A stretch of DNA of 64,000 nt, taken from positions 57,238 through 121,237 of the forward strand of contig JADGDX010000002.1 of the NCBI GenBank assembly GCA_016744675.1, given 5' to 3'. Every line of letters starts with the position of its first letter. The first letter of the stretch is position 1. The position numbers were made by a program, and so were the translations under genes. The notes under the pieces are model-generated. The model had not been told where the DNA came from and did not search any database. It saw only the letters and a list, made by a program, of their open reading frames with translations. Source of the DNA: Desulfuromusa sp. (GTDB lineage Bacteria; Desulfobacterota; Desulfuromonadia; Desulfuromonadales; Geopsychrobacteraceae). Below, piece after piece: positions 1 through 64,000 of this stretch.

Positions 1-1353
1 ACCCAATTGCACTCCCGCTAGATAGGCTGCACCTAAGGCCGTTGTTTCCGTTATCTTTGGCCGTTCGACAGACACCCCAAGGAGATCAGATAAGAACTGC
101 AAAAACCAGTTATTGGACGCCATACCGCCATCAACACGCAGAGTCTTAGAGGCACTGTCACTCTCTGCGTGCATCGCAGACATTAAATCGTGGGTTTGAT
201 AACCAATAGACTCAAGTGTCGCCCTAACAATTTCAGCAATTCCGGTATCTCGTGTTAATCCAAAAATAGCTCCCCGTGCATGAGGGTCCCAATGTGGGGC
301 ACCCAGACCAGTAAAAGCCGGCACCATATAAACACCCCGGTTAGAGTCAAGTGAGCCCGCCAATCCCTCCACTTGTGCCGCAGTATCCACAAGTTTCAAA
401 CCATCGCGGAGCCATTGAATCGCTGCACCAGCAACAAAGATCGACCCTTCAATAGCATAAAAAGTCTCGCCCTTGATACGATAGGCAATTGTCGTCAGGA
501 GACGATTTGTCAGTTGATGTGCCTGCTGACCTGTGTTTAGCAAAACAAAACATCCGGTTCCGTAGGTACTTTTTATCATCCCCGGCTCCAGACAAGCCTG
601 ACCGATTGCCGCAGCTTGTTGATCACCTGCGACACCGCCAATTGGCAAACATCGCCCAAACAAGCTCTTCTGTGTCACCCCATAGTCAGCGGCACAATCA
701 CGGACATCGGGCAGAACAGCTTCAGGGATATCAAAAAGGCTCAGTAAATCACGATCCCACTGTCCCGTATGAATATTGAAAAGCATCGTTCGCGATGCAT
801 TGGTTGCGTCGGTCGCATGAACAGTCCCACCCGTTAAACGCCAAAGTAAAAATGTATCAATCGTTCCAAAAGCGAGCTGTCCCGCCTCAGCTTTCGCCCT
901 GGCACCATCAACATGATCGAGTATCCAGCGAAGCTTTGTTGCTGAAAAATAAGGATCCAGCAATAAACCCGTTCGATCACTCACCAATTGTTCATGACCA
1001 TCTTTTTTTAGATGGTCACAAAAGTCAGCCGTTCGGCGGTCCTGCCAAACAATGGCATGATACACAGGAATACCGGTCTTCCGATCCCAGACAATCGTCG
1101 TTTCACGCTGATTCGTGATACCGATTCCAACAACATCAAGACCTTTTGCACCGCTCTGCCCGAGAGCTGTACGGCAGACCTCAACAACAGATATCCAGAT
1201 TTCTTCAGGGTCATGTTCAACCCAACCATCACGGGGATAGTGTTGTTTAAATTCCTGCTGTGCCATAGCGACACAAGATCCCCCAGCAGAAAAAATCATC
1301 GCCCTTGAACTGGTTGTCCCTTGATCAATTGCAAGAATATGTTGTTCACCCAT
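1..1353 (-). CDS. glpK: Glycerol kinase (C-terminus cut by window edge)
   Basis: Phosphorylates glycerol to sn-glycerol 3-phosphate with ATP in the cytoplasm. The reading frame is open from the ATG at 1353 to the window edge: 451 codons of the roughly 500 usual for the family, so about 50 C-terminal residues are missing. The FGGY-kinase N-terminus is clear ([12 protein letters not shown]), followed by [13 protein letters not shown], the VWQDRR loop, [18 protein letters not shown] and the C-terminal-domain segment [13 protein letters not shown]. An AAGGAG ribosome site lies 7 bases before the ATG. It is divergent from glpD across 130 bases, so the two form a glycerol catabolic pair with a shared control region. 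Confidence 0.96.
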
Positions 1354-1483
1354 AACTCGCTCCTTCCAACAGATTATTTTCTACTTTGATCTTAAAAAGA
1401 TGAATCGACCAAAACACATTGATCAATTTATTGTATAGTAAGTTTAGAGAACATATTGATCAACCTCTTCAAGGATATCACTT
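1354..1483. promoter_or_regulatory. glpK-glpD divergent control region with paired TTGATCAA palindromes
   Basis: The 130-base spacer between the divergent glpK and glpD starts holds two copies of the 8-base palindrome TTGATCAA, at 1419-1426 and 1456-1463, with centres 37 bases apart. A third copy at 1321-1328 falls in glpK codons for Ile-Asp-Gln and may be chance. Two dyads in a divergent promoter are a plausible operator pair for a local regulator, but I cannot name the regulator and none is encoded nearby. Confidence 0.4.
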
Positions 1484-3100
1484 ATGGGACGGACTCAGAA
1501 CATTGCTCAACTTCAAAGTCACCAAATATTTGACTTGCTCATTATCGGTGGTGGAGCAACGGGATGCGGAATCGCACTCGATGCGGCAGCACGCGGCTTA
1601 AATGTGGCCCTCATAGAAAAAAACGACTTTTCGGAAGGAACCAGTAGTCGCAGTACCAAACTTGTTCACGGTGGGGTTCGCTACCTAGAGATGGCGGTCA
1701 AGAAACTTGATCGGGTGCAATATAATTTGGTCAAAGATGGTTTGCACGAACGAGGCTTACTGCTAAAAAATGCACGTCACCTTTCCAATCGGCTTGCCTT
1801 GGTGACACCACTTTATAAATGGTACGAAGTTCCTTATGTTTTCGCCGGCCTCAAGTTTTACGATATCCTCTCTGGCAAGCAAAATATTGGGCATAGCCGC
1901 TTGCTCAGCCGGAAAGAAGCATTAAAGCGCTTTCCTGGACTTAAAGAAAAAGGACTTAAAGCCGGTGTTCTCTATTATGATGGACAGTTCCATGATGCCC
2001 GGATGGCTCTTGCTCTGGCGCTCACTGCGCAAAAAAACGGTGCGACAATCTGTAACCATATCACTGCAACAGACCTCCTCAAGCACGAGGGGAAAATTTC
2101 AGGTGCTCGTTTGATGGATAGTCTCACTCAGGAAAGCTGGGACATAAAAGCCCACGGTGTCATTAATGCAACGGGTCCCTTTGTCGACTCAGTTCGACAA
2201 ATGGATGATGACAACGTGGCAGAAATACTCACAGCCAGCACGGGCATCCACATTATTCTCGATAAACGATTTGCTCCACCCGACACTGGGCTGATGATCC
2301 CCGAAACGGAGGATGGTCGCGTGCTTTTCGTTTTGCCATGGGAAGGTCACGCTCTGGTTGGGACAACCGATGAGCCAGCAGAGATTTGCGATCACCCCAA
2401 ACCACTGGATGAAGAAATTGACTACCTGTTGCGCCATGTCACTCGCTACTTCAATCTAAAGGTCGACAAAAGTGACGTTAAATCAGTTTGGTCTGGCCTG
2501 AGGCCATTAGTCTCCGATCCCGAAGCAACTGACACCGCCAAGCTTGCACGAGATCACGTTATCGTCGACAGCCCATCCGGCCTCTTGACCATTGCCGGAG
2601 GAAAATGGACAACATACCGCAAAATGGCCCTCGATACAGTTGAGCACGCCATGAAGATCTTCAATCTCACTCCACCTCGTCCACACTGCCAGACGGAACG
2701 CCTCTCTATTATTGGCAGTACCGAATATCAGGAAGATGGCGGCCAGCAGTTGGCTGACAAGTACGGATTGGCTCCAGACATTTGTGCCTATCTCAATCGA
2801 ACCTACGGTGATCAGGCTGAAACCGTCGCTGCGCTCGCTGCAGAAGGGTATGCGACACGACTAACCGCAGGACACCCGGTCATCGAAGCCGAAGTTCTTT
2901 TCGCCGCCAGATTTGAACTCGCGGAAAGGGCCATAGATGTATTGGCCAGACGAACCCCACTCGCCCTACTTGACTTAGATGCATCAAAAAAAGCCTCGAG
3001 TAGAATTATCGAGCTTATGGCTGAAGAATTACAATGGGACGAGGAACGCTGCCAAGAGGAAAAAGTATGGACTGAACAACGACTGAACGTTGCCATATAA
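1484..3100 (+). CDS. glpD: Glycerol-3-phosphate dehydrogenase (FAD, quinone-linked)
   Basis: Oxidises glycerol 3-phosphate to dihydroxyacetone phosphate and passes electrons to the quinone pool at the membrane. The 538-residue product has the FAD dinucleotide fold near residues 20-50 (IIGGGATGCGIALDAAARG), the conserved SSRSTKLVHGGVRYLE segment, and the later IAGGKWTTYRKMA motif of the GlpD/GlpA family, followed by the DAO C-terminal domain. Its length suits a single-chain GlpD rather than GlpA, which carries an extra C-terminal iron-sulfur region. AAGGA lies 8 bases before the ATG. The product of glpK, its divergent neighbour, is its substrate. Confidence 0.95.
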   Translation: MGRTQNIAQLQSHQIFDLLIIGGGATGCGIALDAAARGLNVALIEKNDFSEGTSSRSTKLVHGGVRYLEMAVKKLDRVQYNLVKDGLHERGLLLKNARHLSNRLALVTPLYKWYEVPYVFAGLKFYDILSGKQNIGHSRLLSRKEALKRFPGLKEKGLKAGVLYYDGQFHDARMALALALTAQKNGATICNHITATDLLKHEGKISGARLMDSLTQESWDIKAHGVINATGPFVDSVRQMDDDNVAEILTASTGIHIILDKRFAPPDTGLMIPETEDGRVLFVLPWEGHALVGTTDEPAEICDHPKPLDEEIDYLLRHVTRYFNLKVDKSDVKSVWSGLRPLVSDPEATDTAKLARDHVIVDSPSGLLTIAGGKWTTYRKMALDTVEHAMKIFNLTPPRPHCQTERLSIIGSTEYQEDGGQQLADKYGLAPDICAYLNRTYGDQAETVAALAAEGYATRLTAGHPVIEAEVLFAARFELAERAIDVLARRTPLALLDLDASKKASSRIIELMAEELQWDEERCQEEKVWTEQRLNVAI

Positions 3101-3103
3101 AAA

Positions 3104-3133
3104 TGGGTCACCCATCAGAAGACGTGTGACCCA
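3104..3133. terminator. Bidirectional terminator between glpD and ssb
   Basis: An 8-bp perfect inverted repeat, TGGGTCAC (3104-3111) with GTGACCCA (3126-3133), sits between the convergent stops of glpD and ssb. It has no long T-run, so termination strength is uncertain. Confidence 0.55.
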
Positions 3134-3161
3134 TCGTTTACAATTATAGAAACCGCCCTGT

Positions 3162-3695
3162 TTAGAAGGGGATCTCATCGTCAGGATTAAATACCGGCTC
3201 GTTCACACTGCCACCGGCTTGGCTGTTGTTCTCATTCTGCATATTCTGATTTTGACTCTGCCCACCTTGCTGATAACCTTGACCACCCTGATTCTGGTTT
3301 TGACCACCGCCGTACCCACCAGACTGTTGCTGGCCGCCACCATAACCGCCGCCTTGTTGACTATCATCACGACTGCCCAGCATCTGCATTTGATCAGCAA
3401 CAATTTCTGTGATGTAGCGCTTATTTCCATCACGGTCATCATATGAACGAGTCTGAATTTTTCCTTCGATATAAACCTGCTTCCCCTTATGGAGAAATTT
3501 ACCGCAAATTTCTGCCAATTGCCGCCACGCAACAACATTATGCCATTCCGTTTTTTCCTGACGGTTTCCTTCTCGGTCTTTATAGCGCTCAGTTGTCGCC
3601 ATTGAGAATGTCGTAACCGCAGCACCTGATGGCGTATAGCGTAACTCAGGATCTTTCCCAAGATTTCCTACCAAAATAACCTTATTAACAGACAT
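3162..3695 (-). CDS. ssb: Single-stranded DNA-binding protein
   Basis: Binds and protects single-stranded DNA during replication, repair and recombination. The 177-residue product begins with the SSB OB-fold signature ([19 protein letters not shown]) and continues through the [15 protein letters not shown] region to about residue 110. A long linker rich in Gly, Gln and Asn follows, ending in the acidic partner-binding tip DDEIPF. A GGGAGG ribosome site lies 6 bases before the ATG. In many bacteria ssb is beside rpsF/rpsR or uvrA; here it stands alone, convergent with glpD. Confidence 0.97.
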
Positions 3696-4181
3696 AAATG
3701 CCTCCCTTTTTTTTATGAAAAATCAAAAATTGCAGTCATTGAACAAAGAGTAAACATCTGCATAAAATGCGCCCTCAAAAGAGAGTCGAATCGCAAAGAT
3801 GTTTTATTGAAATCAAGACGAATATACTACACGATTAAACAAAACACCGAAACAGCTATCGAAGTGATTACAAATAAAATAATAAATATCACCGACACGG
3901 TAAAGAAACAACAGGATTGAATATCCTGTGACGGATGGGGTTAAAACGCCTCCACAATTCCTCTGATTAAGACAAAAAAAAGTACAAGCTCTACTAGCGC
4001 CAATAGATCGATCCCCATTAAATCATTAAATTTGTGATTATTGAAGCACAAGATTAAATTAATAAACGGCAACCAACAGAGGTATCACCTTTTAACATGA
4101 CCGCTATTTCTTGTAATTATTTGACGAACTCACCCATAAATCAGTATTATGCTCGTTTATAATTTCATTGGAGGGACTGTT
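3696..4181. other. Gene-free spacer between ssb and plsC
   Basis: About 490 AT-rich bases with no convincing coding sequence on either strand. It holds the plsC promoter at its right end and one compact inverted repeat, ACAGGAT (3911-3917) with ATCCTGT (3923-3929), separated by 5 bases. The repeat could be an operator or a small hairpin; I cannot assign it. Confidence 0.5.
4121..4150 (+). promoter_or_regulatory. Sigma-70-type promoter for plsC-rnj-uppP
   Basis: A -35 box TTGACG (4121-4126) and a -10 box TATTAT (4145-4150) are separated by 18 bases. The -10 box overlaps the upstream in-frame ATG at 4149, so that ATG would not lie on the transcript. This supports the GTG at 4182 as the plsC start. 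Confidence 0.6.
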
Positions 4182-4892
4182 GTGCTCCGCACATTTACTT
4201 TTCATCTATTTTTTTATCCATGGACGTTGATTGCTTCTGTTATAACTCTTCTGCTATCACTATCAGGACAGAATAGAGCCCATTACTTTGTCCGTTTCTG
4301 GGGTCGGAGCTGCCTTTTTTTTGCCGGACTCAAAGTCCAAGTCTTCGGGCTTGATAATATCCCCAAAGATACCCCTGCCATCTATGTCTCTAATCACCAG
4401 AGCAATTTTGATATCCCAATTATCTATACCGGGCTCCCCATTCAGTTCCGCTGGATGGCAAAACAGGAACTGTTTCGTGTCCCTTTTTTTGGTCAGGCGA
4501 TGAAACGTTGCGGAATGATACCCATTGATCGTTCCAATCGGCGCAAAACAATGCGCAGCATTCTTGCTGCGGCACAGCGCATTAAAAACGGGGTCTCTGT
4601 CGTTATTTTCCCAGAAGGAACACGCACTCCGGATGGTCAATTACAAAAGTTTAAAAAAGGGGCTCTGCTCATTGCAGCGAAAGCTCAGGTTCCTGTCATT
4701 CCGGTTGCTATCCATGGAAGCTATCATGTCCTGCCGAAGGATCGATGGTCAGTTCGTGGAGGCCCGCTAAAGCTCGAGTTTCTCCCTCCTATCCCCACAG
4801 AAGGGCTTAAAAACAGTGACATTGACGCACTGACAGATCAAATTCATGACCAGATAGCCCTTCGCCTGCAAGGAGCAACAACAGATGTCTGA
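4182..4892 (+). CDS. plsC: 1-acyl-sn-glycerol-3-phosphate acyltransferase (PlsC family)
   Basis: Transfers an acyl chain to lysophosphatidate to give phosphatidate in membrane lipid synthesis. The family blocks are visible: NHQSNFD (the HX4D catalytic motif), GMIPIDRSNR, FPEGTRTPDG and VPVIPVAI. An N-terminal hydrophobic stretch probably anchors it to the membrane. I start it at the GTG at 4182, which has GGAGGG 6 bases upstream; an in-frame ATG at 4149 lacks a ribosome site and overlaps a good -10 box. That gives 236 residues. It overlaps the start of the RNase J gene by 8 bases, suggesting translational coupling. A second, divergent PlsC-type gene lies at 58357. Confidence 0.9.
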   Translation: MLRTFTFHLFFYPWTLIASVITLLLSLSGQNRAHYFVRFWGRSCLFFAGLKVQVFGLDNIPKDTPAIYVSNHQSNFDIPIIYTGLPIQFRWMAKQELFRVPFFGQAMKRCGMIPIDRSNRRKTMRSILAAAQRIKNGVSVVIFPEGTRTPDGQLQKFKKGALLIAAKAQVPVIPVAIHGSYHVLPKDRWSVRGGPLKLEFLPPIPTEGLKNSDIDALTDQIHDQIALRLQGATTDV

Positions 4893-6564
4893 TAATCTCA
4901 CCGAAAAACTCCATCTGCTTCCCTTTGGTGGTCTAGGTGAAATTGGGATGAATATGATGGGGATCGAATATGACGGAAAAATTCTGTTGATCGATTGTGG
5001 CTTAATGTTCCCCGAAGCCTATATGTTTGGTATTGATCTGGTTCTTCCTGATGTCAGTACACTGGAAGAACGCACTCAAGATATTGTCGGACTAGTCCTA
5101 ACGCACGGACATGAAGACCATATCGGAGCCATTCCATTTCTCTGGGAACAACTTGGTGAGCCCGTCATCTACGGAACCCGTCTGACACTTGGCCTATTGC
5201 ACAACAAACTAAAAGAATTTGAGTTGGATCATCGAATTGAATTGGTGCAGATTCAACCACGCGAGGTCTTTGACTTACCCCCTTTTAAAGTCGAGCCATA
5301 TCGGGCCGCTCACTCTATTGTTGACGGTGTTGGTCTTGCCATCGGCACTCCTGTGGGGACAATCATCCATACTGGGGATTTCAAAATCGACCCAACCCCG
5401 GTGGATGGTGAAAATACCGATCTTGCGCGGTTAGCAGAGCTAGGGGAGCAAGGGGTTCTCCTCTTACTCGCCGATTCAACCAACGTTGAAAACACTGGCT
5501 ACACCCTCTCAGAGAGAACTGTTGGGAAAGCCCTAGAAGATTTGATCCCACAATGCCAACAACGAGTTATTGTCGCCACCTTCTCATCAAACATCCACCG
5601 CATCCAACAAATTGCTGATGCGGCAAAGCTCTGCGACCGCAAGCTGGTCATTAACGGTCGCAGCATGGTCAGCAACATTGATATTGCCCGACAATTAGGC
5701 TATCTGGATATTGCGGAGGATCAGTTTATCACTCTACGAAATATGCGCGACTTCCCCCCTGAGCAGGTTCTGATTATTACGACAGGCAGCCAAGGTGAGC
5801 CTCTCAGTGCCCTGATGAGAATTGCCCTGGGTGACCATAAGAAAATTGAATTATCTCCAGGTGACACAGTCATCCTCTCGTCAAAGTTTATCCCCGGAAA
5901 CGAAAAGGCCATTAGTGACCTGATCAACAATCTGTATCGACGCGGTGCTGAAGTCTTTTACGAAAAAACCAGCGAAATCCATGTCTCCGGTCACGCCAGC
6001 CAGGAAGAATTGAAACTGGTCCACAATCTTGTCAAACCAAAGTATTTTGTCCCGGTGCATGGAGAATATCGCCATTTAGTGAAACATAAACAACTTGCCA
6101 TTGAGATGGGAGTTCCCGAAGAAAACACACTTGTTTTGGAAAACGGGCAAAAACTCTCCATTGGTCCAGAGGGCTTAACTCGAGAAGAGCCTTTTGAAAC
6201 AGGCAGAGTCTTTGTAGATGGAAAGGGGGTAGGTGATGTTGGGAAAATGGAAATCAGGGATCGCCGTCACCTTGCCAACCATGGACTTGTCATCTTAATG
6301 TTAGCCATTAATCAGTCAACGGGAGAGATCGTTCAAGGACCAGAAATATTCACCAAAGGGTTCGTCCCAGAAGACAACATAGAAAGCGAAGTCCTCTTAG
6401 CTGAAGCCAAACAGGCGATCTGCGATTTGTTGCTGGAACACAGTCAAGAAATGCTCAGCGACTGGGAAGAGTTACGCGTGGAAGTCAGAAAAACTCTGCG
6501 GCGGTGTTTCAATAAGCGGATTGCTCGCAGGCCTTTAATTTTACCTCTTATCTTGGAACTATAA
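4885..6564 (+). CDS. rnj: Ribonuclease J (metallo-beta-lactamase / beta-CASP nuclease)
   Basis: A cytoplasmic zinc-dependent endo- and 5'-3' exoribonuclease involved in RNA maturation and decay. The 559-residue product shows the metallo-beta-lactamase motif THGHEDHIGA near residues 73-82, HTGDFKID, ADSTNVE, the beta-CASP region with GSQGEPLSAL, and the late SGHASQEE and VPVHGEYRHL histidine motifs, then the C-terminal RNase J domain. Its length matches the family. The gene overlaps plsC by 8 bases, with AAGGAG just before the overlap, and is followed after 6 bases by uppP. Confidence 0.95.
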   Translation: MSDNLTEKLHLLPFGGLGEIGMNMMGIEYDGKILLIDCGLMFPEAYMFGIDLVLPDVSTLEERTQDIVGLVLTHGHEDHIGAIPFLWEQLGEPVIYGTRLTLGLLHNKLKEFELDHRIELVQIQPREVFDLPPFKVEPYRAAHSIVDGVGLAIGTPVGTIIHTGDFKIDPTPVDGENTDLARLAELGEQGVLLLLADSTNVENTGYTLSERTVGKALEDLIPQCQQRVIVATFSSNIHRIQQIADAAKLCDRKLVINGRSMVSNIDIARQLGYLDIAEDQFITLRNMRDFPPEQVLIITTGSQGEPLSALMRIALGDHKKIELSPGDTVILSSKFIPGNEKAISDLINNLYRRGAEVFYEKTSEIHVSGHASQEELKLVHNLVKPKYFVPVHGEYRHLVKHKQLAIEMGVPEENTLVLENGQKLSIGPEGLTREEPFETGRVFVDGKGVGDVGKMEIRDRRHLANHGLVILMLAINQSTGEIVQGPEIFTKGFVPEDNIESEVLLAEAKQAICDLLLEHSQEMLSDWEELRVEVRKTLRRCFNKRIARRPLILPLILEL

Positions 6565-6570
6565 TCTAAC

Positions 6571-7368
6571 ATGAACTACCTCTACGCTTGCCTCCTTGGC
6601 TTAATTCAAGGGCTGACCGAATTTTTACCTGTTTCATCTTCAGGCCATCTTGCAATTACGCAACATTTTCTCCCTGGATTTGAGCAACCTGGTCTTTTTT
6701 TTGATGTATTACTCCATGCTGCAACAACTTTGGCGGTCATTATTTATTTTCGAAAAGATGTATGGAACCTGATCTGCTGTTATTTCCGTACAAACGAAGA
6801 AGCCATTGCAAATCGACACATTCTCCACATGTTGGTTCTTGGTTCGATCCCCACTGCGATTATTGGGCTTTCGGGAAAAGATTTCTTTACCGGTTTATTT
6901 GACAATCTGCTGGTGATTGGGTGCATGCTGATTGTCACTGCAGCATTACTGACCTTGGCCGAAAAGGTTCGCCGCGACGGTCGCTCTCTGGAACAGATCA
7001 ATGGCCGCGATTCTCTCTTGGTTGGAATCGTTCAGGGCATGGCAATCATCCCCGGCATCTCCCGTTCTGGTTCAACCATCGCCTGCTTGCTCTTACGTGG
7101 GATTGATGGTGAAGCCGCAGCAAGATTTTCTTTTTTGCTTGCACTTCCAGCGGTCGGTGGAGCGATGCTTCTTTCTCTCAAAGACCTGCAAAATGTCGCA
7201 ACTAACAGTATTCCCGCCTATGGTCTCGGAGCACTCATCGCCTTTTTAAGTGGACTGTTTGCCATCCGCTGCTTGATGGATGTTGTCCGTCGCAAACGAT
7301 TGATCGGCTTTGCCATCTATTGTTTACTAGTCGGGGGCGGCATAATCGGGTATTCTTTATTGAGTTAG
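6571..7368 (+). CDS. uppP: Undecaprenyl-diphosphatase
   Basis: An integral membrane enzyme that recycles undecaprenyl pyrophosphate to the monophosphate carrier used for peptidoglycan and other envelope polymers. The 265-residue sequence carries both family signatures, GLTEFLPVSSSGHL near the N-terminus and PGISRSGSTIA near the middle, and is hydrophobic through most of its length with several predicted membrane segments. It starts 6 bases after the RNase J stop and is probably in the same operon; the ribosome site before the ATG is weak, which fits coupling. Confidence 0.96.
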   Translation: MNYLYACLLGLIQGLTEFLPVSSSGHLAITQHFLPGFEQPGLFFDVLLHAATTLAVIIYFRKDVWNLICCYFRTNEEAIANRHILHMLVLGSIPTAIIGLSGKDFFTGLFDNLLVIGCMLIVTAALLTLAEKVRRDGRSLEQINGRDSLLVGIVQGMAIIPGISRSGSTIACLLLRGIDGEAAARFSFLLALPAVGGAMLLSLKDLQNVATNSIPAYGLGALIAFLSGLFAIRCLMDVVRRKRLIGFAIYCLLVGGGIIGYSLLS

Positions 7369-7449
7369 CAACAGCCAAGATCATCGTCGAAGAAATTAAA
7401 GAAAACAAGAAGTAAAAACAGAAACTTAATTAAAAAGATAAAGAGTGGT

Positions 7450-9723
7450 ATGAGTAAAGAAATTCCAGAAATTCCCGCTGAAAATTGGATGCGTAAAGAA
7501 ATTCTCGGACTCGTCTGGTTAGCACTGGGAATTTTTCTGTTAATCTGCCTCAGCAGTTACAGTAACGATGATCCATCCTTTAATAATAATCTCAACCCAG
7601 AGCAAATCAATAACCTGATCGGTGTTTTTGGGTCACACCTGGCAGATCTCCTTTACCAAACCTTTGGCCTGACTGCTCTTCTCTGGCCTTTAGGCTGTCT
7701 CCATTTAGCTTGGCGCTGGCTGAAATTTCGTGATGTTCATTTTCGCATTGTCCGGCTGATCGCCTTTCTACTCCTACAGATCACTCTGGGTGGGCTCCTT
7801 GCCCTCCAATGGACCACAGTACAACTCTTCAACAGTCAGATCAATGAAGCCGGTGGAGCAATCGGCCGGGTCTTGGTCCAACTTCTAACTCGCTACCTCA
7901 ATGTTGGTGGGGCAGCTATTATTCTGATTGTTTTCTTCCTCGTCTCGTTGATCTTATCAACACGATTTTCTCTCGTCTTGTTCTTTGAAGGTCTTCTGGA
8001 GCGTTTTGGACGACGGCTGGAACGCCGCCGTGAAATGAACCAAGCACGCAAAGAATTGCGGGCTAAAGAGAAAAAACAGTTAGAAATCAATACTCCGACA
8101 ATTGTTCAACCCGACCTCCAGAAACTCCCAGAAATAAAACCAAAAAATGGGAAAAAACCGCAAAAAAACAGCGCTGAAGAGAATCAAGTCGCCTTCTCCT
8201 TTCTGGAGCCAAGTGGCACTTACCACATGCCAGTTGCTTCACTTTTAAACCACGACGGCGGTGATCCAAAACCAATAGACCGCGACAGTTTAACCATGGC
8301 AGCTCGGATGCTTGAGAAAAAACTTCTCGACTTTGGAGTTGAGGGCGATGTGGTCGAAGTTAAACCAGGACCTGTCGTTACAATGTACGAATTCGCTCCA
8401 GCGCCGGGAGTTAAGGTCAATAAGATTTCAAACCTGCAAGATGATTTAGCGATGGCCCTACAGGCCGTTTCAATTCGGATTGTCGCTCCTATTCCAGGAC
8501 GGGGCGTTGTTGGCATTGAAATTCCAAACAAAGACCGCGAGATTGTCTACCTCAAGGAAATCATCGAATCGGACGCATTCCAGAAAACCAGCGGCAAACT
8601 GCCAATGGCACTGGGGAAAGATATCTTTGGTCAAGTCATCGTATCAGACCTTGCAAAGATGCCTCATCTCTTGGTCGCAGGCTCAACGGGAAGCGGCAAA
8701 TCGGTTTCAATCAATACAATCATTCTCTCTTTATTGTATCGTGCCACTCCTGACGATGTGCGTTTGATCATGATTGACCCGAAAATGCTCGAACTTTCCA
8801 TTTACGAGGGGATTCCACACTTACTCCTTCCAGTTGTTACCAATCCGAAGAAAGCATCACTCGCCCTCGCTTGGGCAGTACGTGAGATGGAACGACGCTA
8901 CCAGCTGATGGCCGACAAAGGGGTTCGAAATCTTGAGGGTTATAATCGCAAACTGGCTAAGGAAGCCAAAGAAGCAGAGAAACTTCCACCAGAGCCAGAA
9001 CCCAGTGAAGAAATTATTGATGAAGATATGGAGCTCCCTCCCTTCATCGAAACCGAAGAAGAGCTTGAACACGGCCACTTGCCATACATTGTTGTTATTG
9101 TCGATGAACTTGCCGACCTCATGATGGTTGCAGGGCGCGAGATTGAAGAATCAATAGCCCGTCTTGCACAAATGGCCCGTGCGGCCGGGATCCACCTGAT
9201 CCTCGCAACGCAACGGCCAAGTGTTGATGTTATTACGGGACTCATCAAAGCCAACTTCCCCACTCGAATCTCTTTTAAGGTCTTTTCCCGCACAGATTCA
9301 CGCACCATCCTCGATTCCATGGGGGCAGAAACGCTCCTTGGTATGGGGGATATGCTCTTTCTCCCTCCCGGGGTTGGTTATCTTCAGCGAGTTCACGGAG
9401 CCTTTGTCTCTGAGCTGGAAGTTCAACGCGTCGTTGACTTCCTCTCGAAACAAGGGAAGCCTAGCTACGATAAGTCAATTCTTAAGGCACCACAAACATC
9501 GGCGCCAGATGAATCAGAAGAAGAATATGACGAACTCTGGGACGAAGCGATTAAAATTGTAACTGATGGTCGGCAAGCATCAATTTCCATGCTACAACGC
9601 CGGTTACGCATTGGCTATAATCGTTCAGCCCGAATGATTGAAAGGATGGAGCAAGAAGAGATTGTTGGCCCATCCGATGGAAGTGGCAAGCCCAGAGAAG
9701 TGCTCGCAAGAAAAATTGAGTAA
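7450..9723 (+). CDS. ftsK: DNA translocase FtsK/SpoIIIE
   Basis: Membrane-anchored ATP-driven DNA pump that clears and aligns chromosome dimers at the division septum. Of 757 residues, the first about 190 contain four hydrophobic segments. A charged linker follows (about 190-265), then the alpha/beta motor domain with Walker A AGSTGSGKS near residue 415 and Walker B VVIVDELADLMM near 555, and the ATQRPSVDVITG segment. A winged-helix gamma domain closes the protein (GRQASISMLQRRLRIGYNRS), the part that reads KOPS orientation sequences in the family. An acidic insertion rich in Glu and Pro sits between the Walker motifs. It follows uppP after 81 bases. Confidence 0.96.
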   Translation: MSKEIPEIPAENWMRKEILGLVWLALGIFLLICLSSYSNDDPSFNNNLNPEQINNLIGVFGSHLADLLYQTFGLTALLWPLGCLHLAWRWLKFRDVHFRIVRLIAFLLLQITLGGLLALQWTTVQLFNSQINEAGGAIGRVLVQLLTRYLNVGGAAIILIVFFLVSLILSTRFSLVLFFEGLLERFGRRLERRREMNQARKELRAKEKKQLEINTPTIVQPDLQKLPEIKPKNGKKPQKNSAEENQVAFSFLEPSGTYHMPVASLLNHDGGDPKPIDRDSLTMAARMLEKKLLDFGVEGDVVEVKPGPVVTMYEFAPAPGVKVNKISNLQDDLAMALQAVSIRIVAPIPGRGVVGIEIPNKDREIVYLKEIIESDAFQKTSGKLPMALGKDIFGQVIVSDLAKMPHLLVAGSTGSGKSVSINTIILSLLYRATPDDVRLIMIDPKMLELSIYEGIPHLLLPVVTNPKKASLALAWAVREMERRYQLMADKGVRNLEGYNRKLAKEAKEAEKLPPEPEPSEEIIDEDMELPPFIETEEELEHGHLPYIVVIVDELADLMMVAGREIEESIARLAQMARAAGIHLILATQRPSVDVITGLIKANFPTRISFKVFSRTDSRTILDSMGAETLLGMGDMLFLPPGVGYLQRVHGAFVSELEVQRVVDFLSKQGKPSYDKSILKAPQTSAPDESEEEYDELWDEAIKIVTDGRQASISMLQRRLRIGYNRSARMIERMEQEEIVGPSDGSGKPREVLARKIE

Positions 9724-10013
9724 AGCCCTCTTTCGTTAAATCACGACCAAAAAACTCATCTATTTCAATAAAATAGAATTCCTCTGGGCCATTTTTTTAT
9801 TGCGCCCCACCCCTTTCTATTATATCTTTCCCCCCGATTAATTTTATATTTCATATATAAAGAACAAATGATTTTGAAGGTCAACAGCTAAACTCTCTGC
9901 CACCTCACCTGAGCTTAGCAAACAACCTGAAATAATCGCTTTTTCTCAGCTGACTTTCGGTTTATCCGGAGGTCATTATGTATCTTTTATTTGACTAAAT
10001 GGGAGCAAATCGT
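9724..10013. other. Leader region of the octaheme cytochrome gene
   Basis: About 290 AT-rich bases between ftsK and the cytochrome. A small hairpin, TCTATTT with AAATAGA around a 5-base loop near 9760-9780, lies after ftsK but has no T-run directly after it. No GEMM riboswitch core was found here. The last 36 bases hold the short upstream reading frame listed separately. Confidence 0.4.
9978..9998 (+). promoter_or_regulatory. Six-codon leader cistron ahead of the cytochrome gene
   Basis: A strong GGAGG (9968-9972) is followed 5 bases later by ATG and the short frame MYLLFD, which stops with TAA at 9996-9998. An ATG in the cytochrome frame begins at the very next base (9999), and the better-spaced cytochrome ATG follows at 10014. 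The best ribosome site in the leader therefore serves the mini-cistron, suggesting reinitiation or coupling. Whether it is translated is an inference. Confidence 0.4.
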
Positions 10014-11447
10014 ATGAACACAATGCCAAAAAGATTGTTATTTTGCGCTTTGGCGCTGACCCTCATCTGGGCTGGATCCGCGAGTGCGGTAGATCACTCA
10101 GAGTTTATTGAGGGGCCATTTAACAGCGGACCGGAAGTCACCAAGACCTGTCTTGAGTGTCACGAAGATGCCGCAACTGAAGTCATGGGAACAACCCACT
10201 GGACTTGGGAAACTGAACAGGTAATTGATGGCAAGAAGGTCATGCGCGGCAAAAAAAACGTCATGAACAACTTCTGTGTTTCGGTTCCATCCAATGAGCC
10301 ACGCTGTACCAGTTGTCACGTTGGTTATGGTTGGGCTGATGACAGTTTCGACTTTTCTGATCAATCCAAAGTTGACTGTTTGATCTGCCACGACACCACG
10401 GGAACTTATGTGAAATCGAGTGCTGGTGCAGGAAATCCAGCAGGATTTACCGGCAATCCCAAGTTTGACAAAAAACCGGTTAACCTCCTTAAGGTTGCCC
10501 AGAATGTTGGACTGCCAGAGCGTGATGATTGTTTGGTTTGCCACGCCTACGGTGGTGGTGGCAATAATGTCAAGCATGGCGATATCGGTAGAGCCCTGAT
10601 TGAGCCAACGATTGATGTCGATTTCCACATGGGAACAGACAGTCTCGACTTCTCTTGTCAGGAATGTCACACCACCGAAGAGCACAAAATCTCCGGGGGC
10701 TCTCTCATTGTATCACCAAACAACACCAGCAAAGTGACATGTGAACAATGTCACGATAGCGATCCCCATAGTGAGTCCATCCTCAACCAACACAGTGCCA
10801 AGGTGGCGTGCCAAACCTGCCATATTCCAACCTATGCTAAAGTTGATGGCACCAAGATGACTTGGGACTGGTCCGAATCTGAGCAACGCACCAAGGAAAG
10901 AATGGTTGAAATTGAGCATGGACATAAGGTCTTTATTGCGAAAAAAGGCCGCTTCACCTACGAAGACAATGTTGTACCAGAGTATCGCTGGTATAATGGC
11001 AGTGCCGACGCATATACTTTTGGTGAAAAAATTGATCCCAACGTGACCACCCCACTGAATAAGCCTTTGGGCGATATCAACGACGAAAACGCCAAAATCA
11101 TGCCGTTTAAAGTTCATCGCGGCAAGCAAGTTTACGATACCACCAACAACTATTTCATCACCCCAAAAGTTTGGGGTCCTAAAGGGGATAAAGAAGCTTA
11201 CTGGTCAAACTTCCAGAAAAAAGATCCCCAAGAAGCGTGGAAAATTGCTGCTGCGGCTGGCATGAAAGCATCCGGCCTTGAATTCAGCGGCAACATTGGC
11301 TTTGCCCCAACTGAAACCTACTGGTCAATCAACCATATGGTTGCTGAAGCCGATAAAGCTCTTGGCTGCCTCGATTGCCATGGTGACAGTGGTCGCCTTA
11401 ACTGGAAAGAGCTTGGTTATACAGGTGATCCTTTAACCAAAAAATAA
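10014..11447 (+). CDS. Octaheme c-type cytochrome, tetrathionate reductase (OTR) family
   Basis: A secreted multiheme cytochrome for periplasmic or extracellular electron transfer. Eight CXXCH haem sites are present: CLECH, CTSCH, CLICH, CLVCH, CQECH, CEQCH, CQTCH and CLDCH. Length, number and spacing fit the octaheme tetrathionate reductase family known from Shewanella; members can reduce tetrathionate, nitrite or hydroxylamine in vitro, so the physiological substrate here is open. A signal peptide precedes the mature protein (hydrophobic core LLFCALALTLIWA, cleavage near ASA-VD). I start at the ATG at 10014, 8 bases after GGGAG, rather than the ATG at 9999, which has no ribosome site. A strong terminator follows. 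Confidence 0.88.
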   Translation: MNTMPKRLLFCALALTLIWAGSASAVDHSEFIEGPFNSGPEVTKTCLECHEDAATEVMGTTHWTWETEQVIDGKKVMRGKKNVMNNFCVSVPSNEPRCTSCHVGYGWADDSFDFSDQSKVDCLICHDTTGTYVKSSAGAGNPAGFTGNPKFDKKPVNLLKVAQNVGLPERDDCLVCHAYGGGGNNVKHGDIGRALIEPTIDVDFHMGTDSLDFSCQECHTTEEHKISGGSLIVSPNNTSKVTCEQCHDSDPHSESILNQHSAKVACQTCHIPTYAKVDGTKMTWDWSESEQRTKERMVEIEHGHKVFIAKKGRFTYEDNVVPEYRWYNGSADAYTFGEKIDPNVTTPLNKPLGDINDENAKIMPFKVHRGKQVYDTTNNYFITPKVWGPKGDKEAYWSNFQKKDPQEAWKIAAAAGMKASGLEFSGNIGFAPTETYWSINHMVAEADKALGCLDCHGDSGRLNWKELGYTGDPLTKK

Positions 11448-11454
11448 GCCTCCC

Positions 11455-11503
11455 AACGAGCAAGGCTCCCGAATCAAATCATCGTGAGCCTTGCTCGTTT
11501 TTA
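11455..11503 (+). terminator. Strong rho-independent terminator after the octaheme cytochrome
   Basis: A perfect 14-bp stem, 11455-11468 with 11486-11499, encloses a 17-base loop and runs straight into a T-tract. It follows the cytochrome stop by 7 bases. Confidence 0.9.
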
Positions 11504-11517
11504 TTTGAGCTTAAAAA

Positions 11518-11557
11518 AACAATGCCCTCAAGCGAGTTTTAACTTGGGGGCATTGTT
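11518..11557 (-). terminator. Terminator of the hybrid histidine kinase gene
   Basis: A 15-bp stem with one mismatch, 11518-11532 with 11543-11557, around a 10-base loop. Read on the minus strand it is followed by a T-tract (the A-run at 11513-11519), and it lies just beyond the kinase stop. Confidence 0.8.
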
Positions 11558-11580
11558 TTATGAAGACCGGACAGGGGAGA

Positions 11581-13830
11581 TCAGCTCTTATTTTTTTCCT
11601 GCAAAGTTTTCCTAACAGCGGCACCAAGTTGGTCTATGGTGTAAGGTTTCTTTAGAAAAACTGCTGCGCCAAGATCAAGGGTCTTTTGAACGCGTTCACT
11701 TTTTGCGTAACCACTAACAACGACAGCTTTCTGCTCAGGATGAATTTCTAGAATCTCTGTATACGTCTGACACCCATCCAATCCAGGCTCCATCATCATA
11801 TCAAGGACAAGAAGATCAACTGGATGCTCCCTGACAAAAGCGATCGCACTATCACCAGCATTGACCGATTTTGCTTGGTAGCCAAGTTCAGTTAAAATCT
11901 GGACGGCGATATCACGCTGGGAAGATTCGTCATCAACAACAAGAATAACTTCTCCATTGCCATGAGAAGGATTTCCCTGTGCCTCACTTACGCCAATAAT
12001 ATTCTCATCTTCTCCATCGCTCACGGGGAAAAAGAGAGTAAAAACGGTACCACGCTGATCATCACTTTGAACGGTAACCTGTCCTCCATGATCTTCCATA
12101 CAACTCCAGACGACCGCCAAACCAATCCCCGTACCGCTACGCCCCATTGTCTTTTTCGTATAGAAAGGCTCAAAAATGTGGGATAAATCCTCTTCCGAGA
12201 TACCAGAACCACTGTCTTCCACGGTAACAGCAACATAATCTCCCTGAGGCAATGACACCGCTGCCGCAGAAGACTCCAGTAAGGAGACAAGATGACTTCC
12301 GATATTGATATGTCCACGACCAGACACTGCTTCACTAGCATTGACAACAAGATTCATCAGGCACTTATTGACATGCGTCGGAGAGCAGTAAATTTTAGGA
12401 ATATTCGCCCCTAGTTCTGTCTCAAACACAACGTCAGGGTTCATTTTTTGGAGGGTTTTTATCTCGGGGGACTGCAAGTACTCGAGAACCAAAGTGTTAA
12501 TATCGGCCAGAGTACGAACTTTTGCTGCATCACGGGCCACAGTCAACAAGTCTTCCACCACAGCTGCTGCACGCAAACCAGATTCTTTAATCGCCGCAAT
12601 CGGTCGTCGCAAATCACTGTCTTCCGGCAACCGCATGAGTAATAACTCAGGATAACTGATAACACCGGAAAGAATGTTGTTTAAATCATGAGCAACCCCG
12701 CTGGCCATCAGACCAATAGCTTCCATCTTTTCGGCTCGATGAAGATTTTCTTCAGCTTTTTTACGTTCTTCGGTCTCTTCGACAAGCTCACGGGTTCTCT
12801 CGTCAACCCGCTCTTCTAATTCAAGGTTTGACTTCTCCAGAGTTCTGTTTAAACCAACGATTTTTTCAATCAATGATCCAAAGCTAAAATACAAAATCAG
12901 ACATGAGACAAAAAGAAGCAGCAAGCTAAGAACGATAAATAAAATCGTTGACCTTGTCACGTTGGATGTAATTTCAAAGATGTCAATACCAATAAAAAGG
13001 CACCCGTAGTGCTCCCCAAGGTAATCTCTCAGGGGTAAGACCTTATGTAAAACATAAGGGTGCTTTTCCATCTCAACTCTCTGACTAGTGGAGTCCCAAT
13101 CAATTTTGTCGACTAAGTTCTTAAGTAATTCGTTGTTCGTCGAATGAATGGTATGCGTCTGACTGGCCAAACACTCGGATTGACTCTGCTCAGTCTTGGC
13201 ATATAACTCGTTGGCAATAGCAATCCCAACAGGAAGTTCAAGTTTCTCTTCCAGATAATCCATCACAGATCGAACATCTAGGCCAAATTGCAAAGCACCA
13301 AAATATTTCCCCTGATAAAATACCGGCTCAACAACTCCAAGCTGCGGCCCTTTCGGTCCTTGAGTAAACCCTGAGTGTGGAATACGGTCTTTGTTGACGG
13401 CAACAATATCGGGGCGGATGTGACTGATATCGTCGGAGTAAACAGAAGGGTTGTGAACTCGAAGAAAAACACGATTATCTGGCATGACCCAACACATTGA
13501 AACAAAGTGAGGGTTTTCCTTTTGAAAGCCTTTATAAAAAGCTTCGGACAAAACCAATAATGCGTCACGATCGCGCGTAGCAAAAGCCCTGACAATCCTC
13601 TCCTTGACTGTCGCAGACTTATAGTTAATGAAATTTTTTATCCGCAGTTCATAGTGGGTACGAGTCTGATCGAGAATAGCCCCTGCAACAAGGCTTGCAG
13701 CCTCTGTTTTACCATCGATAACACGCTGTAAACTGTTTTGATTCTGACGATAGAGCATCGTAAAAAATACGGCGCAGATAAATAGAATCAATAACAACAT
13801 CGACAGAATGGCTTTATTTCGGATACTCAC
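11581..13830 (-). CDS. Membrane hybrid histidine kinase with C-terminal receiver
   Basis: A 749-residue sensor. Order: membrane segment (residues about 7-27), a periplasmic sensor of some 265 residues resembling a double-Cache domain, a second membrane segment (about 295-320), a coiled-coil linker, HisKA with the phosphoacceptor in ASGVAHDLNN, HATPase with NLVVNASEAV, DSGSGI and GTGIGLAVV, and a receiver from about 630 (ILVVDDESS, LLVLDMMMEPGLDG, KKPYT). The start is GTG, 9 bases after AAAGG. There is no adjacent response regulator, so its output partner is unknown; the neighbouring cytochrome is convergent, not co-transcribed. Confidence 0.9.
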   Translation of the reverse strand: MSIRNKAILSMLLLILFICAVFFTMLYRQNQNSLQRVIDGKTEAASLVAGAILDQTRTHYELRIKNFINYKSATVKERIVRAFATRDRDALLVLSEAFYKGFQKENPHFVSMCWVMPDNRVFLRVHNPSVYSDDISHIRPDIVAVNKDRIPHSGFTQGPKGPQLGVVEPVFYQGKYFGALQFGLDVRSVMDYLEEKLELPVGIAIANELYAKTEQSQSECLASQTHTIHSTNNELLKNLVDKIDWDSTSQRVEMEKHPYVLHKVLPLRDYLGEHYGCLFIGIDIFEITSNVTRSTILFIVLSLLLLFVSCLILYFSFGSLIEKIVGLNRTLEKSNLELEERVDERTRELVEETEERKKAEENLHRAEKMEAIGLMASGVAHDLNNILSGVISYPELLLMRLPEDSDLRRPIAAIKESGLRAAAVVEDLLTVARDAAKVRTLADINTLVLEYLQSPEIKTLQKMNPDVVFETELGANIPKIYCSPTHVNKCLMNLVVNASEAVSGRGHINIGSHLVSLLESSAAAVSLPQGDYVAVTVEDSGSGISEEDLSHIFEPFYTKKTMGRSGTGIGLAVVWSCMEDHGGQVTVQSDDQRGTVFTLFFPVSDGEDENIIGVSEAQGNPSHGNGEVILVVDDESSQRDIAVQILTELGYQAKSVNAGDSAIAFVREHPVDLLVLDMMMEPGLDGCQTYTEILEIHPEQKAVVVSGYAKSERVQKTLDLGAAVFLKKPYTIDQLGAAVRKTLQEKNKS

Positions 13831-14054
13831 GTATTCAGCCTTTTTTCAACAGTCTATCCCCATCAGGCCTTTGCTTTCAGCTTTTTTTAAATACCACTCA
13901 TATAATAACAGAAAGGAAATTTCTTACTATTATTTTAATGTTTAAAACAACATCTCCTTGACAAAACAGATAACACCCCGTTCAATTGTTTTAAAATCAA
14001 CACATTATGAACAAGTCAATCTAAATGAACGTCAATTCCCAACTTGAGGTGACA

Positions 14055-15113
14055 ATGTCCAGAAAATCCCAGTTACATGACGAACAAATCATCCATAACA
14101 GTATGAAAGCAATTCGCACGATCCCTGAAATAAAACTCGAATTTATGCTCCAAAAAATCGGTGGTCCCTTCTCCGGAGTCTTTCGCCTTTCGGGTCCATG
14201 GGGAACCCATAGTTATTATATCAAAGTTATTCCTAAATTGACTCCAACCCTTGCAGATCTCGTCATTCACCAGATAAAAACGTCACCAGCACCACAGAAC
14301 TCAAAACCGCTTCTGGTCAGCCACTACATCTCTCCACAAATGGCAGCACTGCTAAAACAAAAAGAGATTGAATATGCCGACTGCGCCGGGAATCTCTACC
14401 TCCACCAAATGCCCCTCTACGTCGAAATAGGAGGCCAGAAACACCCTCCAAAGGGACCCAGCTCTGATCGTCTGTTTCGCCCGGCAGGGCTAAAACTCAT
14501 CTACCTGTTGCTGCACAAAGCCAAGGCGGTCAATGCCACCTATCGCGCTCTTGCCGATGATGCCGGTATCGCCTTGGGGGCCATCGGCGATCTCTTCTCT
14601 GAACTTGAAAAGCGCGGCAATATGGTAACTAACGATCAAGGCCAGCGGCAACTGTGTGCAACCGAAGAACTCCTTCAACGCTGGCAACTAGGATACCTTG
14701 AAACATTGCGGCCCAAGCTATTTCTCCAGCGCTGTAAATTACCTCCTGGAGATAACGTCTCTCACTTCCTTGAGCAATTAAAAAAACTGCCCCATGCCCA
14801 ACAAATCCTCCTCGGAGGAGAACTTGGGGCAGCACTACTCACGACTGATTTTCAACCCAGAAGTGCTATTCTCTACCTTCAGCCAGACCTGCTTTTGAAG
14901 ACAATGCTACAACTTCATCTTATACCCCATCCCGAAGGAGAGATTACTCTGCTGCAATCCTTTGGGCAACAATGTCACTGGAGCGGTTGGCAACCAGAGG
15001 GGCTAACGCTGGTCGATCCTCTCTTAACCTTTGCAGAGCTCGCCGGGGAGAAGACGGATCAGGTCGCTGAAAAACTCTATCAACAATATCTTTCTCCTCG
15101 GCTGGTCACGTGA
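14055..15113 (+). CDS. AbiEi-type winged-helix protein (type IV antitoxin-like)
   Basis: Product of 352 residues from the ATG at 14055, which has GAGG 5 bases upstream; an in-frame ATG at 14025 lacks a ribosome site. The central region fits AbiEi-type antitoxin regulators: LVSHYISPQMAALLKQ, then EYADCAGNLYLH, then a winged-helix segment around RPAGLKLIYLLLHKAKAVNA and GDLFSELEKRG. The C-terminal third resembles the conserved but poorly characterised tail of this family. AbiEi proteins normally repress and neutralise an AbiEii nucleotidyltransferase toxin; none follows here. Instead an ABC-class ATPase gene starts 1 base after the stop. Family call is by pattern; the function is inferred. Confidence 0.65.
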   Translation: MSRKSQLHDEQIIHNSMKAIRTIPEIKLEFMLQKIGGPFSGVFRLSGPWGTHSYYIKVIPKLTPTLADLVIHQIKTSPAPQNSKPLLVSHYISPQMAALLKQKEIEYADCAGNLYLHQMPLYVEIGGQKHPPKGPSSDRLFRPAGLKLIYLLLHKAKAVNATYRALADDAGIALGAIGDLFSELEKRGNMVTNDQGQRQLCATEELLQRWQLGYLETLRPKLFLQRCKLPPGDNVSHFLEQLKKLPHAQQILLGGELGAALLTTDFQPRSAILYLQPDLLLKTMLQLHLIPHPEGEITLLQSFGQQCHWSGWQPEGLTLVDPLLTFAELAGEKTDQVAEKLYQQYLSPRLVT

Positions 15114-15114
15114 T

Positions 15115-16791
15115 ATGGAAAAGCTAAGAGCCTTGCTACAGAAAATCGATGGTCAGGGTTATAAATCCTATAAACAGCTCCAAGGGAGTTATCACTTTGG
15201 CACCTTTCAGTTAACGATTGACCATGTGCAAGGCGATCCCTTTGCCCAGCCATCACGCATCAGCATTCAACTCTTAGCCGAACAACATAACCTACCAGAT
15301 AATTTGTGGAATAATCGGATTCGTCAAACCGCACTGGAAGATTTTCTCGGCCGAGAGGTTGCGGCGGCCATCAGAAAAATCGTCAAAGGGAAGCGGGGCA
15401 CTGGCCACAGCGGAGCGATCGAGATAGCCGTTAATGGCCAAAAGATCCTTCGCCGCAACGCTGTTCTCATCGACGAAACACAACTCGAAGCACGCCTGTT
15501 ATTTGCCCTTCCCGGTTCAGGTCGTTCCATCTTGGCAAAGGAAGCGGCGGTGATGTTTTTTGAAGAATTGCCGCAGATTATTGCCTCTGGATTAGTCTGG
15601 AAGCAGCAGACGCATGCGAAGATGAAGCAGCACATAGATCAGGCCGAAGATCAAGAATACTTACGCAAACAACTCACACAACTTAATGCTGTTGCCTTTA
15701 TTGCAGACGGATCACAACTTCCCCGCCACAGCGGCATCAATGACCGCCCTCTCCTCCATGGCGTGCCATTTAAATCACCACCAGAATTAAAATGCCACAT
15801 CACTCTGCCACATCAGGGAACTGTGTCTGGCATGGCCATTCCCACAGGGGTCACTCTCATTGTCGGGGGGGGATTTCATGGAAAGTCAACGCTATTACGG
15901 GCCCTAGAACATTGCATCTACAATCATATTCCAGGTGATGGAAGAGAGCTGGTTGCCACTGTCGAATCTGCCGTCAAAATCCGCGCCGAAGACCATCGAT
16001 CGATCAATCAGGTCAATATCAGCCCATTCATCGCGACCCTCCCCTCAAATCGAAAAACAGACCCATTTTCTACCGAAAATGCCAGTGGCAGCACATCTCA
16101 GGCCGCCAATATTATTGAGGCATTGGAATGCAACTGTGACTGCCTGTTAATTGACGAAGATACCTCTGCAACTAATTTCATGATTCGTGATCAACGCATG
16201 CAAAAACTTGTGCCAGACAGTCAGGAACCAATAACCCCTTTATTGCATCGCGTTCGTGATTTGTACGAAAAAGAAGGAATTTCCAGCGTCATCGTTGCCG
16301 GAGGATCAGGAGATTATCTGGCCGTTGCAGACCATGTCCTGATGATGGATAACTATCAAGTCCTTGATGTGACCCAAAAAGCCCATGCTCTGGCTGGAAA
16401 CAAGCCGATTGAACAACAGCAGAAGATCCCCTTCCAAAAGCAACCGCTGCGGCACGTCAACCTTGAAACCAACCCACTCCCTCGGCAGAGTCAGATAAAA
16501 ATTCAAGTACGTGAACGACGTCTCTTGGAATATGGAAATAAAAGGATTGACCTATCACAAGTAGAGCAGCTTTTCGATCGAGGCCAAACAGAAACCATCG
16601 GTCTGCTTCTGGCATGGTGTCATCGTCACGATCCTCAGCAAAAAATGGGATTAATTGTTCACCTCAACGATGCACTTCAAAAGGTTGAACAAGAAGGTCT
16701 CGACTTTCTTTTCCCATGGAAAACTGGTCACTTGGCGCTGCCAAGGCTTTATGAACTCGCGGCTGCAGCAAATCGTATTCGTAAAAATTGA
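15115..16791 (+). CDS. ABC-class P-loop ATPase (PF09818-like)
   Basis: Product of 558 residues with no membrane segments. It shows a Walker A loop GGGFHGKST near residues 250-258, an ABC-signature-like ASGSTSQAANI near 325, a Walker B CLLIDEDTSATNF near 343-355, and a conserved VIVAGGSGDYL after it. This layout matches the predicted ATPase-of-ABC-class family, whose cellular role is not established. The ATG at 15115 lies 1 base after the AbiEi-like stop, so the two are translationally coupled; a longer in-frame start at 15031 would overlap the upstream gene by 83 bases. The pairing suggests a joint function. Confidence 0.78.
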   Translation: MEKLRALLQKIDGQGYKSYKQLQGSYHFGTFQLTIDHVQGDPFAQPSRISIQLLAEQHNLPDNLWNNRIRQTALEDFLGREVAAAIRKIVKGKRGTGHSGAIEIAVNGQKILRRNAVLIDETQLEARLLFALPGSGRSILAKEAAVMFFEELPQIIASGLVWKQQTHAKMKQHIDQAEDQEYLRKQLTQLNAVAFIADGSQLPRHSGINDRPLLHGVPFKSPPELKCHITLPHQGTVSGMAIPTGVTLIVGGGFHGKSTLLRALEHCIYNHIPGDGRELVATVESAVKIRAEDHRSINQVNISPFIATLPSNRKTDPFSTENASGSTSQAANIIEALECNCDCLLIDEDTSATNFMIRDQRMQKLVPDSQEPITPLLHRVRDLYEKEGISSVIVAGGSGDYLAVADHVLMMDNYQVLDVTQKAHALAGNKPIEQQQKIPFQKQPLRHVNLETNPLPRQSQIKIQVRERRLLEYGNKRIDLSQVEQLFDRGQTETIGLLLAWCHRHDPQQKMGLIVHLNDALQKVEQEGLDFLFPWKTGHLALPRLYELAAAANRIRKN

Positions 16792-16903
16792 TATTTTTTA
16801 CCCAAAAGCCGCTTCTTCCTGAATCTATCCTTGTTACAACGGTCTGAAACTGTTAAACAAGACCTCGAGCCATCAGAGAACTTACAAATACAGTTGACCT
16901 ATC

Positions 16904-18703
16904 ATGCAAATAGCTCCAAAAATTCTTGCATTACTCGAACGAACCGGTTTCCGGCTGCTGATTCTGTCTATCCCTGTCGGGATCGTTGCTGGCGGTGGAG
17001 CCCTGGCATTTTACTTTGCAACCAACAGTGTTGAGCATCTGATGCTGGGAAAAATCGGCAATTTCCACCCCCCTCTCGAAGGGACTCCAGAAAGTTCATT
17101 CACAACCTTTATTGACAACCTTTCAGTCCCGTTTCGCTGGTGCCTCTTCTTATTACCCGCCCTGGGTGGATTAATTTCAGGTTGGTTGGTTTACACATTT
17201 GCCCCCGAAGCTGAAGGACATGGAACAGATGGCGCAATTGAAGCTTTTCACCGTAAAGGTGGGGTTATTCGAGGCCGCGTCCCGATCATCAAAACAATTG
17301 CCTCCGTTGTCACAATTGGAACGGGAGGATCTGCTGGCCGCGAGGGCCCCATCGCCCAGATTGGAGCCGGTTTTGGCTCCTTTGTCGCAACCAAACTGGG
17401 CCTTTCTTCCTCAGACCGCCGTCTTCTTCTGATGGCTGGCATGGCTGGCGGTATCGGTGCGACCTTCCGCTCTCCTCTTGGTGGGGCACTTTTTGCGGCT
17501 GAAGTCCTTTATCGTGATCCCGACTTTGAACACGAAGGTCTGATCCCTTGCATCATTTCATCGATCATCGCCTATTCTCTATTTGGTGCCGTGACCGGTT
17601 GGAAACCGCTCCTCGATACTCCTCTGTTTCGCTTTGAAAACCCTTCAGAGTTGCTCCTCTATCTTGCTCTGGGAATCGTCTGTGCCCTCTTTGGCGTTAT
17701 TTACGTCAAATTCTTTTATGCCATGCGTGATGCGTTTCGCAAGCTCCCGCTGCCAAATTGGCTAAAACCGGCACTCGGAGGATTACTCTTGGGGATGCTG
17801 GCGATGTTTGTTCCTCAAGTTTTGGGATCAGGATACGGCTGGGTCCAAGCTGCACTCTATGGTCAAATGGCCCTCTGGGTTATGCTGGTCGTTGCCCTGG
17901 CCAAAGTCGTTGCCACAAGCCTAACCATTTCGTCTGGTGGTTCCGGTGGTGTTTTTGCCCCAAGCCTTGTGATTGGCGCGATGCTGGGTGGAACCTTTGG
18001 CGCAACAGCTGAAATCCTATTTCCCATGCTGGTTCAAGATCCCCGTGCCTATGTACTCGTTGGAATGGCCGGCTTCTTTGCTGGAGTTGCCAACGCCCCC
18101 ATCGCCACACTGATAATGGTCAGTGAATTAACAGGGAATTATGGCCTTCTTGCACCATTAATGCTGGTTTGTGTCGTTGCCATGATCGTTATGCGAAAAA
18201 ACAGCATTTACGAACAACAAATTGCCTGCCGCTTTGATTCACCAGCTCACCTCGGTGATTTCGTCATCGACATTCTTGAGGGAGTCCAAATTAAAGACCT
18301 CAAGGAAAAAGGGAGGAAGCCGACTCTCGTCCCAGAGGGAATGACTCTCCCCCAGATTCTCAATAAAATAGCCTCAGCAAAAACGACTTACTACCCGGTT
18401 ATCAATGAAGAGAATCTGATGGTTGGGATCTTTTCTATGACCGATATTCGCCGTATCCTTAATGAAGACATCCCCCCGACGCTGGTCATTGCTGGAGACA
18501 TTGCAACAAAAAATGTGATTACAGCGACTCCTGATGAACATTTAACAGAAGTGATGAAAAAGCTCACAGCCCGCAATCTGGATGAAATCCCAGTTGTCGA
18601 CCCAGAAATCCCTCAAAAAGTCCTTTACATGATGTCACGCCGCACATTGTTGGCCCACTATGCGGAACAGATGGAAAAAACCAAACAAGACTATCAGGAA
18701 TAA
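16904..18703 (+). CDS. ClC-family chloride channel/transporter with CBS domains
   Basis: A 599-residue membrane protein of the ClC family, moving chloride or related anions, possibly in exchange for protons. Signature loops are intact: GTGGSAGREGPIAQIG (with the gating Glu of GREGP), and SSGGSGGVFAPSLVIGAMLG near residue 345. About ten hydrophobic segments fill the first 430 residues. Two CBS domains occupy about 455-590 and probably sense adenine nucleotides. It starts 112 bases after the ATPase gene with a weak ribosome site and is followed after 10 bases by the L-2-hydroxyglutarate oxidase gene, so at least these two are co-transcribed. Confidence 0.93.
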   Translation: MQIAPKILALLERTGFRLLILSIPVGIVAGGGALAFYFATNSVEHLMLGKIGNFHPPLEGTPESSFTTFIDNLSVPFRWCLFLLPALGGLISGWLVYTFAPEAEGHGTDGAIEAFHRKGGVIRGRVPIIKTIASVVTIGTGGSAGREGPIAQIGAGFGSFVATKLGLSSSDRRLLLMAGMAGGIGATFRSPLGGALFAAEVLYRDPDFEHEGLIPCIISSIIAYSLFGAVTGWKPLLDTPLFRFENPSELLLYLALGIVCALFGVIYVKFFYAMRDAFRKLPLPNWLKPALGGLLLGMLAMFVPQVLGSGYGWVQAALYGQMALWVMLVVALAKVVATSLTISSGGSGGVFAPSLVIGAMLGGTFGATAEILFPMLVQDPRAYVLVGMAGFFAGVANAPIATLIMVSELTGNYGLLAPLMLVCVVAMIVMRKNSIYEQQIACRFDSPAHLGDFVIDILEGVQIKDLKEKGRKPTLVPEGMTLPQILNKIASAKTTYYPVINEENLMVGIFSMTDIRRILNEDIPPTLVIAGDIATKNVITATPDEHLTEVMKKLTARNLDEIPVVDPEIPQKVLYMMSRRTLLAHYAEQMEKTKQDYQE

Positions 18704-18713
18704 AGATTATTCA

Positions 18714-19913
18714 ATGAAAAACTATGATTTTATTGTCATTGGTGGCGGAATTATCGGTCTCGCGACCGCCCGTCAATTACAAACGCAATTTCAAGGTGCA
18801 ACCGTCACAGTTCTGGAAAAAGAGAAAGAACTTGCGATTCACCAGACACGCCATAACAGTGGTGTCATTCATGCTGGAGTTTACTACGCACCAGGGAGCC
18901 TGAAGGCACGTTTCTGCCGCGAAGGAAACTTGAGAACCAAGGCGTTCTGCAAAGGACACAACATCCCCTTCCGGGAAACCGGAAAGTTATTGGTTGCAAC
19001 GGATAAGCAAGATGCCATGCGGATGCAAGACCTTATTGAGCGCTGCCGGATAAATAAGATCGAAACGGAAGTTTTAGATCAACAACAATTGCGTGATTTT
19101 GAGCCAAATGTCGAGGGAGTTGCCGCAACCTGGGTCCCGTCTTCTGGAATCGTTGACTTTGAGCAGGTTGCGAAAAAACTGGCAGAGCAGGTTGTTTCTG
19201 CTGGCGGAAGGATCCATACCAATTGCCAGGTATCAGCAATCAAAGAAACAACCCAAGTTGAAGTTAAAACCAGCCAGGGTTATTTTTATGGACGTTTTCT
19301 GGTCAGTTGCGCCGGCCTTCATTCAGATAGAATCATTCAGATGCTGGGACATCAGTCAACATTTAAGATTCTCCCCTTCCGCGGTGAATATTTTCGACTT
19401 CCCGCTGATAAAAGCCAGATTGTCACCCATCCGATCTATCCAATTCCCAACCCTGAGCTGCCCTTTTTGGGGATCCACTTAACGCCAATGATTGATGGTT
19501 CCCTGACTGTTGGTCCCAACGCCACCCTTGCACTAGCACGTGAAGGCTATAGCCGCTGGACAGTCAATCTGCGTGATTTAGCAGAGATGATGAGCTACTC
19601 AGGACTTTACAAATTAGTGATGAAATACCCACGACCAACGTTAATCGAATTGAAAAATTCACTTTATCGACCAGGATATTTAAAGCTCGTCAATCGATAT
19701 TGCCCCCAAGTCACCCTCGACGACCTCCGCCCCTACCCTGCTGGAGTTCGAGCTCAAGCGGTCAAGCCTGATGGAACAACACTGGACGATTTTCTCTTCG
19801 TTGAAAGCGAGCGAACCCTGATCGTCGGTAACGCCCCATCACCAGCAGCAACCTCTGCAATGCCTATTGCGCAACATATTTGTGAAAAGGTTGAAGCATT
19901 GATCAATTATTAA
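18714..19913 (+). CDS. lhgO: L-2-hydroxyglutarate oxidase/dehydrogenase
   Basis: FAD enzyme that oxidises L-2-hydroxyglutarate, a side product of central metabolism, back to 2-oxoglutarate. The 399-residue product begins with an FAD-binding fold (FIVIGGGIIGLATARQL), followed by the family-specific RHNSGVIHAGVYYAPGSLKA and ends with the DAO C-terminal strand and NAPSPAATSAMPIA. The ATG at 18714 gives the standard N-terminus; a longer in-frame start at 18660 lies within the ClC gene. It is probably co-transcribed with the ClC gene and ends before a terminator hairpin. Confidence 0.9.
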   Translation: MKNYDFIVIGGGIIGLATARQLQTQFQGATVTVLEKEKELAIHQTRHNSGVIHAGVYYAPGSLKARFCREGNLRTKAFCKGHNIPFRETGKLLVATDKQDAMRMQDLIERCRINKIETEVLDQQQLRDFEPNVEGVAATWVPSSGIVDFEQVAKKLAEQVVSAGGRIHTNCQVSAIKETTQVEVKTSQGYFYGRFLVSCAGLHSDRIIQMLGHQSTFKILPFRGEYFRLPADKSQIVTHPIYPIPNPELPFLGIHLTPMIDGSLTVGPNATLALAREGYSRWTVNLRDLAEMMSYSGLYKLVMKYPRPTLIELKNSLYRPGYLKLVNRYCPQVTLDDLRPYPAGVRAQAVKPDGTTLDDFLFVESERTLIVGNAPSPAATSAMPIAQHICEKVEALINY

Positions 19914-19953
19914 AAGTCATTTCGCAAAAAAACAATTCACAGCAACACATTGG

Positions 19954-19987
19954 AGCTGCAGATGCCATTCGCATTCTGCAGCTTTTC
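19954..19987 (+). terminator. Terminator after lhgO
   Basis: A 9-bp perfect stem, AGCTGCAGA (19954-19962) with TCTGCAGCT (19975-19983), followed by TTTT. Confidence 0.75.
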
Positions 19988-20115
19988 ACGTTTTCCATTA
20001 TTAAAGTGAGAAAACACTTAAGATTTCAATAGATTTGAAATAACAAATTATTTTTTACAAATTACAAAAAGAAAGAGGTATGATTTTGTTTCATTGACGA
20101 TTGAAAGGAGCCGTT

Positions 20116-20460
20116 ATGCCACTGACAATTAATAATAGTATTTCAGCTTTGAACGCTTTATCAAATAAGCAAAATGTCACAGCAAATAATATCGCCAACA
20201 GCGAAACAAAGGAGTTTAAAAAAATGACAACAGTTCTGGAAGAAGGTGCTCACGGGGCTGTCAACGCAAAGACTCAACAGGTCAATACTCCCGGTACGAT
20301 GGTCAATCAGCCCGAGGGATCACTGCAGGAGTTGTCCAATGTCGATCTTGTTCATGAAACAACTGATATGATCACCACAAAACATGCCTACGAAGCAAAC
20401 CTTAAAGCTCTTAATATCAGTGTAGAAATGGAAGATGCAGCACTCGACCTAATTGGCTGA
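20116..20460 (+). CDS. Short flagellar basal-body rod-like protein (FlgC family)
   Basis: Product of 114 residues from the ATG at 20116, 5 bases after AAGGAG. It keeps both ends of the rod/hook family: N-terminal SALNALSNKQNVTANNIANS with FKK, and C-terminal VDLVHETTDMITTKHAYEAN. The middle is reduced, giving a length shorter than a typical FlgC of about 140. It stands alone with no flagellar neighbours and no recognisable sigma-28 promoter, so it may be a stray paralogue rather than a component of the main basal body. It is convergent with darP, the stops 10 bases apart. Confidence 0.8.
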   Translation: MPLTINNSISALNALSNKQNVTANNIANSETKEFKKMTTVLEEGAHGAVNAKTQQVNTPGTMVNQPEGSLQELSNVDLVHETTDMITTKHAYEANLKALNISVEMEDAALDLIG

Positions 20461-20470
20461 AAATTTATTA

Positions 20471-20974
20471 TCAGCCCTGTTCGCCCCCATCGCGTAAACG
20501 CCGAAATATTTCTCGATAGGCGCGACGATCGTCATGGTCCTGTACAGATCGAGCTAAACGCGAGATCGCTTTACGATCGATTGTCGGTAACATCTCAAGC
20601 ATTTCATCAAAAGCAGCTGCAAAACTCTCTGCATGACAAAGTCGATCGCGCAATTTTTCTAATTGGTGGAACTGTTTTTTATCTACCCGCGAAACCTGGT
20701 CAAGAGCCCCTAATTGCTTAAGCAAATCATCCAAAGCTCCCTCTGTCTTTCGTATCAGACCGGCAAGATGCTTAACTTGACGCCGCTGAGAGCTACGACC
20801 TTTGGTTACACGTGCTTCTTCAGCTTCCCGGGCAATCTCTGCAGGAAGGGCCAGCTGAGAAAACTGATTGTCCGTCAATGCAACCAACTGATCAGAAATT
20901 TGTTCAATCTGCTTTGCTTGTTGTTTTTTTTTGGTTTTGCTCAGCGGCAAATCATCTTCTATAAATTCATCCAT
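20471..20974 (-). CDS. darP: Ribosome biogenesis factor DarP (YjgA/DUF615 family)
   Basis: A 167-residue, highly charged, mostly helical cytoplasmic protein. The order of segments is that of the YjgA/DarP family: an N-terminal KTKKKQQAKQIEQI basic stretch, LVALTDNQFSQLALP, the KGRSSQRRQVKHLAGLIRK core and the C-terminal RAYREIFRRLRD. DarP in E. coli binds late 50S precursors and promotes peptidyl-transferase centre maturation; that role is transferred by family membership. No partner genes are adjacent. Confidence 0.88.
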   Translation of the reverse strand: MDEFIEDDLPLSKTKKKQQAKQIEQISDQLVALTDNQFSQLALPAEIAREAEEARVTKGRSSQRRQVKHLAGLIRKTEGALDDLLKQLGALDQVSRVDKKQFHQLEKLRDRLCHAESFAAAFDEMLEMLPTIDRKAISRLARSVQDHDDRRAYREIFRRLRDGGEQG

Positions 20975-21106
20975 GATCTAATATCTCCTAAAAAAATTTC
21001 CCCAAAACTAACCTGAGCACAAGAGAGTGGTCAATTGAGAAATATTCTCCTCCAAGATCTGTTTTTTGCTATGATTCAGCAAGTAAACAAAATGGAAGGA
21101 AAGCCA

Positions 21107-21673
21107 ATGGATTATGGAATTCATCGTGAACGCTCTCTAGAGCTCCTTAATCAACATCTTAGCACCCCTAACCTGATCAAGCACTGCCTTGCCAGCGAAG
21201 CAGTCATGCGTGCCCTCGCTCGCCATTTTTCTGCAGATGAAGAGCTCTGGGGGCTGACCGGCTTATTGCACGATCTCGATGTTGAATTAACCTTGGATGA
21301 CCTCTCACTCCATACCCATGAAACGGTCCGCATTCTGCGTCAAGAAGGGGTTGCCGAAGAAATCATCGAAGCGATCCGCATGCACAATGAGCACGCTCAT
21401 ACTGATAAACGCAGTGAACGCTTTCACCATGCTCTCGCTGCGGGAGAAACCATCACCGGACTCATCATTGCCTCTGCACTGGTCTACCCCGATAAAAAAC
21501 TTGGCAGCGTCAAACAAAAATCGGTCCGAAAAAGGTATAAAGAAAAACTATTTGCAGCCGGGGCAAATCGTGAAATTATTGCCGAATGTGAACTGATCGG
21601 TTTCACCATCCCCGACTTTTGTGATCTCTGCCTCAGTGCAATGCAGGGCATTTCTGACGAACTTGGACTTTGA
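21107..21673 (+). CDS. HD-domain phosphohydrolase-like protein
   Basis: A 188-residue protein starting at the ATG at 21107, just downstream of GGAAGGA; longer in-frame starts at 21035 or 21092 are less well placed. It holds an HD metal-binding core: LIKHCLASEAVMRALARHF, LLHDLDVELT (the HD pair), ETVRILRQEGV and MHNEHA. Such small HDIG-type proteins are predicted metal-dependent phosphohydrolases acting on nucleotides or similar compounds; the substrate is unknown. It ends 3 bases before larB, so it is likely co-expressed with the nickel-cofactor genes. Confidence 0.82.
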   Translation: MDYGIHRERSLELLNQHLSTPNLIKHCLASEAVMRALARHFSADEELWGLTGLLHDLDVELTLDDLSLHTHETVRILRQEGVAEEIIEAIRMHNEHAHTDKRSERFHHALAAGETITGLIIASALVYPDKKLGSVKQKSVRKRYKEKLFAAGANREIIAECELIGFTIPDFCDLCLSAMQGISDELGL

Positions 21674-21676
21674 CCT

Positions 21677-22432
21677 ATGAATAATAAAGAGTTAACCCGA
21701 CTCCTCCAATCTCTGGCCGATGGTCAAATCAGTATCGATGATGGTGTCGAGCGACTTAAAAAACTTCCCTTTGAAGATCTCGGCATTGCCCAGATCGATC
21801 ATCACCGTGCATTACGACAAGGAGTTCCAGAAGTTGTCCTCGGCGAGAAAAAAAGTCTTGAACAACTTCGCACTATTCTGTCTGCCATGGCAAAACAAGG
21901 GCAAAACATTCTTGTAACGCGCCTTGATGATAAAAAAGGGACGGCCCTCTACAACCAGTTCCCAGAAGGTGAGTACGACGTTGATGCACGGACCTTTTGC
22001 CTGATTCAACAAAAGATTGAAATAACGGGGCAAGGTAAAATTCTGGTTATCTGCGCTGGAACATCTGATCTGCCTGTTGCCCGCGAAGCTATCATTACCG
22101 CGCGGATGCTTGGAAATGAAGTCGAAGAACTCATCGATGTCGGTGTTGCCGGAATTCACCGCTTACTAGCACGGCAGGACTTGCTCCAAGAGGCAGCGGT
22201 CCTTATCGTCATTGCCGGCATGGAGGGCGCTCTCCCTTCGGTGGTTGGAGGGTTGGTGGCCACCCCTGTCATCGCCGTTCCCACATCGGTAGGGTATGGG
22301 GCTTCGTTCGGTGGGGTTGCAGCTTTGCTCGGCATGCTTAATTCTTGTGCCAGCGGAGTCACGGTCGTCAATATTGATAATGGTTTCGGTGCTGCCTTTG
22401 CCGCTAATCGGATAAATCGTAAAAAAGAATAA
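21677..22432 (+). CDS. larB: Nickel pincer cofactor biosynthesis protein LarB
   Basis: First enzyme of nickel-pincer nucleotide synthesis: it carboxylates and hydrolyses nicotinic acid adenine dinucleotide. The 251-residue product has the PurE/AIR-carboxylase-like C-terminal half (ICAGTSDLPVAREA, GVAGIHRLL, IAGMEGALPSVVGGL, PTSVGYG) behind a family-specific N-terminal domain. larC follows 48 bases downstream; larE is not in this window. The cofactor serves lactate racemase and related LarA-type isomerases. Confidence 0.94.
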   Translation: MNNKELTRLLQSLADGQISIDDGVERLKKLPFEDLGIAQIDHHRALRQGVPEVVLGEKKSLEQLRTILSAMAKQGQNILVTRLDDKKGTALYNQFPEGEYDVDARTFCLIQQKIEITGQGKILVICAGTSDLPVAREAIITARMLGNEVEELIDVGVAGIHRLLARQDLLQEAAVLIVIAGMEGALPSVVGGLVATPVIAVPTSVGYGASFGGVAALLGMLNSCASGVTVVNIDNGFGAAFAANRINRKKE

Positions 22433-22480
22433 ATGGTAATGAGCACTAGCTACAAAAACTTTTAAGAAGAGAAATAAACC

Positions 22481-23674
22481 ATGAAAACCCTTTATTTAGA
22501 TACTTTTTCCGGGATCTCCGGTGATATGTTTCTCGGTCTGTTACTTGATCTCGGTATTGACCAACAACAGCTGGAACAAGAATTAGCCAAACTCCCCATC
22601 TGCGGTTACAAGCTAGATGTCGGACGGGAACAACGCCACGGAATCGAAGGCTGTCGCGTGCAGGTCCTTTGTGAAGAGACTCATCACCACCGCAGCTGGA
22701 GTACCATTGATGCCATGCTAGCTGAAAGTGAGCTTTTGCCTGCGATAAAAACAATGGCGCGCAAATTTTTCCGCCGTCTAGGAGAAGCTGAAGCCAAAGT
22801 TCACGGGATCGATATCGATCAGGTCCATTTTCACGAAGTTGGTGCTGTTGACGCAATTGTTGACCTCGTTGGTAGTGCCATCGGCCTCCATTTGCTCAGC
22901 GTTGAAAAAGTCCTCTGCTCACCACTGCCTCTCTCTCGGGGCATGAGTCAATGTGCTCATGGCGCGCTTCCCCTGCCGGCACCAGCAACACTTGAAATTC
23001 TGCGCGACAAGCCCGTCTTCGATAGTCGTAGCGATAAAGAATTAGTCACTCCTACCGGAGCAACAATAGCGGCTGTACTTGCCGAATTCAGTTCCTTTCC
23101 CGCCCAACCTCTGGGAAAAGCCGGTTACGGTGTGGGAGGATGGGAGCTTGATGACCGCCCTAACCTGCTCCGTGGAATTCTTTATGAAAACATCTCCATG
23201 GCAGATGACAGCGAGCAAGTTCAGCTCCTCGAATCTCACATCGACGACAGTACGCCAGAACAGCTCGGTCACCTTTTGGAACGATTATTTACCGCAGGTG
23301 CTCTGGATGCAGGTTACATCCCCTTACAAATGAAAAAAAATCGTCCAGGAACTCTGCTTAAAGTTGTCTGTCGCCCCGTGCAAGCAGCTGAACTAGCAAC
23401 CCTGATTATGCACGAAAGTAGTGCTATCGGTGTCCGTAGTAATAGCTGTGATCGTTTTCGTTTCGAGCGCCGCATCGAAACAGTCACAACTCCACTGGGC
23501 CCAGCGCGAGTCAAATTAATTTTTGACGCTGATAAATTTCTGCGCCTGACACCAGAATACGATGACTGCCGGGAACTATCTCAGCAAAGCGGGCAGCCTC
23601 TCCAGCACATTTATCGGCTCGTGGAAACTGTCGCTTACGAACAATTTGATTTCAGCTTAAAAAAGGGAGAACTT
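22481..23674 (+). CDS. larC: Nickel insertion protein LarC
   Basis: CTP-dependent cyclometallase that inserts nickel into the pincer nucleotide. The 397- to 398-residue frame is continuous from MKTLYLDTFSGISGDMFLGL through VHFHEVGAVDAIVDLVG and the C-terminal PGTLLKVVC region, ending with a TGA that overlaps the next ATG. In Lactobacillus larC is split into larC1/larC2 and joined by a programmed frameshift; here it is a single uninterrupted frame. The next gene, pgpA, begins at the last base of the stop codon. Confidence 0.94.
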
Positions 23675-23676
23675 TG

Positions 23677-24159
23677 ATGACTGAGAAAAACCCACTGACC
23701 CAATGGAGCTATCGCAAACTTGTTCTTTTTCTGTCCAGTAATGGTGGATTGGGTTACGCACCGATAGCTCCCGGAACATTTGGAACATTGGCTGGAATCC
23801 CAACATTTTACTATCTCTCCCGATTTTCATGGCCACTCCAAAGTCTCACCCTGATCGCTATTCTGTTTTTAAGTATCTGGGCCTGCGATATCGCCGGAAC
23901 GTTTTATGCTGAAGCTGATGACGGACGAATCGTCATCGATGAACTGATTGGTTATCTGGTAGCAACAGCTTTTCTCCCTTTTTCCTGGCCGGCAGCGATC
24001 CTCGGCTTTATCTGGTTTCGAATTTTTGACATCGTTAAACCACCCCCGGCAAACTGGTTCGACCGTGAAATGAAAAATGGTCTTGGTGTCACATTGGATG
24101 ATGTCATGGCTGGTATTTATGCTGCAATAGCATTGCGAATTTGTTTGTGGATATTTTGA
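23677..24159 (+). CDS. pgpA: Phosphatidylglycerophosphatase A
   Basis: Membrane enzyme that dephosphorylates phosphatidylglycerophosphate to phosphatidylglycerol. The 160-residue product shows YAPIAPGTFGTLAGIP near the N-terminus, DDGRIVIDELIGYLVA in the centre, and FRIFDIVKPPPANWFD, all conserved PgpA blocks, with hydrophobic segments between. The ATG at 23677 shares a base with the larC stop, with AAAGGGAG upstream. In relatives pgpA usually runs straight into cinA; here an unrelated gene separates them. Confidence 0.93.
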   Translation: MTEKNPLTQWSYRKLVLFLSSNGGLGYAPIAPGTFGTLAGIPTFYYLSRFSWPLQSLTLIAILFLSIWACDIAGTFYAEADDGRIVIDELIGYLVATAFLPFSWPAAILGFIWFRIFDIVKPPPANWFDREMKNGLGVTLDDVMAGIYAAIALRICLWIF

Positions 24160-24242
24160 TTAATAACTTAGATAGAACATCTTAAATCGACTATGACTAT
24201 AAATAAACTATCTACCATATCTATGAGGAAAAATCGTAATAC

Positions 24243-25571
24243 ATGACTGAATCCAACCGCATAGAATACAAACAGCAACTCACCGATAACCTCGAAAAAG
24301 AGGTGGTCGCCTTTCTGAATTACCACGATGGCGGTGTCATCTATCTTGGTATTGATTCGGATGGAAACACTGTGGGTCTGAAAAATTGCGATGCAATTCA
24401 ACTGGCGGTTAAGGATCGCCTAAAGAATAACATCCAGCCATCAATTATGGGACTTTTCGATATCATCCATGAAGCGCATGACGATAAAGATATTGTTCGT
24501 GTCACCATTGCAGCTGGATTGGAAAAACCATACTGCCTCAAGAAATACGGTATGACCGAAAAAGGGTGTTTTATCCGTGTTGGTAGCGCAGCTGAACCGA
24601 TGCCACAAGAGATGATTGAATCCCTCTATAGTAGGCGAGTGCGTAATACCATTGGCCGGATGGAATCAACCCGGCATGATCTGACCTTTGAGCAGTTGAA
24701 AATCTATTATGAAGCCAGAAGCCTCCACTTGAATGCGTCCTTTATGCAAAACCTTGAATTGTTAACCCCTGAAGGTCAACCTAACTACGCCGCGTATCTG
24801 TTAGCCGATGAAAACGGGGTATCTGTTCAAGTGGCAAAATATGCCGACACTACTCGTGTTGATTTGATTGAAAACCGTGAGTATGGCCATTGTTCACTGG
24901 TAAAAGCACTTAAAAGTGTGCTGGAGCGAATGGATGTGGAAAATACCATCTATACTAAAATCGGTTATCCATTGCGCGAAGAGCGGGAAATGATTCATGC
25001 TCGTGCTATGCGTGAGGCGGTAATTAACGCCATTGTACACAATGATTACTCGAATGGATCATGCCCTAAATTTGAGTTCTTTTCTGATCGTCTAGAAATC
25101 ACCTCGGCGGGAGGATTGCCTTACGGTGTGAGTGAAGAAGATTTTTTTAATGGTTATTCTTCGCCGCGCAATAAAGAGATTATGCGTGTTTTTCGCGATT
25201 TAGAAATTGTTGAACATTTAGGATCAGGAGTTCCACGTATCTTGGAAAACTATGATCGTTGTGTGTTTCAAATTTATCCGAATTTTCTTCGGGTTGTTTT
25301 TCCTTATACGAACCCCATTGGGGCCCAGTCAGGGGCCCAGTCAGGGGCCCAGTCAATAAGCGTATTGTTGTTGCTTCAAGAAAAACCCCTTTCGGCCAAT
25401 GAAGTGGTTACAGGTTTAGGCTTACGCAGTAAAACTGGAGCATTTAAACGAACAATCAATGAACTACTGAGTGAATCACTGATTGAATATACCTTGCCAA
25501 ATAAACCAACGAGTAGATTGCAAAAATATTGCCTGACCAAAAAAGGCGTTGATTTATTGGAGAAATCATAA
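24243..25571 (+). CDS. AlbA_2/Schlafen-type ATP-binding protein inserted between pgpA and cinA
   Basis: A 442-residue protein of the widespread AlbA_2 plus HATPase_c_4 type. N-terminal AlbA_2 domain about 1-120 (NRIEYKQQL, AFLNYHDGGVIYLGID); GHKL-type ATP-binding domain about 250-345 (REAVINAIVHNDYSNG, then EHLGSGVPRI); C-terminal winged helix about 375-442. Three tandem copies of a 12-base unit at 25320-25355 encode a GAQS-repeat linker. The family includes predicted regulators and genes near mobile or defence elements; no precise function is known. Its TAA overlaps the cinA ATG, and GGAG in its last codons probably serves cinA. Confidence 0.82.
   Translation: MTESNRIEYKQQLTDNLEKEVVAFLNYHDGGVIYLGIDSDGNTVGLKNCDAIQLAVKDRLKNNIQPSIMGLFDIIHEAHDDKDIVRVTIAAGLEKPYCLKKYGMTEKGCFIRVGSAAEPMPQEMIESLYSRRVRNTIGRMESTRHDLTFEQLKIYYEARSLHLNASFMQNLELLTPEGQPNYAAYLLADENGVSVQVAKYADTTRVDLIENREYGHCSLVKALKSVLERMDVENTIYTKIGYPLREEREMIHARAMREAVINAIVHNDYSNGSCPKFEFFSDRLEITSAGGLPYGVSEEDFFNGYSSPRNKEIMRVFRDLEIVEHLGSGVPRILENYDRCVFQIYPNFLRVVFPYTNPIGAQSGAQSGAQSISVLLLLQEKPLSANEVVTGLGLRSKTGAFKRTINELLSESLIEYTLPNKPTSRLQKYCLTKKGVDLLEKS
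25320..25355 (+). repeat. Three tandem 12-bp repeats in the AlbA-type gene
   Basis: Three perfect head-to-tail copies of GGGGCCCAGTCA at 25320-25331, 25332-25343 and 25344-25355, in frame and encoding repeated Gly-Ala-Gln-Ser. Each unit contains the palindrome GGGCCC. Unit length is a multiple of three, so slippage would change linker length without a frameshift. Confidence 0.95.
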
Positions 25572-26818
25572 TGCCCCCTTACGACATTGCCATATTAACC
25601 ACCGGAGATGAGCTCTTAAGTGGAGAGATCAGCGACAGCAACACCAAGACAATTGCCGCAATCCTTTCCAGCCATGGATACCGACTACGCTGTTCCCTGT
25701 CTGTTCCCGATCAAGAAAAAGAGATTGTCGCCGCACTCCAGTACCTGACTGGCCATGTTCAATTCGTTATTGTCACGGGGGGACTAGGGCCAACAGGAGA
25801 TGATCGGACCGCACGGGCTGCAGCCAGAGCTCTCGGGCAACCGCTGGTCATCAATGAAGAAGCTCTAGAAATGGTTCATCAGTGGTTTTCCCGCAACAAT
25901 CGTCACATGGAACCCAACAACGAGAGACAAGCACTTCTCCCCCAGTGGGCACAGCCATTTCCAAATCAGTGTGGGACTGCTCCCGGTTTTCGCTTACAAC
26001 ACCCCCACTGTGAGCTATTTTTTCTTCCGGGTGTCCCAACTGAAATGAAAGCCATGTTTGAACAGTCTGTTCTGCCAATCCTGCAACAAAGAATTCCTGA
26101 TTCAAACCCTCTGCAGCAGCGAACTTTTAAATTGTTTGGTCTTGCTGAACCTAAAATTGACCGACTTATTCCTTATAAACAGCTTCCCGAGGGGATTGAG
26201 GTTGCCTTTGCCCTCGACTACCCTTTGGTTCTCCTTAAGTTAAAAGCAAGTGGAAACGATGCCGAACACCACCTTGATCAGGCTGAAGCTTTACTTCTCA
26301 AAGAATTAAACCCTTATCTCATGGCTAGGAATGAAGAGACGCCGGAAGGGAACGTAGGAAAATTACTGACCCGTGCTGGGCTAACTTTATCCCTAGCGGA
26401 ATCGTGTACCGGAGGTTTGGTGACAACGTTACTCACCAGCCAACCAGGCGCATCAAACTTTCTTGAACGTGCTGCCGTTACTTATGCTGACTCTGCAAAG
26501 GCCGATTGGCTGAACGTTCCAACCTTGTTGCTACAGCAACACGGAGCCGTCAGCGAAAATTGTGCCCGAGCTATGGCCAGTGGGCTGCGTAACGCGACCG
26601 GAACCGATTTATCTCTGGCGATAACAGGGGTTGCCGGGCCCGATGGTGGAAGTGAAGAAAAACCGGTTGGAACGGTGTATATTTCTCTAGCGAGCGCGAA
26701 TGGGGTTCATGTCAAAAGGTACTCTTTTAGTGGGAATCGAAGTCGTGTTCAGCGCATGAGTGCCACTATGGCACTCGAATGGTTGCGCCGATTTGCTTTG
26801 CAGCAAATCGAAAAATAG
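25571..26818 (+). CDS. cinA: CinA family nicotinamide-nucleotide amidase / competence-damage protein
   Basis: Two-domain protein of 415 residues. The N-terminal MoaB/MogA-like domain (ILTTGDELLSGEISDSNT, VTGGLGPTGDDRTARA) corresponds to the ADP-ribose pyrophosphatase half. The C-terminal PncC domain (SLAESCTGGLVTTLLTS, AITGVAGPDGGS) corresponds to the amidase that recycles nicotinamide mononucleotide. Its ATG shares a base with the stop of the AlbA-type gene. recA follows after about 200 bases, the familiar cinA-recA order. Confidence 0.94.
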   Translation: MPPYDIAILTTGDELLSGEISDSNTKTIAAILSSHGYRLRCSLSVPDQEKEIVAALQYLTGHVQFVIVTGGLGPTGDDRTARAAARALGQPLVINEEALEMVHQWFSRNNRHMEPNNERQALLPQWAQPFPNQCGTAPGFRLQHPHCELFFLPGVPTEMKAMFEQSVLPILQQRIPDSNPLQQRTFKLFGLAEPKIDRLIPYKQLPEGIEVAFALDYPLVLLKLKASGNDAEHHLDQAEALLLKELNPYLMARNEETPEGNVGKLLTRAGLTLSLAESCTGGLVTTLLTSQPGASNFLERAAVTYADSAKADWLNVPTLLLQQHGAVSENCARAMASGLRNATGTDLSLAITGVAGPDGGSEEKPVGTVYISLASANGVHVKRYSFSGNRSRVQRMSATMALEWLRRFALQQIEK

Positions 26819-26932
26819 AGCGGACAGATCAATAATGGCTCGACAGCAGCAAAAAAAAGTTTTAATGTTGTAGGGTTAGGGGGACATAAGATTAGCAAAT
26901 ATAAGTCCCACCAATTCTCTTAATCCAAACGA

Positions 26933-26951
26933 TGTGACCTATTTTGTCACA
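26933..26951. promoter_or_regulatory. Dyad in the recA upstream region
   Basis: A perfect inverted repeat TGTGAC (26933-26938) / GTCACA (26946-26951) with a 7-base spacer, about 65 bases before recA. It is not a standard LexA box of the CTGT-N8-ACAG kind; it could be a lineage-specific SOS operator or a site for another factor. Confidence 0.4.
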
Positions 26952-27014
26952 CCGCTATGAAATAGTTGAAATTATAAAAACGACTCTCTTATAAATATTT
27001 ACTGGAGGAAGATC

Positions 27015-28043
27015 ATGTCCGACGACAACCGTAACCGCGCCCTTGACTTAGCAATGGGCCAAATAGAAAAACAATTTGGCAAGGGCAGCATTATGCGCCT
27101 TGGCTCCGATTTTCAAATGCCTGCGATAGATACGATTCCAACAGGAGCCCTCAGTTTGGATCTTGCTCTCGGAGTTGGAGGCATCCCCAAAGGGCGTATC
27201 ATTGAAATCTTTGGCCCGGAATCTTCGGGTAAAACAACCCTCGCCCTGCACATTCTCGCTGAAGTTCAGAAGCAAGGGGGAGTTGCCGCATTTATCGATG
27301 CAGAGCATGCCCTCGACCTTCAATATGCTCAACATCTTGGCGTCAAACCAGACGATTTGCTGGTCAGCCAGCCCGACACCGGAGAACAAGCTCTGGAGAT
27401 TACCGAAATGCTCGTTCGTAGTGGTGCCATTGACCTTTTGGTTGTCGATTCGGTCGCAGCCTTGACCCCACGAGCTGAAATTGAGGGTGACATGGGTGAT
27501 TCCCATATGGGATTGCAAGCGCGCCTCATGTCTCAAGCGTTGCGGAAACTGACAGGGATCGTCAGCAAATCAAATTGCAGTATTATTTTCATCAATCAGA
27601 TTCGAATGAAAATCGGGGTGATGTTTGGCAATCCTGAAACAACGACAGGTGGTAATGCCCTGAAGTTTTACTCATCAGTCCGTCTCGATATCCGCAGGAT
27701 TGCATCACTGAAACAGGGGCAAGACGTGATTGGAGGAAGAACCCGGGTTAAAGTGGTCAAAAACAAGGTGGCTCCGCCATTCAAACAAGCCGAATTTGAC
27801 ATTATGTACGGTAACGGAATTTCCCGCGAAGGAGATCTCCTCGATTTGGGGGTTGATAACGATATCGTTGAAAAAAGTGGTTCTTGGTTCTCATATAAAG
27901 GTGAGCGTGTTGGCCAAGGAAGAGAAAACGCCAAACAGTTCTTGAAGGAACATCCAGAAATGACCAACGAAATTGATGCGACTCTGCGCGAGCTTTACGG
28001 CATTGGAGCAGGGGAAGCAACATCCGAAGAAAACACTGACTAA
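27015..28043 (+). CDS. recA: Recombinase A
   Basis: ATP-dependent strand-exchange protein and SOS co-protease. The 342-residue product has the MAW N-terminal region ([15 protein letters not shown]), Walker [10 protein letters not shown] near residue 67, the conserved [12 protein letters not shown], the L2 loop around [16 protein letters not shown] and an acidic C-terminus. GGAGG lies 7 bases before the ATG. No canonical LexA box was seen upstream. recX lies two genes downstream, with a pilT-like gene in between. Confidence 0.98.
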
Positions 28044-28078
28044 CAACACTCAATTGTAAAGTGAAAGAGGACAGAACT

Positions 28079-29266
28079 ATGAATTTAAATGACATACTCG
28101 GCATGGCACTTAAATCCAATACCTCGGATATCCACCTCAAAGCAGGCCTGCCACCTGTTTTTCGTATTGATGGGAATCTGCGTCCACTTCCGAAAGCCCC
28201 CAGACTGACAGCCGAATCGGTTCGCAGCATGTGTGAAGCCATCATGAACGATCGGCAGCGAACCAAGTTTGAAGAAATGAACGAAATTGACCTTGCTTAT
28301 GGAGTTCCGGGATTAGGGAGATTCAGAGCAAATGTCTTTATGCAACGCAATTCAGTGTCTGCTGTTTTTCGTGCCATTCCCTTTAAAATTGCAACCCTAG
28401 ATGACCTGGTGATGCCACCGGTTCTCAAGAAAATTGCCAGTGAGGCTCGCGGACTGGTTCTGGTCACAGGCGCAACAGGATCTGGCAAATCAACAACATT
28501 GGCAGCAATGATTGACCACATCAATAGCAACCGCACTGCCCATGTTGTGACCGTCGAAGATCCTATTGAATATCTTCACCGGGACCGTAAATGTATTATT
28601 AATCAACGTGAAGTTGGTTTCGATACCACCGGATTCGCACCGGCACTGAAAAGTGCTTTGCGGCAAGATCCAGACGTTATTCTTGTTGGTGAGATGCGTG
28701 ACTTGGAAACGGCTGAAACAGCTCTTGCAGCCGCTGAAACTGGACACCTCGTCCTCTCAACTCTCCACACAATTGACGCTCCGGAGACCATCTCACGGAT
28801 TATCTCCATGTTTCCACCGCACCTGCAACGTCATGTCCGCCTCCAACTCTCCAATGTCCTTAAAGGGGTCATCTCACAACGCTTGATCCCGCGTGTTGAG
28901 GGAACGGGCAGAGTTGCCGCTGTTGAGGTTATGATCTCCACCGGTCGCGTTCGTGAATTAATTGACGATCAGGAAAAAACAGTCCAACTCAGAGACACGA
29001 TCGCCAAAGGCTACACGACTTACGGCATGCAAACCTTTGATCAAGCCCTGATGGATTTGGTAAAAAGGGAAGTCATCAGTTATGACGAAGCTCTGCGACA
29101 AAGTTCAAACCCCGACGACTTCAAACTTAAATTCTCTGGGATTGACGCGACCTCTGATGCCTCTTGGGGCGACTTTGAGCGCGGCAAAGCCCAAGAAGAT
29201 AAAGACGCTCTAGAAGAAGATGAGGGATTGAAGGCCGATGGTCAAATTGAAGTCGAGCGCTTCTAA
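28079..29266 (+). CDS. PilT/PilU-type twitching motility ATPase
   Basis: Hexameric ATPase that powers retraction of type IV pili. From the ATG at 28079 (GAGGA upstream) it has 395 residues: N-terminal PAS-like domain (SNTSDIHLKAGLPPVFRIDG), Walker A TGATGSGKSTT near 137, Asp box VEDPIEYLH, Walker B ILVGEMRD, His box GHLVLSTLHT. The C-terminal YGMQTFDQAL segment and acidic tail look closer to PilU-type paralogues than to PilT itself. Position between recA and recX suggests co-transcription with recA; recX begins inside its 3' end. Confidence 0.9.
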   Translation: MNLNDILGMALKSNTSDIHLKAGLPPVFRIDGNLRPLPKAPRLTAESVRSMCEAIMNDRQRTKFEEMNEIDLAYGVPGLGRFRANVFMQRNSVSAVFRAIPFKIATLDDLVMPPVLKKIASEARGLVLVTGATGSGKSTTLAAMIDHINSNRTAHVVTVEDPIEYLHRDRKCIINQREVGFDTTGFAPALKSALRQDPDVILVGEMRDLETAETALAAAETGHLVLSTLHTIDAPETISRIISMFPPHLQRHVRLQLSNVLKGVISQRLIPRVEGTGRVAAVEVMISTGRVRELIDDQEKTVQLRDTIAKGYTTYGMQTFDQALMDLVKREVISYDEALRQSSNPDDFKLKFSGIDATSDASWGDFERGKAQEDKDALEEDEGLKADGQIEVERF

Positions 29267-29753
29267 ACCCTCGAAAACGAGTGGGCAAGGCGGTGAGGAT
29301 TCGGCAAAAAAAACCTTTGCTGCTGCACTCCGCTTACTCACACGACGTGATCGAAGCGAAACCGAACTACGACAGAAACTTAAACAGCTCGGTTTTTCGT
29401 TCTCTAATATCGAGGCCGCTGTCGATCAATGTCGAGAATATAACTACCTTAACGATCACCGCTTTGCCACAGAACGAGCTCGTACTCTGATGCGAACCGG
29501 CCGGGGTGTTGGCAGCAAGATCAAGCTTGACCTTCGTAATCGTGGTGTCAACGAAGACATCGCATACGTTGCCATTGAAACGGCCGAAAGTGAATTTTCC
29601 CCTGCTCAACTCTTACGCGACCAACTCAACCGCCGCTTTTCTACTTTTGACTATGCAACTGCAGATAATCGCGAACGCCGCCGGGTTATCAGTTTTTTTC
29701 AGCGTCGAGGATTCTCTCTTGAACTCATATTCTCAATCGTGAAGGAAGAATAA
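29238..29753 (+). CDS. recX: Regulatory protein RecX
   Basis: Modulates RecA filament growth. The 171-residue, basic, helical product has the RecX three-helix repeats: LLTRRDRSETELRQKLKQLG, the YNYLNDHRFATERARTL block and a C-terminal repeat ending RRGFSLELIFSIVKE. Its ATG lies 29 bases inside the pilT-like gene with GAAGG upstream, so translation is probably coupled. An N-terminal Ser/Lys-rich stretch of about 25 residues is extra compared with short RecX proteins. Confidence 0.9.
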   Translation: MVKLKSSASKPSKTSGQGGEDSAKKTFAAALRLLTRRDRSETELRQKLKQLGFSFSNIEAAVDQCREYNYLNDHRFATERARTLMRTGRGVGSKIKLDLRNRGVNEDIAYVAIETAESEFSPAQLLRDQLNRRFSTFDYATADNRERRRVISFFQRRGFSLELIFSIVKEE

Positions 29754-29892
29754 ATTCAACTTTCATCCTAAATAAGCTGAAAATCCTTTTCAAATCCAAC
29801 ATCTTCGACTAATATCCCACATTCATATTTTCATCAAACATTCGCGCTTTTACTAGCCGACCGTACAAATATCATCCGAAAGGTTGTCACAA

Positions 29893-32535
29893 ATGATTTC
29901 TGGAAATGAAATTCGTGCCCGTTTTCTCAAATACTTTGAAGACCGTGATCACACTATCATCTCTTCATCCTCTCTGGTTCCACACAATGATCCAACCCTG
30001 CTGTTTACGAATGCCGGCATGAATCAATTCAAGGATTGTTTTCTCGGTGATGAAAAACGCTCTTATGTGCGCGCCACCACCTCGCAGAAATGTGTCCGAG
30101 CCGGTGGAAAGCACAATGACCTTGAAAACGTCGGACGGACTGCTCGTCATCATACTTTCTTTGAGATGCTCGGAAATTTCTCTTTCGGAGACTATTTTAA
30201 GAAAGAAGCGATCGCCTTCGCTTGGGAATTTTTGACCAAAGAAATGAAACTCGATATTGATCGTCTGTATGTTTCAGTTTATACCGATGATGATGAAGCG
30301 GCAAATATTTGGCATCACCAAGAAGGAGTCCCCCGCGAACGGATCTTCCGCTTCGAAGAAGACAATTTCTGGTCAATGGGTGATACAGGCCCATGTGGTC
30401 CGTGCTCTGAAATCTTTTACGATAACGGTCCTGAAATCGGGTGTGATTCTCCGACCTGCACTGTTGGTTGTGATTGTGATCGCTACATGGAAATTTGGAA
30501 CAATGTCTTTATGCAGTTTAACCGTCAGCCCGACGGAACCCTCGTTCCTCTCCCCAAACCTGCGGTGGATACGGGAATGGGTTTGGAGCGCCTCACAACC
30601 GTCATGCAAGGGGTTCAATCCAACTACGATACCGACCTAATTCGTAAGGTCATCGCGTACATTGAAGAACTCTCCGCGAAAACCTATGGTGACAATGAAG
30701 AAGATGATGTTTCCATGCGCGTCATGACTGACCACAGTCGGGCAACAGCTTATCTGATTGCCGACGGGGTACTACCCTCCAATGAAGGCCGTGGCTACGT
30801 ACTAAGGCGCATTATGCGTCGTGCGATGCGCCATGCAAAGATGCTTGGCCTTGAAGATCCAGTGTTGTTCAAAACAGCTATTTTTGTCCTTGAATCGATG
30901 GCAGACGCTTACCCCGAAGAGGCCCGCAGAAAAGACTTTATCGCCAAAGTTGTTTTGAATGAAGAAGAACGCTTCATCCAAACACTCGGAAATGGCCTGC
31001 GTATTTTACAGGAGGAGATTGTCCGGCTTTCTTCAGCCAGCCAAACAATCATCCCAGGAGAAACCGTCTTTAAACTCTATGATACCTATGGCTTTCCCGT
31101 CGACCTGACAGCAGATATTGTTGAAAAAGATGGCTATAGTCTCGATGAAGCAGGGTTTGAAACCTGCATGGAAGCACAACGGGCAAAAGCCAGAAAACAT
31201 TGGAAAGGCTCGGGAGAAGAGGCCGTTTCTGTCATCTATAAACAACTCATAGAGCAAGGGATTCAAACCGATTTCTCGGGTTATTCTAAATTGGAAGACC
31301 AAAGTGAAGTTCTCGCCCTCATCCATCAAGGTCAATTGGTTGATGAAGCAGTCTGTGGCGAAAATGTAGAAATCATCACCGCGACGACCCCTTGCTATGG
31401 CGAGTCAGGGGGGCAGATTGGCGATACTGGCGAAATCATAACAGGCGAAGCAACTCTGCGAATTACCGAAACAAGAAAGCCCCTCCCTGAGATCTATGTA
31501 CACATGTGTGAAGTTGTCACTGGTTCTCTCAAAAAAGGAGACCAGGCAAAGATTAAGGTTAATGCAGACCGACGTCAGCAGATTATCCTTAACCACACAG
31601 CGACACACCTGTTGCAAGCAGCCCTACAAAAACACCTTGGAAACCATGTCAAGCAGGCAGGATCACTCGTTACTGCTGAGAGGCTCCGCTTTGACTTTAC
31701 CCATTTCTCACCTCTATCAAGCGAAGAACTGGGCCAAATCGAAGAACAAGTCAATCAACAAATCCGCACCAATGCACAGGTAGAAAATCGGGAAATGAGT
31801 GCTGATGCTGCTCAGAAAGCCGGTGCAATGGCACTGTTTGGTGAAAAATACGGTGACATCGTCCGAGTCGTCAATATTGGTGATTACAGCATGGAACTCT
31901 GTGGAGGAACGCATGCCAATGCCGCTGGTGATATTGGCCTCTTCCGAATTTTAAGCGAAGGAGGAATCGCAGCAGGTGTCCGTCGTATCGAAGCGGTCAC
32001 CGGAGCGACGGCATTAGCTCAGGTTCAGCAGCAACAACAAGCGTTGCAACGTGCTGCCGACTTGGTCAAAAGCGATCCCCAAAAGCTTGAGGCGCGCTTA
32101 CTGAAAATACTTGAGCAACAAAAAGAAATGGAAAAAGAGCTCGAACAGTTACACGCCAAGGCGAATGCTGACCGCAGCGGAGAGTTGATCGATCAAGTTC
32201 AACAAATCGGAGATATCAAACTTTTAGCGGTAAAAATTCCAGGAGTCGGGGGCAAAGATCTGCGTGAATTTTCTGATCAACTTCGTGACAAACTTGGCTC
32301 TGGCGTCCTCGTCCTCGTCTCTGATGCAGATGACAAAGTTGCCCTTTTGGTTGCTGTCACCAAAGATCTAACCGATCGAGTCAAAGCCGGAAACCTGATA
32401 AAACCTTTGGCTGAAATCGTCGGTGGCCGTGGCGGTGGCCGCCCGGAATTAGCTCAAGCAGGAGGCCCAGCAATCGATAAAATTGAAGCTTTGCTCCAAG
32501 CTGCACCCGAGCAACTACAAAAAATACTGGGTTAA
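29893..32535 (+). CDS. alaS: Alanyl-tRNA synthetase
   Basis: Charges tRNA-Ala. From the ATG at 29893, 9 bases after AAAGG, it has 880 residues, the usual size. Class II catalytic core with [16 protein letters not shown] and [18 protein letters not shown]; tRNA-recognition region; editing domain with the [11 protein letters not shown] zinc motif and MELCGGTHA; then a coiled coil and the DHHA1 C-Ala domain with [19 protein letters not shown] at 29884 in frame is too close to the ribosome site. It is separated from recX by about 140 bases. Confidence 0.98.
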
Positions 32536-32664
32536 ATTACGAAGAGAGTCGTTCTTTCTTCTGGTTTAGCTCACAAGGACTGGACATCTCTGAGAACTTC
32601 GCTATCATTGACGCATTAAATCCGTCACGTGACCTCCCCTCGGGAGACTCAGAGAATTGGGCAT

Positions 32665-33786
32665 ATGACTCTTTTGACATCAAACAACATAAATCAAAAG
32701 AAAAGAAAAATCCTTTGCGCTGATGATGAACCGATTATCCGTGAACTCTGCGAAAGTGTTTTAGATCAATATCAGGTTTTTCTCGCCAGTGACGGATTAG
32801 AAGCGCTCAAAATCCTCGCTGTTGAAGAGATTGATATTGTCCTCAGCGATGTCATAATGCCCAACCTCGACGGCTTGGAGCTATTACAACAGATAAAAGG
32901 GAAGCACCCAGATCAAGCCGTTATCCTCATGACGGGCTATTCAGACAAAGAGTTAATTCTAAAAGCCCTCAAGGCCGGGGCTGATGATTTTATCAGTAAA
33001 CCGATCAATATCCTGCAGCTCACAACAACCGTTGAAAAAGTCTTTGAGAAACAAAAAATCAGAAAAGAGCTAGCCGACTTGAAGCACACCGATCAGCTCA
33101 AAAGTGACTTCCTCGGCTTAATTTCTCACAAACTAAAAACTCCCGCGACCGCGATATCCCTGTTTATCCAAAACATTGCAGAAGGGATTGAAAGTCCGGA
33201 CGATCATAATTTCAAGCAGATGGTGGGAATGGTTCAAGCTGAAACAGTCCACCTGGAACAACTGATCCAAGATTTACTCTATTTCAGCGAAGCAACCCTA
33301 CAAAAGGAAGCGCTCGACTTAGAACCAATTGACCTTGGGCTGATTGCAGACCGGGTGACCTTTGCTTTACAACCAGCGGCACTTCACAAACGCGTTGACC
33401 TTGAAAATTCTATTCAAATCCCGCTATCACCAACCCCCTTGATGCTCAATCCACAACGAATCAGCTTCGCAATTCGGGCCCTCCTCGACAACGCCATTAA
33501 ATTCACCCCTCAAGGAGGTGATATAAAAATAACGGGTGAGGTCACACATAAGCAGATCACCATCAAGATAAAGGATACGGGGATCGGCATGCACCATCAG
33601 GAACTTGCTAAAATATTCAACAAGTTCTATCAAATTGACCCCGAACATACCGGACAGATCCGTGGATTTGGCCTTGGACTCTATTATGCTCGAGACTTCA
33701 TTCGAAATATGGGCGGCCAATTGTCAATCGAAAGTCAACCGGGACAAGGGACCGTCGCAACAATGGAATTTCCCCGACCAGCTTAA
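32665..33786 (+). CDS. Receiver-histidine kinase fusion (cytoplasmic)
   Basis: A 373-residue soluble signalling protein with the receiver first and the kinase last. Receiver: ILCADDEPIIRELCE, VLSDVIMPNLDG (phosphoacceptor Asp), MTGYS and SKPIN. Kinase: H-box LISHKLKTPATAI, then N-box RALLDNAIKFTP, DTGIGM, and GFGLGLYYARDF. No membrane segment or other output domain, so it likely relays phosphate from an upstream kinase or is itself switched by its receiver. I choose the ATG at 32665; an in-frame GTG at 32629 is possible and neither has a strong ribosome site. Confidence 0.88.
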   Translation: MTLLTSNNINQKKRKILCADDEPIIRELCESVLDQYQVFLASDGLEALKILAVEEIDIVLSDVIMPNLDGLELLQQIKGKHPDQAVILMTGYSDKELILKALKAGADDFISKPINILQLTTTVEKVFEKQKIRKELADLKHTDQLKSDFLGLISHKLKTPATAISLFIQNIAEGIESPDDHNFKQMVGMVQAETVHLEQLIQDLLYFSEATLQKEALDLEPIDLGLIADRVTFALQPAALHKRVDLENSIQIPLSPTPLMLNPQRISFAIRALLDNAIKFTPQGGDIKITGEVTHKQITIKIKDTGIGMHHQELAKIFNKFYQIDPEHTGQIRGFGLGLYYARDFIRNMGGQLSIESQPGQGTVATMEFPRPA

Positions 33787-33949
33787 AAACCCCTCAAAAC
33801 AACACCAACACCCCCTGATTTGATCGCTTTATCCCTTTATTATCGAGCCCCCTTTATGTTATTTATCATCACTTATTATTTTTTGTAATTTATTCTGTAA
33901 TTTTCTAAAATCTGTCGGCCCTCATAGGGTTTAGACAGTGGAGAGACAC

Positions 33950-34480
33950 ATGTTTAAAGGAACAACAATCTGTTGTGTACGCCACGGCTCACAGGTAGCG
34001 CTCGCTGGTGATGGGCAGGTCAGTTTGGGTAATACAGTCATGAAGCACAGCGCCCGAAAAGTTCGCCGACTCTACCAGAATGAGATCCTTGCCGGGTTCG
34101 CAGGAAGCACAGCTGATGCCTTTACCCTATTTGAAAAGTTTGAGGCTAAGCTTCAAGAGTTTAACGGGAACCTTTCCCGCGCTGCAGTTGCTCTTGCCAA
34201 AGATTGGCGGACCGACAAAGTTCTTCGCCGTTTAGAAGCACTGCTGATTGTTGCTGATAAAGATAACACCCTGGTTATTTCAGGGGCTGGTGATGTTATT
34301 GAACCCGATGACGGTATTGCCGCCATTGGTTCCGGAGGAAGCTTTGCCCTCGCAGCCGCTCGTGCCATGGTGGCACATTCTAACCTTGAAGCTGAGAAAA
34401 TTGCAGACCAAGCCCTTAGGATTGCAGCCGAAATTTGTATTTACACCAACGACAATATTACCATTGAGGTTATTAAGTGA
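33950..34480 (+). CDS. hslV: ATP-dependent protease subunit HslV
   Basis: Proteasome-like peptidase of the HslUV complex. From the ATG at 33950, with GGAGAG 4 bases upstream, it has 176 residues. A short leader MFKG precedes the catalytic Thr ([18 protein letters not shown]), as in many HslV proteins that are processed to expose Thr1. Other blocks are [31 protein letters not shown] and IAAIGSGG. Its stop overlaps the GTG start of hslU. Confidence 0.96.
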
Positions 34481-35805
34481 ATAATTTCACCCCCAGAGAA
34501 ATCGTTTCAGAACTTGATCGCTATATCATTGGGCAAAGTGACGCCAAGCGTGCCGTTGCAGTCGCATTGCGAAACCGCTGGAGACGGCAACAGGTTCCCG
34601 CAGAATTACGCGACGAAATAGCTCCAAAAAACATCATCATGATCGGTCCCACAGGTGTTGGTAAAACTGAAATCGCCCGACGCTTGGCAAAGTTGGCTCA
34701 AGCCCCATTTATCAAAGTTGAAGCCAGCAAATTTACCGAAGTTGGCTATGTCGGACGTGATGTTGAGAGCATGGTTCGTGACCTTCTGGAGCTTGCCATC
34801 AACATGGTCAAGGATGAAGAAACCCAGAAAATGCAGCTCAAAGCAGAAGACAATGCTGAGGAAAAACTTCTTGATCTCCTCCTCCCTGGTGAGACTGACC
34901 TCTCTCCCGACAAACAGGAACAGCGCCAACACACCCGTGACCGGCTGCGAAAACTGTTACGTTTAGGGGAACTAGAAGAGCGCTTTGTTGAGATCAACAT
35001 TGAAGTTAGTAGCATGCCGACCATGGGAGTTTTCTCCCCTCAAGGAAATGAAGAAATGGGGATGAACATCAAAGAGATGTTCGGCAACCTGTTCCCTAAA
35101 AATGCCAAGCAAAAAAGAGTCAAGGTCAGTGAAGCACGGCAACACCTCATTGAAGCAGAGGCCGAAAAACTGGTCGATATGGAGAATGTGACGACTTTAG
35201 CTCGCGAAAGAGCTGAACAAAACGGCATCATTTTTATTGATGAAATTGATAAAATTGCGAGTCGTGAAGGCGTCCATGCTCCAGAAGTTTCAAGAGAAGG
35301 TGTTCAACGAGACATTCTTCCCATCGTGGAAGGAAGTACCGTTAACACCAAGCATGGTTCGATCAAAACGGATCATATTCTGTTTATCGCTGCAGGGGCA
35401 TTTCATACTGCTAAACCTTCGGACCTCATCCCCGAGCTACAGGGTCGTTTTCCAATCCGGGTTGAGTTAAGCAGTCTTAGTGAAGATGATTTCTATCGTA
35501 TCCTGACCGAACCAAAGAACGCTTTGATTCGTCAGTATAAAGAACTGTTAAAAACTGAGTCCATTCAGCTTGATTTCGATGATGGTGCCATCCGTGAAAT
35601 GGCTAAGATCGCCAAGACAGTCAATGAGCGGACCGAAAATATTGGCGCAAGACGACTTCATACAATTTTGGAAAAACTTCTGGAGGAGCTCTCCTTCAAT
35701 GCACCGGAGTTGACTGACAAGCAGATCGACATCAGTGCTGCAGAGGTACAAAAACGGCTCAATGAAATTAGCCAGGATGAAGACTTGTCACGCTATATTT
35801 TATAA
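34477..35805 (+). CDS. hslU: ATP-dependent protease ATPase subunit HslU
   Basis: AAA+ unfoldase that feeds proteins to HslV. The 442-residue product has [20 protein letters not shown], Walker [11 protein letters not shown] near residue 60, the I-domain insertion (about 115-240), Walker [13 protein letters not shown], and sensor-2 [12 protein letters not shown]. Translation starts at a GTG that overlaps the hslV stop by three bases. The C-terminus ends in RYIL, consistent with the peptide that docks into HslV. Confidence 0.97.
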
Positions 35806-35827
35806 TAAGTTAAACCGGATATTTTGA

Positions 35828-37965
<2,138 letters not shown>

Positions 37966-37966
37966 A

Positions 37967-38878
37967 ATGAACAAAGATTTCCTTGCTCTCTCTGATTGGT
38001 CTCTCGAAGATCTTGAATCAATCTTCTCTCTGACCCGAGAGCTGAAACAAAAACAAAAAGCAGGCACCCCTCATCAGTTGCTCAAAGGGCAAACTCTGGG
38101 GATGATTTTTGAAAAAAGCTCAACCCGCACCCGAGTCTCTTTTGAGGTTGGCATGTTTCAACTTGGTGGCCATGGCTTGTTTCTCCATTCAGGGACAACG
38201 CAGATGGGGCGCGGAGAACCAATCAAAGATACCGCTCGCGTTATGTCAAGCTATTGCGATGGTGTCATGGCACGAACCTATTCCCATGCGGCCCTAGAAG
38301 AGTTTGCTGAGAATAGTTATATCCCCGTTATCAATGGCTTGAGTGACCTTTATCACCCCTGCCAATTGGTCGCAGATATGTTTACCGTCACTGAGCACAA
38401 AGAGGACTATAAGAACCTGAAATATTGTTGGATTGGTGATGGAAACAACATGGCAAACAGTTGGATTAATGCTGCTGCGCTGGTTGGATTTGAGCTGCGT
38501 ATTGCAACCCCAAAAGGATATGAACCTGATCCAAAAATTATCGCGCTGGCAGAAAAATCTGGAGCCAACGTTATCTTGACTAACGACCCTCGCGAGGCCG
38601 CTGAAGGCATTGATGTTCTTAATACCGATGTCTGGGCCAGCATGGGACATGAAGCTGAACAAGAAGAACGAATCAAAGCCTTCAAGGGATTCCAAATCAA
38701 CAGCTCCTTGCTTGAGTTGGCAGCTCCTGACGCGGTAGTTATGCATTGCTTACCTGCTCACCGCGATGAAGAAATTACAGATGACGTTGTTGAAGGGTCA
38801 CAATCAATTATCTTTGATGAAGCCGAAAATCGCCTCCACGTACAAAAGGCGATCATGGCAACACTCATGGCACGTTAA
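37967..38878 (+). CDS. argF: Ornithine carbamoyltransferase
   Basis: Forms citrulline from ornithine and carbamoyl phosphate. 303 residues from the ATG at 37967, just after AGGAG and 1 base beyond the argD stop. Carbamoyl-phosphate motif FEKSSTRTRVSFEVG near residue 50, HPCQLVADMFT in the centre, and the ornithine-site VVMHCLPAHRDEE near the C-terminus. All active-site blocks are intact. Confidence 0.96.
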   Translation: MNKDFLALSDWSLEDLESIFSLTRELKQKQKAGTPHQLLKGQTLGMIFEKSSTRTRVSFEVGMFQLGGHGLFLHSGTTQMGRGEPIKDTARVMSSYCDGVMARTYSHAALEEFAENSYIPVINGLSDLYHPCQLVADMFTVTEHKEDYKNLKYCWIGDGNNMANSWINAAALVGFELRIATPKGYEPDPKIIALAEKSGANVILTNDPREAAEGIDVLNTDVWASMGHEAEQEERIKAFKGFQINSSLLELAAPDAVVMHCLPAHRDEEITDDVVEGSQSIIFDEAENRLHVQKAIMATLMAR

Positions 38879-38882
38879 TTTT

Positions 38883-39500
38883 ATGTTGATTACCTGTCCC
38901 CACTGCGGTTTCAGCAAACAAATAGAGAGTGAACAGCTTCCACCAGGGCGAGATAAGGTCAATTGTCCAAAGTGCAAACAAAGCTTCACATTACCTTCGC
39001 CCCTAGAGGAAAAGGCTCAACCTGAGCCGGAAGTTCATAGATATCGCTCCACTGCCAATGAAGCCGAGACAGATACCTTGCCTAAAGCAGGATTCTGGAT
39101 GCGCCTCGTTGCAACCATTATTGATGCTTCTGCTGTGTTTTTCCTGCAGTTTCTATTGGGAGCACTTCTTGCCTTCGCAGGATTTGCGACCCATGACAGC
39201 GGACAAACAGCGGGTAACATCGCTGTTTTGATACAATTATTTGGATTTATACTGAGTTTTGTCTACTATGTTATCTTCACAGGTTACTGTGGACAAACCC
39301 CAGGAAAAATGGCATTGCGAATTAAAGTCATCCGCCGCGACGGGTCATCCCTCAGTTACGGCAGAGCAGCTTTACGTGAAGTCCCGGCAAAATTTATTTC
39401 AGGAATTATTTTCGGCATTGGCTACCTGATGGTTGCCTTTGATGATCAAAAACAGGGCCTGCATGATCGCATGGCCGATACATACGTAATAAAGCTTTGA
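38883..39500 (+). CDS. Zinc-ribbon RDD-family membrane protein
   Basis: A 205-residue protein with an N-terminal MJ0042-type zinc ribbon ([24 protein letters not shown]) followed by a Pro/Glu-rich linker and an RDD domain with about three membrane segments ([51 protein letters not shown]). RDD proteins are small membrane proteins of uncertain function, some linked to ion exchange. It starts 4 bases after argF and lies between argF and argG, so it is co-transcribed with arginine genes; no direct role there is known. Confidence 0.88.
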
Positions 39501-39555
39501 TGACCTCGTTATCACAAAGCTTATTACGCAGATATTAAACTTCAGGAGTAATATA

Positions 39556-40782
39556 ATGGGCAAACAAGAAGAGGTTAAAAAGGTTGTACTCGCCTACTCA
39601 GGCGGGCTGGATACTTCAATCATCCTCAAATGGCTAGTCGAAGAATATGATTGTGAAGTCGTTGCCTTTTCAGCTGACCTCGGTCAGGGAGAAGAGCTTG
39701 ATGGAATCCCGGAAAAAGCAAAGAACACCGGTGCCAGCAGCTGTCACATTCTCGATCTGAAAGAAGAATTTACCCGTGATTTCGTCTTTCCTATGTTTCG
39801 TGCCAATGCAATTTACGAAGGCCGCTATTTTCTTGGGACCTCAATTGCACGGCCTTTGATCTCCAAAGCTCAGATGGAAATCGCTGCAAAAGAAGGGGCC
39901 GATGCTGTTTCTCATGGAGCAACAGGAAAAGGGAACGACCAGGTTCGTTTTGAAATTGCCTATTACCATTTTGATCCATCGGTCAAGGTCATTGCTCCTT
40001 GGCGTGAGTGGGACCTTAACAGTCGAACAGCTCTCGAGGACTATGCCAAAAAGCATGGCATCCCAGTTCCGACAAGCAAAAAGTTCCCATGGAGCTCCGA
40101 CCGCAATCTGCTTCATATCTCTTTTGAGGGAGACGTTCTGGAGAACCCCTGGGCAGAAGCTCCGGAAGAGATGTACACCCTGACAGTGGCTCCAGAAGAT
40201 GCCCCTGACCAGCCAGAGTATGTTGAAGTTGAGTTTGAGCAAGGCAATGCCGTTTCGGTCAATGGTGAACGTCTTTCCCCTGCAAACCTCCTCGCTAAAT
40301 TGAATGAACTCGGTGGCAAACATGGCATCGGCCGCGTTGATTTGCTTGAAAATCGCTACGTCGGCATGAAGAGCCGTGGTGTCTATGAAACTCCTGGTGG
40401 CACCATCCTCGAGGAAGCGCATCGTGGTGTTGAACAAATCACCATGGACCGTGAAGTGATGAACCTTCGTGACTCGCTGGTTCCCCGCTATGCCGCAATG
40501 GTTTATAACGGATACTGGTTTGCCCCTGAGCGAATCGCATTACAGGCCTTGATCGATGACACTCAGAAGACTGTCAATGGCAAAGCCCGGATCAAACTTT
40601 ACAAGGGGCACTGTCGTGTTGTTGGTCGTGACTCTGCAACAGATAGCTTGTTCAATGTTGACTTTGCTACTTTTGAAGCGGACGAAGTTTACAACCAAGC
40701 CGACGCCGAGGGATTCATTAAAATCAATGCTCTGCGTCTGAGAATTGCCGCAATGCAACGCGCAGAAAAGAAGTTGTCATAG
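39556..40782 (+). CDS. argG: Argininosuccinate synthase
   Basis: Joins citrulline and aspartate using ATP. 408 residues; ATP pyrophosphatase motif [16 protein letters not shown] at the N-terminus, then [26 protein letters not shown] and [23 protein letters not shown] lies before the ATG. Followed by argH after 85 bases that contain a strong hairpin. Confidence 0.97.
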
Positions 40783-40810
40783 CTAGCGGAAAAACATCTT
40801 AATCTCTAAA

Positions 40811-40839
40811 GGGGGATATGTCCCAGTGGCATATCCCCC
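40811..40839 (+). promoter_or_regulatory. Strong intercistronic hairpin between argG and argH
   Basis: A perfect 10-bp stem, GGGGGATATG (40811-40820) with CATATCCCCC (40830-40839), closes a 9-base loop. There is no T-run after it, so it is not a classical terminator. It may be an mRNA processing or stability element or a weak attenuator that sets argH level relative to argG. Confidence 0.6.
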
Positions 40840-40867
40840 CATCATCCATAGTGATCATGGAGTAAAA

Positions 40868-42238
40868 ATGAGCAGTAAACTCTGGGGTGGCCGTTTTACC
40901 CAACCCACAGATAAATTTGTTGAAGAATTTACCGCCTCAATTGGATTTGAACAACGACTGGGGCGTTATGACATTCAAGGGTCGAAAGCACATGCTGAAA
41001 TGCTTGGCCGGCAAGAGATTATAACCACCGCCGAAGCAGAGCAAATTATCAGCGGGCTAGACGACATTCTCAACGATATTGAAGCAGACAAACTAGAATT
41101 TTCTGTTGCCCTTGAAGATATCCACATGAATGTCGAAGCACGCCTGATTGAGCGCATCGGTGCCGTCGGAGGAAAACTGCATACCGGACGCAGTCGTAAC
41201 GACCAAGTCGCCGTTGATATTCGCCTCTATCTGCGTGACGAAATCGATACGATTCTCAGTTATCTCAAAAAACTTGAGAGTTCATTGATTCAGCAAGCCG
41301 AAATCCACCTTGACGTCATTATGCCTGGCTATACCCACCTGCAAACGGCTCAACCGGTTCTCTACAGCCATCATATGCTTGCTTACCGCGAAATGATTGC
41401 TCGAGATTGCAGCAGACTTCGTGACCTACGAGTTAGGTTTAACCAGATGCCTCTCGGTGCTGGTGCCCTTGCAGGGACCCCCTTCCCCATCGACCGGGAA
41501 TGGGTTGCTGAACAGCTGGGCTTTGACAGTGTCACCAGAAACAGTCTCGATAGCGTGTCTGACCGTGATTTTGCTATTGAGTTCTGTAGCTTTGCCGGGA
41601 TTTTGATGATGCATCTGTCGCGCCTTTCAGAGGAGCTGATTCTCTGGTCTAGTGCTGACTTTGACTTTATCGAGCTCTCCGATTCATTCTGTACTGGCAG
41701 CTCAATCATGCCTCAGAAAAAGAACCCCGATGTCCCAGAACTGGTTCGAGGCAAAACTGGGCGAGTTTATGGCAATTTGATTTCGTTATTAACCTTGATG
41801 AAATCGTTGCCCCTAGCCTATAACAAAGACATGCAGGAAGATAAAGAGCCTCTTTTTGATACAATTGATACAGTTAAAGGGAGCTTGAAAATTTTTGCCG
41901 ATATGATTGCTGAAATGAAGGTCAAAGGTGACAATATGCGCGTTGCGGCAGCACGTGGTTTTTCTACCGCAACCGACGTAGCAGACTACTGTGTTCGCAA
42001 AGGCCTTCCTTTTCGCCAGGCTCATGAAGTTGTCGGTAAAACCGTCCGTTATTGTGTTGAAAACGGCAAAGAAATCCCCGAACTAAGTTTGGCTGAGTTC
42101 CAGATTTTTTCGGACCTGATCGAAGCGGATATTTATGATTATGTTACCCTTGAAGCCTCAGTTAATGCGCGCAAGGCAACGGGTGGAACCTCTCGGGAAG
42201 CAGTTAAGCGAGAGCTAAATCGATTAAAGTCATCCTAG
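40868..42238 (+). CDS. argH: Argininosuccinate lyase
   Basis: Splits argininosuccinate to arginine and fumarate. From the ATG at 40868 (GGAGT upstream) it has 456 residues. [21 protein letters not shown] at the N-terminus, [26 protein letters not shown] and the fumarase-superfamily signature [12 protein letters not shown]. An in-frame GTG at 40826 lies within the preceding hairpin and is rejected as the start. Confidence 0.97.
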
Positions 42239-42252
42239 GAGATCGGCGAGCA

Positions 42253-42399
42253 TTGCGACGGAAACTTTTATTAGTTCTATTGGTCTTGGCTCTGGCTCTA
42301 TGTGCCTGCGGAAAAAAAGGGCCGGTGCGCCCCATTGGTTCTCCACCAAGTCCAGTACAAACAAATTGTAATAACGCCCCAGATAATTGCTCTAACTAA
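42253..42399 (+). CDS. Small lipoprotein, LptM/YifL-like
   Basis: A 48-residue product that begins at a TTG, with AGGAG about 11 bases upstream at the argH stop. A basic start (RRKLLL) and hydrophobic core lead to a lipobox-like LCAC, then GKKGPVRP, the CG-x-KGP pattern typical of LptM/YifL lipoproteins. In E. coli LptM helps mature the LptD lipopolysaccharide translocon. In relatives a similar small lipoprotein often sits between argH and lysA or dapA. The non-ATG start and the cysteine at the -2 position of the lipobox are slightly unusual. Too short for common ORF cut-offs. Confidence 0.75.
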   Translation: MRRKLLLVLLVLALALCACGKKGPVRPIGSPPSPVQTNCNNAPDNCSN

Positions 42400-42420
42400 T
42401 CGTTAGACAAGGAGGAAAGC

Positions 42421-43296
42421 ATGTTTCAAGGATCTATGGTAGCGATCATTACCCCTTTTGATGAACAAGGGAATTTTGATGAAGAAAGCTATCGCCAGCT
42501 GGTTGAATTTCAAGTTGAAAACGGGACCGATGTTATCGTCCCCTGTGGCACAACCGGCGAATCAACAACATTGACACATAAAGAACATGATCAGGTGGTT
42601 AAAGCCTGCATAGAGCAGGTCAATAAACGGGTTCCTGTGATGGCGGGGACAGGGTCAAACTCCACTGCTGAAGCCATCGACATCTCGAAACATGCCCTAG
42701 AAATTGGAGCAGATGGCCTACTTCTAGTTGCTCCGTACTACAACAAACCTTCTCAGGAAGGGTTATATCAACACTACAAGACAATTGCTGAGGCCATCCC
42801 ACTGCCTCAAGTGATGTATAACGTCCCCGGACGAACCAGTATGAACGTCACTGCCGAGACAACTGTTCGTCTGGCAGAAATCGAAAATATTGTGGCGATC
42901 AAAGAGGCTTCCGGCGACATCACTCAGGCCAGTGAAATTATTGCCCGTGCAGGTGACAAAATTGATGTTCTTTCCGGTGATGATTTTCTGACTCTTCCGT
43001 TGATGGCATGCGGAGCCAAGGGGGTTATCTCGGTCACAGCGAACATCATGCCGAAACAAGTCAAAGCGATGGTTCAGGCAATTCAAGATAACCGCTGGGC
43101 TGAAGCAAAAGAGCTCCATCTACAGCTTCTTGATGTTCATCAAGCGATGTTTATCGATTCAAATCCTGTACCGGTTAAAACGTCTGCCGCATTGATGAAT
43201 AAATGCCGCGGAGATGTCCGTCTTCCTCTTGTTGCAATGAAATCGGACTCACTAGAAAAACTCAAAGGGATTCTGCAAAAGCACAAATTGATATAA
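42421..43296 (+). CDS. dapA: 4-hydroxy-tetrahydrodipicolinate synthase
   Basis: Condenses pyruvate with aspartate semialdehyde at the start of the lysine branch. 291 residues, with VPCGTTGESTTL near 40, YNVPGRTSMN (catalytic Tyr) near 133, and the Schiff-base lysine in IVAIKEASGD near 161. A strong AAGGAGG precedes the ATG. The substrate is made by asd and lysC encoded about 12 kb away in the same window. Confidence 0.97.
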   Translation: MFQGSMVAIITPFDEQGNFDEESYRQLVEFQVENGTDVIVPCGTTGESTTLTHKEHDQVVKACIEQVNKRVPVMAGTGSNSTAEAIDISKHALEIGADGLLLVAPYYNKPSQEGLYQHYKTIAEAIPLPQVMYNVPGRTSMNVTAETTVRLAEIENIVAIKEASGDITQASEIIARAGDKIDVLSGDDFLTLPLMACGAKGVISVTANIMPKQVKAMVQAIQDNRWAEAKELHLQLLDVHQAMFIDSNPVPVKTSAALMNKCRGDVRLPLVAMKSDSLEKLKGILQKHKLI

Positions 43297-43390
43297 ATCA
43301 CAGCGGATGGGCTGCCCTCTATCAGTGAATAAAAAAGGGCGCAAAGCACAGTACTCTGATAATGATATACAGAATATAGGTGATAAATTT

Positions 43391-44191
43391 ATGAAAGTCG
43401 CGATTGTTGGTGCTGCCGGACGAATGGGGGCACGTTTGATACAAGCCGTACAGGAATCAAAGAATCTGCAGCTATCTGGTGCAACTGAACGCCCAGGACA
43501 CCCTCAAATTGGTTCTGATGCAGGCGTTCTGGCAGGAGTTGGAGAGCTCGGGGTGCAAATCTCTGATGACCTGACGGCAGCGATGCAAGATGCTGATGTC
43601 CTCATTGATTTCACCTTTCCAGAGGTTACTCTAAAAAATATGGAGATCTGCGCAACACTGGGGAAAATGATCGTCAGTGGTTCAACGGGTTTTACTCCCG
43701 AACAGAAGAAACAGGCAGAGCAATATTCCCAACAGATTCCTGTGGTGTTAGCCCCCAATATGAGTGTCGGTGTTAATGCCTGCTTCAAACTTCTTAAAGA
43801 AGCGGCAAACATCCTAGGCGATGACTTTGATGTTGAAATCGTCGAACTCCACCACAACAAGAAAAAAGATTCCCCCTCTGGAACCGCAGTGCGAATGGGC
43901 GAAGTTGTCGCAGACACTTTGGGTCGTGATTACAACCAAGTTGCGGCTTATCACCGCGAAGGAATGTGCGGCGCACGAACCCAAGATGAAATCGGTATGC
44001 AAACCGTGCGCGGCGGAGATATCGTTGGCGAACACACAGTTTATTTTATCGGCATGGGGGAACGTATTGAGATCAGTCATCGTGCTATGAGCCGCGACAT
44101 GTTTGCCCGAGGAGCCGTCCGGGCGTGTCAATGGTTAAAGGATAAAGACTCCGGGCTCTATGATATGCAGGATGTCTTAGGCCTCAACTAA
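43391..44191 (+). CDS. dapB: 4-hydroxy-tetrahydrodipicolinate reductase
   Basis: Reduces the DapA product to tetrahydrodipicolinate. From the ATG at 43391 (AGGTGA upstream) it has 266 residues. NAD(P)-binding VAIVGAAGRMGARLI, VSGSTGFTPEQ, PNMSVGVN and the active-site ELHHNKKKDSPSGTA. A longer in-frame start at 43307 would add a basic extension not seen in the family. Confidence 0.96.
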   Translation: MKVAIVGAAGRMGARLIQAVQESKNLQLSGATERPGHPQIGSDAGVLAGVGELGVQISDDLTAAMQDADVLIDFTFPEVTLKNMEICATLGKMIVSGSTGFTPEQKKQAEQYSQQIPVVLAPNMSVGVNACFKLLKEAANILGDDFDVEIVELHHNKKKDSPSGTAVRMGEVVADTLGRDYNQVAAYHREGMCGARTQDEIGMQTVRGGDIVGEHTVYFIGMGERIEISHRAMSRDMFARGAVRACQWLKDKDSGLYDMQDVLGLN

Positions 44192-44207
44192 CAAGTGAGA
44201 GCATACA

Positions 44208-44330
44208 ATGAAGAAACTCCTTTTACTTCTGATTCTCTGCGCTTTTTTTATGTCTGGCTGTGAGACGATGAACGGTCTAGGTAAAGACTTTGAGAACGCA
44301 GGGAGATGGCTTCAACAAGTATCTGATTGA
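44208..44330 (+). CDS. Entericidin-like small lipoprotein
   Basis: A 40-residue product with a Lys-rich start and Leu-rich core (MKKLLLLLILCAFFMSGC) ending in the lipobox MSGC, then ETMNGLGKDFENAGRWLQQ. This is the pattern of the entericidin A/B lipoproteins, small envelope proteins with a short amphipathic tail. A GTGAGAG stretch precedes the ATG. It lies between dapB and dapL, and is too short for usual ORF cut-offs. Function here unknown. Confidence 0.78.
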   Translation: MKKLLLLLILCAFFMSGCETMNGLGKDFENAGRWLQQVSD

Positions 44331-44416
44331 TCGCATGACGGTATTAAAAACTGAGAAATCGATTTCATTAAACACACTTTCTCTATTCACTTATATTTAT
44401 TTTAGGAGAGCTTTTC

Positions 44417-45652
44417 ATGGCACAAATCAATAACAATTACCTCAAACTGCAAGCTGGTTACCTCTTTCCCGAAATCAGCCGCAGGGTCAATGAGTTTACT
44501 CAAGCCAATCCCGAAGCAAGCATTATCCGCCTCGGAATTGGTGATGTCACCAGACCACTCGTTCCTGCCGTCCTTAAAGCGTTCCATGAAGGGGTGGAAG
44601 ACATGGCAGACGGAGGGACATTCCACGGTTACGGACCTGAGCAGGGTTATGATTGGCTGTCACAGGTTATCATCGATAAAGCCTACAAGCCTCTTGGTGT
44701 TGATTTGAAAACATCTGAAGTCTTCATCTCAGATGGTTCCAAGTGTGACAGTGCCAACATTCTTGATATTTTCGACCTAAGCAATAAAGTCGCTATTGGT
44801 GATCCCGTTTATCCCGTTTACAACGACACCAATGTCATGGTTGGCCGCAGTGGCCAGATGAATGACGAAGGCTACTATGATGGTTTGGTTTACATGCCTT
44901 GCACCGAAGAAAATGGTTTCAACCCTGACTTCCCAAGCGAAAAAGTCGACATTGTTTACCTTTGCTTCCCGAATAATCCAACCGGAACAGTCGCGACGAA
45001 AGAACAATTGAAAGCCTGGGTTGATTATGCCATTGCCAACGATGTTGTTCTTCTCTTTGATGCGGCCTATGAAGCGTTTATTACAGAATCAGATATCCCT
45101 CACTCCATCTATGAGATTGAAGGGGCTAAGCAATGTGCCATTGAGTTCCGCTCCTTTTCTAAAACAGCGGGCTTTACCGGTGTCCGTTGCGGCCTGACAG
45201 TCGTTCCCGAAGAATTAATGGGAACCACTGATAAAGGAGAGAAGTACAGTTTCAATAAGCTCTGGAACCGCCGTCAGTGCACTAAATTTAATGGAGTATC
45301 CTACCCAGTTCAGAAAGCCGCTGCTGCCGTGTACAGCGATGAAGGATGGGCACAGGTTAAAGACATTATTGATGGTTATATGGATAATGCGAAGATTATT
45401 CGCGAAGGATTGTCAGCAGCTGGGATTGAGTGTTTCGGAGGCATTAATGCCCCCTATATCTGGCTTAAAACCCCCGAGGGAATGACCAGTTGGGACTTCT
45501 TCGATAAACTCCTCAATGAGTGCTTTGTTGTTGGAACACCCGGCAGCGGATTTGGTCCAAGTGGAGAAGGTTACTTCAGGCTTTCCGCCTTTGGTGATCC
45601 AAAGAATGTTGAAACGGCCGTTCAACGAATTAAAGAAAAGTGGGGAAAATAA
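44417..45652 (+). CDS. dapL: LL-diaminopimelate aminotransferase
   Basis: Converts tetrahydrodipicolinate directly to LL-diaminopimelate, bypassing the DapD/DapC/DapE steps. The 411-residue PLP enzyme has [13 protein letters not shown] near 35, [35 protein letters not shown] and the PLP lysine in [16 protein letters not shown] near 255. GGAG precedes the ATG. Its place after dapA and dapB supports the aminotransferase route to meso-DAP and lysine. A hairpin terminator follows. Confidence 0.97.
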
Positions 45653-45671
45653 CCCATTAAATTGTTTCTGT

Positions 45672-45702
45672 AAAAAAAGCGTCAGTAACGGCGCTTTTTT
45701 TA
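45672..45702 (+). terminator. Terminator of the arg-dap gene run
   Basis: A-rich stem AAAAAAGCG pairing with CGCTTTTTT around a 10-base loop, ending in a T-run. It lies about 20 bases after dapL. Confidence 0.8.
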
Positions 45703-45766
45703 CAACCTTTTCATGACCGAATTGACAACACGACATAATCTCCAGATGAAAGAAAGAGTTGCCATA

Positions 45767-46645
45767 ATGAACCTCAGCCCAGAAATTATCGCTCAATTAG
45801 AACGTGTCTTAGGCTCCGTAGAAATGCTTTTACCCAAAGCGGTAAAACCCGTCGACTGGTCTACCTGTCATGCGGCCAACTGGCGTCGCCACTCCTTTTC
45901 CGGCTATCTTGAGCCCGTCAGAGTGACCGATACAACCCAACTGGATGAGCTCCTTGGAGTTGATGATCAAAAAACTGTCATGCTCAACAATACCCGCCAG
46001 TTTTTGCAAGGGCTACCAGCAAATAACGCTTTGCTCTGGGGATCACGGGGAACAGGGAAATCTTCAATCGTCAAAGCTCTTCTCAATAAATATGGCTCTG
46101 AAGGGTTACGCGTCGTTCAAGTTGAAAAAGAAGACCTGATCTATATTCCCGAAATTTTTGCCGCTGTTGAGAATCAGCCATACCGCTTCATTATGCTCTG
46201 CGACGACCTCACCTTTGAAGTGGGAGAGCTCACCTACAAGATGCTCAAAAGCGCTCTGGATGGATCGGTCTACTCTGCACCTGAAAATGTTTTGATCTAC
46301 GTAACATCCAATCGCCGCTATCTTCTCCCCGAGTATGATAGTGATCATTTGGGAGGAAAATACGTCAAAGGCGAACTTCAGCAGAGTGAAATTCAAGAAG
46401 AGAAAAGTTCTCTATCAGACCGCTTTGGTCTCTGGGTTCCATTTCATGTCTTTACCCAGGAACGCTATCTCGATGCTGTTAAACTTTGTATTGATCGCTG
46501 GAGTAATCAGTTTGATAAAGATATTCCATGGACTGATGACTTGGAACGAACAGCGATTAAGTGGGCAAACGATAAAACCAAACGCTGTGGCCGTACCGCT
46601 TATCAATTTTCAAAGAACTGGGTTGGCAAGTACCTACTGAAATAA
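45767..46645 (+). CDS. DUF815-family P-loop ATPase
   Basis: An AAA-type ATPase of about 292 residues. Walker A WGSRGTGKSSIVKAL near residue 95, Walker B FIMLCDDLTFE near 140, sensor VTSNRRYLLPEY and the family-specific SDRFGLWVPFH. The role of DUF815 proteins is not known; a regulatory or chaperone-like function is assumed. I start at the ATG at 45767; in-frame ATGs at 45713 and 45746 exist, but the first abuts the preceding terminator. It ends 37 bases before the ArsC-family selenoprotein gene. Confidence 0.85.
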   Translation: MNLSPEIIAQLERVLGSVEMLLPKAVKPVDWSTCHAANWRRHSFSGYLEPVRVTDTTQLDELLGVDDQKTVMLNNTRQFLQGLPANNALLWGSRGTGKSSIVKALLNKYGSEGLRVVQVEKEDLIYIPEIFAAVENQPYRFIMLCDDLTFEVGELTYKMLKSALDGSVYSAPENVLIYVTSNRRYLLPEYDSDHLGGKYVKGELQQSEIQEEKSSLSDRFGLWVPFHVFTQERYLDAVKLCIDRWSNQFDKDIPWTDDLERTAIKWANDKTKRCGRTAYQFSKNWVGKYLLK

Positions 46646-46682
46646 TTGGCGATTTCTTTTCGTCACCGATAGGGAGAAAAAA

Positions 46683-47021
46683 ATGACGATTGATTGGGCA
46701 TACCTTCGCAAAGGATGAACTTCTTGTAAAAAAGCTCAGGAGTTTCTTGAGCAAGCAAAGATAACAATTAACGACACTATCGATGCGCGTAAAAACAGAA
46801 TTGACGCTCAACAAGCTTGGGAGATCCTTGAAGGGGCAGAGACTGTCACCGTTGCCAAAGGGAAAAAAATTCTCAATTTCGTTCAAATTGGAGACGAAAA
46901 AGAGGCCCTTCTCAAGGCAGTGATGGGACCAAGTGGAAACCTTCGGGCTCCGACTTTCCGTATAAATAATCAATTTATTGTTGGTTTTCATCCGGAATTA
47001 TATGCTGAAGAGTTGACATAA
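46683..47021 (+). CDS. ArsC-family thioredoxin-fold selenoprotein (UGA = Sec12)
   Basis: Reading UGA at 46716-46718 as selenocysteine joins two halves into a 112-residue ArsC/Spx-like protein. AGGGAG sits 6 bases before the ATG, then IDWAYLRKG-U-TSCKKAQEFL gives a UxxC redox motif at the ArsC active-site position, TINDTIDARKNRID in the linker, and a C-terminal RAPTFRINNQFIVGF strand like the thioredoxin cis-Pro region. The frame after UGA stays open for 100 codons with conserved-looking residues, so this is not a decayed stop. A hairpin fitting the bacterial SECIS lies 15 bases downstream. Likely a redox enzyme; the substrate is unknown. Confidence 0.88.
46719..46755 (+). promoter_or_regulatory. 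SECIS element of the ArsC-family selenoprotein
   Basis: Directly after the UGA, GCTCAGG (46734-46740) pairs with CTTGAGC (46746-46752) as a 7-bp stem with one G-U pair. The 5-base apical loop AGTTT (46741-46745) has G at its second position, and begins 22 bases after the UGA. This meets the published bacterial SECIS pattern (G among the first two loop bases, loop about 16-37 bases from UGA). Confidence 0.75.
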
Positions 47022-47025
47022 AAAA

Positions 47026-47059
47026 TCCGGGGGAACGCATGAATTGACGTTCCCCCGGA
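47026..47059. terminator. Terminator between the selenoprotein and the receiver gene
   Basis: A perfect 12-bp GC-rich stem (47026-47037 with 47048-47059) around a 10-base loop. On the minus strand it runs into a T-tract (A-run at 47020-47025), so it terminates the receiver gene; on the plus strand it would act as a hairpin with little T-run. Confidence 0.8.
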
Positions 47060-47136
47060 ACAGTTTGCCTGTTTGGGTTACTCTTTAAATCATCACGACT
47101 CAAAGACCCCCAGCGTCACTGATTGTTCTTAAACTC

Positions 47137-47595
47137 TCAAGACAACGTCCTCGCGATTGCACAGCTTAACTCTTGAATACTATACGGTTTTTGAATCACG
47201 GAACCACTGCCGATTTGATTTCGACATTCTGGGTCAAATAGCCAATCACAGACCGTGTAAAAAATTGTCTTTGCCTGAGGTTGATAGTTTCGAATACATT
47301 CCATTAGGTTTGGCTCTTTGGGGCAAGAAATAGCGGTATCCATAATCAGTAGGTCGATCTTTTTCTCACCATTACAACACACATCGACAACTTGCTCTCG
47401 ATCATAAGCAGTCACGACCTGATAATTTAATTTTGTCAGTAAAGAGCATCCTAACTCACGCAGACTGTTGTCACGATCGGCTAAGAGAATGGTTTCTCCA
47501 CGGCCCAAAGGAAGGGAGGAGGAGAAAGCTGATTCCCCAGACTCATCACACAAGTAAACGCTGCGCGAGAATGCTTGATCATTACCTATATCCAT
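47137..47595 (-). CDS. Stand-alone receiver-domain protein under riboswitch control
   Basis: A 152-residue protein with an N-terminal extension of about 30 residues and one receiver domain: ILLADRDNSLRELGCSLL (acidic pocket), LLIMDTAIS (phosphoacceptor Asp), FYTVCDW (Thr) and IQKPYSIQEL (Lys). No output domain. It could be a phosphate sink or a single-domain partner for hybrid kinases such as the one at 11581, whose receiver it resembles in general layout. GAGGG lies before the ATG. A GEMM-I riboswitch and intrinsic terminator lie upstream in its leader. Confidence 0.82.
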   Translation of the reverse strand: MDIGNDQAFSRSVYLCDESGESAFSSSLPLGRGETILLADRDNSLRELGCSLLTKLNYQVVTAYDREQVVDVCCNGEKKIDLLIMDTAISCPKEPNLMECIRNYQPQAKTIFYTVCDWLFDPECRNQIGSGSVIQKPYSIQELSCAIARTLS

Positions 47596-47647
47596 ATAAT
47601 TGCCCTCGGAAAATGACTTTTTTCTTCAGCCACAATCGCTCAAACAC

Positions 47648-47680
47648 AAAAAACGCCATCTCAAAGAAAGAGATGACGTT
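47648..47680 (-). terminator. Riboswitch expression-platform terminator
   Basis: On the minus strand a 10-bp stem with one mismatch (ACGTCATCTC with GAGATGGCGT, 7-base loop) is followed by six T residues. It lies between the riboswitch core and the receiver start, the expected place for a transcriptional ON/OFF switch. Confidence 0.8.
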
Positions 47681-47703
47681 CGTAAATATCGACCCGTCAT
47701 ATT

Positions 47704-47805
47704 GCTTAACTCTGAGGTAACCCGGCGATCCTTTTATGTTTAAAAAATTAAGGACCCGTGGCTTTGCGTCACCAGATTTCTCTGACTTTGCTTTTATCAA
47801 TCACA
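47704..47805 (-). ncRNA. GEMM-I cyclic dinucleotide riboswitch (probable cyclic AMP-GMP type)
   Basis: On the minus strand the core reads GCAAAGTC, a CAGA-GAAA-TCTG hairpin with a GNRA tetraloop, then GTGACGCAAAGCCACGGGTC, a stem GGTCCTT / AAGGATC, and GCCGGGTTACC. These match the GEMM-I consensus segments in order, including the near-invariant GACGCAAAGCC. The base just before GCAAA is A. By alignment with the V. cholerae Vc2 riboswitch this corresponds to position 20, where G favours c-di-GMP and A is found in the Geobacter GEMM-Ib class that senses 3',3'-cyclic AMP-GMP. The riboswitch call is firm; ligand type is an inference. Confidence 0.88.
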
Positions 47806-47912
47806 CCAAGCTTATTTATTTCTAATGTTTAAAGATTAATACAATGCCCTTTCCATGTCAATATTTATAATAGATATCTGCTTAAATGACTGAAATTGCA
47901 GCATTTCAATCG

Positions 47913-48281
47913 TTAATCTGCCGAAGAACTTAAAGTTCGAGGTAACCCCTTTCGATAAAAATCCACACTTTGAGGCCCTCTTGCATAACCAACTTTCGTG
48001 CGACCAACATATAAAGGCTTTAAGTCGTTGGACATATCGGCATCCATAAAATCGTGATGAACGTTGGCATCAAAAGCAAGGATCTGCCATTTCGATCCAG
48101 GTCCATTGGGCAAACAATGATCATTCAACCAGAAGAGAAATGCTTTAGAAAAATCCCGATGGATATAGACCTCCACGAAACTCACCCCCTTCTGTTGCAC
48201 CCCTACAAGATTGCCAATGAGTCTCTGTTCGACAACAGCTCTTGAGTCGTGCTTAAAGGTGTTGATCACTTTGACAATAAT
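47913..48281 (-). CDS. Hypothetical protein coupled to tex, possible AUU start
   Basis: About 122 residues, no recognised domain; it has HDSRAVVEQRLIGNLVG near the N-terminus and a basic, Gly/Arg-containing C-terminus (GYARGPQSVDFYRKGLPR). The sequence looks coding rather than random and lies directly after tex on the same strand. The first standard start is GTG at 48269, but AAAGGGG in the last tex codons (48295-48289) is best spaced for ATT at 48281 or 48278, both in frame. I give the longer form; if GTG is used the protein has 118 residues. Confidence 0.55.
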   Translation of the reverse strand: MIVKVINTFKHDSRAVVEQRLIGNLVGVQQKGVSFVEVYIHRDFSKAFLFWLNDHCLPNGPGSKWQILAFDANVHHDFMDADMSNDLKPLYVGRTKVGYARGPQSVDFYRKGLPRTLSSSAD

Positions 48282-48285
48282 AGGC

Positions 48286-50568
48286 CTACCCCTTTGTCAC
48301 CTTGAATCCCGATTTTTTGAGCGCGGCAGCCAAATCGCTGTGGCTGTTGGTTGATTTCTCTGACTGTCGCTGGGGAGCTTTTTGTTGCACCTTCCTACCA
48401 TGATCTACCGGCTTCTCCTTGCTTTGACTACGCATCGTCAAGCTGATCCTCTTCCGTTGCAGATCAACCTCCAGAACCTTCACTTGAACTTGCTGCCCAA
48501 CCTTCACTACAGTATTTGGATCTTTGATATAACGATCGGCAAGTTGACTGATATGGACGAGGCCATCCTGGTGAACACCAATATCAACAAAAGCACCAAA
48601 TGCAGCAACATTTGTGACGACACCGTTCAAGCGCATCCCTTCTTTTAGATCTTTAGGTTCCATGACATCGGCACTAAAGCTGGTAGAAATGAACGTTTCC
48701 CGAGGATCTCGCCCGGGCTTTTTCAACTCAGCGATAATGTCGATCAGGGTTGGCAAACCAACATCGGCTGTCACATATTTTTCCAAGACGATGGCATTAA
48801 CCAAACCGGGATTATTGATCAATTCTCTCAGCTCAGACCCTGCATCCTTTGCCATTTGTGCGACAAGTTTATAACGTTCAGGGTGAACAGCCGTATTATC
48901 TAGAGGCTGTGTCGCTCCGCGAATACGCAAAAACCCAGCGGCTTGTTCAAAACCTTTTTTACCAAACCGAGGAACCGTGAGTAACTGTTTTCGTTGCGTG
49001 AAAAGACCATTCTCATCGCGGTAAGTGACAATGGACTTGGCAACAGATTCTCCAATACCTGAAACAAAACTCAGCAGTGCCCAACTAGCGGTATTCAAAT
49101 CAACACCCACAAAATTGACACATGACTCCACCACTTCCCCCAAAGCTTTCTTTAAAGCAACCTGACTGACATCGTGTTGATATTGGCCCACTCCGATACT
49201 TTTGGGATCAACCTTAACCAGTTCGGCCAAAGGGTCCTGAAGTCGACGGGCAATTGAAATGGCGCCACGAACTGTCAGATCCAGATCAGGAAACTCTTCT
49301 CTGGCAATATCAGAGGCAGAGTAGACACTCGCTCCCGACTCGCTGATCATGACCACGGGGATTTTTTTGTCAACAGACTGTAGGCTCTGTCGCACAAATT
49401 GCTCCATTTCCCGACCTGCCGTTCCGTTTCCGATAGCGACCATTTCAACCCGCTGAGAATCAATCAAGCGCAGTAATGCTTGCTGTGCCTCTTCTATCCG
49501 TCCCCGACCGGTGTGAGGATAAATCGTTACATGCTCCAGAAATCGTCCTGTTTGATCAACAACAGCTAGCTTTGATCCCGTCCTCAAACCAGGGTCAACC
49601 CCCAGCACACAGGAACTTCCAGCGGGAGCAGCTAACAGCAAATTACGCAAGTTCTCAGCAAAGACCCGGATTGCTTCTTCATCAGCCGCTTTCTTTGCCT
49701 GCAAACGCAGATCAACTTCAATTGATGGTGCGATCAGGCGCTGATAAGCATCTTCAACGACCAAACAAAACCAGCTGTGAAATGAATTTTTCGCTGGAAT
49801 CAGAAGTTTCCTAAGACGCAGAAGAATGTCCTCTTCAGGTGCGTCAATTGACAAACGTAGGACTTCTTCTTTTTCCCCTCGGCGCATCGCCAACATCCGG
49901 TGAGACGGAACCTGCTTCAATGGCTCGCTAAAATCATAATACATTTCAAACTTACTCACTGTTCCGACTTTGCCACGAGCTGGCTGTGAACAGAACAGCC
50001 CCCGCTGCCAAGTTAAACCGCGCACTAGCGAACGTCCCTCAGCAACATCGGCAAACCTTTCCGCCAGAATATGCCCCGCTCCCTGAAGGGCACTTTCCGC
50101 GTCTGCAACATCACCCTCTGGGTTCACAAAAGGAGCAGCTAAAAGTTCTATTTCAACAGAGGATCCAACACTCTCAAATAGTTGTTCAGCCAGAGGGTCT
50201 AATCCTCGTTCCTTGGCAATTGTTGCTTTGGTTCGACGCTTTGGCTTATAGGGGAGATAGATATCTTCAAGTTCGGTTTTCTGTCGACAGAGGGTAATTT
50301 TACCCCGCAACTCAGAGGTTAACTTCCCTTGATCATCAATTGATTTCAGAACCGTCTGACGTCGTTCCTCGAGCTCTTTAAAATAAATCAATCGTTCTTG
50401 CAACAGGCGGATCTGAACTTCGTCGAGCTCTCCCGTGACCTCTTTACGATAACGGGCAATAAAAGGGACCGTCGCCCCTTCTTCAAGTAAAGCAACAGTC
50501 TGTACAACCTGATTTTTCTTTAATCCCGTTTCTTCGATTAGGATGGGGAGGATATCAAAAGAATTCAT
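48286..50568 (-). CDS. tex: RNA-binding transcriptional accessory protein Tex
   Basis: A 760-residue nucleic-acid-binding protein of the Tex/Spt6-like family. Order: N-terminal Tex domain (VPFIARYRKEVTGELDEVQIR), YqgF/RNase H-like fold (VLGVDPGLRTGSKLAVVDQTG), helix-hairpin-helix units (LNTASWALLSFVSGIGESVAKSI interior) and a C-terminal S1 RNA-binding domain (GAFVDIGVHQDGLVHISQL), then a basic Gln/Lys tail. Length is normal for the family. It is the first gene of a short minus-strand pair. Confidence 0.96.
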   Translation of the reverse strand: MNSFDILPILIEETGLKKNQVVQTVALLEEGATVPFIARYRKEVTGELDEVQIRLLQERLIYFKELEERRQTVLKSIDDQGKLTSELRGKITLCRQKTELEDIYLPYKPKRRTKATIAKERGLDPLAEQLFESVGSSVEIELLAAPFVNPEGDVADAESALQGAGHILAERFADVAEGRSLVRGLTWQRGLFCSQPARGKVGTVSKFEMYYDFSEPLKQVPSHRMLAMRRGEKEEVLRLSIDAPEEDILLRLRKLLIPAKNSFHSWFCLVVEDAYQRLIAPSIEVDLRLQAKKAADEEAIRVFAENLRNLLLAAPAGSSCVLGVDPGLRTGSKLAVVDQTGRFLEHVTIYPHTGRGRIEEAQQALLRLIDSQRVEMVAIGNGTAGREMEQFVRQSLQSVDKKIPVVMISESGASVYSASDIAREEFPDLDLTVRGAISIARRLQDPLAELVKVDPKSIGVGQYQHDVSQVALKKALGEVVESCVNFVGVDLNTASWALLSFVSGIGESVAKSIVTYRDENGLFTQRKQLLTVPRFGKKGFEQAAGFLRIRGATQPLDNTAVHPERYKLVAQMAKDAGSELRELINNPGLVNAIVLEKYVTADVGLPTLIDIIAELKKPGRDPRETFISTSFSADVMEPKDLKEGMRLNGVVTNVAAFGAFVDIGVHQDGLVHISQLADRYIKDPNTVVKVGQQVQVKVLEVDLQRKRISLTMRSQSKEKPVDHGRKVQQKAPQRQSEKSTNSHSDLAAALKKSGFKVTKG

Positions 50569-50635
50569 ATGCTAATTCAGTGTCCTTATTCTATAAATTT
50601 CAGGGGGAGTTCAATGGAGAGCTAACTCTCGCCAC

Positions 50636-51133
50636 TTATTTCTGACGTGCAGGTAACTTCCAAATAGAATCGGTAGAAGGAGATTCGGGATCATTATCCT
50701 CAAATGACCCATCATAGCCAAAAGTTAAAAACTGCGCAGAGTTCGGGAAGGGTAAAACCCCTCTAAAATCAGTTTCATCTTCAAGCTGACCGCTCAATGT
50801 CCGAGCGATATCACGATAAGAGACAACCGTCAGATCCTTATCCAGCAAGAATACTTTTAACTTCAAGTCCATGACTCGAGTGTAATTGACTTGTGGACTA
50901 TCTGAAAAAGAAAGGGTTCCTTCGATATCAAGTTGCTCACCATCAAAAGTTAAATAGTAATCAACCTCAACGTATAGGTCCTGCCAGTGCTGTGGACCAG
51001 CGTTCCAAGGTGAAAGGCTGACGACCTCGTCTGGTTCTGCCTGGGCCCCAAGGTAGTATGTTGTAGTTGTTTGGCATCCTAAAAGCCCAAAAATAAAAGA
51101 AACAATCAACAAGATCAGTAGCTTATTCTTCAT
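50636..51133 (-). CDS. Hypothetical lipoprotein
   Basis: Product of 165 residues from the ATG at 51133, with AAAGGA upstream. A signal sequence ending in the lipobox FGLLGC gives a lipid-anchored protein. The mature part has YYLGAQAEP, a predicted beta-rich body (VEVDYYLTFDGEQLDIEGTL) and no recognised domain. A longer GTG start at 51151 would cover the ribosome site. Function unknown; alone between tex and a small divergent gene. Confidence 0.72.
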   Translation of the reverse strand: MKNKLLILLIVSFIFGLLGCQTTTTYYLGAQAEPDEVVSLSPWNAGPQHWQDLYVEVDYYLTFDGEQLDIEGTLSFSDSPQVNYTRVMDLKLKVFLLDKDLTVVSYRDIARTLSGQLEDETDFRGVLPFPNSAQFLTFGYDGSFEDNDPESPSTDSIWKLPARQK

Positions 51134-51281
51134 AACAGGGTCCTTTTCCACAATGGTTTGTAGTTCAATTGTAACAATTGTAACATATCCATAAATACGA
51201 GAAGTCCCTTCAAAAACGTGACCTGACTCAATAATCAGAGTATGCTATGACCCTCTCTGAATTCTTTTTACGGAGTAGAGT

Positions 51282-51482
51282 ATGAAAAACACCGGCATTG
51301 TTCTTCTTGGATTATTTTCCGTCATCTACCTTCTCAACCCAACTGCAGGTTTTTTTGAACTTATTCCTGACAACATCCCCATCATCGGGAACCTTGATGA
51401 AGCCGCAGCTGTTGCTTTACTCGTCATGTGTCTGCGTTATTTTGGCTACGAACTCCCCGATATTTTTAATCCAAAAAAGTAA
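51282..51482 (+). CDS. Small membrane protein, YkvA/DUF1232-like
   Basis: A 66-residue protein with an N-terminal hydrophobic segment (GIVLLGLFSVIYLLNP) and the DUF1232-like block FELIPDNIPIIGNLDEAAAVALL, in which the IPD and LDEAA pairs match the family's LIPDfiPvlGylDD pattern. Family function is unknown. ATG follows GGAG by 7 bases. Stop lies 1 base before the convergent radical SAM stop. Confidence 0.75.
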   Translation: MKNTGIVLLGLFSVIYLLNPTAGFFELIPDNIPIIGNLDEAAAVALLVMCLRYFGYELPDIFNPKK

Positions 51483-51483
51483 A

Positions 51484-53079
51484 TCAGGTAAAAAAGACAG
51501 CATGATTTGAACTGAAGATGGGTGGGTTTCGTTTAACAATTGTTCGAATAGTAGGAGATCCAAGCAAACGTTGATTTAAAAATTTACGGGCAGCAGCTCG
51601 ATCCCAACCCGTTGCCGATTCAAACTCATGATACAGTCCTAGGGGACTATCGACATCCCGCAGTTTTGAGCTGTCAATTCCATAGATTTCCGGATTTTCT
51701 AACAACTCCGATCCGCGTGGTAAATTCATTATCGAAATATTGAGAAAACCAATTTTTTCAGCATGTCGCTCAAGAAAGTTTAACGTCATTTCAGCATCAG
51801 CTTGAGTCTCACCCGGTGTCCCCAACATGATGTAAACATAACTTGCGATCCCGGCACGATGAAGATTATCGAGAATTCTTTCCGCTGTTTCAAGCCTGAC
51901 CCCCTTCCCTAGGCGATCAAGAACCACCTGCGAACCACTTTCAAGTCCCAGTTGCAACATCTCGCAACCAGACGCTGCTAAATCACGGGTAAAAACTAAA
52001 TCCTCTAAGGCAGTCTCAAAACGAACAAAACCAAACCATGATAGGCTCTTTAACTCGCTATGCCTTGCTGCTAAAGACCTCAGAATATTGACAGGAATCG
52101 CATTGTCAGTCAGATGGAAGCTTTTTACTCCATACCGCTCAGAGAGTTGAAGTAATAAATCTGGAAATTCTGTGGGGCGAAACGTTTGATAAGGATGTAC
52201 CGGTGCCGTAGCTTCCGGGCAGAATAGACATTTTTGCCAATAACAACCGCGTGAAGAACTTACAGGAAAGATGGCTTCTGGGCTTAAATATCGTTCAAAT
52301 TTAGCAAAAGAAAAATCGGGAACAAAACCAATATCTGTCGCATCACTTAAAAAGTATTGATTCGGAGCTGATCCTTTTGCAAGAGCCACAAGGGGAACTT
52401 CTCCTGGGCCGAAAACCAACCGATCAAAAGGAAACAACTCGACTTCAAGTCGCTGTAGTGGTTTTTGCCACGATGTTATCAATCCTCCACCGGCAATCAA
52501 TTCAACATCCGGAAACTCCCGCCTCAACAATCCCGCCAATTCGAATGCCGGAAAAACTTGATGCAGATAATTGATAGAAATCGCTATCCGTTGAGGACTA
52601 CACTCCTTAATTCGGGGCAATAATTCTTCCCGGTAATAAGGACAAAACAGGGTCTTAAGATCCCCTCGACTGAACTCTGTCAATGCATCAGGATTAAATA
52701 CGGACACACCATCATATTGGTAGTCACCGAGGGTCAGTCTTTCTTTATTATTTCTTGGATAGAGACTTAAAAGGAGATTCAAGTATCGAACGGCTGTGCT
52801 ATAACGGGGGAAAGAGGCCTTAGCGCGTGATGACCGCAACAAATCAAGAGATTCCTCGCAGTGCTTTAACGCTCGGTGAATTGACGTTGTCGGGTGATCA
52901 CCAGCCAATTCATTGAGTCGCTTCCCATCAAGAAGATAAAGATAAGCATCCAGATTGGCATCCAGAACGTCTGTGGATATCCCATTCTGGCGCAGGGCCG
53001 ATGCCAGAATGGCTAACGACAATGGCGGTTCAGATGGCTTTAGTGCAGGAGGTTGAAGTAAGAGGACCTCAGCCATCAT
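51484..53079 (-). CDS. B12-binding-domain radical SAM protein
   Basis: A 531-residue enzyme with an N-terminal cobalamin-binding-like region (VLLLQPPALKPSEPPLSLA, ELIAGGGLITSW near 190) and a radical SAM core beginning at about residue 278: SRGCYWQKCLFCPEA, a CX4CX2C cluster-binding spacing used by several B12-type radical SAM proteins, then FHLTDNAIP and QLGLESGSQ. Product unknown; B12-type members do methylations and RiPP or lipid modifications. Its start (ATG at 53079 or 53076) lies 10-13 bases after the rhodanese selenoprotein stop, so the two are an operon. Confidence 0.88.
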   Translation of the reverse strand: MMAEVLLLQPPALKPSEPPLSLAILASALRQNGISTDVLDANLDAYLYLLDGKRLNELAGDHPTTSIHRALKHCEESLDLLRSSRAKASFPRYSTAVRYLNLLLSLYPRNNKERLTLGDYQYDGVSVFNPDALTEFSRGDLKTLFCPYYREELLPRIKECSPQRIAISINYLHQVFPAFELAGLLRREFPDVELIAGGGLITSWQKPLQRLEVELFPFDRLVFGPGEVPLVALAKGSAPNQYFLSDATDIGFVPDFSFAKFERYLSPEAIFPVSSSRGCYWQKCLFCPEATAPVHPYQTFRPTEFPDLLLQLSERYGVKSFHLTDNAIPVNILRSLAARHSELKSLSWFGFVRFETALEDLVFTRDLAASGCEMLQLGLESGSQVVLDRLGKGVRLETAERILDNLHRAGIASYVYIMLGTPGETQADAEMTLNFLERHAEKIGFLNISIMNLPRGSELLENPEIYGIDSSKLRDVDSPLGLYHEFESATGWDRAAARKFLNQRLLGSPTIRTIVKRNPPIFSSNHAVFFT

Positions 53080-53089
53080 GAAATCTCAC

Positions 53090-53461
53090 TCAGCATAAGC
53101 CAGAAACCTCGACGACAGGATAGCTTTCATCCAGCCAACCAAAAATTCCATCTGAAACATTATAGATTTCGATTCGCGGAGAAACTTCAACAAGGAGCTC
53201 ACAGACCACCCGGGTCCGTCGACCTGTCCGTCAGATGAGCAGTATGGGCTGCTCAACGGGAACCAGTTCATTGAGTTGTCTGACCCATTCTTCAGGATGA
53301 CAACTTCCATACTCATCAAAAAAGGTCAGCATATGGCTGCCTGCGACGATACCCGTCAATTGCCATTCCTCGGGACGACGGACATCAACAAGAGCAGCCC
53401 CTTGTTGCAAAATATCGGGGACATCCCGACTATCAATACGCTTATAAGTTCTCTGGGGCAT
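53090..53461 (-). CDS. Rhodanese-domain selenoprotein (UGA = catalytic Sec77)
   Basis: Reading UGA at 53233-53231 as selenocysteine gives a single 123-residue rhodanese domain. N-terminal DVRRPEEWQLTGIVAGSHM holds the CH2A-type motif; ILLI-U-RTGRRT places Sec exactly where the persulfide-carrying Cys of the CRxGxR loop belongs; and YNVSDGIFGWLDESYPVV gives the CH2B-type end. Read as a stop, the protein would lose its active site and last third; the frame beyond is open and matches the family. AGGA lies 6 bases before the ATG. A SECIS-like hairpin follows the UGA. Probably a sulfur or selenium transferase working with the downstream radical SAM enzyme. Confidence 0.88.
53201..53230 (-). promoter_or_regulatory. 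SECIS element of the rhodanese selenoprotein
   Basis: On the minus strand after the UGA, ACGGACC (53219-53213) pairs with GGTCTGT (53207-53201), a 7-bp stem with one G-U pair. The 5-base loop CGGGT (53212-53208) has G second and starts 18 bases after the UGA. Same geometry as the element at 46734. Confidence 0.75.
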
Positions 53462-53540
53462 ACAACGTCCTACTTGAGGTCAATTATGAAATAAGTCACT
53501 GGCACAAAACAAACGTTTTGGATAAATCGATACAACACCG

Positions 53541-53574
53541 AAAAAAAATGGCTAAGCAATCCTATGCTTAGCCA
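53541..53574 (-). terminator. Terminator of the TM-anchored hypothetical protein gene
   Basis: A perfect 10-bp stem (53549-53558 with 53565-53574) around a 6-base loop; on the minus strand it is followed by eight T residues. It isolates the rhodanese operon from the upstream gene. Confidence 0.85.
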
Positions 53575-53614
53575 GCTGATCCTTTTTTGCAAAACAATGA
53601 AGACCCTGGATAAT

Positions 53615-54049
53615 CTACTGAAACAAGACTCCGGATTCAAAATTGAAGAAATAAACCTGGTAAGAGTCATCCGTTTCCAGAAGGCTGATTGTTACGGCGG
53701 TTTCCCCACTCGAGTATTGGGCATCTAGCACGTAAGTGACCACCATCTGCTGCCCGCCACCGTTCGATTTTTCTTTGAACTTCGCTTCCCCGATCTCTTG
53801 CAGTTCACCTATTTTGGACAATTCCTCTAAAATACTGTTCAGATTTTCAGGCGTAACCGTTTTCAAAACTTCTGGAGCTAGCAGTTGCTTAACAGTCTCA
53901 GGGTCCCATGTCGAAATTTCAGGGAGAACCTGATGGATATAAGGAATGGCGGTCCCATCATATTGAGATGATTGAACCGAACCATAATAAAGGTATGATG
54001 AAATTCCCACCACAAAAACAAAAATTACATAAGCAATAAATTTTTTCAC
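53615..54049 (-). CDS. Hypothetical membrane-anchored protein
   Basis: From the GTG at 54049, with a GGAAGAGG ribosome site, the product has 144 residues; a longer ATG at 54136 has poorer context. An N-terminal hydrophobic segment (FIAYVIFVFVVGISSYLYYGS) is a signal peptide or anchor. The outer part has two repeated-looking halves of mixed strand and helix (ISTWDPETVKQLLAPEVLK, SILEELSKIGELQEIGE, then a beta-rich end). Similar proteins occur in deltaproteobacteria without an assigned function. Confidence 0.7.
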   Translation of the reverse strand: MKKFIAYVIFVFVVGISSYLYYGSVQSSQYDGTAIPYIHQVLPEISTWDPETVKQLLAPEVLKTVTPENLNSILEELSKIGELQEIGEAKFKEKSNGGGQQMVVTYVLDAQYSSGETAVTISLLETDDSYQVYFFNFESGVLFQ

Positions 54050-54168
54050 TGATTGCGCCTCTTCCAAAATGTTTTTATCAAATGACAAGGATGAAGCTAA
54101 CTGATCGAGATTATTTTGACAAGAGATCTCTAACAACTCGCGACGTCGATATCAATCACCAACAGCAC

Positions 54169-54999
54169 CTATTGCCGCGCCAAACGTAAGTTTTCAATAT
54201 GAGTCTCAAAGTTGGAACGAAATGGGTTGATATCTAAACCACCACGACGTGTATAGCGAGCATAAACTGTCAATTTTTCGGGCTGGCAATAACGCATCAG
54301 GTCGACAAAGATCCGCTCAACACACTGTTCATGAAACTCATTATGCTGGCGAAATGAAACCAAGTAACGAAGCAATGCTTCCGGGTTAATCTTATTCCCC
54401 CGATAACGGATTAAAACACTGCCCCAATCAGGCTGGTTTGTCACCAGACAATTACTCTTTAATAAGTGACTGTGAAGCTCCTCTTCAACCTGCTGCTCAA
54501 AATCAGTTGAATTTTCCAGTATCGAAGGATCAAGAGAATAATGATCAATAGCAATATCCAGATCATCAATACACCGGCCAGGAAAACACTGGATGCGTTC
54601 GCTCACAAACTGCTCACTCTCTAGCAACCGTACCCTGACATCACTTCCGGCTGTCTGCGATAAATCCTTGATCATCAATTGCTCGACCTGTTCAAAATCG
54701 GAAAAACGGGTTTGATTAAATGAATTCAGATAAAGCTTGAATGATTTTGATTCAATCAAGTTCGGAGAAACACATGGGACATGAAATTCCCCCATAGCAA
54801 CAATTGGCTTCCCTTTGAGGTTGAGCCACGAAAGTTCAAAAGCATTCCAAATATCATAACCGCCAAAAGGCAACACCCCCGTAACGCCGATAACATCGCG
54901 CTTCACCTGACGTGGAAAGGGGCAAAGGAGGGCAGAATCATACTCACTTTTATAGACAGTATTCTTTCCCAGAGGCAGTATCGATTTTAAATCAGACAT
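54169..54999 (-). CDS. queF: NADPH-dependent 7-cyano-7-deazaguanine (preQ0) reductase
   Basis: Reduces preQ0 to preQ1 in queuosine synthesis. The 276-residue length marks the two-domain E. coli-type QueF. N-terminal half has [19 protein letters not shown], the substrate-binding block; the C-terminal half has [15 protein letters not shown] with the catalytic Cys, and [18 protein letters not shown] lies before the ATG. No other que genes in the window and no preQ1 riboswitch was seen upstream. Confidence 0.95.
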
Positions 55000-55146
55000 A
55001 AAGACCTTTATGAAATAACAATGATCGCAAAAAATATTACCACTTTTAAGAAATTGCTGATATGATTTCTCTTTAATGCTGGCAAGAGCAATCTAACCAG
55101 CTGAAGCATAAGTACTTTTTATTCAACCGTCAACATGGAGAACGTT

Positions 55147-56253
55147 ATGAAAGTCGGATTAATTGGCTGGCGCGGTATGGTAGGTTCCGTGCTCATGCAA
55201 CGGATGCTTGAAGAGGAAGATCTCTCTGCTGTCGTCCCGGTATTTTTCTCTACTTCACAAGCTGGACAAGCAGCTCCTGATTTCGGTCAAAAACCGGGGT
55301 TACTGGAAGACGCTAAGGATATTTCCAAGCTTGTAGAGCAGGATGTCATTATCACCTGTCAAGGGGGGGATTACACCAAAGAGATCCATCCTAAGCTCCG
55401 CGCAACAGGGTGGGACGGGTACTGGATTGATGCTGCATCAACACTGCGAATGGAAGACAATACGGTCATTATTCTTGACCCCATTAACCGTGATGTGATC
55501 GATGCCGCTCTGGACAATGGCTGTAAAGACTTCATCGGTGGAAACTGCACTGTAAGTTTGATGCTGATGGCAATTGGTGGCTTGTTTAATGCTGGGCTGG
55601 TTGATTGGGTTAGCTCTATGACCTATCAAGCCGCTTCAGGTGCTGGAGCACCTAACATGCGTGAGCTGCTGACACAAATGGGAACCCTGAATGATTGTGT
55701 CTCTCAGGAGCTACAAACTCCAGGGTCCGCTATTCTAGAAATCGACAAAAAAGTCACAGACACCCTGCGCAGTGATGACTTCCCCAAAGCTGCGTTCGGA
55801 TTTCCCTTAGCCGGCAGTGTTCTCCCTTGGATTGATCGTGAAGTTGAAGATGGTCAGAGCCGGGAAGAGTGGAAAGGGATCGCTGAAACTAACAAAATTC
55901 TCGATAGTCAAACCGCCATTCCAATTGATGGGATCTGTGTCCGTATTGGCTCAATGCGCTGCCACAGTCAAGCGTTGACGATCAAACTTAATAAAGATCT
56001 CCCAATTGAGGAAATAGAATCTCTGATCAGCAATGGAAATCAATGGGTTCAGCTGGTTTCCAACACAAAAGCAGACACTCTGGAGAAACTGACTCCTGCT
56101 GCTGTTTCTGGAACGCTGGAAATTCCCGTTGGCCGGGTTCGAAAAATGCACATGGGACCAGAGTATCTCTCTGTTTTCACCTGTGGAGATCAGCTCCTCT
56201 GGGGAGCAGCTGAGCCACTTCGCCGGATGATGCGGATTTTGGCAGAAAAGTAA
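55147..56253 (+). CDS. asd: Aspartate-semialdehyde dehydrogenase
   Basis: Makes aspartate semialdehyde, the branch-point to lysine, threonine and methionine. From the ATG at 55147 (GGAG upstream) it has 368 residues. N-terminal [18 protein letters not shown] is the NADP-binding fold of the gamma-proteobacterial-type enzyme; the catalytic Cys is in [12 protein letters not shown] near 133; later [12 protein letters not shown] and [17 protein letters not shown] small hairpin follows, and lysC lies on the opposite strand 300 bases on. Confidence 0.96.
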
Positions 56254-56270
56254 CACTTTAAAAATCACAG

Positions 56271-56298
56271 CAGCCCCCTGATACTTGTCCGGGGGCTG
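56271..56298. terminator. Hairpin after asd
   Basis: Perfect 8-bp stem CAGCCCCC (56271-56278) with GGGGGCTG (56291-56298) around a 12-base loop. It lacks a strong T-run, so it may stop or protect the asd transcript. Confidence 0.55.
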
Positions 56299-56371
56299 TG
56301 AATAAAAAACATCTACTAAACTATTGGCTGTGGGGGGTCGATGTAATAGAAAATCTCATCAAGGTGTGAAA

Positions 56372-56512
56372 ATGTCAAAAGATATGCTCAAATTGGTTAT
56401 TCTGCTTATTGTCGTCGCAGTGATTATCTTGGGAATCTATTTCCTGGGGAAATCCGTTGACAACAAGAGTAAATACCAACACCCCATCAGCAGACAGGGC
56501 GGAAGCTGGTAA
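56372..56512 (+). CDS. Small single-pass membrane protein
   Basis: A 46-residue product from the ATG at 56372, which follows AAGGTG. One strong membrane helix (LVILLIVVAVIILGIYFLG) is followed by a short polar, basic tail. No recognised family. It lies between the asd hairpin and the convergent lysC. Confidence 0.55.
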   Translation: MSKDMLKLVILLIVVAVIILGIYFLGKSVDNKSKYQHPISRQGGSW

Positions 56513-56550
56513 CACACCTCCGCCCGGTAACAAGCTGTCTCTTTAAGAAA

Positions 56551-57786
56551 CTACAGTACTTCTTCAATCTCTGGTAGATCCAAGCCAAAGGCTTTATGTA
56601 AAACCCGTACCGCTAATTCGGTGTACTTCGCATCAACGACGCAAGAGACCTTGATCTCACTGGTTGAAATCATTTGAATATTAATTCCCTCTTCTGACAG
56701 AGCAGAGAACATGGTGCTAGCAACACCAGCATGGGAACGCATACCGACACCAATAATTGACACTTTTGAAATTTCCATGTCATGGCTAATACCGCGAGCA
56801 TTGATTTTTTCAGCAATCTTTTCAACAATTTCAACAGCCTTTTTACAGTCACTTTTAGGGACTGTAAAAGTCATGTCAGTTGCACCCTCATGCGAGATAT
56901 TTTGAATGATCATATCAACAGTGATATTATTTTCACTCAGTGGGGTAAAAATCTGTGAAGAAATCCCCGGTTGATCTGGCACACCAAAAATACTGATCTT
57001 TGCTTCATCTTTATTATAAGCCACACCTGAAACCAGCACAGTTTCCATCTCGTGATCCTCCTTCATTACCAGCGTACCCTGTCCATCATGAAAGCTGGAA
57101 CGTACGTGAATGACAACATTATATTTTTTAGCGAATTCAACGCTACGAATCTGCAGAACTTTTGCCCCTAAAGAGGCCATTTCAAGCATTTCATCGTAGG
57201 ATATTTTTTCAATCTTTTGTGCTTCAGGGACCATTCTCGGGTCAGTGGTGTAAACCCCATCAACATCCGTGTAGATTTCACAAACATCTGCCTTCAATGC
57301 AGCGGCAACCGCCACAGCCGAGGTATCAGATCCACCGCGACCGAGTGTTGTGATGTTCCCTTCACCGTCGGTTCCTTGGAATCCAGCGACAATAACAATT
57401 GTCCCCTTCTTCAGATCTCCACGGATATTCTCATCCCCAATACTCTTGATCCGGGCTTTTGCGTGTGCCTTATCGGTGAGCATAGGGATTTGCGAGCCAA
57501 GGTAACTTCTGGCATCGTAACCCATCGATTGTAAACACATCGACAACAATGAAATTGTGACCTGCTCACCCGTCGAAACGAGAACGTCATATTCGCGTTC
57601 ACAAGGCGTTTCGGTAATTTCAGCCGCCAAAGCCACCAAGCGATTTGTTTCACCAGACATGGCCGAGACAATAACAACAACGTCATTCCCTTCGTCATAA
57701 GTCTTGGCAATCCGGCTGGCGACATTGCGGATCCGCTCTACGGATCCCACCGAAGTACCACCATATTTCTGAACAACCAGAGCCAT
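56551..57786 (-). CDS. lysC: Aspartate kinase
   Basis: Phosphorylates aspartate, first step of the aspartate family pathway. From the ATG at 57786 (GAGG 6 bases upstream) it has 411 residues: [14 protein letters not shown], the kinase core with [31 protein letters not shown] and [15 protein letters not shown], and two C-terminal ACT domains from about 265 ([30 protein letters not shown]) that mediate feedback by lysine and/or threonine. A GTG- or ATG-led extension of 4 residues is possible. No lysine riboswitch core seen upstream. Confidence 0.96.
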
Positions 57787-57934
57787 AACAGTCCTCATCC
57801 TCCTTATCAGGGGCTACCGACAGATATCGTTCCAACCATCGGCTCTTACAAAGTTTTAAATCTCAAGAATGTACTTTAATATCAGGAAACTCAAAGGCGG
57901 TCAAAATCTTTTTCGACGCAAGGAAATTTAGACA

Positions 57935-57970
57935 AAAAATGAGCTGGTTTTTATTGTCATCAGCCCTTTT
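57935..57970 (-). terminator. Terminator after the small GPERR-like protein gene
   Basis: On the minus strand GGGCTG pairs with CAGCTC (one G-U) around a loop of 14 bases and is followed by a T-run. It separates the small gene from lysC. Confidence 0.55.
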
Positions 57971-58010
57971 TTTGCCTAAATAATAATGAGAGGGAAATAA
58001 GACGAGCTTA

Positions 58011-58217
58011 TTACTTTCTTCGGTCAATTCCCGCAAAACTGTCGTCTTCGCTATGGCGAATCGAATCACTTGCAACATTGACCCAACCACTGGAACGCTC
58101 AAATTTTTCGACCTGTCGCGAATTAATTAAAGTACTGAGTAAGGCTGGACTAATACGGTCCTTAACACCATTTTTGTAAATAACATTAATCTGGACGTTC
58201 TGCCTGAAGAAACCCAT
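58011..58217 (-). CDS. Small conserved hypothetical protein
   Basis: A 68-residue product with a GGGGG-containing ribosome site before the ATG. Contains VQINVIYKNGVKDRISPALL, a predicted beta-hairpin plus helix, then QVEKFERSSGWVNV and a polar tail ending FAGIDRRK. Small proteins of this shape, ending in a GPERR-like motif, are common in Geobacter relatives; their role is unknown. The more weakly supported 79-residue frame at 57863-58102 overlaps it in another phase and is not accepted. Confidence 0.7.
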   Translation of the reverse strand: MGFFRQNVQINVIYKNGVKDRISPALLSTLINSRQVEKFERSSGWVNVASDSIRHSEDDSFAGIDRRK

Positions 58218-58356
58218 AAATAGACCCCCTTTCCGCTACTGTCCTTGCAAGAGTAACCGAAATTCAGTAAATATCAAGTCAAGTTGATTATTTTCAGTCT
58301 ATTTATTAACAACTTAGAGTCTCAATTATGATTTAACACAGAGATGAATTTACAAA

Positions 58357-58992
58357 TCAACGATCGGACTCTAATCCAGATGCAATAGCTGACATCAACC
58401 GCTCAACAATTAACAGGTGAGTCTCCTTTTTATCCTCAAGCTCAAGAAGATCAGAAAAATCAATGGGATCTCCAAAAGAGATTTTTCCCTGCTGCCCAAC
58501 GTTAAAAAAGTTCCAGTGGTTTATTCCTGACAAAGCTGTTGGGATGACGACGGGTTGATGTTCGTAAATCAACTTGCCGACACCACGATTTCCTGCTCCA
58601 AGCTTGCCATCCTTATGGCGTGTTCCTTCGGGAAAAAGCATCACCTTCTGGGTCTGCAACAAATCACCTAAATGCTTACCCGCACGAATATCGCGACCAC
58701 GTTTAACTGGAAAAGCCCCCCAAGAACGATATAAGGCTCCAATCAGAACGTTTTTAAACAGCTCTTCTTTCGCCGGAGCCCAAACCATTTGCCGAGGATG
58801 GAATTTCACAACTGTGGCTGGGATAAAAACCGTATCGTAACCGGAAATGTGATTTGCCGCGAGAAGGACTCCCCCACTTGCAGGGATATTTTCAGCACCG
58901 ACAACCAGAAATCGGTTTATAACACTCGCATAAAAACGAATAACCGCAGAACTTACTGTCACCCAAAGGCGACGGGCAAACGAAACTTTCAA
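58357..58992 (-). CDS. Second lysophospholipid acyltransferase (PlsC-like)
   Basis: A 211-residue acyltransferase from the TTG at 58992, 9 bases after AGGGAG; an upstream in-frame TTG at 59013 would place the ribosome site within the coding region. Motifs: AANHISGYDTVF (here N-H-x4-D in NHISGYD), RSWGAFPVKRGRD, MLFPEGTRHKDG and VIPTAL. It is distinct from the plsC at 4182 and lacks an obvious N-terminal anchor apart from a short hydrophobic stretch. Probably acts on a lysophospholipid; exact acceptor unknown. Confidence 0.86.
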   Translation of the reverse strand: MKVSFARRLWVTVSSAVIRFYASVINRFLVVGAENIPASGGVLLAANHISGYDTVFIPATVVKFHPRQMVWAPAKEELFKNVLIGALYRSWGAFPVKRGRDIRAGKHLGDLLQTQKVMLFPEGTRHKDGKLGAGNRGVGKLIYEHQPVVIPTALSGINHWNFFNVGQQGKISFGDPIDFSDLLELEDKKETHLLIVERLMSAIASGLESDR

Positions 58993-59139
58993 GGACAAAC
59001 TCCCTCTCTTCAATATTGATGTCAGTCAGAGCAACTACGAATAAAAGTCCTTGCAGCGGCCATAAACATCACTCATTATACCTACCTTGTCTAAATCTAC
59101 CATGAATATAAATAGTATTTACTGAAAAGGATAATAATT

Positions 59140-59901
59140 ATGGGTTGGTTATCAGGAGTTATTGGCGGCGGTCTAGGAGCAATGATTGCGGGGCCTTTCG
59201 GTGCGATTATGGGTGCTGCCATCGGCTCGTCTATGGGGAGTTCTCGAAATTCGACCGCAGGAAGAATCGGCACGAATCAATCTCAACAACGCCAAGCGAT
59301 ATTTTTTACGGCCGCCTTTTCCATGGTGGGAAAACTTGCTAAAGCAGATGGTCGGGTTTGTCCCGATGAAATTGCAGCGATTGAAAAAATTGCCAAAGAA
59401 GCCCTCGGGTTAGACAACCAAACCCGCGCTTACGCTATCAACGTCTTTACTGAGGCAAAAGATCGGCCGGAGTCATTTTCAGACTATGCCCGTCAATTCG
59501 GCGATGTATTCCGTCAAGATCAGCAACTGTGCCAGTTTATGATGACCTTTTTATTTCAAGTGGCGATGGCAGACGGAGAACTCCATCCCCAGGAAGAGAA
59601 CATGTTACTTGAGGCTAAATCCGCATTTTCTCTCCATGAAAGCGTTTACCAATCCTTACGTAGTCGCTACGTTGGTCTCCACTCTTCATCGGTCAGTCTG
59701 AGTAAACATTATGAAAACCTCGGCATTTCAAATAACGCAACAGCGCCTGAAATCAAAAAGGCTTATCGTCAGAAAGCGACCGAATTTCACCCCGACAAAA
59801 TTGAAGGCAAAGGGTTGCCCCCAGAATTTATTAAATTTGCGAATGATCGTCTCGCAGAAATCAATGAATCCTATGATGCCATCATGGCCGCTCAAAAATA
59901 A
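59140..59901 (+). CDS. TerB-DnaJ (DjlA-like) co-chaperone
   Basis: A 253-residue protein of DjlA layout. An N-terminal glycine-rich membrane segment ([20 protein letters not shown]) is followed by a TerB-type domain about 55-165 ([20 protein letters not shown], then [16 protein letters not shown]). A C-terminal J domain at about 188-252 ([20 protein letters not shown]) contains the HPD tripeptide in FHPDKIEG. It probably tethers and stimulates DnaK at the inner membrane. AAAGG precedes the ATG; pgi follows after 20 bases and may be co-transcribed. Confidence 0.92.
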
Positions 59902-59921
59902 CTCTGGAAGAGGGGTGTTTG

Positions 59922-61571
59922 ATGTCTGAACTCACAAAACTTTCAGCTTGGCAAGCGCTACAAAAACATTTTCAAAGTATTGAAAAGTTACATTTGCGCG
60001 ACTTGTTTACCGAGGATCAACAACGATTTGAAACGTTTTCACTTAAGTTCAATGACATTCTCTTCGATTATTCCAAACACCGGATCACCACGACCACAAG
60101 AACACTCCTCATTGAACTCGCTGAACAAACCGGGCTTAAGAAAAAGATCAATGCCATGTTTGCCGGAGAAGAAATCAACATCACAGAAAAACGACCGGTT
60201 CTTCATGTTGCCTTACGCAACCGCAGCAATCACCCCATCCTCGTTGACGGACAAGACGTCATGCCACGGGTCAATCACGTCCTCACCAAAATGGGACAAT
60301 TCTGTGACCAAGTCCGAAGCGGACAGTGGCGTGGTGCCACAGGGAAAGCCATTACCGACATTGTCAATATTGGCATAGGTGGGTCAGATCTCGGGCCATT
60401 GATGGTCACTGAGGCGTTAAAACCGTATAAACATGAGCGCCTAAACTTCCACTTTGTTTCTAATGTTGACGCAACCCATTTGGCTGAAGTTTTAGATCAG
60501 ATCAACCCCGAGACTTCACTCTTTCTGATCGCGTCAAAAACATTTACGACCCAAGAAACCATGGCTAACGCCCACTCTGCCAGAAGCTGGCTGCTAGAGC
60601 AGATCAAGGATGAAACAGCAGTAGCCCGACACTTTGTTGCCATGTCGACCAATCAAGAAAAGGTCTGTGAATTCGGTATTGATCCAGACAATATGTTCGA
60701 ATTCTGGGACTGGGTGGGGGGACGCTATTCGCTCTGGTCAGCAATCGGCCTGTCGATTGCCCTAGCTATTGGTATGGATCAGTTTGAAGAACTTCTCGCT
60801 GGAGCTCATCAGGTTGATGAACACTTTCGCACCGCACCCTTTGACCAAAACATCCCTGTCCTGATGGGCCTCCTCGGAGTCTGGTACAACAATTTCTTTG
60901 CTGCAGACTCCCATGCCATTCTTCCTTATGACCAATATATGCACCGCTTTCCTGCCTACTTTCAACAAGGCGATATGGAGAGCAATGGCAAATGTGTCAC
61001 TGTCTCTGGAGCATCTGTTGATTACTCAACAGGCCCGATTATTTGGGGGGAACCTGGCACCAACGGACAACACGCCTTTTACCAACTCCTGCACCAAGGG
61101 ACCAAACTGATTCCAGCTGACTTTATAGCGCCGATCACGAGTCACAATCCACTTGGGGAACACCACCAACTTCTCCTCTCCAACTTCTTTGCCCAACCAG
61201 AAGCACTGATGAAGGGGAAAACGGCAACAGAAGTCAGGGCTGAACTTGGGGCCGAGGGGGTTGATAAAGATCAGATTGAACAACTTTTGCCGCACAAGGT
61301 GTTCAACGGCAATCGCCCAAGCAGTTCATTTCTTTTTGACAAACTCACACCACGAACTCTCGGGTCACTGATTGCCCTTTATGAACATAAGATTTTCACT
61401 CAAGGGGTCATCTGGAACGTCAATTCATTTGATCAGTGGGGAGTCGAACTCGGTAAACAATTAGCAAAAAAAATTCTTCCCGAACTTCAACAAGGCCAGT
61501 CTGTCGATAGCCATGATTGCTCGACGAATGGTTTAATCAATTATTATCGGCAACATTCATTTACGAAATAG
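59922..61571 (+). CDS. pgi: Glucose-6-phosphate isomerase
   Basis: Interconverts glucose 6-phosphate and fructose 6-phosphate. From the ATG at 59922 (GAGGGG upstream) it has 549 residues, the long E. coli-like form. Conserved blocks: [50 protein letters not shown], the [18 protein letters not shown] signature, and [13 protein letters not shown]. Confidence 0.97.
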
Positions 61572-61877
61572 TCCCTTTATTTAGCTACTAATTGGCTCAT
61601 CACTATTTCGTCCCCTAGATCGTCAATCGGTCCTTATCAGCCAGAAAAAACCCACAGAAAACCCCCACTCAACGTTCAGCTTTACCACAAGTTCATCTTT
61701 CTGGAACTCAACAAACCATACATAAAGTAAACCCTCCCTCATCACTGGACCTACGTTTCTCACCTCATGATGATAATGAAATAAAATTTCAAAGTGTGAT
61801 CCAAGTCACAGAAAGGGCTCAATGATTCAGGCATAGTTCACAGCCTGCTATTACACCTTTTGCAATCAGGAGAAACC
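61572..61877. other. Spacer and control region upstream of feoAB
   Basis: About 300 bases with no coding sequence. The left half shows nothing recognisable. The right half holds the CRP/FNR-type dyad listed separately and an AT-rich segment, GATGATAATGAAAT around 61769-61782, that resembles part of a Fur box; both would suit iron and redox control of feoAB but are unproven. Confidence 0.4.
61795..61810. promoter_or_regulatory. CRP/FNR-family dyad upstream of feoA
   Basis: TGTGA (61795-61799), 6 bases, TCACA (61806-61810): a perfect copy of the CRP half-site pair, about 68 bases before the feoA start. In this lineage FNR/CRP-family regulators are numerous, so which protein binds is open. Confidence 0.5.
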
Positions 61878-62129
61878 GTGACGCAATCAGTTGACCCCAG
61901 TGTGTATTTGTCCGATTTACAAAAAAATCAAAAAGGGATCATTCGCCAATGCTCCGCAACGGGAATGCTGAAACAAAAACTTCTCAGCATGGGATTTATT
62001 CCTGGAGCTGAAATTATCGTCCTTAGAAATGCTCCTCTTCGCGATCCTATTGAAATTGGGATTCATGATTGTTTGGTAAGCATAAGAAGAAGCGAAGCGG
62101 CTCTGCTGAAAGTTGAAATGTCATGTTAA
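61878..62129 (+). CDS. feoA: Ferrous iron transport protein A
   Basis: Small SH3-like cytoplasmic partner of FeoB. 83 residues from the GTG at 61878, 5 bases after AGGAG; a TTG at 61860 in frame would lie before the ribosome site. Body matches FeoA: GMLKQKLLSMGFIPGAEIIV, then PIEIGIHDCLVSIRRSEA. Its stop overlaps feoB by 7 bases. Confidence 0.92.
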   Translation: MTQSVDPSVYLSDLQKNQKGIIRQCSATGMLKQKLLSMGFIPGAEIIVLRNAPLRDPIEIGIHDCLVSIRRSEAALLKVEMSC

Positions 62130-64000
62130 AAGTTGCACTTGCTGGCCAACCTAACTGCGGAAAGTCGACGATCTTCAACATGCTCAGTGGTGTCAATCAG
62201 CATGTTGCAAATTACCCCGGGGTCACCGTTGACAAAAAATCGGCAACCCTAAAGTTTCAAGGAGAACACATCGAGATTGTCGATCTCCCGGGGACCTACT
62301 CCTTTAGCACGTATTCACTGGAAGAAATGGTGGCCAAAACATTTCTTCTTGATGAGGGAACCGATGTCATCGTCAATGTCGTCGACGCATCCAGCTTACG
62401 TCGCAATCTCTACCTCACCTTTCAGTTGCTTGAACTCGGAAAACCGATGGTAATGCTCCTCAATATGATGGACATTGCCGAGCGACGCGAGCTCGAAATC
62501 GATATCGATAAACTATCAAAAATGTTGAATATTCCGATTATCGAAACAGTTGGGACCAAACGCGGCGGAAAGAAAAAAGAGATTCTCGAAGCAATCTCCC
62601 AAGCAGGAAAAGTCACCATTGCTGAACCATTCAAAATTGACTACATGGAGTTTGAAAATTTCATCGCTAAAATCGAAGAGATGATCAGCTACGAATCGAC
62701 GATCTCAAAACGCTGGCTCGCGATTAAGGCCCTTGAAGCAGATAAGGTTATTCTCGAAAAAGTCAATATTAGCAAGGACACCATCAAAGATATCACCAGC
62801 AACATCCATGCAAAATACGACCTCGATGTCGATCAAACGTTTGCTCGTGTTCGCTACGACAGTGCTGATGTTGTTTATCATAAATGCGTCAAAGAAAAGA
62901 ATCAGGATCTGGACACATTAACAGCCAAAGTTGACCGGATTATCCTCAACAAGTGGCTGGCATTTCCAGTTTTGGGGCTGATCATTTACCTGATCTACCA
63001 GTTGTCAATTGTCTGGGGCTACGAACTGACCAACTACACTTGGCCACTTCTGGCAACGTTAAAGAATTGGGCCATCACAGTCCTTCCTCCACCTGAGCTC
63101 AATAATGTTCCAATGATCACCGATTTCGGTATTTGGATGATCAACAGTGCGATTGCGTTACTTAACTATGTCCCGATCTTCTTCATTCTTTTTGCTCTGA
63201 TTGCGATCCTTGAAGATGTCGGTTATATGCCAAGAATGGCATTTATTCTTGATCGGGTTTTTAGGAAGTTTGGCTTGCATGGTCAATCAACTCTCCCGTT
63301 GGTTCTTGGAGGTGCTTTTGTCGGTGGTTGTGCTGTTCCTGGAATTATGGCGACCAAAGGCATTGCCGATGACCGGGCGCGATTGGCTACAATCCTGACC
63401 GTACCCTACATGAATTGTTTGGCCAAAGTTCCTTTTTATACCTTACTGCTTGGAGCATTTTTCAAAGAAGACATGGGGTTGATGATGTTCTTTATTTCGA
63501 CTGTCACCCTGTTTATCGCACTTATTGTGGCTCGACTAACAACATCAACTGTTCTACAAAATCGCGAGACCGCCCCATTCATCATGGAACTGCCGACTTA
63601 CCACCTACCAACATTCAGCGGAGTCATCCTTCGTGCAACCCAACGCGTCTGGCTCTATATCAAAAAAGTGATGACAATTGTTCTCGCCGTCGCGGTGGTC
63701 TTATTTGTCCTGCTGCAGTTCCCTGGGGTTTCAGCTGAAAAAAATATCGAATTCTCGCAGCAAATGGATAAAGCGCTGGTCCAATTTGATAAGAAGGTTC
63801 AAAAAAGCAAATACTACGAACATATTGATGAGGCATCTGAAGTATCAGCCCTCATCAACCTATACGATAGCTACAAATCGCAAAGGATGCTGGCGGGATC
63901 AAAAGCTGCCGTCGCATCATTGGACGCAGCCTTTCTAGCAAAAAGCCCGGAATTGTTCCCCCTTGTTCGTCCCCAAGATAAGGATGCAAAAAAAGTTGGG
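62123..64000 (+). CDS. feoB: Ferrous iron transport protein B (C-terminus cut by window edge)
   Basis: Inner-membrane Fe(II) transporter with a GTPase domain. The frame is open for 626 codons to the window end; family length is about 700 or more. G motifs: GQPNCGKST (G1), the DLPGTYSF G3 block and NMMD (G4), then the helical GDI-like region and membrane segments with MPRMAFILDRVFRKFGLHG and VGGCAVPGIMATKGI. After about residue 530 comes a hydrophilic, Lys-rich stretch of some 90 residues, probably a periplasmic insertion seen in some deltaproteobacterial FeoB proteins. Overlaps feoA. Confidence 0.96.
   Translation, partial: MLKVALAGQPNCGKSTIFNMLSGVNQHVANYPGVTVDKKSATLKFQGEHIEIVDLPGTYSFSTYSLEEMVAKTFLLDEGTDVIVNVVDASSLRRNLYLTFQLLELGKPMVMLLNMMDIAERRELEIDIDKLSKMLNIPIIETVGTKRGGKKKEILEAISQAGKVTIAEPFKIDYMEFENFIAKIEEMISYESTISKRWLAIKALEADKVILEKVNISKDTIKDITSNIHAKYDLDVDQTFARVRYDSADVVYHKCVKEKNQDLDTLTAKVDRIILNKWLAFPVLGLIIYLIYQLSIVWGYELTNYTWPLLATLKNWAITVLPPPELNNVPMITDFGIWMINSAIALLNYVPIFFILFALIAILEDVGYMPRMAFILDRVFRKFGLHGQSTLPLVLGGAFVGGCAVPGIMATKGIADDRARLATILTVPYMNCLAKVPFYTLLLGAFFKEDMGLMMFFISTVTLFIALIVARLTTSTVLQNRETAPFIMELPTYHLPTFSGVILRATQRVWLYIKKVMTIVLAVAVVLFVLLQFPGVSAEKNIEFSQQMDKALVQFDKKVQKSKYYEHIDEASEVSALINLYDSYKSQRMLAGSKAAVASLDAAFLAKSPELFPLVRPQDKDAKKVG

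Follow-up and report, generated by a model that had tools for sequence, protein, structure and literature searches.

A GEMM-I aptamer with adenine at the ligand-selective position and an intrinsic terminator precede a single-domain receiver gene in Desulfuromusa sp.

The window, namely the whole 64-kb stretch of DNA that was analysed, belongs to a genome of 2.89 Mb in 166 contigs. The original prediction had placed on its minus strand a GEMM-I core with a GNRA hairpin, an intrinsic terminator and, as the first gene, a lone single-domain receiver. The covariance model RF01051 (c-di-GMP-I, GEMM-I) detected the aptamer with 64.5 bits (E 2.5e-10) against a gathering cut-off of 35 bits, the match spanning the full model (1-87), and no other Rfam family matched in the 64-kb window. 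The aptamer core was complete, comprising GACGCAAAGCC, a GAAA loop on P2 and GCCGGGTTACC. Along the minus strand, the aptamer match is followed by 31 nt, the terminator, 55 nt and the ATG of the receiver ORF (Table 1). The terminator, predicted at 47648-47680, was placed within three bases of that position, with a 12-pair stem and a T run. As a second terminator-like hairpin follows the receiver gene, a one-gene transcript is likely. These parts of the original prediction were thus borne out.

Table 1. Features of the aptamer-receiver locus (window positions)
Feature	Position	Strand	Basis
GEMM-I aptamer, P2 and P3 core	47713..47802	minus	RF01051, 64.5 bits
Ligand-selective base, A, equivalent to Vc2 G20	47792	minus	Rfam alignment and Vc2 numbering (PMC7288161)
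Predicted P1, 5' strand	47805..47811	minus	minimum-energy fold of transcript ending before terminator loop
Predicted P1, 3' strand	47704..47710	minus	minimum-energy fold of transcript ending before terminator loop
Candidate antiterminator hairpin, occupying the terminator 5' arm	47673..47700	minus	minimum-energy fold; matched by 24% of shuffled linkers, weak
Intrinsic terminator, 12 pairs, then T run, ahead of receiver gene	47651..47681	minus	terminator scan; pairing in relatives
Single-domain receiver, 152 aa	47137..47595	minus	ORF; Pfam Response_reg 1.1e-8; low-confidence receiver-like model
Terminator-like hairpin 3' of receiver gene, 13 pairs, 9 G-C	47026..47059	minus	terminator scan

The Pfam analysis detected Response_reg as the sole domain of the first gene product, at residues 36-147. 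The structure model of this protein had low confidence (pLDDT 62.8, with three sequences in the alignment), and its structural matches included receivers such as Spo0F and CpxR. The alignment with CpxR showed conservation of D86, T114 and K136, of which we take D86 to be the phosphoacceptor and the other two to be conserved receiver residues. The acidic pair for Mg2+ was incomplete, as D40 was present and the second acid was replaced by R41. The second acidic position was occupied by N in the ortholog from another species of the genus (G004), and the Malonomonas copy carried E-R. Given the Arg at an acidic position, it is uncertain from the sequence whether the window receiver is phosphorylated.

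The closest named relatives possessing the receiver were a Desulfuromusa sp. MAG and then Malonomonas rubra; no RF01051 match was found upstream of the Malonomonas ortholog. The ortholog in G004, with 53% identity, was preceded by its own RF01051 match, which also has A20, and by the same terminator. Identity between the window and G004 was 82% in the aptamer and 87% in the terminator but 32% in the linker, indicating that the unit of receiver, A20 aptamer and terminator has been kept over divergence. The receiver gene of G004 is followed by a gene for an MshEN-receiver protein (Pfam) and then by one running off the contig, whose product reads like a multi-PAS sensor protein, whereas the receiver gene in the window's genome stands alone without this downstream run. 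The MshEN-receiver partner was not found in the window's genome; the best match there (G000:C117, 52%) looks paralogous and had no RF01051 match in the stretch examined. Five elements of the window's family have a long P3 and the terminator in common, and the genes behind them encode the receiver in two cases, a receiver-like protein of 121-124 aa in another two and an uncharacterised small protein in the fifth. Within the family, a conserved protein about 130 aa long is also encoded repeatedly downstream of A20 elements or in their vicinity (L090:4005-4409, L097:333-746 and L104:1793-2188).

The terminator scan found three terminators when 1.6 were expected from shuffling, which is weak evidence alone, and the fold of the 183-nt leader barely exceeded its shuffles (z -1.46). 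Among the five relatives the terminator stem was paired in 55 of 55 cells, the substitutions being confined to a single side of it, while identity of the linker was just 32-58%. The minimum-energy fold of a transcript ending before the terminator loop contained P1, P2, P3 and the linker hairpin listed in Table 1 as a candidate antiterminator. In longer or full transcripts of the window, the terminator formed and the aptamer 3' end was paired elsewhere. The antiterminator was rejected as a significant hairpin and is kept as a candidate only, since shuffled linkers equalled it at fractions of 0.24, 0.12, 0.54, 0.05 and 0.66 in the five relatives.

At RF01051 model position 11, where the consensus has G, the window has A. 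The Vc2 contacts with the ligand are given as G14 C15 A16 C17 A18 G19 G21 ... C46 A47 A48 A49 G50 in PMC7288161, placing G20 immediately 5' of G21-C22-AAA, and the base of the window thus corresponds to Vc2 position 20, as had been predicted. The P2 pairs of the window aptamer are the standard G21-C46 and C22-G45 (Vc2 numbers), and it lacks the lower P2 pair C21-G46 seen in the GEMM-Ib aptamer crystallised from Geobacter. The latter pair is described as C15-G40 beside A14 in PMC6274999 and PMC7288161, which is C21-G46 in Vc2 numbers. The pocket of the window aptamer therefore resembles that of Vc2 with G20A, for which a structure with cGAMP exists (4YB1; PMC6274999). The C21-G46 pair is a trait of the crystallised Geobacter member, its requirement for GEMM-Ib being only putative. 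When bases 21 and 46 were left free in the search pattern, which gave any match in 90 of 277 genomes, A20 with the standard 21-46 pair predominated in the class and the C21-G46 type was rarer. Judging from these bases, the window aptamer likely binds 3',3'-cGAMP and may prefer it over c-di-GMP. The predicted assignment to the cGAMP-binding GEMM-Ib class thus stood as far as A20 is concerned, but was qualified by the missing Geobacter C21-G46 pair and by the Geobacter omcST switch, a GEMM-Ib member sensing both ligands according to PMC6456294.

The window's genome had 19 GGDEF matches, and the base-reading position was Asp in most of those listed. A search for a Hypr GGDEF synthase, proposed with the original prediction, detected a GacA-like gene (L193/L080), a 464-codon open frame encoding a receiver-GGDEF protein with the GGDEF motif and, at the site equivalent to PleD Asp344, the Hypr-diagnostic Ser. 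Its best PDB match was 6d9m (E 4.3e-49; runner-up, 1.9e-37), a receiver-GAF-GGDEF cyclase fused to endolysin, which we take to be the Geobacter GacA structure of PMC6456294, and the Ser was aligned in this match. As a GacA-like Hypr GGDEF protein with this Ser is encoded, 3',3'-cGAMP is probably produced in the host by this cyclase. Across the order, 130 of 136 genomes had matches to GacA with E<=1e-40, and in 118 of these the E-value was below 1e-60. The window's genome also encodes a HAMP-like protein combining Ser with a GGDDY motif (L083:1225-2574), which resembles GSU1937 as described (PMC8835794) and is a possible second cGAMP synthase. Another GGDEF protein (L084:6509-7219) has a GGEEF motif and Asn at the base-reading position, usually Asp and Ser in Hypr enzymes; this Asn could bear on base choice.

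RF01051 matched five times in the window's genome, one match being weak (42 bits). A second A20 GEMM-I element (G000:C133:100263-100354; L084:3264-3355) lies ahead of a gene for a 121-aa protein, which had no Pfam match and carries Asn where the phosphoacceptor Asp would be; in our reading of the sequence, it is a receiver relative. A relative of this element in G008 likewise lies ahead of a receiver-like gene. Genes for DUF4019, pentapeptide-like, HDOD and GGDEF proteins occur downstream of the 121-aa gene, and the Asn-containing GGDEF protein is encoded a few genes past the element. The weak match of 42 bits (G000:C115:5702-5787; L005, L086) has A20 together with a Geobacter-like lower P2 pair of the C21-G46 type and precedes a methyltransferase-like gene. 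A tandem pair of G20 elements (G000:C111:108237-108552; L085) is followed by a gene for a 1026-aa exported repeat-type protein, and one copy of the pair matches the c-di-GMP-I-UAU model as well.

Of the 136 genomes in the order, 57 had the A20 pattern, AGCAAA-N14-24-GACGCAAARCC, and the reversed control of this pattern gave 0 matches in the window's genome. Among the matches listed there were 93 distinct A20 elements, for which 88 first genes were scanned. The domains detected were Response_reg (14), GGDEF (13), EAL (11), FIST (5), PilZ (5) and MCPsignal (3). The receiver target had been presented as exceptional, which was overstated in view of the 14 Response_reg proteins among these 88. Further single-receiver proteins were found behind other A20 elements, L120 (168 aa), L149 (145 aa) and L124 (via similarity to L206), so the receiver is a recurrent target class. 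In two samples of G20 elements, the first genes were led by those for Ig-like and fn3 repeat proteins (He_PIG in 11/48, fn3 in 6/41), with Response_reg in 2/48 and 2/41 and GGDEF in 1/48 and 2/41. Pooled comparison gave 14/88 for A20 against 4/89 for G20 for Response_reg (p 0.013) and 13/88 against 3/89 for GGDEF (p 0.009), in both cases with genes that are non-independent (ortholog groups) and G20 samples that are non-random. Histidine kinases occurred behind A20 and G20 elements alike. Over the order-wide loci (L036-L312), A20 first genes lean to signalling and G20 first genes to surface repeat proteins.

Three groups of homologous first genes, plus one large mixed group, combined A20 and G20 elements. 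A receiver protein of about 250 aa was found behind A20 (L113, L114, L116, L117 and L148) and also behind G20 (L199 and L207), a possible sign that a single target has switched ligand. The aptamer tree, built from 117 of 158 elements of roughly 60-90 bases each, required 26 changes at A20 compared with 38.9 on average, and never fewer than 33, after shuffling, a weak signal according to which A20 clusters in part, yet changes often. Two candidate correlates of A20 were rejected. C for A before GCCGGG in P3 was present in 11/61 A20 and 7/56 G20 elements (p 0.45), the search expression having left 32/93 A20 and 9/65 G20 elements unmatched and out of the test. GacA failed as a specific predictor, as G20 co-occurs with it likewise: A20 was found in 56 of 118 genomes with strong GacA (E<1e-60) and in 1 of 18 without, the 18 being mostly of one family, and G20 in 89/118 and 4/18, respectively.

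From the observed aptamer, its A20, the terminator, the gene order, the conservation in a second species and the cyclase gene, we infer the ligand, the switch direction and the function of the receiver. The explanation we favour, with somewhat more confidence than doubt, is that an A20 GEMM-I aptamer with an otherwise standard pocket acts as a transcriptional ON switch for a one-gene receiver unit, most likely binding cGAMP from the GacA-like cyclase and perhaps c-di-GMP too. The ligand and P1 would retain the aptamer 3' end (C92 region), the freed linker would fold into a hairpin blocking the terminator 5' arm, and polymerase would then read through into the receiver gene; with no ligand, the terminator would form. 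The neighbouring genes in G004 suggest that the receiver might serve a kinase, either as a partner or as an element accepting phosphate. The folds of the cut and longer transcripts are consistent with an ON switch of the kind described for pilM and the Geobacter regulon. The published GEMM-Ib genes drop on deletion of gacA (PMC6456294), suggesting that they are ON switches, and the pilM riboswitch is an ON switch (PMC9262584). Because the linker hairpin was no clearer than shuffled linkers in the five relatives, the ON direction rests mainly on this literature.

The opposite direction, in which the ligand-stabilised aptamer permits the terminator and receiver expression falls, is unlikely in our view. 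The aptamer is separate from the terminator and one transcript can form both, and in the C133 relative a strand of P1 lies next to the linker hairpin, an arrangement that could favour OFF. Against this, the published GEMM-Ib switches are ON (PMC9262584, PMC6456294), and the cut transcript folds with the aptamer intact and the antiterminator hairpin formed alongside it. The terminator wins in the full-transcript fold of the window, and predicted folds cannot settle the direction. A decayed switch, whose aptamer no longer regulates and whose receiver is constitutive or silent, appears very improbable: the unit was seen in only two species and the receiver pocket is partly altered (R41), but the core, P2, P3 and terminator are intact and were kept in G004 despite linker drift.

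It is possible, though we rather doubt it, that an A20 switch with a G21-C46 pocket is occupied by both ligands at their cellular concentrations or prefers c-di-GMP, the receiver then following total cyclic dinucleotide. The pocket equals that of Vc2 G20A and not that of the crystallised Geobacter aptamer, point changes in lower P2 shift affinity and selectivity (PMC9262584), and dual sensing by omcST offers a precedent. The many GGDEF proteins of the genome, mostly with Asp at the base-reading position among those listed, agree with this possibility as well. However, the A20G change by itself is reported to shift the selectivity of the Gmet_0970 switch from cGAMP to c-di-GMP (PMC6456294), which indicates that much of the preference lies in A20, and A20 was retained in the aptamer of the G004 ortholog.

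The window element, most likely a cGAMP-responsive ON switch, shares with the Geobacter GEMM-Ib elements (pilM, Gmet_0970 and pgcA/GSU1761) the GEMM-I fold, A20, a transcription terminator platform and a genome with a GacA-type Hypr GGDEF. It differs from them in having G21-C46 and C22-G45 instead of the C21-G46 type, in coming from another bacterial family and in its receiver target, whereas the Geobacter targets are cytochrome and pilus genes. Its ligand-facing bases are, as far as the alignment shows, the same as those of Vc2 G20A, but 4YB1 is an engineered mutant and the window aptamer occurs naturally, accompanied by a terminator and a target gene that is conserved. GEMM-Ia elements, such as the C111 tandem pair with its exported repeat-type target, have the same fold and other core bases, but with G20. 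A literature search, with subscription journals mostly outside its scope, found no paper on this Desulfuromusa GEMM/receiver case or on cGAMP riboswitches in Desulfuromonas. As similar A20-receiver pairings recur in relatives, the case is new and the kind is known.

A broader, speculative view, which we consider rather improbable, is that in Desulfuromonadales A20 elements would respond to cGAMP and control mainly signalling genes (receivers, GGDEF/EAL and chemotaxis), G20 elements would respond to c-di-GMP and control mainly surface proteins, and a point change would move genes between the two networks. The window receiver would then take part in a cGAMP-phosphorelay loop that might act back on GacA, a protein that itself combines a receiver with GGDEF. 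If the A20/G20 target split holds, a single base would decide which second messenger governs a gene. Natural A20 aptamers with a standard pocket provide material for asking whether A20 alone sets ligand choice. The locus suggests that likely cGAMP riboswitch control extends past the electron-transfer genes of Geobacter to the signalling layer of Desulfuromusa-like bacteria.

Follow-up and report, generated by a model that had tools for sequence, protein, structure and literature searches.

The rhodanese locus and its neighbours

The window, as the whole 64,000-nucleotide stretch of DNA analysed here is called, carries on its minus strand a predicted rhodanese selenoprotein gene at 53090..53461, which starts with an ATG at 53461, ends with a terminal UGA at 53092-53090 and would encode 123 amino acids with selenocysteine at residue 77 (Sec77). 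An in-frame UGA at 53231..53233 of the same strand forms codon 77 and falls, in the predicted structure, on the cysteine that is catalytic in the active-site loop of rhodaneses; eight orthologues have UGA at this codon and the other aligned homologues have UGU or UGC. Mechanical ORF calling returns a 76-residue frame ending at 53231, and the gene is thus shortened because its catalytic codon is an in-frame UGA. Readthrough of this codon gives a single-domain rhodanese of full length with a URTGRRT loop. The first-pass annotation, made from the sequence alone, had stated that the short frame stops exactly at the persulfide-carrying residue and that the frame beyond it continues with RTGRRT into a normal rhodanese C-terminus down to 53090, and both statements are borne out by the position of the UGA (53233-53231) and by the domain match of the 123-residue frame. 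With cysteine substituted for selenocysteine, residues 16-111 of the readthrough protein match the Pfam Rhodanese family (PF00581) with 34.2 bits against a cut-off of 22.2, while NCBIfam yielded no specific family for it.

The AlphaFold model of the window rhodanese, made with 18 sequences and with Cys in place of Sec (pLDDT 93, pTM 0.87), places residue 77 between a strand (73-76) and a helix (80-93), at the start of the rhodanese catalytic loop. Its Foldseek matches are rhodanese domains, the best PDB entry being 8w14 (TM 0.79), with YgaP (2mrm, 0.69) and GlpE (1gmx, 0.68) also found. Its nearest relatives of solved structure are likewise rhodanese domains.

Ten nucleotides downstream, at 51484..53079 on the minus strand, lies the gene of a 531-residue radical SAM protein, which scores over the cut-off for Pfam Radical_SAM and just under it for a B12-binding domain, and which is probably co-transcribed with the rhodanese gene. 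Radical SAM proteins 68-77% identical to it adjoin the rhodanese in all eight genomes with the UGA and also in G001, a member of the genus with a cysteine rhodanese. Their start either overlaps the rhodanese stop, as in the ATGA overlaps of L005 and L008, or lies at most about 25 nt away. Outside the genus the downstream neighbour is a different one, in four genomes a DUF3553-type protein. The rhodanese L069 also has a radical SAM neighbour, of 494 residues, and this linkage was not counted since that neighbour resembles BchE and has no close similarity to the radical SAM protein of the window. The NCBIfam models nearest to the window radical SAM protein are RiPP C-methyltransferase and P-methyltransferase subfamilies, all far under their cut-offs.

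On the upstream side, the conserved surroundings include a gene with a weak DUF3887 match (53615..54136, minus strand) and a QueF gene. Elsewhere in the window, a c-di-GMP-I riboswitch aptamer was found at 47713-47802 on the minus strand (64.5 bits, cut-off 35), and a second candidate in-frame UGA, at 31407, was rejected, being antisense to an ORF of 883 amino acids.

Catalytic codon, downstream hairpin and selenocysteine machinery

Reading through stop codons, a search recovered 15 close relatives of the window gene, with 47-71% identity, from 147 related genomes. In eight genes, counting that of the window, the catalytic codon itself is UGA, and the remaining relatives have UGU or UGC there, so that cysteine homologues align at residue 77, which the first-pass annotation had named as the column to inspect. 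All eight UGA carriers belong to the genus of the window and come from eight separate species-level genomes; one genus member, G001, has a cysteine rhodanese. When the search was widened to 395 genomes of the phylum, it gave no further UGA members at an E-value of 1e-15; viral contigs gave no relatives, and plasmids gave distant ones only. On a tree for which the catalytic column had been left out, two changes are needed to account for the UGA sequences, and one common origin is not rejected (p-AU 0.33). Cysteine is likely to be the ancestral residue, because all outer branches carry it.

The part of the gene beyond the UGA gives dN values of 0.23-0.42 relative to the window gene, with dS above 1 and partly saturated (NG86), and the part before it gives similar values. 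By these substitution rates purifying selection acts on the gene before and after the UGA alike; dN is well under dS in both parts, so that the 3' part has the character of a translated sequence. The decay of the downstream frame that the first reading had proposed to look for is not found in the orthologues, where the frame is intact and constrained.

Beyond the UGA, separated from it by 11 nt, lies a hairpin of the bacterial SECIS type at 53201..53219 (minus strand), in which a stem of 7 bp is formed by the arms 53219-53213 and 53207-53201 around the loop 53212-53208 (ACGGACC-CGGGU-GGUCUGU). The bSECIS model allows a loop of 3-9 nt, a stem of 4-16 bp and 16-37 nt between UGA and loop, and it further asks for a G among the first two bases of the loop and a minimum free energy of at most -7.5 (PMC13188914). 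The window hairpin agrees with it in all these respects, with a loop of 5 nt, a stem of 7 bp, a G as second loop base, a spacing of 18 nt and -8.2 kcal/mol; of the TGAs in the window, 0.7% satisfy the strict model by chance. Taken singly, its folding energy is unexceptional against shuffled sequences (z -0.09) and, not being significant, was therefore not used as evidence.

Comparison among orthologues is more informative. The eight UGA genes form 55 of 56 possible stem pairs, against 36 of 56 in eight cysteine orthologues. A codon-shuffle null, in which each protein was kept and synonymous codons were drawn by local usage in 20,000 draws, gave for the UGA genes a mean of 41.7 pairs (sd 2.5, maximum 51) and not one draw that reached 55, although this null treats related sequences as independent and the size of the effect therefore needs careful reading. 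A pair-shuffle control was borderline (27-32 of 500) because five of the seven stem pairs are invariant; two stem positions have changed on both sides among the UGA genes. The five-base loop has the form NG(G/U), with G at position 2 in all eight UGA genes followed by G or U. Two orthologues depart from the model: L008, whose stem contains an A-C mismatch and whose energy misses the limit, and L004, whose hairpin of -6.2 is weaker than the limit. Rfam gave no match at the UGA site; its SECIS_1 model gave none in the whole genome, but none in any control genome either, which makes that search uninformative. The strong evidence is comparative and is read from alignments: eight genomes have UGA in this codon and the hairpin is kept beyond the needs of the protein. 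The stem of 7 bp and the five-base loop with G second, first described from the window alone, are confirmed in this way as a structure that is kept in UGA genes and degraded in cysteine genes.

The machinery for selenocysteine is encoded in the same genome, where selA, selB and selD lie side by side (G000:C83 6193-10236) and a tRNA-Sec scores 69.2 bits against a cut-off of 47. With the latter as selC, all four genes that the first-pass annotation had singled out for a check are present. The selD gene (L043, G000:C83:9310-10236) is a selenoprotein gene as well, with a UGA inside its frame (SSGUAAKIG). Of the other seven UGA genomes, five have selB; selB and selD were not found in the fragmented UGA-bearing assemblies G003 (470 contigs) and G006 (240 contigs), the former of which does contain a tRNA-Sec. 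Cysteine-bearing relatives such as G001 also carry selB, so that losing the machinery does not account for the cysteine form.

Probable selenocysteine insertion and possible roles of the protein

In view of the same-codon UGA in eight genomes, the conserved hairpin and the Sec machinery, it is very probable that the window gene is a real selenoprotein gene, as first proposed, with the actual insertion of selenocysteine being what we infer from them. A lone UGA in a single draft genome might be a sequencing error or the trace of a decaying gene, and the ordinary folding energy of the single window hairpin would fit such a chance nonsense codon. However, the recurrence of UGA at this codon in eight separate species-level genomes, the purifying selection on the downstream frame and the conservation of the hairpin in UGA genes only leave very little room for a pseudogene or an error, and they uphold the earlier argument that a chance nonsense mutation on the catalytic cysteine was improbable. 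Genetic codes in which UGA is recoded to another residue throughout the genome (codes 4 and 25) exist in some bacterial lineages and would also yield a continuous frame. For this gene set such recoding is refuted and its probability is practically nil: five of the eight UGA genes end in UGA with no such hairpin after it, their tryptophans (three in each gene) are all encoded by TGG, and the genome has the full set of Sec genes. Selenocysteine at residue 77 is accordingly the reading carried forward here.

Under this reading, SelB with Sec-tRNA, guided by the hairpin, would decode the UGA of codon 77 as selenocysteine, and the product would be the complete rhodanese with Sec as its catalytic residue. 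The selenolate may then accept sulfane sulfur, or alternatively selenium, from donors such as a persulfidated protein, polysulfide or thiosulfate, keep it in the form Se-S- (or Se-Se-) and either pass it on or release it upon reduction. Known rhodanese chemistry makes transfer of sulfur or selenium through a Se-S or Se-Se intermediate the likely function. A selenylsulfide should be reduced more easily than a persulfide, and a role resembling a polysulfide-sulfur transferase or reductase is therefore preferred. The title of reference 88 in PMC5877670 speaks of a selenium-substituted rhodanese formed with selenite and glutathione, which makes selenium a reasonable alternative substrate for delivery.

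Most uncharacterised selenoproteins are expected to be redox proteins (PMC13188914, PMC9312934), and Sec77 might likewise serve in thiol/disulfide or peroxide chemistry rather than in transfer. This is rather doubtful, as the rhodanese loop C/U-R-T-G-x-R is intact throughout the family and the site has neither a CxxU nor a UxxC pair. The adjoining gene opens further readings. Tentatively, the rhodanese may serve the coupled B12-type radical SAM protein as a partner. The UGA might also act as a selenium-dependent switch, in which scarce selenium leads to a stop at codon 77, the coupled radical SAM protein is translated less and the selenium supply sets the expression of the pair. The proximity of the two genes, with its ATGA overlaps, and the retention of the pair in every UGA genome speak for a switch, but the same arrangement occurs with a cysteine rhodanese in G001 (L009/L061), and a switch of this kind, which is improbable, would add to selenocysteine insertion and not replace it. 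It is similarly a long shot that both ideas hold together, with the rhodanese and the translationally coupled radical SAM protein forming a selenium-dependent unit in which the radical SAM reaction would draw its sulfur or selenium from Sec77 and a stop at UGA 77 would lower the expression of the partner when selenium is scarce.

Predicted rhodanese selenoproteins in this genome and in other systems

Eleven rhodanese matches were found in the genome of the window, three of them with an in-frame UGA: the window gene, L088 and L090. From their sequences, the latter two appear to be further rhodanese selenoproteins, with CxU and UxxS motifs. L088 (G000:C76:26728-27018, minus strand) carries the CxU motif in YCTUPSEG and scores 104 bits with NF041203, under the cut-off of 115; its hairpin agrees with the strict bSECIS model. 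L090/L092 (G000:C103:11328-11933, plus strand) is a tandem rhodanese whose N-terminus is signal-like and which carries the UxxS motif LGRKUTAS; the hairpin of L090 falls just short of the energy limit. The genome also encodes MnmH/SelU (L091, G000:C122:33237-33596), a tRNA 2-selenouridine synthase that is itself a rhodanese, and selenium is therefore probably used in tRNA as well.

The window protein has a single domain, whereas COG2897, the SseA-like group to which form 4 of the rhodanese selenoproteins described below is assigned, presumably comprises two-domain sulfurtransferases. Five forms of rhodanese selenoprotein have been listed (PMC13188914, Table 1). Form 2, with a UxxG motif (MBM9537886.1), is credited there to the bSECISearch paper of Zhang and Gladyshev of 2005 (PMC13188914) and stands under COG0607 in PMC9312934; it shares with the window protein the rhodanese domain and Sec in UxxG (here URTG). 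Form 4, from the Sargasso Sea (PMC1088965), likewise has Sec in the UxxG of a rhodanese. Form 1 (UxxS, WP_010941598.1), which L090 resembles, and form 3 (CxU, NF041203), whose motif L088 shares as CTU, are rhodanese selenoproteins too, with other Sec motifs and of other subfamilies. The single-domain cysteine rhodaneses GlpE (1gmx), YgaP (2mrm) and 8w14 have the same fold and catalytic position as the window protein, but differ from it in having Cys in place of Sec, and structural alignments give 16-26% identity.

UxxG rhodanese selenoproteins having been listed since 2005, the kind is therefore already known, as predictions. The novelty implied in the first-pass annotation was overstated, given the several forms that appear in reviews, all of them predictions only (PMC13188914, PMC9312934). 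In the collection of papers searched, none mentions Desulfuromusa together with selenocysteine. What is new here is the genus-level set of Sec and Cys orthologues together with the coupled radical SAM neighbour, in addition to the correction of a gene shortened by standard ORF calling. Within one genus, close orthologues such as the window gene and L009 carry Sec and Cys respectively, with a matching presence or absence of the hairpin and the same gene order, and such a pair lets the contribution of selenium to the chemistry of sulfur transfer be examined in a clean natural comparison.
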